The translations under genes were made by a program, and so were the position numbers. The notes beneath the pieces were generated by a model. It worked only from the letters and a program-made list of their open reading frames with translations. It had not been told where the DNA came from and made no database searches. A stretch of DNA of 27,290 nt from IMG/VR virus record IMGVR_UViG_3300021084_000412, positions 1 through 27,290 of that record, one strand, 5' to 3'. Positions 1-27,290 of this stretch are shown here, in pieces; position 1 is the stretch's first letter; each line of letters opens with the position of its first letter. The stretch is from a virus.

Positions 1-242
1 AAAATCTTGCTATCTTTCTTTCTGTTTGTGGCAATAAACGTTTTTCTTTCAGCAACCATCAAATCTAATTTGTTTTTGTAGAATTGAGTAGAATAGAGCA
101 CCTCAACTTCCAAATTGTGGTCTGCAATATCTAATTCCTGTTTTGTGTCTACACAGTTTCTCGTAACCGCCATGGCGGCAAACGTAACGCCCGTGTAAAT
201 CACGAGCTTAATTGCGTTCTGTTTATTGAATATCTTACTCAT
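1..242 (-). CDS. Membrane-anchored small protein, spanin-like candidate (3' end outside window)
   Basis: Only the first 80 codons are inside the window. The start ATG shares its A with the TAA stop of the endolysin gene (TAATG), so translation is probably coupled. Residues about 10-26 (AIKLVIYTGVTFAAMAV) form one hydrophobic segment near the N-terminus. It is followed by a charged, probably helical stretch. A short N-terminal anchor plus a periplasmic helix, placed right after holin and endolysin, is the usual layout of an inner-membrane spanin of Rz type. That role is inference from position and topology; no sequence family was recognised. It could also be an unrelated small membrane protein. 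Confidence 0.7.
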   Translation of the reverse strand, partial: MSKIFNKQNAIKLVIYTGVTFAAMAVTRNCVDTKQELDIADHNLEVEVLYSTQFYKNKLDLMVAERKTFIATNRKKDSKI

Positions 243-730
243 TATAGTAATTCTTTTTGCGGATAATCTTTGATTTCGTAGTGGGCTGAATCCCATCCAA
301 TAGCTGATTTATCTTTATGAGACCATAAGCCGCCCCAATGTAAAAATAAATGCTTAGGTATTAATCCTTCGTCTTGAAGTTCTTGCCAAGCTTCCAACAT
401 CAACATTCCCATGATTCCAAATCTAGCGTATGCTGAGTAATCGAAACCAATTCCAACGATATAAGGAACAGCATCAACGGCATTTGATTTACCTTTAGCA
501 TCCTTTACTTGGTGGTTAGATTTCTTGGTGTATCCGTCACATTTTGAGTTTCCATTTCTGTAAATCTCATTTTGCTGTTTTTCTGTTCTCAATCCACCTC
601 TCCACGGGATTCCGAAATCTACTGGTGAGCAAAGCAAAGCTCTACGTACACATAATTGTAAGTACTCGCTAGTAGTATTCAATCTTGAATTGCTAGTCCT
701 TCCTAATTTGAATTTATTTCTTGTCTTCAT
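242..730 (-). CDS. Endolysin, M15-family peptidase (L-alanyl-D-glutamate or D-Ala-D-Ala type)
   Basis: This 162-residue protein is a predicted zinc peptidase that cuts the peptide part of peptidoglycan at the end of infection. The M15 signatures are visible: a GLRTEKQQNEIY segment (46-57), then SNHQ...NAVDAVPY with His73 and Asp86, and a late WDSAHYEI with His150. These three are the expected zinc ligands. The His-Asp spacing is longer than the classic H-x6-D because of an inserted lysine-rich loop. No signal peptide is evident, so export through the upstream holin is expected. It overlaps the holin gene by 17 nt and its stop overlaps the next start by one base, giving a tight lysis cassette. 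Confidence 0.9.
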   Translation of the reverse strand: MKTRNKFKLGRTSNSRLNTTSEYLQLCVRRALLCSPVDFGIPWRGGLRTEKQQNEIYRNGNSKCDGYTKKSNHQVKDAKGKSNAVDAVPYIVGIGFDYSAYARFGIMGMLMLEAWQELQDEGLIPKHLFLHWGGLWSHKDKSAIGWDSAHYEIKDYPQKELL

Positions 731-1175
731 AATTATCTAAATCTGTTAAGCCTCTCGCTATATTAATAAATTTTTCTCTAAGGTGTTTTAATGCTAGTGT
801 AATAATATCGAAATTCTTTACTGGTTCTCTAGTTCTAATAGCTATTAAATTTGCTGTCATTGAAATGAGTTCAGCAGCTGTAAGAATTTTTATAGACCAC
901 AATACCAAGAATACACCGTCAATCTCTAGATTTTTAAGACCTAGAGAAAGTGTTACGGGTATTAGTAATAGTACAAGTTTTCCGAAAAACCCAGAAAACA
1001 AACTCCTGAAAGAGAGGTCGTATTGTAGAGAATGAGCTTTTAAAACACCGAAAACAGTATCTATACACATCAACAAAGTCAATGTCATTAGAGCTTCGGG
1101 ATTAACATATATAGAACTCAAAAGTCCATACAGGCTAAAGCCGAACATTTTTAGGTAGGGAGTGTTCTCGGTCAT
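714..1175 (-). CDS. Phage holin, toxin secretion/phage lysis holin family (holin 4) type
   Basis: The 153-residue protein has three to four hydrophobic segments: about residues 9-25, 28-45 (containing LLMCIDTVFGVLKA), 63-80 and 86-110. The D-x3-G-x2-KA pattern after a hydrophobic run is typical of the phage_holin_4 (PF05105-type) family. Such proteins pore the inner membrane and release the endolysin, whose gene overlaps this one by 17 nt. The ATG at 1175 was chosen over an in-frame TTG at 1196. The TTG codon lies inside a TAnnTTTG promoter-like box (1194-1201), and the ATG gives a conventional N-terminus. The C-terminal tail (about 115-153) is charged and probably cytoplasmic. Confidence 0.85.
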   Translation of the reverse strand: MTENTPYLKMFGFSLYGLLSSIYVNPEALMTLTLLMCIDTVFGVLKAHSLQYDLSFRSLFSGFFGKLVLLLIPVTLSLGLKNLEIDGVFLVLWSIKILTAAELISMTANLIAIRTREPVKNFDIITLALKHLREKFINIARGLTDLDNYEDKK

Positions 1176-1193
1176 ATTTTCGTTTATTTTTTT

Positions 1194-1201
1194 CAAAAGT
1201 A
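1194..1201 (-). promoter_or_regulatory. Possible promoter for the lysis cassette (-7 box)
   Basis: On the minus strand TACTTTTG matches the Bacteroidota -7 consensus TAnnTTTG, 18 nt before the holin ATG. A TTG lies upstream at 1217-1219, but the spacer is only 15 nt, shorter than the usual 17-23, so the call is tentative. It would give the lysis genes a start separate from the long tail operon. Confidence 0.4.
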
Positions 1202-1211
1202 CTAAATTATG

Positions 1212-4200
1212 TTAAACAAACATATCTTTAATTTCTGTAATTCCGTCAATAACATCTAAACTTTCGTTTAGTCTTTCAAAGGTCATTACTCCGTTTATGC
1301 TTGAAATAATACCATTACAGTAATCTAAACTAGCATTTGAGTAAATTCTACCATTGAAAGGTGTCGCTGTAGAATCGTCGATTCCTGAAACATTTCCAGT
1401 AGGCATATCGTATCTAACGATTTGCTGAGTATTGTCGCTATTCCCGTCTGACATCCCTATAAATACAGTATCGGCAGCTTGTGGCGTGTTTACTGATTTC
1501 GCAAAGAAAACAGATTTCACTGTATTTGGGTCAGCTGGGATAGACAAACTAGACAAGCTAGTTCTATAGTCGGTACTACTTACAGAAACTTTCTGATAAG
1601 GCTCTAAAAAATCACCGTAAAGCAAATCAGGGTCGTCAGTTGTTGGGTCAGAATATCTGATTGTTACAAACTCATTAGCTACTCTATCAAAAAGAGTAAT
1701 AAATCCACCTACCAATATTCCGGTTGGGTCTAACATTTCATTAACAGCACCAGCAATTTTAGCGATTGGGAATTCATCTGAAATATCCCACATTTGTTTT
1801 GTTCCTGTAATGTACTGAGTGTCACCAATAACATAAGCATCCATAGTTACAGTTCCGTCATTAGCTTTACTGTATTTCACAATACACAATGCTGGCTTAT
1901 AAGAAGGGGTTGTAAATCCAGTTACTCTACCAATAATCAAATGATTACTAGTGCTTAAAGGTATTACTGAACTGATAGAAACCAGTCTCTCACCTTCTTT
2001 GAAATTCGTTTTATCCCATGAGCTGTTACCAGTCTTTTTTAAAGCTGTTACAGTTACGTCTAAATCGCCAAGTTCCAGCACCTCAACATTTCCTTCAACA
2101 AATTCAGAAATCCTTCTTTGTGGTGTTCCTGTCAATCCTCTATCGTATTCTGTAGCCTGTAAAATACTTGTACCTCCTTCGTTGAAATAAACACCGTTAG
2201 ATTGGCTTATGTAGTAAGGTGCATTTGATTCAAATCTATCATAAGTCACACCGTCGTAAGTGTTGTTTACCAAGTTTCCAGCTCTATAGAAGTTGGATTT
2301 GTTCGGTAAATCTTTAGATGATAAAAACCTGTTTGTCTTGATAAAACTAGCTTTCACAGGGTAAATATTTGTTCTTCCGATATCCTCCATAGTAGGGGCA
2401 GATTCAACCACGTATCCTACACCACCGATGTACAATAACGGGTGAGATAATGCAATAACAAGACCTCTAGCCTCTTCCTCAGTTGTTGGATAAAATATCA
2501 TTTCACTAACCTCGTAATTATCTAAATCAGCTAAATAAACAGCAGCTTCAGCGGTTACTGAATCTTTGTCGATTTTAGTCTTAGCTGTAACGTGGTCTAT
2601 TTCTGTTCTTTTAAGAAACTTAATACCAGTAGAAAAATTCACTACGGTATTTTCTTCAGCCCAATACTGAACCAAAACCCTTTGTCTAGAATCCTTATAA
2701 GAGTCTTCTACTCTAACCTCTTCAGAAACAAAAACATCCTCTCCGTTTGATACGTGAATTCTGAAAGAATCCTTGTCAGAAAACCCTAATCCAGCAATAT
2801 CTATTTCAGCTTCGTAAACCGAGTAATCCTCAACTCTTACAGTTGTAATTGCTTTACTTGTTGAGTTTGATGGGTTATTGTATTTTTCTTCTAGAAAATC
2901 CTTTTCATCTTGCAAAATCAATTTACTACCAACAACGTCCGTAGGTTTAAAAATAACCCCATCGATATCGACTCTAAGTGTTTCGTTCAATAAATCCTCT
3001 GCATCAAAAGAATCGACCCCTCCTATGTAAACAGGCGTGTAATATCTCTTTTTAAAAGAACCGTCCTCGTTTCTATAGCTAGTAGCTTTTATCTCTTCGA
3101 AATACAATCTATCCAAGTAACTAACTGTTTCTGTAACTAATTCAACTTTCCCGAAAGGTCTAGTAACTATCAAATCAATAATCTCCTTAGTTTCTAGGTT
3201 TTCAGCAACAATTGTAACTGGTTTACTTGATTTAATTTGAACAGCTAAGTAATCTGACGACTTAAGCGTACTGTGACCCTCGTACACAACTTCCTTTAAG
3301 CTTTCACATGACAACAACTGTTCTTCTATAGGATATTCATTTAAGTGGCTTAAATCGTCTAATTTCAAGGCAAATCTAAATGAGTTAGATTTTGAGCACT
3401 CAAATTTGTTCAAATCCTCTTGGGTAGAATCTAAATTGCTTCCAGCTTTGACATTCTCAATCAATACAGTCCCGAATGAATCCGTAGCAGTGAAAGAGTA
3501 ATCTTTGTTTTTATGTAGACCAGTCGTGATTAAGTAGTCGGGTTTAGTCAATGATACCGTAGCAACTAAACTTCCATTTAGAGCTGCATAAATATATCCA
3601 TTTCTCTCACCATAAGTACTGGTGTTAAAAGCAGAATTACTCAACACTAAAGTAGTTACAGAACCAACGTCACCCTCTAAAGTATCCATAGTAATAAACT
3701 CATCAACCTTGACAGGTGAATCGATTGTAGACACACTGTGACCAGCTGTTTGATTTTGGAAAACCATTTCAGCTACTTGACCAGCTACATCCCTTGGGAT
3801 TTTACAAGCATCCAAAAATACTCCTATTGGGTCAGCTATAAGAGAGAGTGAATCTCCTGTACTGTCAGTATCTAAATAAATTCTAATCTCATTTCCTCCA
3901 TACTCTCTAAATCCGTGAAATAATTTACACACGATGAACTCATCACTGATTGAGTTATCGAAATCACTACCTTTGAAATATCTAACATCAAAAGAATTAG
4001 GTAAATCCGTATTAGGAACTTCACTAGTTGTAAGCGTAATTTGTTGACTCAATTGATTTGTAGCAGTTGTTCCACTGTCCCAAATAACTGAGTTATTCCA
4101 AGTAGCCCCGTTAGTACCTGTTCCTGAAGCCCATGAGCCTGAGTATAAGTGTAGTTCAACACCATTAGAGACGTTTACGACTCTTAAACCATATTGATTA

Positions 4201-4466
4201 CCTTGTTCGTCTGTATCAGGATACTGTCTGTAAACAGCTTCTCTAATTTCTTCAAAAGAATCCCTGATAGTATTAGTATCAGTCATGTCAATTAAAACAG
4301 AACCGTCCTCGATTTCTGTAGACTCATTGAAATGAACCGATTGACTAATTAAAGTGTCACCCCCGTCTTCAAGTGTTAAAAGAGCACCGTTTGACTTTGC
4401 CGTTGCATCTACGATAGCAGTGTTAAGAACTGCTATCTTTGTACCATATCTTGTGATTGTACCCAT
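1212..4466 (-). CDS. Large structural protein, tail fibre or receptor-binding candidate
   Basis: This 1084-residue protein is the last virion-type gene before the lysis cassette, the usual place for tail-tip, fibre or adhesin proteins. It is rich in Ser, Thr, Asp and beta-branched residues, with few long helices. That suits a beta-rich, elongated extracellular protein. No signal peptide or catalytic motif was seen. The C-terminal 200 residues (segments such as VFFAKSV, TVFIGMSDG and QIVRYDMPTGNVSGI) look like repeated beta strands, possibly a propeller or lectin-like head, but I cannot assign a fold. It starts 13 nt after the preceding 758-residue gene, so the two are probably co-translated. 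The receptor-binding role is inference from position and composition. Confidence 0.85.
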   Translation of the reverse strand: MGTITRYGTKIAVLNTAIVDATAKSNGALLTLEDGGDTLISQSVHFNESTEIEDGSVLIDMTDTNTIRDSFEEIREAVYRQYPDTDEQGNQYGLRVVNVSNGVELHLYSGSWASGTGTNGATWNNSVIWDSGTTATNQLSQQITLTTSEVPNTDLPNSFDVRYFKGSDFDNSISDEFIVCKLFHGFREYGGNEIRIYLDTDSTGDSLSLIADPIGVFLDACKIPRDVAGQVAEMVFQNQTAGHSVSTIDSPVKVDEFITMDTLEGDVGSVTTLVLSNSAFNTSTYGERNGYIYAALNGSLVATVSLTKPDYLITTGLHKNKDYSFTATDSFGTVLIENVKAGSNLDSTQEDLNKFECSKSNSFRFALKLDDLSHLNEYPIEEQLLSCESLKEVVYEGHSTLKSSDYLAVQIKSSKPVTIVAENLETKEIIDLIVTRPFGKVELVTETVSYLDRLYFEEIKATSYRNEDGSFKKRYYTPVYIGGVDSFDAEDLLNETLRVDIDGVIFKPTDVVGSKLILQDEKDFLEEKYNNPSNSTSKAITTVRVEDYSVYEAEIDIAGLGFSDKDSFRIHVSNGEDVFVSEEVRVEDSYKDSRQRVLVQYWAEENTVVNFSTGIKFLKRTEIDHVTAKTKIDKDSVTAEAAVYLADLDNYEVSEMIFYPTTEEEARGLVIALSHPLLYIGGVGYVVESAPTMEDIGRTNIYPVKASFIKTNRFLSSKDLPNKSNFYRAGNLVNNTYDGVTYDRFESNAPYYISQSNGVYFNEGGTSILQATEYDRGLTGTPQRRISEFVEGNVEVLELGDLDVTVTALKKTGNSSWDKTNFKEGERLVSISSVIPLSTSNHLIIGRVTGFTTPSYKPALCIVKYSKANDGTVTMDAYVIGDTQYITGTKQMWDISDEFPIAKIAGAVNEMLDPTGILVGGFITLFDRVANEFVTIRYSDPTTDDPDLLYGDFLEPYQKVSVSSTDYRTSLSSLSIPADPNTVKSVFFAKSVNTPQAADTVFIGMSDGNSDNTQQIVRYDMPTGNVSGIDDSTATPFNGRIYSNASLDYCNGIISSINGVMTFERLNESLDVIDGITEIKDMFV

Positions 4467-4479
4467 GTTTTTCTTGTTT

Positions 4480-6756
4480 TTATATATTTGCTTTTTTCAA
4501 TTTCCAAGCTCCTCTACCCTTCGGTTTTAGAGACCATAAATATCCGAAATAAATCTGACCCTTGAAAGAGAATCTGATTAAAGAATAGAAGTTTGGTCTG
4601 CCGTCCTCAGATTGCCCTAAAATTCTAGAGTAAATTTCCTGAGTAACTTGTTTATTAAATTCGTAATATTCAGCGTCAAAAAGAGCTGGTTTCATTAATG
4701 ACATATCGTAATCACTTCCCTCTATCAAAGGTTCTTTTAATCCGTACAGATTACTTCTCATCGTGCTACTTCTTTTAGAACTAATGAATTTAAGAATTGG
4801 ATTCTTAAGCTTTACGAATGCTGAATTCAAGTAGTTTGAATTTCTGTAAATCATATTCTTAGGACTGAAGAAGAAATTGAATGAAGTATCTATTCCAGCA
4901 ACCCCGTTCAATCCTACTGAACCGTCGAAATCCTCTAGCAACTTAGGCGTCAGTGTTCTTTCTCCTTCGAAATCTATTTCCTTACAGTCAAACAAAAATA
5001 ATTCGTTATCAGTCGTATATGACTCTTTGTTGTTTTTATTAATCTGATTGATTCTAGTAAACTCAGTCAAGTACTGACCAGTAATAAATTTACTGACTCC
5101 TTTGAATGGTGCTGATTTGCTATCGATAGGTGTAGAATGATTTGATGAAGTATTGAATTCGTCAAGATTTTCCATGCCGTCAAGGTCGTCTCCTTTTGCG
5201 TATCCGTATTCAAGCTCAGAAAATATATCTTCACCAGCTGGTTTTTTCTTCAATTCTGTAACCTCTCCGATATCAATTGTTTCCGAACCATTATAGAAAT
5301 ATCCCAAGTCCTCGATAACCAAACTTTCTGTACCATCGTTATTATCTACTATCCCGATACCTAGACCGTATGTGTGAACCAAAGAATCTAAAATGTCACC
5401 AATTTTTGCTTGAATAGGCTTGAATCCTTCTTTACTAGATTCAGCTGTTAAACTACCGTCGATGGCTGGTAAATCATAAGCTGAACCACTTCTGATTCCT
5501 ACACCGTTAGCAATGGCGTGATTGTAAAATTCACCACCTTTTTCAAATACTGAAGTAGACAATGTATTTTTAGATTCAGTCACCATTGACATCAATTTCT
5601 TAAGAACCTCTAAAACTCTGTAAGATTCATTTTTGGTAGGTGGAATTGTGTCCTGAGTAGAAACCGTCATAGAGATATTTTCATACGTTTGAATAGTGTC
5701 TAATCTAGCTCTACCTGAGAACCATCTTTCATCCCTTAATCTAACATTGGTATCAGTGTACAGGCAGAAATTATCACTAGCCTGAACGTCTTCATAGAGT
5801 CCGTCAAAATTAAGGTCGGCATATGTTCCGTTAGTATTCCAATTGTAGTTAGAACTCAATCTTACATTTCTGTGAATCACGAATGCACCAGCAGAAACAC
5901 TGTATCTTAATTGAACGATGTTTACGTGGAATTGTGGGTCTTGTGCTCTTTCTCTTCTTGTGATATCGATATAAACTCGACCTCTTAATTTTATTTCCAT
6001 GTCGCCGAAAAATCCTGAATTCACTCTAAGGAATTGTCTGTCTGCTCCTGAGCAAAAATCTAAAGGATTAGGGCTTCTACCGTCGTATCTTTCATAATCA
6101 GCATTAACATCTAAAGTATCCATCAAAAGCAAAGAATCATTAGATTCATTCAACTCTACAGGAATAGGGCAATACCATGTAAAAGTAACGTTATCCCAGT
6201 GGTCACTAAGTATTTTAGTTTCCTTACCTAAAGTCGTTGTCTTGTCATTATTCCATTGAGAACTCGTATTGATAGATTTTCCTTTCAAATAAAGCCCGAT
6301 AGATTCCATTTGTGGACTGTATTCAAACTTCAATGATTCCAAAGCGTCCAATTCAATAAGCTTAGACTTGTTTACTTTCAAATCCTTAACCAAACCATTA
6401 GTATTAAATCTAGTGGTCGTAAAAGCCTCCTGAATGTAAATCTCATTGAAATCTAGATACCCAGTGTACTCTATTTTCCATTTATCAGTAAAATTGTCCT
6501 TAATCCATTTCTCGACCCTCATAAATCCGATAACTCCATAGCTCTCGTATTCTTTATCTAAAAGAGTCTTAGCAACCCCGTAATATTGGGCATCAGAAGA
6601 AACCACGGGAATTACACCTTGGTATTTTTTATTTCTTGCAAATTCTAACCCATCGTCTTTCCAGCCTTTAGGTTCTTCAATGTAATGAGGAATCCCGTCT
6701 CTATCAATCATTCGGTATCTGAATCTGTCTTGTTTTTCGTAAATTTTGCTTGACAT
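4480..6756 (-). CDS. Tail-tip / tail-associated structural protein
   Basis: A 758-residue protein directly downstream of the tape measure gene, where long-tailed phages encode distal tail and tail-hub proteins. The N-terminal 200 residues (RFRYRMIDRDGIPHYIEEPKGW; WKIEYTGYLDFNEIYI) and the rest are mixed alpha/beta with many aromatics. No peptidase, lysozyme or cysteine motif was noticed. The following 1084-residue gene is only 13 nt away. By position it may be the hub or adaptor that carries the fibre protein. I do not recognise the family from sequence alone, so the function is inference from gene order. Confidence 0.85.
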   Translation of the reverse strand: MSSKIYEKQDRFRYRMIDRDGIPHYIEEPKGWKDDGLEFARNKKYQGVIPVVSSDAQYYGVAKTLLDKEYESYGVIGFMRVEKWIKDNFTDKWKIEYTGYLDFNEIYIQEAFTTTRFNTNGLVKDLKVNKSKLIELDALESLKFEYSPQMESIGLYLKGKSINTSSQWNNDKTTTLGKETKILSDHWDNVTFTWYCPIPVELNESNDSLLLMDTLDVNADYERYDGRSPNPLDFCSGADRQFLRVNSGFFGDMEIKLRGRVYIDITRRERAQDPQFHVNIVQLRYSVSAGAFVIHRNVRLSSNYNWNTNGTYADLNFDGLYEDVQASDNFCLYTDTNVRLRDERWFSGRARLDTIQTYENISMTVSTQDTIPPTKNESYRVLEVLKKLMSMVTESKNTLSTSVFEKGGEFYNHAIANGVGIRSGSAYDLPAIDGSLTAESSKEGFKPIQAKIGDILDSLVHTYGLGIGIVDNNDGTESLVIEDLGYFYNGSETIDIGEVTELKKKPAGEDIFSELEYGYAKGDDLDGMENLDEFNTSSNHSTPIDSKSAPFKGVSKFITGQYLTEFTRINQINKNNKESYTTDNELFLFDCKEIDFEGERTLTPKLLEDFDGSVGLNGVAGIDTSFNFFFSPKNMIYRNSNYLNSAFVKLKNPILKFISSKRSSTMRSNLYGLKEPLIEGSDYDMSLMKPALFDAEYYEFNKQVTQEIYSRILGQSEDGRPNFYSLIRFSFKGQIYFGYLWSLKPKGRGAWKLKKANI

Positions 6757-6786
6757 AAAAGTGTATTAATTTTCTGCTAAGTTAGC

Positions 6787-6816
6787 AAAAAAAAAGGGAA
6801 GCTTTTAGCCTCCCTT
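6787..6816 (-). terminator. Rho-independent terminator after the tape measure gene
   Basis: On the minus strand an interrupted hairpin (AAGGGA paired with TCCCTT, one mismatch, then GCT/AGC around a four-base loop) is followed by a run of nine T. It lies just after the tape measure stop, before the 758-residue tail gene, so it should cut or attenuate transcription between the two. Confidence 0.75.
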
Positions 6817-6825
6817 AGTTTCTGT

Positions 6826-9800
6826 TTAAAAATCAATTTGTGAGCCTTTCCAAAGGGCGTAATTCACGTCGATTTTCGGTAGATGGTTATGATTAGTAAC
6901 CTTCGCTCTAGAGAAAGCGTTTGTGATTGCGTTTTCCATTTGAGCCTGATTGAAGTTTGATGAGCTGTTTTCTTTCGATGAATAACTCTTAGTCATTGAG
7001 CTTAATACAACGTTTTTTATATACTCATTAGCGTCAGGCATAACCTGTGAACCAGCCTTCATTTCAACAACGTGAGCTGTATCCCTAGTCAGACTCATAG
7101 TACCGTCAGGATTGATAATAATTTCTTTTTTACCACCGTCACCAACAAGAGCTTTGCCACCGACGTGATTTTTCGTACCGTCCTTGTACTTAGGCAGTGG
7201 TGTGGCTATAGCAGTAGCTAATTGAATACCTCCCATAACACCGTGAAGAATCTTTAATCCTATCGTCTTTGCACCAGAAACAGAAACAGCAGTTCCTAAG
7301 ATTATATTAGCGATTGCAGCTGCTTTATCTAATTTAGCTTGCTTGTTCTTTTCTCGCTTAATTCTCTCATCATACTTCTTTTGGTCTAGCCTCTTTTTGT
7401 TAGCGATATCTTTCTGAAGCTTTTCGTTTCCTTCAGCAAGTTCGATTTCTCTATCGTATCTTTCCTCCATCAAAGACTTTTCCTCGTTCAAGGAATCTAT
7501 TTTCATTTGTTGGAAAGATGAGAACGAATTAAAAGCCTCATTCATTAATTCAATACCAGCTTGCATTTCGTCCGAATTCAAGAAATCTTCCAGCTTATTA
7601 CCTCCAATCCTTTCACCTTCCTCGTTCACTCCTTTTAGCTTAATACCTAATTCTAAAAGCTTCTGAGTAGCTTCTGTTATTTGGTCAGGAGACAATCCCA
7701 TTTTAGCTAAAAAATCATCATTTTCACCATCGAACATATCCTCAGCTGAAACGCTATCTATAGATGAGTCTCTAGAATCAAATTCGTCTTGGCTAATAAC
7801 TCCTTTATCTAAAAGCTTTTTATTCTCAATCTTAGCTTCTGATTTTATTTTCAAAGCTGTAACCTCGTTTATGAAGTCAATCTCGTCCTGAAGCTTAATA
7901 GCTCTATATTGGTTTTGAATCTTAGCTATTTCTCTTTGGGCAGTGTCTTCACCTCCTACGGTGTTCTCGTATTTTTCTTCGATATCCTCGATAGCTCTTT
8001 CAAGAGATAAATCAGCGTATATTTGTGAGAATTTAAAAGCCTGAGTAGCTTCATCTATTTTTATAGATTCAACAATATCAATGTTTTTAATAGCCACGTC
8101 CTGAAGGTCGTTTTGCAACTTGAATAATAAGAAAGAAACTTCCGTAGCTGACCTTTTTTCTTCAGCCTCGATGGCTTTGATAATCTCAATTTTAGTAGCC
8201 TTGTTTTTCGCTAATTTCTCAGCGTCACCTTCAGCACTAGAACCTTTTAAGGCAGTGTTTTGAATATCGATATTATCTACCTTCTCTTGCATTCCAGCAA
8301 CCTTAGTCCTAGAACCAGCACCCTCCTTTTCTCTAGCCACAAGTGACTTTGTAAGAATTAATTCTCTCTCAGCCTCGATAGCCTTATTAATACCTAAGAG
8401 TCTTGTTTTTTCATTATTGTCAGCGTCGGTATAAATTTCTTCGTAGATTTTTTTCATTATCTCTAAGTCAAGAATTTCCTTCTTTCTAGCGTTAGCAATT
8501 TCCTTAGCGGTAAAGTTCACTAATCTACCTTTAGACTGTCTAGATTCAGAACCTTTAACTTGCTTGTCAGCATCTTTCTGAAGCGACTTATAGGTCTGCA
8601 TTTCGGAATTTAACTTAGCTAATTCGTCAGCAGAATCTTTATAGAATTTAGCATTGTCTCTTTCTTGCTCGTTTAACTTCTGAGTTTTACTAGCAGAAAA
8701 AACAGCGGCTTCAACATCCTTGCCCTCGTCAACATCCATAGTTCTCATTGCTAGTCTAAGATTATCCTCTTCTCTATCTCTAGCGAACTTCAGTTTTCTA
8801 GCCCAAACCTCTTTTTCAAGTTCTTCGATTTGTGTTTGCTTATCTTTCTCAGCTTTAATGAATTTAGCGTTGAATTCCTCTTGAACAGCTTGCCTAGCCT
8901 CAGATTGTCTAGTAACCCAGCTACTTGCTGTTTCAGTGAATTTCTTAGTAGCAGCGTTCCATCCTCTTTCAAGCTTGTCTACGGCTTTCTCCTGAGCTTT
9001 TTCCAAATTCTCTTGTTCTTTCGCTCTTAACGACTCCCCACTTTCACCAGCAATTCTAGCTCTAGCTTGGTCAACATCCTCAACCATTTCAGTGAATTTT
9101 CCAATAGCGTTTCCAAACCCTTCAACAATCGTATTAATCAATTGGATGAATGGTTGTTTTGAGTCTAAAACAGTCATAAGCAATCTATCCATAGATGAAC
9201 CTACTCTATCTAACTGAGACCTCATAGTTTCTAGCTTGTCACCAGCTTTATCCCCGTATGCTCTATCCAATTCTTGTGCAAACATCGGTAATACTTCAGA
9301 CGATAGAACCTCACCCATTTTCAGCATTTTTTCAAGTTCGCCTGTACCTACATTCATAGATTTAGCCATCAACTCAACAGCCGCTGGAAGTGAATTTCCC
9401 AACTGGCGTCTCAATTCTTCAGCCGAGACCTTCCCTTTACTAAGCATCTGTTCAAGAGCAACATACGTACTTGTTAATTCGGTATTCGACAGTCCTAGAA
9501 CCGTTCCGGCTTTCGTGACAGATTCAAAAATCTTTTTACCTTCAGCCATGGATAAGTGCGACTCTTTTGCAGCCGCTACGAATTTCACGTATTGCTCAGA
9601 AGTAGCCAACAAGTTACCCCCGTATTTCTTAGTCAACCCGTTAAGGAATCCCATAGAATTGGAAAGCTCAGCATTGTTATCTAATACAGCACTCATTTTA
9701 AAGTTCAAGGCGTCGTATTTAGCTGCTAATTCAGCAACATCTTTCAATCCTCTATAAAGCAACTGAACAGACTTAACGGTTGCAGCGATACCAAGACCGA

Positions 9801-10389
9801 TTGCACCTCCTTTACCTAGCATCTTAGCTAAACCGCCATGACCGCTACTGACAGTTGATGATGAACCACCTTTATCGATAATTTGCTGTTTTCTTTGAAC
9901 AGATAAAGCGGCACTCTCTTCTCTCATTTGACGCATTCTCTTAGTATGACCTGATTTGTCAAGTCTCTCTAAATTTGCATGATGCCTAACTTCAACTCTA
10001 TACGCTTCATCGGCTTTTATTTTAGCCAACTGAATGTTTCTTTTTTTATTGTTAAACCTACGTGTTTCAGCTCTAGATAATTTAGATTCTTGCTTAACCA
10101 ATTGACTCTGCATGAATGAAATTTCTTGTTGCTGAACCTTAAGTTTTTTCTGAAGTGCCAATCTTTCCTGACCAAGCCTGTTTACTTTTCCAAAAGCTCT
10201 TTGAACCTTTTTGATAGACTCTATGTTATCCTTTGAGGATTCTTTTTGAGCTTTATTGTATCTAACCGTAGCTTTTTGAATTTCTTCGATTGTAAACTCT
10301 AAATGCTCGAAAGTCCTGTCAAGTTGCTGTACAGCTTCCTCGACTCCTTTTGGTAGAATATCCTCTACTGTGATTGTTGATTTTCCCAT
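6826..10389 (-). CDS. Tail tape measure protein
   Basis: This 1187-residue protein sets tail length and is injected with the DNA. Residues about 225-415 match the conserved phage tape measure domain, with the recognisable core LRRQLGNSLPAAVELMAKSM, GEVLSSEVLPMFAQELDRAYG and MRSQLDRVGSSMDRLL. Residues 10-170 and about 430-1010 are long charged coiled coils. Hydrophobic segments lie at about 186-215 and 1020-1065, as expected for membrane insertion during DNA entry. At roughly 0.15 nm per residue the tail would be about 175 nm (estimate from the general rule). The start lies 2 nt after the stop of the putative chaperone gene, and a terminator follows. Confidence 0.95.
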   Translation of the reverse strand: MGKSTITVEDILPKGVEEAVQQLDRTFEHLEFTIEEIQKATVRYNKAQKESSKDNIESIKKVQRAFGKVNRLGQERLALQKKLKVQQQEISFMQSQLVKQESKLSRAETRRFNNKKRNIQLAKIKADEAYRVEVRHHANLERLDKSGHTKRMRQMREESAALSVQRKQQIIDKGGSSSTVSSGHGGLAKMLGKGGAIGLGIAATVKSVQLLYRGLKDVAELAAKYDALNFKMSAVLDNNAELSNSMGFLNGLTKKYGGNLLATSEQYVKFVAAAKESHLSMAEGKKIFESVTKAGTVLGLSNTELTSTYVALEQMLSKGKVSAEELRRQLGNSLPAAVELMAKSMNVGTGELEKMLKMGEVLSSEVLPMFAQELDRAYGDKAGDKLETMRSQLDRVGSSMDRLLMTVLDSKQPFIQLINTIVEGFGNAIGKFTEMVEDVDQARARIAGESGESLRAKEQENLEKAQEKAVDKLERGWNAATKKFTETASSWVTRQSEARQAVQEEFNAKFIKAEKDKQTQIEELEKEVWARKLKFARDREEDNLRLAMRTMDVDEGKDVEAAVFSASKTQKLNEQERDNAKFYKDSADELAKLNSEMQTYKSLQKDADKQVKGSESRQSKGRLVNFTAKEIANARKKEILDLEIMKKIYEEIYTDADNNEKTRLLGINKAIEAERELILTKSLVAREKEGAGSRTKVAGMQEKVDNIDIQNTALKGSSAEGDAEKLAKNKATKIEIIKAIEAEEKRSATEVSFLLFKLQNDLQDVAIKNIDIVESIKIDEATQAFKFSQIYADLSLERAIEDIEEKYENTVGGEDTAQREIAKIQNQYRAIKLQDEIDFINEVTALKIKSEAKIENKKLLDKGVISQDEFDSRDSSIDSVSAEDMFDGENDDFLAKMGLSPDQITEATQKLLELGIKLKGVNEEGERIGGNKLEDFLNSDEMQAGIELMNEAFNSFSSFQQMKIDSLNEEKSLMEERYDREIELAEGNEKLQKDIANKKRLDQKKYDERIKREKNKQAKLDKAAAIANIILGTAVSVSGAKTIGLKILHGVMGGIQLATAIATPLPKYKDGTKNHVGGKALVGDGGKKEIIINPDGTMSLTRDTAHVVEMKAGSQVMPDANEYIKNVVLSSMTKSYSSKENSSSNFNQAQMENAITNAFSRAKVTNHNHLPKIDVNYALWKGSQIDF

Positions 10390-10391
10390 TT

Positions 10392-10982
10392 CTAATTGTT
10401 GTTATTATTGTTCTTTTCTTCTAAAGCGTGAATATAGCTACAAAATTCCAAAGCAGTGGTTGTTTTTGAATCAAATTTTATACCTGAAGCTATTGATAAA
10501 CTAGCTATTGAGCTGTAAATATTGTCACTAGCCTTAGCAGACGACAATGGTTTCTGTTTCTCGTTAGTAGCTATGTTTATTTCTAAATCCTCTTTACTAG
10601 CCATAGCCTTGTTGAATAAGTACTTCACGTTATCCTTATTGTTGTCTTTTCCCATTTTAACCTTGTACCCCATGCCGAGCAAAGAAGAGGTAAGTCCTCT
10701 TAAATAACAGTAATCAAGCGTTTGAGCCATAGTTGTCAAGAATCGGTACTCTTGGCTATGAAACTTTATTTTACGCTCTGTAGGGGTCGATACGGACGTC
10801 TGACAGTGTGCATGAAATTCCTCCATCAAAGACCTCATTTCTTCCTCTATCATTCCCTTCATTATTATATTAGGGTCGTTCTCTTTTAAAGCCCTGTTTA
10901 AATCTATCACTAGGATATCATCTAGACCTATATTGAAGAACCCGTCCTCGTCTTTTACAAATTCAGTTTTTGTCTGTACCAT
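10392..10982 (-). CDS. Putative tail assembly chaperone, downstream ORF (gpT-like position)
   Basis: A 196-residue protein lying between the tail tube and tape measure genes. It is mainly helical and charged, and ends in a run of six Asn (EEKNNNNNN) just before the stop. The ORF overlaps the upstream 148-residue ORF by 28 nt in the -1 frame. It has its own ATG at 10982, so it may be made alone, as a frameshift fusion, or both: a CCCTTTT heptamer at 10991-10997 lies in the correct phase to join the two. The chaperone role is inferred from this arrangement, which is conserved across long-tailed phages. No sequence family was recognised. Confidence 0.8.
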   Translation of the reverse strand: MVQTKTEFVKDEDGFFNIGLDDILVIDLNRALKENDPNIIMKGMIEEEMRSLMEEFHAHCQTSVSTPTERKIKFHSQEYRFLTTMAQTLDYCYLRGLTSSLLGMGYKVKMGKDNNKDNVKYLFNKAMASKEDLEINIATNEKQKPLSSAKASDNIYSSIASLSIASGIKFDSKTTTALEFCSYIHALEEKNNNNNN

Positions 10983-11401
10983 CTTATTACAAAAGGGTTT
11001 ATGAATTCCTTTACGAATTCGTTATAATTATCGTCGTTTAATCCAAAGAAATGCGTAGAGTCAAATCTACCATCACTGTTGGACAGCATATCCTTTAAAT
11101 GAGGTGTAGTTGAAGTTATTTTGATTTTTCTATACAAAACCTCTACTTTAAAACCTCTCCTGAATGCTCCACTGTCCACCATATCAAAAGGGTCGCCAAT
11201 TCTCTTTCCAGCTTGATAATGGTCTACAGAATAAGTACCTAAAGGATTTCCGTAAATATCCTCACTGTCCTGAAAAATCTGTTCCATGTTATAAGACTTA
11301 ATTACATGAACAAGCTCGATTTTAACGTACCTGAATAAATCCTTCTCTAATTGAAAAGAACCCATACTCTTTAATTGCTGTCTTATTTCTGCTACATTCA
11401 T
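10955..11401 (-). CDS. Putative tail assembly chaperone, upstream ORF (gpG-like position), or minor tail protein
   Basis: A 148-residue protein with a helical N-terminal third and a segment around VDSGAFRRGFKVEVLYRKIKI that looks like beta strands. Position, following the tail tube genes and preceding the tape measure, suggests the first half of a tail assembly chaperone pair. The -1 slippery heptamer C-CCT-TTT falls at codons Pro136-Phe137. A shift there would replace the last 11 residues by the downstream 196-residue ORF, giving a product of about 336 residues. The DSGAFRRGF/FGLN pattern also resembles gp10-like tail completion proteins, so that alternative stays open. A strong terminator hairpin precedes the start. 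Confidence 0.8.
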   Translation of the reverse strand: MNVAEIRQQLKSMGSFQLEKDLFRYVKIELVHVIKSYNMEQIFQDSEDIYGNPLGTYSVDHYQAGKRIGDPFDMVDSGAFRRGFKVEVLYRKIKITSTTPHLKDMLSNSDGRFDSTHFFGLNDDNYNEFVKEFINPFVIRWYRQKLNL

Positions 11402-11415
11402 TGCTGTAAAGATAT

Positions 11416-11445
11416 AAAAAAAGCCCCGTATAATTACGAGGCTTT
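11416..11445 (-). terminator. Strong hairpin terminator after the second tail tube gene
   Basis: On the minus strand an 11-bp stem (AAAGCCTCGTA with TACGGGGCTTT, one G-T pair, loop of four) is followed by seven T. It sits between the second tail tube gene and the chaperone pair, so it probably lowers expression of the chaperone and tape measure genes relative to the tube protein. Confidence 0.85.
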
Positions 11446-11467
11446 GTTTTTTTTGTGTGACATCTTG

Positions 11468-12454
11468 CTAAGACACTATACTCAAAGGTATAGTGAATTC
11501 CTTTTCGGAAAACTTTAATATCCTACCATTAAACAAGATACTAGCACCGATATTGTCTTTCGATGAAGGTATATTTGTTTCAGCTGGAACTAACCAAAAG
11601 AAGTGTCTGTCTACGAAAGGAGCGTAACTACCATTGTCAAGCTTTTGTCTCCATGTTCCGTTTGGAAGAGCCTCAGAAATCAAAGTATTATGGCTAACTT
11701 TAGGAGCTTCAGGGCTTCCGATATTAGCGTTAATACTAACCACTAAACACACATCTAAATCTGAGCTCCTGATACTAGTTCCTGAACTCTTGTAAACCAT
11801 GTCGTAAGTAAGGTAAACCCCTTCATAAGAAATAGGAGTAGCCACAACTTCCATCATTCCTTTAACATCGATGTTAGGGTTGTAATTAGGTTTTATCTGA
11901 ATAGCGTAATCCTCTAATTCTTTAGAGTCCTCAAACTTTATTGTAACAGTGCTGTAAGGTGGTTTAGATGATGTTGCTTTCATTCTCATACCAACCTCAA
12001 AACTTTTGATAGATTCCCCTGTCATGTGTTCTTTGTCAGAATGATACACCCCGATTAAGTAACCTTCATCAGTAACCTCAATGTATTTGGTGTATTCTGA
12101 ATCCTCATAACTCTTTAGAGCCGAATGAGAAGAGAATCCCAAATAGTGCTCAAAAGTCATTCCTTTCGATGCTTTTTTGGTTTCTGCTAAGAAATTCCCT
12201 GTTTCGTAAACCTCAGCATCTGTGTTTGCAGCATCAACTTCGTACATATCAAACATAGGCACGATATCCTTGTTTTTTATAAAGTCGTTGATTCTGTCCA
12301 AATTCTTCATATCAGCCACAGTGGCTTTAAAATCGGATTTAGCCAAGAAATACATCGTAGCTACAGCCTCTAAACCTTCACAAGTTGAGCCAGTTGCTTC
12401 TACAGTATTAGTTTCTGTACCACAAGCCTCGTTGTAAATTCTATTTTTTTTCAT
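11468..12454 (-). CDS. Major tail tube protein paralogue, downstream copy
   Basis: A 328-residue protein paralogous to its upstream neighbour. From about residue 6 (IYNEACG) to about 200 (NPNIDVKG) the two match at most positions, including MFDMYEVDAANTDAEVYETG and HYLGF-SHSALKSYE. The last 120 residues are diverged but keep landmarks (SY, DM, SGT, LDV). The ATG at 12454 was chosen because it aligns with the start of the paralogue; an in-frame TTG at 12490 would put 12 extra residues inside a hairpin region. The tail tube role is inferred from size, abundance-type context (strong terminator) and position two genes before the tape measure. The diverged C-terminus may be surface-exposed. Confidence 0.85.
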   Translation of the reverse strand: MKKNRIYNEACGTETNTVEATGSTCEGLEAVATMYFLAKSDFKATVADMKNLDRINDFIKNKDIVPMFDMYEVDAANTDAEVYETGNFLAETKKASKGMTFEHYLGFSSHSALKSYEDSEYTKYIEVTDEGYLIGVYHSDKEHMTGESIKSFEVGMRMKATSSKPPYSTVTIKFEDSKELEDYAIQIKPNYNPNIDVKGMMEVVATPISYEGVYLTYDMVYKSSGTSIRSSDLDVCLVVSINANIGSPEAPKVSHNTLISEALPNGTWRQKLDNGSYAPFVDRHFFWLVPAETNIPSSKDNIGASILFNGRILKFSEKEFTIPLSIVS

Positions 12455-12470
12455 ATTGTTGTTTTTTTTG

Positions 12471-12497
12471 AAAGCCCCTGTGTTATTCAAGGGCTTT
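12471..12497. terminator. Hairpin between the two tail tube paralogues
   Basis: A 10-bp inverted repeat (AAAGCCCCTG and CAAGGGCTTT, one G-T pair, 7-nt loop) lies in the leader of the downstream paralogue. In the minus (gene) direction it is followed by a run of A, not T, so it may be an mRNA-stabilising or processing hairpin or a weak attenuator rather than a true terminator. Confidence 0.55.
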
Positions 12498-12505
12498 TGT
12501 TTAAT

Positions 12506-13477
12506 TTATAAAGTTGCTTGAACTTCCTCAGGGTAATGACCGAAACTTACAGCTCTTTCAAATAAAGAAAGATTATCTCCGACTCCTTCAAGCCCTTCGC
12601 CTTTAGGTACTAGGTAGAAATTAGCTAATAAAGCCGTACCGTTGTCAGTAGCTAAAGATGATTCTAATTCAAAAACACCTTGACCTAAATTAGTTAAAGA
12701 CACTAAAGGAGACACAACAACAGGTAAACTATCGTCAGCGATACCTCCTTCTTGAATAAGCAAATCAACATCTGCCATAGTTAAATCAGTCATAGGAGTA
12801 CCACTACAAGCGAATGCCATATCAATAACAAATGTTTTCGTAGATTCTTTGTAAGACTGAATATTGTATGCAATTTCAAAAACTCCTTTTACATCCACGT
12901 TAGGATTGTAATCAGGCTTAATGTGAATAGCGTTGTTTTCTAATTCTTCAGAATCATCAAACTTAATAGTCACGGTAGTGTAAGGAGGTTTTGCTGAAGT
13001 AGCTCTCATCCTCATTCCCACCTCGTAAGCTTTAATTGTCTCACCAGTCATGTGTTCTCCATCTGCATGGAATACACCAATTAAGTAACCTTCGTCAGTC
13101 ACCTCGATATATTTAGTATATACTGAATTCTCGTAACTCTTTAAAGCTGAGTGAGAACAGAACCCTAAATAATGTTCAAAAGTAACACCTTTAGATGCTT
13201 TTTTAGTCTCTGCAAAGAAGTTTCCTGTTTCATAAACTTCAGCGTCAGTATTAGCGGCATCAACCTCGTACATATCGAACATAGGAACAATACTGCCGTC
13301 AAGGATAAATTCGTTAATCTTATCCAAATTCTTCATCTCAGCTACGGTAGCTTTAAAATCAGACTTAGCTAAGAAGTACATCGTAGCCACAGACTCCAAT
13401 CCCTCGCAAGTAGACCCTGTATTTTTTGGCTTCTCTGCTTGTGCACCACAAGCCTCGTTGTAAATTTTTTTACTCAT
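12506..13477 (-). CDS. Major tail tube protein paralogue, upstream copy
   Basis: A 323-residue protein, the first of the tandem pair. It opens MSKKIYNEACG and shares the N-terminal ~200 residues with the downstream copy. The C-terminal ~120 residues (from about IAYNIQSYKES) differ strongly and may form a separate surface domain. The shared parts differ at many synonymous sites in DNA, so the duplication is not recent. Tail tube is the best guess from position after head-tail joining genes. One copy could be the tube and the other a minor or terminal tube ring, or the two could mix. Which is the major form cannot be decided from sequence. Confidence 0.85.
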   Translation of the reverse strand: MSKKIYNEACGAQAEKPKNTGSTCEGLESVATMYFLAKSDFKATVAEMKNLDKINEFILDGSIVPMFDMYEVDAANTDAEVYETGNFFAETKKASKGVTFEHYLGFCSHSALKSYENSVYTKYIEVTDEGYLIGVFHADGEHMTGETIKAYEVGMRMRATSAKPPYTTVTIKFDDSEELENNAIHIKPDYNPNVDVKGVFEIAYNIQSYKESTKTFVIDMAFACSGTPMTDLTMADVDLLIQEGGIADDSLPVVVSPLVSLTNLGQGVFELESSLATDNGTALLANFYLVPKGEGLEGVGDNLSLFERAVSFGHYPEEVQATL

Positions 13478-13502
13478 CTTTTTGTTTTTATGTGTTATTC
13501 TA

Positions 13503-14042
13503 TTAATTTGTTAAAAGTACGCAATTATTTTTAGAATTAAAGGATAAATCAACCGAAAATTCCAAAGCATCCCAAACGGTTGAATTTCCTTCGCCTACAG
13601 CTTCACTAATCTGATAGTTAAATCTCTTGATTTTTCTATAAGAATCACGGTCTGCTTTGCTTAAAGAATGGTGGTGAATCTTTACTTTGAAATCCTCGAA
13701 AATAGGGTCAATGTACTTTTCAAAAGTCAGACTATTTCTGTCCTTGTTCAGCATATCATAATTCGTGTTCTCAGTAGCTATTATGATAGTAGGCGTCCAC
13801 TCTAAATTAAAGTATGCTCTTTTCTCTTCAGGCGTCGTAGGTGTCACCACCCAAATTAAGGGGTATGTAGCCTTTGAATTGCCGTTATTGTCCTTATAGG
13901 TGTCGTTACTGTCAGAATGGTCTAAGAACCTCTTTAAATCGGGTTCTGTTCCGTAGCCAAAATTTACAGCTAAAGGATTTCCAACTAAATCCGTCACAGG
14001 TTCTAGCTGGTTCACAATGTATTCTAAAATCTTAAATTCCAT
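13503..14042 (-). CDS. Tail completion / head-tail joining candidate
   Basis: A 179-residue protein placed between the connector candidate and the tail tube genes, where tail terminator or tail completion proteins are encoded. Its core (YPLIWVVTPTTPEEKRAYFNLEWTPTIIIATENT) alternates beta strands and ends with a predicted strand-rich region, plausible for a tail-terminator fold. The start is placed at the ATG at 14042. An in-frame TTG at 14060 would add six residues and deepen the overlap with the upstream gene from 11 to 29 nt. The function is inferred from position only. Confidence 0.8.
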   Translation of the reverse strand: MEFKILEYIVNQLEPVTDLVGNPLAVNFGYGTEPDLKRFLDHSDSNDTYKDNNGNSKATYPLIWVVTPTTPEEKRAYFNLEWTPTIIIATENTNYDMLNKDRNSLTFEKYIDPIFEDFKVKIHHHSLSKADRDSYRKIKRFNYQISEAVGEGNSTVWDALEFSVDLSFNSKNNCVLLTN

Positions 14043-14655
14043 AAGTGTTTTTTTGCTCAAAACATTGACCTACCCATTCAGTGAATAATTCATGTTCCCT
14101 GTTATTAATAAATTCGTAAACAGATAAAAATACGCTCTCAGAAGACTTAGAGTAGTCTACAAAAACTCCCTGAGCATACCCACCCTGTTTTATGTAAATC
14201 GTTGGTGAGCCTCCATTTCCTACAGTGTAATCGAACACCCTGTTAGCAGCGTCTACAATCAATCTGACATATCCGATATCAGTTGAGGTTCTTGACTCTG
14301 AATCAGTCTTACCACTGGTCGAGAATTTACGAGAATCGTATTCTGCATAGAATCCGAAAATGTAATCTCTACAAGGAATTCTCATCCCTCTGTAATTGGT
14401 ATCATTTCCATCAACCAACAACTTCCATTCTTCAGGAGCTGTCTCTTTCCATGTCCCGTCCTCTTCCAAGTAAGTCAATAATTCAGTGTACATATCAACA
14501 CCCAAAGCTTTAAGAAAATACTCTTTCTCGTAAGAATTGATATAGTGTTGAAGTTTGTTGTTGTCCGTAGAATTAGCCATCCCAGCCAATTGTCCACTTT
14601 TTGCGGCATTCGGCACATATGCTTCACCGACAAAATCTTTCGTTTTAGTAATCAT
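14032..14655 (-). CDS. Head-tail connector candidate
   Basis: A 207-residue protein. The segment LQHYINSYEKEYFLKALGVDMYTELLTYL followed by YIFGFYAEYDSRKFSTSGKTDS is a helical bundle pattern of the kind seen in head-tail adaptor proteins of Bacteroidota phages. It lies after the capsid and 69-residue genes and overlaps the next gene by 11 nt. The assignment is from position and helical pattern, not from a confident family match. A strong terminator stands between it and the 69-residue gene, so it needs read-through or its own promoter. The short box TACCTTTA at 14660-14667 is too close to the ATG for a normal leader. Confidence 0.8.
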   Translation of the reverse strand: MITKTKDFVGEAYVPNAAKSGQLAGMANSTDNNKLQHYINSYEKEYFLKALGVDMYTELLTYLEEDGTWKETAPEEWKLLVDGNDTNYRGMRIPCRDYIFGFYAEYDSRKFSTSGKTDSESRTSTDIGYVRLIVDAANRVFDYTVGNGGSPTIYIKQGGYAQGVFVDYSKSSESVFLSVYEFINNREHELFTEWVGQCFEQKNTYGI

Positions 14656-14668
14656 AATGTAAAGGTAT

Positions 14669-14705
14669 AAAAAAAGCCTTAGAGAATTAAATCCTAAGGC
14701 TTTTT
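14669..14705 (-). terminator. Strong terminator after the 69-residue gene
   Basis: A perfect 12-bp stem (AAAAAGCCTTAG with CTAAGGCTTTTT, 11-nt loop) runs into seven T on the minus strand. It also has T on the other side, so it could act both ways. It separates the capsid-proximal genes from the head-tail joining genes. Confidence 0.85.
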
Positions 14706-14725
14706 ATATTTGTATCGTAAAGCTA

Positions 14726-14935
14726 TTAAGCTCCTTTTTTAACTAAAGTATCTTTCGGTGCTTTGTCAACAGCAGCTTTAGTAATTTTCAAGTAACCACC
14801 AGCTTTCAATGCTTCAGCAGTTGATTGTGGAATAGGATATGATTTTCCTTTTTTCTTGTTACCTAAATCTTTTAACATTTCGCAAGTTGCATAAGCCCCT
14901 TGTTTAATCAGGGTTTCTTTTAATGAATCAGCCAT
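14726..14935 (-). CDS. Small basic virion-region protein of unknown function (69 aa)
   Basis: A 69-residue, lysine-rich protein between the major capsid gene and the head-tail joining genes, flanked on both sides by hairpin terminators. The sequence has a helical first third (LKETLIKQGAYATCEMLKDL) and a basic C-terminal half (STAEALKAGGYLKITKAAVDK). Position next to the capsid suggests a head decoration, head-completion or scaffold-related protein, but nothing in the sequence confirms this. The clear ATG, the consistent strand and the presence of dedicated terminators support a real gene. Confidence 0.75.
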   Translation of the reverse strand: MADSLKETLIKQGAYATCEMLKDLGNKKKGKSYPIPQSTAEALKAGGYLKITKAAVDKAPKDTLVKKGA

Positions 14936-14984
14936 AATAATATATGTTTTTGGTTGTGCTTATTTGCACGTTTGTATTTGAGCA

Positions 14985-15006
14985 AAACCCCTAGTTAAAG
15001 GGGCTT
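14985..15006 (-). terminator. Terminator or attenuator after the major capsid gene
   Basis: On the minus strand AAGCCCCT pairs with AGGGGTTT (one G-T pair, loop TTAACT), ending in a run of four T. It lies in the 86-nt gap after the capsid stop and would reduce transcription into downstream genes relative to the capsid. Confidence 0.7.
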
Positions 15007-15021
15007 AATATTTGTTGCAGA

Positions 15022-16242
15022 TTACACTTTAGTAATTGCTGCCTTGATTGTTGCAATATCGTCGTAAACGTATGCGTTCTCATCCAAGTTTTTCACGAAA
15101 CCGTAGAATCTAGATTCTCCGATAATCACGAATTGATTTTTGATGAAATCATCATTTACCCATCCAACTCTTACAGTGTAAGGCTTGTATGCGATTTGGT
15201 TGTAAGTTTTAGCATCACAAACTAAGATTTTCCCTACAGGAATTTCATTTGTTGGAATGATTCTTACACCTCCGATTACTTTCTCGTTTAAAGCGTATAA
15301 AGGCTCTTTAGAGTCAGCTTTTACTTTTGCAGCTTGTACGTGCAAGAAGTAATCGATGTTATTCATTAAGACGATGTTTGCGTCGTAATTCATTTCATCT
15401 TGGTAATTATGAGTACTTGAAATGTCAGTTAAGACAGCTCCAATTACATCCATGAAAGAAGGATTATCAACAGCTAAAGCCATTGAACCAGCAGTAAACA
15501 ATCTACCGTAAGTAGTCATTCCTTTGATGTTCTCACCAGCCCCAGTTCCGTCAGAACTAATAATCATTCTTTGTTTGAACAAATCATGTTTCTTAGCTAA
15601 GAATTCTTTTGCTAAAGATTCCATTCTAGGAACATCATCTAAAGCTTCCTCAGTCAACTTAATCCATGCAGCCGCTTTCGCTGGATACGCAAATCTTGTT
15701 TGAGCCAAGAAATCAATTTGTGGCTTAGACTCACCCTCAGCAACGAATGTGAAGTCACCATCTTTCGGGAACAACTCAGTGTACTTGTGAGACTCTTTAG
15801 ATGTTTTCGAGTTGCTAATGATAGCAGAAACGAAGTTCTCTTTAAAGTTAAATCCAGTTGAATCACCGTACAATACTGGGACAGTCCCAACGTTTGTAAC
15901 AGAACCAGTAGTCATAGCCGCTGGTGCTTTCAATTCAATCTCATTAAATCCTTTTTGGGACTTAAAATTAGATTTGATTTCTTCTTCGTTTTCTTTGAAG
16001 AATTTACTTAACTGAGCTGCATAAGATTCTTGCTCTTTAGCAGTCAATTCCTTTTTCAACCCAGCAAAAGCTACACCTTGGTCTTTCAACGATTGTTGTA
16101 AATCTTTCAATTGAGTGGCATTTTGTTCACCGATTTTGTCAGTGAATCCTACCATCAAATCTTGAATTTGCTTAGGTTCTAAGTCCATAACGCTATCTAG
16201 CGTATATCCTTTTTCCTTTAAGTACTTTTCGTATAATTTCAT
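15022..16242 (-). CDS. Major capsid protein, HK97 fold
   Basis: A 406-residue protein that forms the icosahedral shell. Residues about 25-100 are a charged coiled coil (IGEQNATQLKDLQQSLKDQG and onward), matching the N-terminal scaffolding delta domain of HK97-type capsid proteins. The delta domain is normally removed by the prohead protease encoded just upstream. Cleavage is expected near ELKAPAAMTTGSV (about 103-115). The body has the family pattern: a VPVLYGDS strand, the E-loop region FTFVAEGESKPQIDFL, the long helix LTEEALDDVPRMESLAKEFLA, and the late strand GGVRIIPTNEIPVGKILVCD. A promoter-like element upstream and a hairpin downstream fit separate high expression. Confidence 0.95.
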   Translation of the reverse strand: MKLYEKYLKEKGYTLDSVMDLEPKQIQDLMVGFTDKIGEQNATQLKDLQQSLKDQGVAFAGLKKELTAKEQESYAAQLSKFFKENEEEIKSNFKSQKGFNEIELKAPAAMTTGSVTNVGTVPVLYGDSTGFNFKENFVSAIISNSKTSKESHKYTELFPKDGDFTFVAEGESKPQIDFLAQTRFAYPAKAAAWIKLTEEALDDVPRMESLAKEFLAKKHDLFKQRMIISSDGTGAGENIKGMTTYGRLFTAGSMALAVDNPSFMDVIGAVLTDISSTHNYQDEMNYDANIVLMNNIDYFLHVQAAKVKADSKEPLYALNEKVIGGVRIIPTNEIPVGKILVCDAKTYNQIAYKPYTVRVGWVNDDFIKNQFVIIGESRFYGFVKNLDENAYVYDDIATIKAAITKV

Positions 16243-16262
16243 TTCGTATGTATTTATTTTGG

Positions 16263-16291
16263 TAAAGTTAACAATTTATTTGAATTACCAA
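16263..16291 (-). promoter_or_regulatory. Possible promoter for the major capsid gene
   Basis: On the minus strand TTG (16289-16291), an 18-nt spacer and TAACTTTA (16263-16270) resemble the Bacteroidota promoter TTG-N17-23-TAnnTTTG with the last base changed. Transcription would begin about 14 nt before the capsid ATG. It is a one-mismatch match in A/T-rich DNA, so it is only a candidate. Confidence 0.4.
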
Positions 16292-16294
16292 TAA

Positions 16295-17140
16295 TTAATC
16301 TTTATATTTTTTCTCTACACCTAAAAAAGTCTTCACTAATGTAAAATCTTTCTCCTTAGCAACCTCAACAAAATCAGTCCCTAAGAATGTTTTGATAGCT
16401 TTCTCTCTTGCTTCAATATCTAGGGTTGGCGTAGCTGAGTTACTTCCTATAGGAACAGCAGACCCTTCTACAGCAATAGCCTTGGTTACAGCGATAAAAT
16501 ACTCTTTTTTGTCTGCTAAGGACTTATTAGCAATCATTGGGTAGTAAGTCTCCCAGTTCTTCCCAAACTCTCCCTCAGCGTCTTTAACTGCGAAAAAAGT
16601 TTCTACGTACTTCATTCCTACAGAATGATTGTCCACGTATCCGTCTTTGTAATTTTCGTACATTTCCTTGTTTCTAGATTTGTAGATTCTCGCTACAAAT
16701 ACTAAAGCCTGAGTCTTACCTTCAAACTCGTACCCTAAATCTTTCCATTCCATGTCCACAGTCTTGACCTCAACATCAATACCTTTCGCAAGGATATTAT
16801 CGAAGTTAAACTTGTGTTCTTTTAACAGGGGGAGATTTTTGTTCTGTTTAAGCCCCTCATCCCACAAACCATCGATATGAACATCGTCATGCGAGTCCAT
16901 AAATTTAGTTGTGTTGATAGCTACAGTAACAAGTACATGAGGTTCAGCTTTCCCAACCTCAAGAGATAAGCTCTTTACAATCTGTTTTGCAGCCTCAGAA
17001 ACACCGTCGTAACACGCAATAGAAATACCACAGTCAGTTTCCTTTGTTTGTGCCATTTTTACGGCTAGGATTTCTTGTGATTTATCTACTAGATATTTCA
17101 TCCAGTCTTCTTTGTTTGCAAAGTCTTTTTGCTTTTTCAT
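16295..17140 (-). CDS. Prohead (capsid maturation) protease, S78-like
   Basis: A 281-residue serine protease that processes the capsid delta domain. Visible signatures: DSHDDVHIDGLWDEGL then PLLKEHKFNFDNIL with the probable catalytic His109, and a later DNHSVGMKYVETFF with the probable nucleophile Ser173. The order (DxHxD..., LxEH, SVGM) is that of phage prohead proteases of the S78 family. The ATG at 17140 was chosen; an in-frame TTG at 17164 would overlap the stop of the 57-residue gene. Position between portal and capsid genes is the canonical one. Confidence 0.9.
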   Translation of the reverse strand: MKKQKDFANKEDWMKYLVDKSQEILAVKMAQTKETDCGISIACYDGVSEAAKQIVKSLSLEVGKAEPHVLVTVAINTTKFMDSHDDVHIDGLWDEGLKQNKNLPLLKEHKFNFDNILAKGIDVEVKTVDMEWKDLGYEFEGKTQALVFVARIYKSRNKEMYENYKDGYVDNHSVGMKYVETFFAVKDAEGEFGKNWETYYPMIANKSLADKKEYFIAVTKAIAVEGSAVPIGSNSATPTLDIEAREKAIKTFLGTDFVEVAKEKDFTLVKTFLGVEKKYKD

Positions 17141-17156
17141 GGTTCTTCTGTTTTTA

Positions 17157-17330
17157 TTACTCAATTACTTCCTCTACGACCTCATCTACGATATCCTGTT
17201 CGGATTCTTCTGAGTCTTCTAGCTTCGCTTTAGCGATTCTAGCTTCCAAGTCTTTTTTCTCGGATTCTTTTCTTTCAGCAATCAAAAGCTCTTTGCTCTT
17301 TCCGACTGGTTTGTACGTTCTTGTTTTCAT
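17157..17330 (-). CDS. Small charged protein between portal and protease (57 aa)
   Basis: A 57-residue ORF with a proper ATG, 32 nt after the portal stop and 16 nt before the protease start. It is strongly charged: a basic first third (MKTRTYKPVGKSKE) and a very acidic C-terminus (SEESEQDIVDEVVEEVIE), consistent with one long helix. There is no recognisable domain. The acidic tail could suit a small scaffold or portal-associated protein, but that is speculation. Support for a real gene is context, spacing and a coding-like sequence on the operon strand. Confidence 0.7.
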   Translation of the reverse strand: MKTRTYKPVGKSKELLIAERKESEKKDLEARIAKAKLEDSEESEQDIVDEVVEEVIE

Positions 17331-17362
17331 CTAAAATAGATTTTAGTTAATAATTCTCAAAT

Positions 17363-18592
17363 TTATGAATTTTGATTGACATTACCATCATCATTTGATG
17401 GAATTTCTCTAGTATATTGAATAGGGTTCTCAAATTCACATAATTTCAAAGCGTCACCCCATTTGAATCCATTATCCAAGAATTGTTGCATAGCCTTACC
17501 TTGTAAGAATAACACCTCAAATTTCTTCTTGTTTCTTGAAGCCATTACTGGTAAATGATTGAAATCACCACGTAATTCAAGTCCTTCCCCGACTAAACTA
17601 GTATTGTTGAACGACATACAGATGTCTGTAACTACAGTCTGTAAATTCCCTTGGTAGTAACCAATTAACGCCTCATCATAATTCTTGTAAGCCGATTTAA
17701 TATTCCCGAAATTATAAACATCCGTAGGGATACTAAGCATACCGAAAATAATCGTAGCATCTGCAATCATAGCCTCATCAAGTCCTAAATCCCTAACTGG
17801 AATATGCAAGGATTTGTGGTCTACAGCTGCCGTTGTAACAAGTGCTCTAGTCCTACCATGACCCATCCCGTAAAGACTTTGTAATTTTAGTTCTACGGCT
17901 GATTTTTCCTTTGCAGAAAATGGAATATCGTTAGAGCCTTTAGAAGAAATTAATTCCTTCCCATTCGTCTCGATAATGATACCTTTTGCTAATTGTGCTT
18001 TATGCGAATTGTGTAACGTTTCCATGACGGCTTTCAATCTAGAAATAGGCTCAATAGTCTCATTGTCGTTCATCCCAGCTGGTTGGTCATAGAAGAAAAT
18101 CAACTCATCCAAAGGAATTTCCTCTCCTTTATCACCGTACTTCAACTTCAATTCAGAAGAATCGTTAAGCCAATCATCCTCAGTCAAATTCTCAGGGAAT
18201 TCAAGGTCATTATTGTTAAGGACAATTAAATCAGTGTCCCTGAAACCAATAACAGCTTTTCTTCTCACTACAGCACAGCCGTACACCATTCTAGCCATAT
18301 ATATGGACTGCATAAGGTCAATTTGCGTGTGAAATTTGTTTGGATTGGATAATAAGTCAATTAACGGGTGGTCTATTTTTTCCTCCCCTGTTTCCTTGTC
18401 AACGACCTTATATTTTGCACGAGCAAAATGCCCTGTTGCAAATACAAGTCCACTGGTAAGCAGAAAATGATTAGCTGCATAGTATGAATAAGAATTGTTA
18501 CTACAATCGGCAATCAGTTCATTAATGTAATATCCGTTGGCTTGTTTTGTAAGCCTCAGGTTTGTTTTGTTAAAAAAAGATTGTAAACTCAT
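17363..18592 (-). CDS. Portal protein
   Basis: A 409-residue phage portal protein (HK97-type), the dodecameric ring at the capsid vertex through which DNA is packaged. Family features include an N-terminal region with DHPLIDLLSNPNKFHTQIDLM, the central LIFFYDQPAGMNDNETIEPISRLKA, and a stem-region segment EAMIADATIIFGMLSIPTDVYNFGN. The ATG at 18592 was chosen over a TTG at 18613, because the TTG is part of a TATATTTG promoter box. It is the first gene of the minus-strand late operon and faces away from the large terminase, although in most related phages the two are in line. Confidence 0.93.
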   Translation of the reverse strand: MSLQSFFNKTNLRLTKQANGYYINELIADCSNNSYSYYAANHFLLTSGLVFATGHFARAKYKVVDKETGEEKIDHPLIDLLSNPNKFHTQIDLMQSIYMARMVYGCAVVRRKAVIGFRDTDLIVLNNNDLEFPENLTEDDWLNDSSELKLKYGDKGEEIPLDELIFFYDQPAGMNDNETIEPISRLKAVMETLHNSHKAQLAKGIIIETNGKELISSKGSNDIPFSAKEKSAVELKLQSLYGMGHGRTRALVTTAAVDHKSLHIPVRDLGLDEAMIADATIIFGMLSIPTDVYNFGNIKSAYKNYDEALIGYYQGNLQTVVTDICMSFNNTSLVGEGLELRGDFNHLPVMASRNKKKFEVLFLQGKAMQQFLDNGFKWGDALKLCEFENPIQYTREIPSNDDGNVNQNS

Positions 18593-18610
18593 TGTATGTA
18601 TATTTATACG

Positions 18611-18618
18611 CAAATATA
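18611..18618 (-). promoter_or_regulatory. Late operon promoter -7 box upstream of portal
   Basis: On the minus strand TATATTTG fits the -7 consensus TAnnTTTG exactly, 18 nt ahead of the portal ATG. A clean TTG at -33 was not found (nearest CTG at 18635-18637), so it may need an activator. It would be the first promoter of the structural operon. Confidence 0.45.
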
Positions 18619-18649
18619 TGTAAATAAAAGAAAACAGAATACATTTATT

Positions 18650-18679
18650 TTGCTTAGTGCTAAAATATGACTACATTTG
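18650..18679 (+). promoter_or_regulatory. Promoter of the packaging cassette
   Basis: TTG (18650-18652), a 19-nt spacer and TACATTTG (18672-18679) fit the Bacteroidota vegetative promoter TTG-N17-23-TAnnTTTG exactly. Transcription would start near 18685, about 25 nt before the ATG of the ribbon-helix-helix gene. It is divergent from the portal-side -7 box, with only 53 nt between the two. Confidence 0.75.
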
Positions 18680-18710
18680 ACCTTTAATAACTAATCAAAA
18701 ATTACACATC

Positions 18711-18908
18711 ATGCTAGATAACAATTCAAGAAGTGACGATAAAATGGGTTCAATCAATGTAAGAGTTGATAAGGATTTGAAAAGAGATTTTAAAGCAGCT
18801 GTTGTTGAGAATGGTCTAAATCAAACAGACATAATCGTCTCAATGTTAGAGAGTTATGTTCAAAAAACAGCAGAAAGAAAAGCTAAGAGATTAGCAGAAA
18901 AAAAATAA
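18711..18908 (+). CDS. Ribbon-helix-helix DNA-binding protein, probable regulator
   Basis: A 65-residue protein with the ribbon-helix-helix pattern: a short strand SINVRVD (14-20), helix A KDLKRDFKAAVVENG (21-35), a turn LN, and helix B QTDIIVSMLESYVQK (38-52), followed by a basic tail. Such proteins bind DNA as dimers through the paired strands and usually repress promoters. It is the first gene after the divergent promoter pair, so autoregulation or control of the late operon is plausible. An in-frame ATG at codon 12 would still keep the full domain. Some phage terminase small subunits also use small DNA-binding folds, so a role in packaging-site recognition cannot be excluded. Confidence 0.75.
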   Translation: MLDNNSRSDDKMGSINVRVDKDLKRDFKAAVVENGLNQTDIIVSMLESYVQKTAERKAKRLAEKK

Positions 18909-18914
18909 GAAATT

Positions 18915-19439
18915 ATGCCTATAGACGACTTTGACTACGATATCGACGAAATGGAAGAGAAAGCCAAAAGTCGAAATACTGGTTCGAATGAAGACGATGG
19001 CGTGGCATCTGAAGGGTTTCTAGACCAACCAGCCCCTTTTTATAACGACCTCGAAAGAGAGGAAGCTCATTTAACAAAAGAGGAATTGGAAGAAAGAGGT
19101 GATGATTACCACTTTGCTAAGCTGATTGCAGCTTTAGGAGGTGCTCACGCTGCTAGGATGAGTGACCTATTACACAGGATGCCTGATAATCAATTCAGGA
19201 CTACGTATATGACATTAATCGAATACGCTATTCCAAAACTTGCAAGAACTACAGCAGAAGCTAAAAACGTCGATAATAAAATCGAAACACACGTTGAGGT
19301 TCAAGCGAGGGATGGCTCAGAAGCTATCGAAATTGCAAACGAAATTAACTCACTGAATGAGGAAAATAAAGTAAGGCAATTACACAAACCTACTCTAGAA
19401 CAATTACTAGAGAAACAAGGTGAAACAGCAGAAGAATAA
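18915..19439 (+). CDS. Terminase small subunit candidate
   Basis: A 174-residue, acidic protein directly upstream of the nuclease and large terminase genes. The first 65 residues are very acidic (DDFDYDIDEMEEKAKS). The central helical part includes DNQFRTTYMTLIEYAIPKLARTTAEAK (about 92-118); a length-conserved Y-x-LIEY-x-PKLA pattern like this is seen in small terminase-type proteins of Bacteroidota phages. The small subunit recognises the packaging site and feeds DNA to the large subunit. No helix-turn-helix motif is obvious, so the call relies on position, size and that helical motif. It begins 6 nt after the regulator gene. Confidence 0.65.
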   Translation: MPIDDFDYDIDEMEEKAKSRNTGSNEDDGVASEGFLDQPAPFYNDLEREEAHLTKEELEERGDDYHFAKLIAALGGAHAARMSDLLHRMPDNQFRTTYMTLIEYAIPKLARTTAEAKNVDNKIETHVEVQARDGSEAIEIANEINSLNEENKVRQLHKPTLEQLLEKQGETAEE

Positions 19440-19460
19440 ATATTAACGACGACAAAATTA

Positions 19461-19841
19461 ATGCAAATGAACGATTACTCAGAAGACAGAATCCAACAAG
19501 ATTGCTATATGTGGTTCAACAACAATTTCAGAAATTTAAGAAAGATGTTATTTGCCGTTCCTAACGGTGGAAAACGTGATGTCGTAGAGGCAAAAAGAAT
19601 GAAAGCAACTGGAACGGTTTCAGGTGTCTCAGATTTGATTTTGGCTTACGGTGGTACTTGTCACTTTATCGAAATGAAAACCTCTACAGGTAGACAAGAC
19701 GACGAGCAAGTAAAATTTCAAAAAGGTGTTGAAGCTCAGGGCATGAATTACTACTTATGTAGAACTTTAGAAGATTTCATACGAATAGTAAAAAACATCG
19801 TACATGAAACTGAATTTCAAAACCACAAAAGTATATCATAA
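19461..19841 (+). CDS. VRR-NUC domain nuclease
   Basis: A 126-residue single-domain nuclease of the PD-(D/E)xK superfamily. The VRR-NUC hallmarks are in order: DRIQQDCYMWF (9-19), FAVPNGGKRD (31-40), EAKRMKATGTVSGVSDLIL (43-61) with Asp58, FIEMKT with Glu71 and Lys73, and a DEQVKFQ segment with Gln83. Stand-alone VRR-NUC proteins in phages are linked to structure-specific cleavage such as resolving branched DNA. Its 3' end overlaps the large terminase by 38 nt, so the two are probably co-translated. Clearing branches before packaging is an inferred role. A second in-frame ATG two codons on is an alternative start. Confidence 0.9.
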   Translation: MQMNDYSEDRIQQDCYMWFNNNFRNLRKMLFAVPNGGKRDVVEAKRMKATGTVSGVSDLILAYGGTCHFIEMKTSTGRQDDEQVKFQKGVEAQGMNYYLCRTLEDFIRIVKNIVHETEFQNHKSIS

Positions 19842-21114
19842 GATAGTCAATGCTTATAACACCTACGACTGGAACTTAGAACGAACTCTCGATGGAGGGT
19901 TCGACGTGGTTTGGGGTCGTAAGTATAAATACATTATTAATAAAGGTGGTTCGAGGTCGTCCAAGACTTACAGCTTACTTCAGTATTTTGCGTTGATTAT
20001 GCTCAAACGAAAAGATTTAAAAATCACCGTTTGGAGAAACGAGAAAGTAACTTGCAAGGGTACTGCCATGGAGGATTTTAAAAAGATTCTCTTAACTACT
20101 GACGGACTTTTTGATAAGTTCGAAGAAAACAAGACTAAAGGATTTTTCAGGTGTAAATCTACAAACGCTATGATTCTTTTTGAAGGTGGTGACAATGACC
20201 AAAAAGTACATGGTTTGGCTCAGCACATTTCTTTCTTTAATGAGGCTTCAGAATTTGGTCTAGATGTTTACAGACAGATTTCACAACGTACCGAGGAAAC
20301 TTGTTTCTTTGACTTCAATCCATCTAAACAATTTTGGCTAGAATCTTTCAAAAATAACGATAGAGCTATTTTTATGCACTCGACGTATAAAGATAATGCT
20401 TTTGTTACCTCATCCATTATCGAGAGATTGGAAGGGTATTTGCCATGGAATCCTGAGGATATGCACTTGCCTAAAGAAGAAAGGAGACCACACGAGAAAA
20501 ACGTGGCAAATGGTACAGCTTCGGAATTTCACTACCTAGTTTATTGTGAAGGATTTGGTTCTGAGAAACCTGACCTTATTCACGGTGGTTGGAGAAAATG
20601 TAAGAATGACCTGTTCGATATGCTTCCTTTTGAAACTACACTTGGAATCGATTTTGGTTCAGCAAAACCTACAGCAGTTGTGAATGTGAAATGGGATGGT
20701 GGAAGAAATTTCTACGTTGACCAATTATGTTACGAGCCGATTAGAAAACTACATACAGATTTAGCTGAGACAATTATCTCAAAAGTTCAAGGATGCTGTG
20801 ATTACGAAGAGGTTGAATCAGTTTGTGATTCAGCTAAGAAATCGTACATGAACGACCTTACCAATGGTGGATTCCAAGTTATCCCAGCAAAAAAAGGTAA
20901 CGATTCAATCCAACGTGGAAATGATAAAATCGATGAATACAATATTTATGTAACAGAACGCTCGAAAGATATCCATGAAGAACAGGAAAACTACACTTTC
21001 CTGAAAGATAGATATGGTTTGGCTACGGACAAGCCCGACCCACATTGCGAAGACCACCTCATGGATGCTATCAGGTATGCTATAGAGTGGATTTGTAGGT
21101 CAAATGGTTTGTAG
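19804..21114 (+). CDS. terL: Terminase large subunit (packaging ATPase/nuclease)
   Basis: A 436-residue packaging motor. The N-terminal ATPase shows a Walker A-type loop GGSRSSKT (48-55), a Walker B segment ISFFNEAS (142-149) with Glu147, and a coupling motif FFDFNPS (168-174). The C-terminal RNase H-like nuclease has LGIDFGSAKPT with Asp283, CDSAKK with Asp342, and HCEDHLMDAIRYA with acidic Asp417/Asp421. All parts expected for a headful or cos-type terminase are present and intact. The gene overlaps the nuclease gene upstream and is followed by a rho-independent terminator. It points away from the portal gene, which is unusual. Confidence 0.95.
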   Translation: MKLNFKTTKVYHKIVNAYNTYDWNLERTLDGGFDVVWGRKYKYIINKGGSRSSKTYSLLQYFALIMLKRKDLKITVWRNEKVTCKGTAMEDFKKILLTTDGLFDKFEENKTKGFFRCKSTNAMILFEGGDNDQKVHGLAQHISFFNEASEFGLDVYRQISQRTEETCFFDFNPSKQFWLESFKNNDRAIFMHSTYKDNAFVTSSIIERLEGYLPWNPEDMHLPKEERRPHEKNVANGTASEFHYLVYCEGFGSEKPDLIHGGWRKCKNDLFDMLPFETTLGIDFGSAKPTAVVNVKWDGGRNFYVDQLCYEPIRKLHTDLAETIISKVQGCCDYEEVESVCDSAKKSYMNDLTNGGFQVIPAKKGNDSIQRGNDKIDEYNIYVTERSKDIHEEQENYTFLKDRYGLATDKPDPHCEDHLMDAIRYAIEWICRSNGL

Positions 21115-21131
21115 GCTGTTAAACTTCAATA

Positions 21132-21159
21132 ACACCCACCACCCACCACCCACCCCACA
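21132..21159. repeat. C-rich tandem CACCCAC tract
   Basis: Three CACCCAC-type units followed by CCCC lie just before the terminator. The minus strand reads as repeated GGGTG/GGGG runs with one- to three-base gaps, a pattern that can form a G-quadruplex. No gene is here. Confidence 0.7.
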
Positions 21160-21189
21160 CCCTCGATTTAGTTATCGGGGGTTTTTTTT
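21160..21189 (+). terminator. Rho-independent terminator after the large terminase
   Basis: CCCTCGAT pairs with ATCGGGGG (one T-G pair) around loop TTAGTT, followed by eight T. It lies 45 nt after the large terminase stop. The stem-loop is nearly the same as the one closing the small-gene operon at 25077. Confidence 0.9.
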
Positions 21190-21416
21190 GTGTGTTTCAG
21201 GCTGAGGGAGCGATTTCCAGCCCTCCTAAGCGATAGTTTGGTAGTAAGTAGCACAAGATGTAGGCTGAGGTGTGTTTAAGGCGGTGTGGTAGCCCGAGAG
21301 TGAGCCAGTCAGAAAACAAGCAGCCAAACTTCAATTTTTGGGATTAGTTTGGGACTATCTCGTCAATTTTGGGTCTCCTGTCAGGTCGTTTTTGAAGTTT
21401 AAGAGCCTTTCAAAAA
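21190..21416. other. Gene-free stretch with short repeats
   Basis: No credible ORF was seen. The region holds two copies of GGCTGAGG (about 21200 and 21264), three TTTGGG-type words between 21335 and 21373, and an inverted pair AAACTTCAA (21326-21334) / TTGAAGTTT (21392-21400). AAACTTCAA also occurs at 21121 and at 23699. Base composition is richer in G than the coding regions around it. Confidence 0.6.
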
Positions 21417-21713
21417 GGTGGTAAGGTGGTACGACGGTGGTACGCCTTTTTTTTCGTTTACCACCTCGGAAGCCCACGCTACCACTACAAAATCGAGCAA
21501 AAGTGGTAAGGTGGTAAGAAAAAAGCCGTTTGACTTCCCACAGAAAAAAAAGTGCCGTTTTTTTTTAGTGCACCCACAATCTTCCATATTTATACCACTT
21601 TCTTATTATTATTAATTAATAATAAATAAAGAGTTAATAATGAGGAAGTTAGCTCAAAAAAAAGGTGGTAAAAAAGGTGGTAAGCCGAGTGGTATGGGGT
21701 GGTAAAAGTGGTA
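21417..21713. repeat. GGTGGTA iteron-like array around an A/T block
   Basis: Ten direct copies of (G)GTGGTA begin at 21417, 21425, 21436, 21503, 21510, 21664, 21676, 21689, 21698 and 21708. Three inverted copies (TACCAC or TACCACC) begin at 21459, 21480 and 21593. Spacing inside the clusters is 8-12 bp. Two clusters flank a block made almost only of A and T (about 21586-21645). Such arrays with an A/T block are typical of protein-binding sites such as replication origins or packaging sites, but the function here is not shown by the sequence. Confidence 0.8.
21606..21625. repeat. Perfect 20-bp A/T palindrome
   Basis: TTATTATTAATTAATAATAA is its own reverse complement. It lies in the middle of the GGTGGTA array, in a stretch of about 40 bases with almost no G or C, and could be a melting element or dimeric protein site. 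Confidence 0.85.
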
Positions 21714-21864
21714 AGGGGCGAGATTGCGATACGGGGGAAAAATTGGGAAAAAAATGTGTCCGCCACTAGAGCCAGCCCCCCCTCCCCTGTTTTTTTAAGG
21801 GACTCCTAGCCTTATTTAGAATGAATACAAATATAGTCACTTGTCTAATTTTGTCTAGATTATA
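21714..21864. other. Gene-free stretch with homopolymer runs
   Basis: Contains runs of G5, A5, A7, C7 (21776-21782) and T7, then an A/T-rich stretch leading into the promoter. No ORF or clear secondary structure was found. Confidence 0.5.
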
Positions 21865-21896
21865 TTAGGTGGGAACGTATAAAAGCCTTATCTTTG
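21865..21896 (+). promoter_or_regulatory. Promoter of the small-gene operon
   Basis: TATCTTTG (21889-21896) is an exact TAnnTTTG box. A TTA, one base off the TTG consensus, lies 21 nt upstream. Transcription would start near 21902, giving a leader of about 65 nt with a hairpin in it. Confidence 0.6.
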
Positions 21897-21933
21897 AACA
21901 GAGGGAACGACAGACGGTCAACCCCATAACAGA

Positions 21934-21948
21934 CTGCCAAAATGGCAG
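21934..21948 (+). promoter_or_regulatory. Leader hairpin or operator
   Basis: CTGCCA-AAA-TGGCAG is a perfect 6-bp inverted repeat in the leader, 19 nt before the first gene. It could be an RNA hairpin controlling translation or an operator for a dimeric regulator. Confidence 0.5.
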
Positions 21949-21967
21949 CATCTAAATATATCATATT

Positions 21968-22480
21968 ATGACAACAGTTTATCCACACACCGCAAGACTA
22001 CAAAGATGCAAGGCTAGCGTGCCTTTTAGCTTAGCCCTAAACAAGTATATACAATCGTGGTACGACCAGCACAAGGACTACATTGTATTCACAGACACAG
22101 ATGATTTTGATGAAAATGATATCGAAGGGACTTTTAGACGTCACAAGCTTAGATACTCTGAGACAGGCAAAATACACGTTTGGACCGGTTCATCTGAGAA
22201 CACTATCTTTGGAGACCCTAAAATCAATCATATGTTTAGAGCGTGGCACGATTGCACTCATATTGTTAACGACCTAGGATATGAGCCACTTAATGAAATC
22301 TTAGTAGGTAAAATACAAGCTGAGCAGCTGCCGTACTCATGGAGATTTGAACGTGATTTAATTGATGCCGAGGTAACAGGACAGGTACTATACTTTGTCG
22401 CAAATAACGAGTTTATAAGCGACCAACGTCAATTCACATTGGACTATCTTAACAACAAGCACCGTTCTATATTATGCTAA
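21968..22480 (+). CDS. Conserved-type protein with WHDCTH motif, possible metal-binding enzyme
   Basis: A 170-residue protein, first in the small-gene operon. The distinctive part is HMFRAWHDCTHIV (88-100) with His94 and His98 in an H-x3-H arrangement, followed by DAEVTGQVLYF (133-143) with Glu135 and then SDQRQFTLDY (151-160). Two His on one helix turn and a Glu on a later helix are what a small metal-dependent helical protein could use, but no known family was confidently recognised. The N-terminal 80 residues are mixed and acidic in the middle (TDTDDFDENDIEG). Its stop overlaps the next start by 7 nt. Function is unknown; an early role is suggested by the promoter placement. Confidence 0.8.
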   Translation: MTTVYPHTARLQRCKASVPFSLALNKYIQSWYDQHKDYIVFTDTDDFDENDIEGTFRRHKLRYSETGKIHVWTGSSENTIFGDPKINHMFRAWHDCTHIVNDLGYEPLNEILVGKIQAEQLPYSWRFERDLIDAEVTGQVLYFVANNEFISDQRQFTLDYLNNKHRSILC

Positions 22481-22668
22481 GCGATAGAGATAAGGCAATC
22501 AGAAAGGAAATTAACATAATTGCAGCCCTCTATAATTTGGGGGTTGCATCCAACCTCACAACGATTGTAAGCGACTCAAACGAGACAGCAGACCAATTCT
22601 ATACGGTTACATCTTTTATGGCTTCAGGAATAAGATATACACATTATTTCAATAACTCAAAACATTAA
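22474..22668 (+). CDS. Small protein of unknown function (64 aa)
   Basis: A 64-residue protein whose ATG lies inside the last codons of the upstream gene (ATGCTAA overlap of 7 nt), a strong sign of translational coupling. The first half (RDKAIRKEINIIAALYNLGVA) is a basic, amphipathic helix. The second half is polar, with Tyr and His residues at the end. No motif was recognised. Confidence 0.7.
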   Translation: MLSDRDKAIRKEINIIAALYNLGVASNLTTIVSDSNETADQFYTVTSFMASGIRYTHYFNNSKH

Positions 22669-22677
22669 TATATAGTT

Positions 22678-22950
22678 ATGATAAATATACATCGCTCAGT
22701 GCAAGGATTCGACACTTCCGTAAGACTACATACTTTAATATATTGCTATCCGTTCAGTCTAGTTGAGATAGTTTACAATTCTGGGACCGGAAAGAAGACG
22801 GCATTCGCTAGAGTGGGATTCGATAAGGAAGGACGCAGAATAATCAAGACAAAACAAGCATTGCCTAAGAAGGTTCACGAGGTTATAAACAAACATTTTT
22901 TCAACTGTGATATATTCATAACTAAAAATAGACGCAATGCAAGTATTTAA
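22678..22950 (+). CDS. Small basic protein of unknown function (90 aa)
   Basis: A 90-residue, basic protein beginning 9 nt after the previous stop. Residues 17-35 are hydrophobic but broken by Tyr and Pro (LHTLIYCYPFSLVEIVY), so a buried strand is more likely than a membrane segment. The middle (GKKTAFARVGFDKEGRRIIKTKQALPKKV) is rich in Lys and Arg and could contact nucleic acid; that is inference. No family was recognised. Confidence 0.7.
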   Translation: MINIHRSVQGFDTSVRLHTLIYCYPFSLVEIVYNSGTGKKTAFARVGFDKEGRRIIKTKQALPKKVHEVINKHFFNCDIFITKNRRNASI

Positions 22951-23007
22951 TAAAAAATGAAGACAACAGCTAAAAAAGAAAATTACTAATCAATTAAATT
23001 AAAAGTT

Positions 23008-23640
23008 ATGCGTATAAATATCAATTTTGGAGGGTTTTATGGTTCATGCCATGAATCATTAATAGATGCCGTCATAGAAGACGAAAAAGAGTATTATTCA
23101 AATGAATATGAGAATAGAGTTAAATTAAAAAAATACCTACAGAATAATAATATTGAGTTTTGGGAGCTGTATAATTACAAAGATATACATTTGGAGTACT
23201 CTAAACTTTGGTTAGGGTTATTTAAAGATTGGTTTAAGAATGAATTTGATTTAGATATACCTTTAAAATTTATTGAGTTATCAAGTCCCAAATATTACAA
23301 CTATTCAACAGACGTTATAATAGCTTCAGTAAAGCTAAAAAAACACGAAATAAAAAGCTTATTACATAATGATGTTTTAAATATAGAATGTGATTTATTA
23401 GATAGATTTGAAAATATGGTATCAAGAGTTACGACTTCCGGCAGTGGTTATTTTGCTTTTTATGATTATGATAAAGTTATAAATATGATAGACAAGGACA
23501 ATAAAAGAGTTTGTTTTGAGTGTTTATTAGATGTTTTGATTGATATATTCAATAATGAGTTTCTACAGTTTGATGATTTTAACGACCATCTATATAATCT
23601 TGTTGCCATCGATAGAAATAAACACAATTACAATTATTAA
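23008..23640 (+). CDS. Phage hypothetical protein with GGFYGS...H and SPKYYNYSTD motifs
   Basis: A 210-residue acidic protein. Two stretches stand out: INFGGFYGSCHESLIDAVIEDE (5-26) and FIELSSPKYYNYSTDVIIASV (about 88-108). Proteins with a similar pair (an FYxSxH-type start and an S-P-x-Y-N-x-x-T-D signature) are, from memory, widespread as uncharacterised genes in phages and mobile elements; this should be verified. The rest is mostly helical, ending in an Asn/Tyr-rich tail. It is the largest gene of the small-gene operon and more A/T-rich than its neighbours. No enzymatic motif is certain. A counter-defence or host-takeover role is possible but unproven. Confidence 0.8.
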   Translation: MRININFGGFYGSCHESLIDAVIEDEKEYYSNEYENRVKLKKYLQNNNIEFWELYNYKDIHLEYSKLWLGLFKDWFKNEFDLDIPLKFIELSSPKYYNYSTDVIIASVKLKKHEIKSLLHNDVLNIECDLLDRFENMVSRVTTSGSGYFAFYDYDKVINMIDKDNKRVCFECLLDVLIDIFNNEFLQFDDFNDHLYNLVAIDRNKHNYNY

Positions 23641-23713
23641 AAAACTAATCCACGACCTAAAACAATAATACAAGTATTATAAATAGAAATTTAACTTTAA
23701 ACTTCAATAAATT

Positions 23714-23977
23714 ATGAAAGTAACAACAAAAAAAGAAACAAACGAATTTAAACCCTTTACAATAGAGGTAACAATTGAGTCAATTGATGAGTTAAAAGAA
23801 TTGTATAGTAGAATGAATGTATCCGATGATACAGTCAATAAAAGAATGGACAATGATTGGTGTGATGACAACGTATGGGACCTATACTACATAACATCTG
23901 AATTGATGGATAAACACGTATGGGACCTATACCACACAACATCTAAGTTGATGGATAAACACAACATAACAAATTAA
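23714..23977 (+). CDS. Small acidic protein with a tandem 15-residue repeat (87 aa)
   Basis: An 87-residue protein. After a strand-like N-terminus (FKPFTIEVTIESIDELKELYSRM) the C-terminal part holds two copies of a 15-residue unit: VWDLYYITSELMDKH and VWDLYHTTSKLMDKH (residues 54-83). The copies differ by a few bases, so the duplication is fairly recent but not new. A 73-nt leader precedes it. Nothing identifies the function. Confidence 0.7.
   Translation: MKVTTKKETNEFKPFTIEVTIESIDELKELYSRMNVSDDTVNKRMDNDWCDDNVWDLYYITSELMDKHVWDLYHTTSKLMDKHNITN
23873..23962 (+). repeat. Tandem duplication, 2 x 45 bp
   Basis: Two directly adjacent 45-bp units inside the 87-residue gene (23873-23917 and 23918-23962), each beginning GTATGGGACCTATAC and ending with TTGATGGATAAACAC, with a few differences between. 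The unit keeps the reading frame. Confidence 0.9.
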
Positions 23978-23994
23978 TCTTAAAATATAACATT

Positions 23995-24321
23995 ATGGAA
24001 AATTCACAACACGACGTCGCAACCGAAATGGTACACAGACACCTCAACAATATAAACAAAGTACTTAAGAAAATTTTGGAATTAGAGGGAGACCAACTAA
24101 ATGACAAATATCGAAGTTTAAACGGCTGTAGATGTTCGGCTGAGGTCTTAAAAACTAGCCTATCTGAAAACAGCGATATAAAGACCGTGATTAAGCTTTT
24201 AATTATCCGTGAGGCTGAGACAAAGAAAATAGCACAAAATGCCTCAAAAGGTGCTGATTTTGCCTATTGGGACGGATGCCACCGATATGACCGACTAGCT
24301 GTAAAAGAATTAACCGTATAA
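23995..24321 (+). CDS. Helical protein of unknown function (108 aa)
   Basis: A 108-residue, largely helical protein. Long helices are likely at 8-33 (VATEMVHRHLNNINKVLKKILELEG) and 60-90 (SDIKTVIKLLIIREAETKKIAQNA). It ends with a Trp/Tyr/His-rich segment (FAYWDGCHRYDRLAVKEL). Four Cys and His residues are scattered (GCRC, GCH), but no clear zinc site is formed. The ATTATG start context matches the neighbours in this operon. Confidence 0.7.
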   Translation: MENSQHDVATEMVHRHLNNINKVLKKILELEGDQLNDKYRSLNGCRCSAEVLKTSLSENSDIKTVIKLLIIREAETKKIAQNASKGADFAYWDGCHRYDRLAVKELTV

Positions 24322-24370
24322 GATGAAAAAAGCAATCGACACATTTTTAAACTTTTAAATATATTATATT

Positions 24371-24466
24371 ATGAAAACATCAGTAAAAAACCTCACTTCA
24401 AACAAAGGAACCAAAATTCCAAATAAAATAGACAAAGGGATATATAAATTAACTGACTTAAATTAA
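24371..24466 (+). CDS. Very small basic ORF (31 aa)
   Basis: A 31-residue ORF (begins MKTSVKNLTSNKG) with the operon's usual ATTATG start context, ending 4 nt before the next gene. It is lysine-rich and has no motif. The tight spacing and start context support translation, but its shortness means it could be a leader peptide or chance. Confidence 0.45.
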   Translation: MKTSVKNLTSNKGTKIPNKIDKGIYKLTDLN

Positions 24467-24470
24467 CATT

Positions 24471-24704
24471 ATGAAAGTAAAACATTTGACAACTGGATTA
24501 ATCACAAAAATAAATATTAATTTTGTTATACGTGTCTACGAACATAACAACGACAAAGCAATCATAAAAGGTGCTGGACAGATTCACAAATTCATAGGAG
24601 AGGAAAAAACGGAAAAGATTTTTAATAAGGCTTTACAATCTCCTAATAGAAAACCTACTTTCAAATTAAGGGATTCTTACAAATTAGTATTTCATTCAAA
24701 ATAA
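24471..24704 (+). CDS. Small basic protein of unknown function (77 aa)
   Basis: A 77-residue, basic protein 4 nt downstream of the 31-residue ORF. The first part (VKHLTTGLITKININFVIRVYEH) looks strand-rich. The rest has a helical GEEKTEKIFNKALQ segment and a final strand. No family recognised. The layout suggests a small alpha/beta domain. Confidence 0.65.
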   Translation: MKVKHLTTGLITKININFVIRVYEHNNDKAIIKGAGQIHKFIGEEKTEKIFNKALQSPNRKPTFKLRDSYKLVFHSK

Positions 24705-24710
24705 ACAGTA

Positions 24711-24788
24711 ATGGAGGATTTTATCAAAAAAGTCATTTTAGTAATCATCATATTATTTGCAATAATAATAAATAAATCATGCTCATAA
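24711..24788 (+). CDS. Single-span membrane micropeptide (25 aa)
   Basis: A 25-residue ORF: MEDFIKK followed by 13 consecutive hydrophobic residues (VILVIIILFAIII) and a short NKSCS tail. That is a single transmembrane helix with little else. It sits 6 nt after the previous stop and its TAA overlaps the next ATG (TAATG). The coupling to the following gene is the best evidence that it is translated. Phage micropeptides of this kind can target host membrane proteins, but none is identifiable here. Confidence 0.5.
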   Translation: MEDFIKKVILVIIILFAIIINKSCS

Positions 24789-25063
24789 TGAATAAAAAAA
24801 ACTACAACACAGCAACCAAAAAATTGAAGTTATCCGAGGAAAGAGCCAAGGATATTTATAGGCAACGCTTCAGGGTAGAGGACACTGACAAAGGATATTA
24901 TTTACAGGCTTATTGGTGTATATTTGGATACATCATTGTAAGATTTCATGGTGAGTTCAGCAAATCAGAAATACCCGAATCAAAGGCATTAATACACATA
25001 AACGGCTCAATATTTGTAAACTCAAAAATAGTAGGCTTCCATCTTCCCCAATGGGAAACATAA
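24788..25063 (+). CDS. Small protein of unknown function (91 aa), last gene of the operon
   Basis: A 91-residue protein. The start is placed at ATG 24788, overlapping the micropeptide stop by one base. An in-frame upstream ATG at 24779 would add three residues and deepen the overlap. The N-terminus is a lysine-rich helix (NYNTATKKLKLSEERAKDIY). The rest is strand-rich with many aromatics (YYLQAYWCIFGYIIVRFHGEF). No motif was found. A terminator follows after 13 nt. Confidence 0.65.
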   Translation: MNKKNYNTATKKLKLSEERAKDIYRQRFRVEDTDKGYYLQAYWCIFGYIIVRFHGEFSKSEIPESKALIHINGSIFVNSKIVGFHLPQWET

Positions 25064-25076
25064 ACACACAAAAAAA

Positions 25077-25102
25077 CCCTCGCTTTAATTAGTGGGGGTT
25101 TT
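25077..25102. terminator. Bidirectional terminator closing the plus-strand operon
   Basis: CCCTCGCT pairs with AGTGGGGG (two G-T type pairs) around loop TTAATT, with T4 on the right and a run of seven A on the left, so it has a T tract in both directions. It lies between convergent operons. Stem and loop echo the terminator after the large terminase. Confidence 0.85.
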
Positions 25103-25314
25103 GTGGGTTTGGGGGGGGGGTGTGTGACCTGAGGTTTCATTTGTGAAATCTACTACTGTGCTTGAACTCAATATTTTTTGACCTCAAATCAAGCTCTCTA
25201 AAGGACTCAATTATTTTTTCGGCACTAGCTGTAGACCTTTATACTTCGCAAGCTAAAAAGGTATCCGCTGACGCTAAGGAGTACGCTGAGCACCCTACTA
25301 AAGCTATCCTATTT
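25103..25314. other. Convergent intergenic region with a G10 run
   Basis: Contains GTGGG, then a run of ten G (25111-25120), a small hairpin GGTTTCA-TTTG-TGAAATC (25133-25150), and no convincing gene. One open frame on the plus strand starts only with TTG and runs into the opposed 106-residue gene. Confidence 0.6.
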
Positions 25315-25635
25315 CTATTCAACCCCATGTCTTACCCAAAAATTAGCGTGTACAAATTGTTTGTTATTTGACGAGTATCTACGTTTTAAGCCGTTATCGT
25401 CTCTTATGTAGAAGAAATACCTGTCACCCGAAAGAACGTCGCCTACGATTTCTATAGCCTCATATAGCTTGTTTGCCGTCAGTTGTTTTGCAGAACCTTT
25501 ATTCACTAACACACATCTAACCAAATCGCCTTTGTGGATAATCTTTTGCTTATCCATGTTTTGCGAATTGTATTGTTTGATAATTTTCTTCGCTGCTAAA
25601 TACTGTTCTCTACTGATTTTTTTCATCGTGGTCAT
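25315..25635 (-). CDS. Small basic protein of unknown function (106 aa)
   Basis: A 106-residue, basic protein with its own consensus promoter. An N-terminal helix (REQYLAAKKIIKQYNSQN) precedes KGDLVRCVLVNKGSAKQLTANKLYEAIEIVGDVLSGDRYFFYIRDDNGLKRRY. This second part is five to six short strands with a pattern reminiscent of small SH3-like barrels that bind nucleic acid or protein; that is only a fold impression. An alternative ATG lies three codons downstream (25626), which would give a more usual leader of about 17 nt after the predicted transcription start. Confidence 0.75.
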   Translation of the reverse strand: MTTMKKISREQYLAAKKIIKQYNSQNMDKQKIIHKGDLVRCVLVNKGSAKQLTANKLYEAIEIVGDVLSGDRYFFYIRDDNGLKRRYSSNNKQFVHANFWVRHGVE

Positions 25636-25649
25636 TCCTTTGTAGATAG

Positions 25650-25679
25650 CAAAGATAGTCTATTTTATGTATTCACCAA
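25650..25679 (-). promoter_or_regulatory. Promoter of the 106-residue gene
   Basis: On the minus strand TTG (25677-25679), a 19-nt spacer and TATCTTTG (25650-25657) match TTG-N17-23-TAnnTTTG exactly. Start of transcription is predicted near 25643, just ahead of the gene. Confidence 0.75.
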
Positions 25680-25705
25680 AAAAACCCCAAAATAAATTGA
25701 GGTTT
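25678..25705 (-). terminator. Terminator of the minus-strand small-gene operon
   Basis: On the minus strand AAACCTC pairs with GGGGTTT (one mismatch, 10-nt loop), followed by seven T. It lies 17 nt after the 43-residue ORF and overlaps the -33 end of the next promoter, so one transcript ends as another begins. Confidence 0.65.
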
Positions 25706-25721
25706 CTTTAATATTAATTTT

Positions 25722-25853
25722 CTATTCGTCTTCAGAACCCAGTGTTTCCTCAACGTGTCGCTTCATTTCGGCTCTAAATAATTTTCCTTCAGATTCTTGT
25801 TTGTCGAGTAATTCGTAATACAAATCCTCATCAAACACACTGTTTATAGCCAA
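25722..25853 (-). CDS. Small acidic ORF with TTG start (43 aa)
   Basis: A 43-residue open frame (NSVFDEDLYYELLDKQESEG and a C-terminal GSEDE) with coding-like, acidic, helical composition. No ATG is available after the last upstream in-frame TGA; the first usable start is TTG at 25853, overlapping the upstream ORF by 10 nt in the -1 frame. The gene is placed just before the operon terminator. It may be a true small gene or a piece joined to its neighbour by an error or shift; no slippery heptamer is present in the overlap. Confidence 0.4.
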   Translation of the reverse strand: MAINSVFDEDLYYELLDKQESEGKLFRAEMKRHVEETLGSEDE

Positions 25854-25993
25854 GCTCTTATATCCATGTCTAAGACAGGTGAATTTTCTACGTAATCAAA
25901 CTCTTTGTTTTCCTTGTATAAATACTCATTGGTCACTAAGAGCTGATTAGGAGAACCTTCGTCCTCCCATTCCGAGTAATAAGCCCTAATCAT
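25844..25993 (-). CDS. Small acidic protein of unknown function (49 aa)
   Basis: A 49-residue acidic protein rich in Glu and aromatic residues (AYYSEWEDEGSPNQLL). The ATG at 25993 overlaps the upstream gene by 8 nt (ATGATTAG). An upstream in-frame ATG at 26029 would extend a hydrophobic segment deep into that gene and is less likely. No motif was recognised. Confidence 0.6.
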   Translation of the reverse strand: MIRAYYSEWEDEGSPNQLLVTNEYLYKENKEFDYVENSPVLDMDIRAWL

Positions 25994-26228
25994 CTTTAAA
26001 ATCAAACATCCAACAAGTTTGAACAGCATACCAAGCTGATTTCGGATTCCCAGCCATGAGTAATGGTATTGATTGGATTATTTTAAGAATTGTGTAAACC
26101 AGCATCCAAATAGTCACCCAAAGGATGGTAATGATTCCTGTAAAAATATAGACCTTGGATAAGCACCAAGCCTTAAATGTCAAATTGTTTTTTCCGATTC
26201 CTTTTTTAGAAGTGTCTGTCGTTTCCAT
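25986..26228 (-). CDS. Small membrane protein (80 aa)
   Basis: An 80-residue protein with one long hydrophobic stretch from about residue 27 to 60 (VYIFTGIITILWVTIWMLVY and on to IPLLMAG). This is long enough for one tilted or two short membrane spans. The N-terminus is polar and basic, and the C-terminus (PKSAWYAVQTCWMFDFKDD) carries Trp and acidic residues. It overlaps the upstream gene by 23 nt and the downstream one by 8 nt. A small inner-membrane protein with unknown role, for example superinfection exclusion, cannot be confirmed. Confidence 0.75.
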   Translation of the reverse strand: METTDTSKKGIGKNNLTFKAWCLSKVYIFTGIITILWVTIWMLVYTILKIIQSIPLLMAGNPKSAWYAVQTCWMFDFKDD

Positions 26229-26481
26229 TGTTTATTGTTTTTTGATTAGTGTTTTTGTTTGATACCCATTTTGTTTTAAATACTTCGAGTTTGTGTACCT
26301 TGTGGACTCGTTTTAAATATTCTTCCATTTTAGACTCAGCCTCTTTGAATTTGTTGGTATTAGCTACGTACTTAGGCATTTTTGAATCGTTCATAATGCT
26401 CTCAGCCTCGTTTAAGGCTAGGTACATTACTCGGATTATCTTGTCTACTGGTATTTCAGGCTCAGGATAAATCTCTTTCAT
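26206..26481 (-). CDS. Helical protein of unknown function (91 aa)
   Basis: A 91-residue protein. After a proline-rich start (PEPEIPVDKII) there is a long amphipathic helix region (RVMYLALNEAESIMND and KFKEAESKMEEYLKRVHKVHKLEVFKTKW). The C-terminal 18 residues are Asn-rich and overlap the membrane protein gene by 23 nt. No known domain was found. Confidence 0.7.
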   Translation of the reverse strand: MKEIYPEPEIPVDKIIRVMYLALNEAESIMNDSKMPKYVANTNKFKEAESKMEEYLKRVHKVHKLEVFKTKWVSNKNTNQKTINNGNDRHF

Positions 26482-26483
26482 AA

Positions 26484-26870
26484 TTATTTTTTTATAGATT
26501 TCACTTTGCCTTTTTTCTTTGGCTCAGGTTCAGTTTCAGGTTCAGTTTCAGGTTCAGGCTCTATTTCCTGAGCTTCAGGAAAGTAAGCATTGAACTCATC
26601 CTCGAAGCAAACTGCTTCAGCGGCTTGCTCCCAGTACCTCATTTGATTAGACAACATAAACATAGCTTCCTCTACTGTTTTATTCATTTTGCAGATTCTT
26701 GCCGCAAGCTTGGTAACAATTACCTGAGCTTTCTTTATTTTAGCCTCATCAGTGGCTGATTCAGCATACGTGCTTATAGCCAATATCCTGTTGTAATTCT
26801 GAGCGTTTAAGGTCATAATGTCCTGTAGGCTAAAAGAACCTTTCGATGTGTCGATTGCTGTGTTTTTCAT
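26484..26870 (-). CDS. Helical protein with Glu-Pro repeat tail (128 aa)
   Basis: A 128-residue protein, first of the overlapping set. Residues 15-95 are helical (QDIMTLNAQNYNRILAIS, EAKIKKAQVIVTKLAARICKMNKTVEEAMFML), suggesting a three- to four-helix bundle. An acidic linker EPEPETEPETEPEP (104-117) leads to a very basic end KKKGKVKSIKK. The linker is encoded by repeated 6- to 12-bp units that can slip. The basic tail may contact nucleic acid. No family was recognised. The stop lies 2 nt before the next start. Confidence 0.7.
   Translation of the reverse strand: MKNTAIDTSKGSFSLQDIMTLNAQNYNRILAISTYAESATDEAKIKKAQVIVTKLAARICKMNKTVEEAMFMLSNQMRYWEQAAEAVCFEDEFNAYFPEAQEIEPEPETEPETEPEPKKKGKVKSIKK
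26521..26562 (-). repeat. Short in-frame repeat encoding the Glu-Pro linker
   Basis: About 40 bp made of CAGGTT/CAGTTT units (plus strand) in a 12-bp period, coding for the Glu-Pro-Glu-Thr linker. Gain or loss of a 12-bp unit would keep the frame and alter linker length. Confidence 0.8.
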
Positions 26871-26969
26871 ACTATTTCTGTCTGTTAAAGAATCCTAATG
26901 ATTCAAGTTTAAATAAATCCTATTTGTTGTGCTTCCTTTCAATATCTCTACTAACTGCTCTGTTGTGTA

Positions 26970-27290
26970 CTATGGCGTATTAAAACCTCTTCTTTCGCCA
27001 TTTGAATTTTCATAAGTCAATTCGTTACCATCTGAATCTATAGTCCACTTTTCAGTATAACCATCTGAGTTTTTATAAGTTAAAACATTACCCTTAGAAT
27101 CTCTAGTGTATTCATAAGAATAACCATTTGAGTCTTTATAAGTTAATTCGTTACCATCTGAATCATAAGTGTGTTCACAAGAATAACCATCTGAGTTTTT
27201 ACATGTTAAAATATTACCCTTTGAATCTCTATTATATTCACGAGAATAACCATTTGAGTCTTTATAAGTTAATTTGTTACCCTTAGAATC
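26970..27290 (-). CDS. 21-residue-repeat protein (5' end outside window)
   Basis: The last 106 codons of a longer minus-strand gene. It is built of four full 21-residue units and a degenerate fifth, each on the pattern DSxGNxLTYKxSxGYxxExxx, for example DSDGNELTYKDSNGYSYEY. Units alternate between a KDSNGY and a KNSDGY form, giving a 42-residue higher-order period. The stop follows GERRGFNTP. Such Tyr/Gly/Asp-rich, strand-forming repeats resemble YD-type or beta-hairpin repeat surface proteins, and similar uncharacterised repeats occur in Bacteroidota genomes and phages (from memory). Its role is unknown. DNA-level similarity between units indicates expansion by duplication. Confidence 0.85.
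   Translation of the reverse strand, partial: DSKGNKLTYKDSNGYSREYNRDSKGNILTCKNSDGYSCEHTYDSDGNELTYKDSNGYSYEYTRDSKGNVLTYKNSDGYTEKWTIDSDGNELTYENSNGERRGFNTP
26997..27290 (-). repeat. Tandem 63-bp coding repeats
   Basis: At least four units of 63 bp, with words such as GAATAACCATTTGAGTC and TTATAAGTTAA (plus strand) recurring at that period and alternating in a 126-bp period. The array continues past the window edge. Confidence 0.85.

Follow-up and report, generated by a model that had tools for sequence, protein, structure and literature searches.

The gap behind the terminase gene in a 27,290-base virus record, the whole of which we analysed and call the window, holds an array of 13 GTGGTA iterons around an AT-rich core. 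We propose, with a probability of roughly 0.8, that DNA replication starts at this array; this figure includes the case in which the phage has two origins and the array is one of them. The initial annotation had already suggested an origin, and we favour this reading because arrays of the same anatomy in many related phages adjoin primase-helicase genes and follow the replication gene rather than the terminase.

The window belongs to a tailed, siphovirus-like phage of Bacteroidota and has no end repeats. Endolysin, holin, tail, tape measure, major head and portal proteins are encoded on the minus strand. The plus strand from 18711 encodes an RHH protein with weak ParG/Arc-like matches (18711-18908), a 174-aa protein (18915-19439), a VRR-NUC nuclease (19461-19841) and the terminase large subunit TerL (Terminase_3/Terminase_3C, 19804-21114). 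The 174-aa protein, a possible small terminase, gave no match in a family search, and a short conserved stretch in it matches contigs L006, L007, L009 and L010. TerL is followed by 853 bases without a recognised gene (21115-21967), in agreement with the gene-free region of about 850 bp described earlier. Just past TerL on the plus strand lies an intrinsic-terminator-like hairpin with a T-tract (21159-21189), a feature whose count was barely above that in shuffled sequence. Beyond the gap a plus-strand operon begins with a gene for a 170-aa protein of phrog_7806, function unassigned (21968-22480); phages including those of Caulobacter, Pseudomonas and Vibrio encode distant relatives of this protein, in many cases close to one end of the record. 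Among cultured phages, those of Flavobacterium and Bacteroides have the closest TerL proteins, which share no more than about 35% identity with that of the window. Single-protein scans with TerL and the 170-aa protein returned no close relatives, positions 18700-24700 had no nucleotide match among cultured phages, and family searches of the window proteins recognised no primase or helicase in the 27-kb fragment. Searches in or near the gap found no RNA families or tRNAs, and a promoter scan gave no more matches than chance. The fragment-wide GC skew changes sign near 18 kb, which coincides with the switch in gene orientation and is therefore uninformative on the origin. The kilobase holding the gap (21001-22000) has 43% G+C, compared with 27-41% elsewhere, despite the AT-rich core.

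Recounting the motif as GTGGTA gave 13 copies between 21418 and 21713 (296 bp), ten direct and three inverted, the same numbers as in the initial annotation. Direct copies start at 21418, 21426, 21437, 21503, 21511, 21665, 21677, 21689, 21699 and 21708, and inverted copies at 21459, 21480 and 21593; the consensus is (A/G)GTGGTA(A)(G). The left set (21418-21516, plus strand) has seven copies, five direct and two inverted, with successive spacings of 8, 11, 22, 21, 23 and 8. Spacings of 82 and 72 then flank a lone inverted copy (21593-21598, minus strand) at the edge of the AT-rich core, and the right set (21665-21713, plus strand) consists of five direct copies spaced at 12, 12, 10 and 9, about one helical turn. 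The two main sets share one orientation, unlike several relatives in which the outer sets are opposed, a difference that counts against an origin. A further copy lies outside the array at 21286, and the window as a whole has 23 GTGGTA, 13 of them in the array; GGTGGTA was observed 10 times against 1.5 expected. When the 853-bp region was dinucleotide-shuffled 300 times, no 6-mer of any kind exceeded 7 copies, and the densest 6-mer in whole-window shuffles (n=20) also topped out at 7 copies. It is extremely improbable that the array is a product of chance or a coding repeat from a Gly-rich protein or low-complexity sequence. Such repeats do exist, since a GTGGTA pattern scan of viral contigs returned at least 120 stretches, many of them direct-only arrays coding for Gly-rich repeats, and a 21-codon ORF (MRKLAQKKGGKKGGKPSGMGW, 21640-21705) overlaps the right set of the window array, but the orientations here are mixed, ORFs of at least 90 aa are absent and none of the 300 shuffles exceeded 7 copies. 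The short ORF is probably a by-product of the repeats.

The AT-rich core (21589-21657), the presumed melting site, has 37 A/T in its best 40-mer. Its longest A/T-only run is 28 bp (21603-21630), which corrects the 40-bp A/T-only block of the initial annotation. The 20-bp perfect A/T palindrome reported there is exact (TTATTATTAATTAATAATAA, 21606-21625); it is the longest in the window, and a palindrome of equal length occurred in 0.24% of shuffled 70-mers. The palindrome is probably dispensable for array function, because none was evident in the few other AT-rich cores that were inspected by eye rather than tested systematically.

A profile of three TerL proteins was used to gather 80 viral contigs, which were scanned for any 6-mer densely repeated within 350 bp. 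Similar arrays built on other motifs (GTTACA, TGTAAA, GGTAAC, TACCCA and others) are present in many of these contigs; they are non-coding, mixed in orientation and AT-rich at the centre. In distant relatives they comprise 9-14 short iterons in about 250-300 bp around an AT-rich core. Besides the window array, 16 non-coding arrays reached 8 or more copies, and 11 of these adjoin a VapE-like, Prim-Pol+DUF3987 or AAA_25 helicase gene or lie one or two small genes away from one. The remainder are those of L007-L010, which encode VRR-NUC and a related TerL and have a terminase-side array without an adjacent initiator, and that of L082 (3687-4025), a GTGCCA array directly upstream of a TerS-like gene with no initiator in the part examined. 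These exceptions weigh against an origin in the window, where the neighbour of the array is likewise TerL and the fragment has no recognised primase or helicase. A VapE family search in the records of seven relatives gave no match. The window motif itself recurs in two contigs, with one GTGGTA array beside the VapE gene of L133 and another beside the AAA_25 helicase gene of L126. Because both contigs were found by the GTGGTA pattern, the independent evidence from them is limited to which gene lies next to the array. A non-coding GTGGTA array also lies upstream of a ParB-N/methylase fusion gene in L173 (7232-7565).

The association with the initiator gene was also seen in a census of loci fetched by initiator gene rather than by array. 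With copy thresholds of 7 and 8, which were set after the first loci had been seen, an array with 8 or more copies lay within 800 bp of the Prim-Pol/DUF3987 initiator in 71 of 80 loci. For VapE-type initiators, 42 of 56 loci had 7 or more copies downstream, whereas this count was reached upstream in 2 of 52 and in 9 of 394 windows elsewhere. For the 70 DUF3987-type loci scored on both sides, the array was downstream only in 41, upstream only in 24, on both sides in none and on neither side in 5. Downstream arrays with 8 or more copies number 72; their median length is about 250 bp, and their most AT-rich 40-mer is central, with a median of 95% A/T.

Ten complete Flavobacterium phages provided the natural comparison set, and since they are closely related they represent few independent events. 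In all four phages with a VapE primase-helicase, nine GGTAAC copies lie just after VapE, with one nuclease gene between VapE and the array in three of the four. The array is missing from all six phages with a TOPRIM primase, and VRR-NUC is annotated only in the group with VapE and the array. TerS and TerL fall into two allele sets, and each set is shared between the VapE and TOPRIM groups with 99-100% identity. The array thus tracks the replication gene and not the TerS/TerL alleles, which argues against a packaging site. According to the initial annotation, relatives that keep the flanking genes and lack the array would speak against its proposal. Such relatives exist in that some Flavobacterium phages retain TerS and TerL without the array, but the initiator has been swapped in them too, so the result favours replication rather than contradicting it. 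The fallback offered earlier, a cos or pac packaging initiation site with repeats bound by the small terminase beside TerL, is accordingly disfavoured and in our judgement quite unlikely. The array does start only 303 bp past TerL, and the L082 array immediately precedes the TerS gene; against this, the presence of the array in Flavobacterium phages changes with the replication gene even where TerS and TerL are identical or nearly so, and the census arrays adjoin the primase-helicase.

The array could instead be an operator or silencer for a phage regulator, such as the RHH protein encoded 2.5 kb away, or a partition-like centromere. The weak ParG/Arc-like matches of this nearby protein and the position of the array upstream of the next operon are compatible with such roles. 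RHH-type regulators commonly bind upstream of their own gene, but GTGGTA is missing upstream of the RHH gene. A ParA-like partner was not found among the window proteins scanned from this incomplete 27-kb fragment, and in relatives the arrays track the initiator and are AT-rich in the middle. Both roles are very unlikely on this evidence, and partition, which the initial annotation had also raised, is disfavoured.

At their extreme C-terminus, several DUF3987-type initiators show weak matches to an HTH. Across 72 loci, iteron similarity tracked C-terminal identity with the rest of the protein allowed for (0.34; null maximum 0.14). In 27 dereplicated initiators, the partial Mantel correlation between C-terminal domain and iteron was 0.298 (P=0.0005), and the C-terminus gave a higher correlation (0.34) than each of 12 other segments (up to 0.23). 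GTTTAA arrays pair mostly with the C-terminus ...LGVSLQMIYKYIKEL, whether the array is upstream or downstream, and TGCGCA arrays pair with ...LGISRRTSQNWIKEF. The bodies of initiators that share an iteron are also slightly more alike. The per-residue ranking of the HTH was noisy, with several top columns near-invariant and driven by one outlier sequence, and we therefore do not claim a residue-level code. This covariation, seen at the level of sequence, indirectly supports binding of the iterons by the initiator.

The 46-kb contig L008 has TerL, VRR-NUC, portal, head and tail genes related to those of the window. One GTTACA array lies upstream of its VRR-NUC and TerL genes (L008:7746-8034), and a second GTTACA array of the same genome (L207:5549-5779) lies about 12.7 kb away with similar spacing, shortly past helicase and D5-like primase-helicase genes. 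The D5-like helicase was recognised via ORFs and PHROGs, and a search for its relatives elsewhere returned only L008's own. The two-array comparison rests on L008, as L007, L009 and L010 are bounded by contig edges. Judged by its neighbours, the window array would be the counterpart of the L008 array on the terminase side, with a difference in order: the window array follows TerL and the L008 array precedes it. The L008 phage also lends weight to an alternative in which the window array is a secondary site with the same iterons, serving control by the initiator through handcuffing or transcription, while the true origin lies beside the initiator in the missing half. We consider this unlikely, as the window array has the full anatomy of an origin including the AT-rich core, and any second array of the window phage lies outside the fragment. 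Two other relatives have inverted terminal repeats, of about 127 bases in G001 (L006, L209) and 1571 bases in G002 (L007, L208). Within the G002 repeat lie its TTGACA array and the greater part of the VRR-NUC gene region. These repeats could be assembly artefacts or real inverted repeats around a replication segment.

The closest published counterparts of the window array are the rep-ori modules of PICI/SaPI elements, in which the iterons are read by the C-terminal domain of an initiator helicase that loads itself and is in many cases fused to a primase (PMC6092414, PMC7581432). The window array resembles them with seven copies to the left, five to the right and one at the edge of a core with 37/40 A/T, and, as in PICIs, the array of many relatives comes immediately after the 3' end of the initiator gene. 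Unlike PICI/SaPI origins, the window array is preceded by TerL with no initiator recognised in the 27-kb fragment, many arrays of relatives are upstream of the initiator, and the phage is not a satellite but has its own portal, major head, tape measure, TerL and lysis proteins. On anatomy, the best reading is that the window array works like a PICI/SaPI origin; we do not class it as one, because it is not adjacent to rep and not in a satellite. The phage primase-helicase, presumably encoded outside the fragment, would be the initiator. By binding the 13 GTGGTA iterons to either side of the AT-rich block, it would melt the block; it would then act as the replicative helicase after loading there and would prime DNA synthesis, so that replication would initiate at the window array. 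The SCCmec protein Cch2, like SaPI Rep, reads iterons by its C-terminal domain, a D5-like helicase binding short direct repeats downstream of its own gene (PMC7581432). Its site differs from the window array in having only three reported 5-nt iterons (AAGTG) in a chromosomal cassette, where in vivo replication was not demonstrated in PMC7581432. In a separate line of prediction, proteins in which a primase is fused to VirE (PF05272) or DUF3987 domains were proposed as novel helicases whose C-terminal winged helix might recognise the origin (PMC5862659). The initial annotation knew of no described element with this motif. As far as we searched, this holds for the exact motif, and no GTGGTA array is known to be protein-bound, a point against the origin; the layout, however, matches the published PICI/SaPI origins (PMC6092414, PMC7581432).

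Iteron plasmid and lambda-type phage origins likewise place repeated initiator sites beside an AT-rich melting block. Unlike the window array, their iterons are longer (about 17-22 bp) and lie on one side of the block, and their initiators have no helicase or primase domains.

The 2018 PICI paper states that this organisation occurs in no other known bacterial replicon and regards the layout as peculiar to satellites (PMC6092414); our comparison suggests that it is common in Bacteroidota phages, which would connect satellite and phage replication modules. In the open-licence literature we came across no account of such origins for Bacteroidota phages. We give about even odds to the wider proposal that many Bacteroidota phages have PICI-style iteron origins whose motif is read by, and diversifies with, the C-terminal HTH of the initiator as a readable code, and that the lineage of window-like phages moved or duplicated its origin to the terminase side. 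The anatomy of the array offers a search rule for origins of uncultured phages. The covariation between iteron and HTH is directly testable, and a clear example of the array is available in culture, in the mumin, mymlan and snusmum groups of Flavobacterium phages; mumin9-3 and mymlan6-2, for instance, have both VapE and the GGTAAC array. In bacterial genomes, the DUF3987-type initiator was found in five MAG contigs, all titled Bacteroidota/Bacteroidetes or Psychroflexus.
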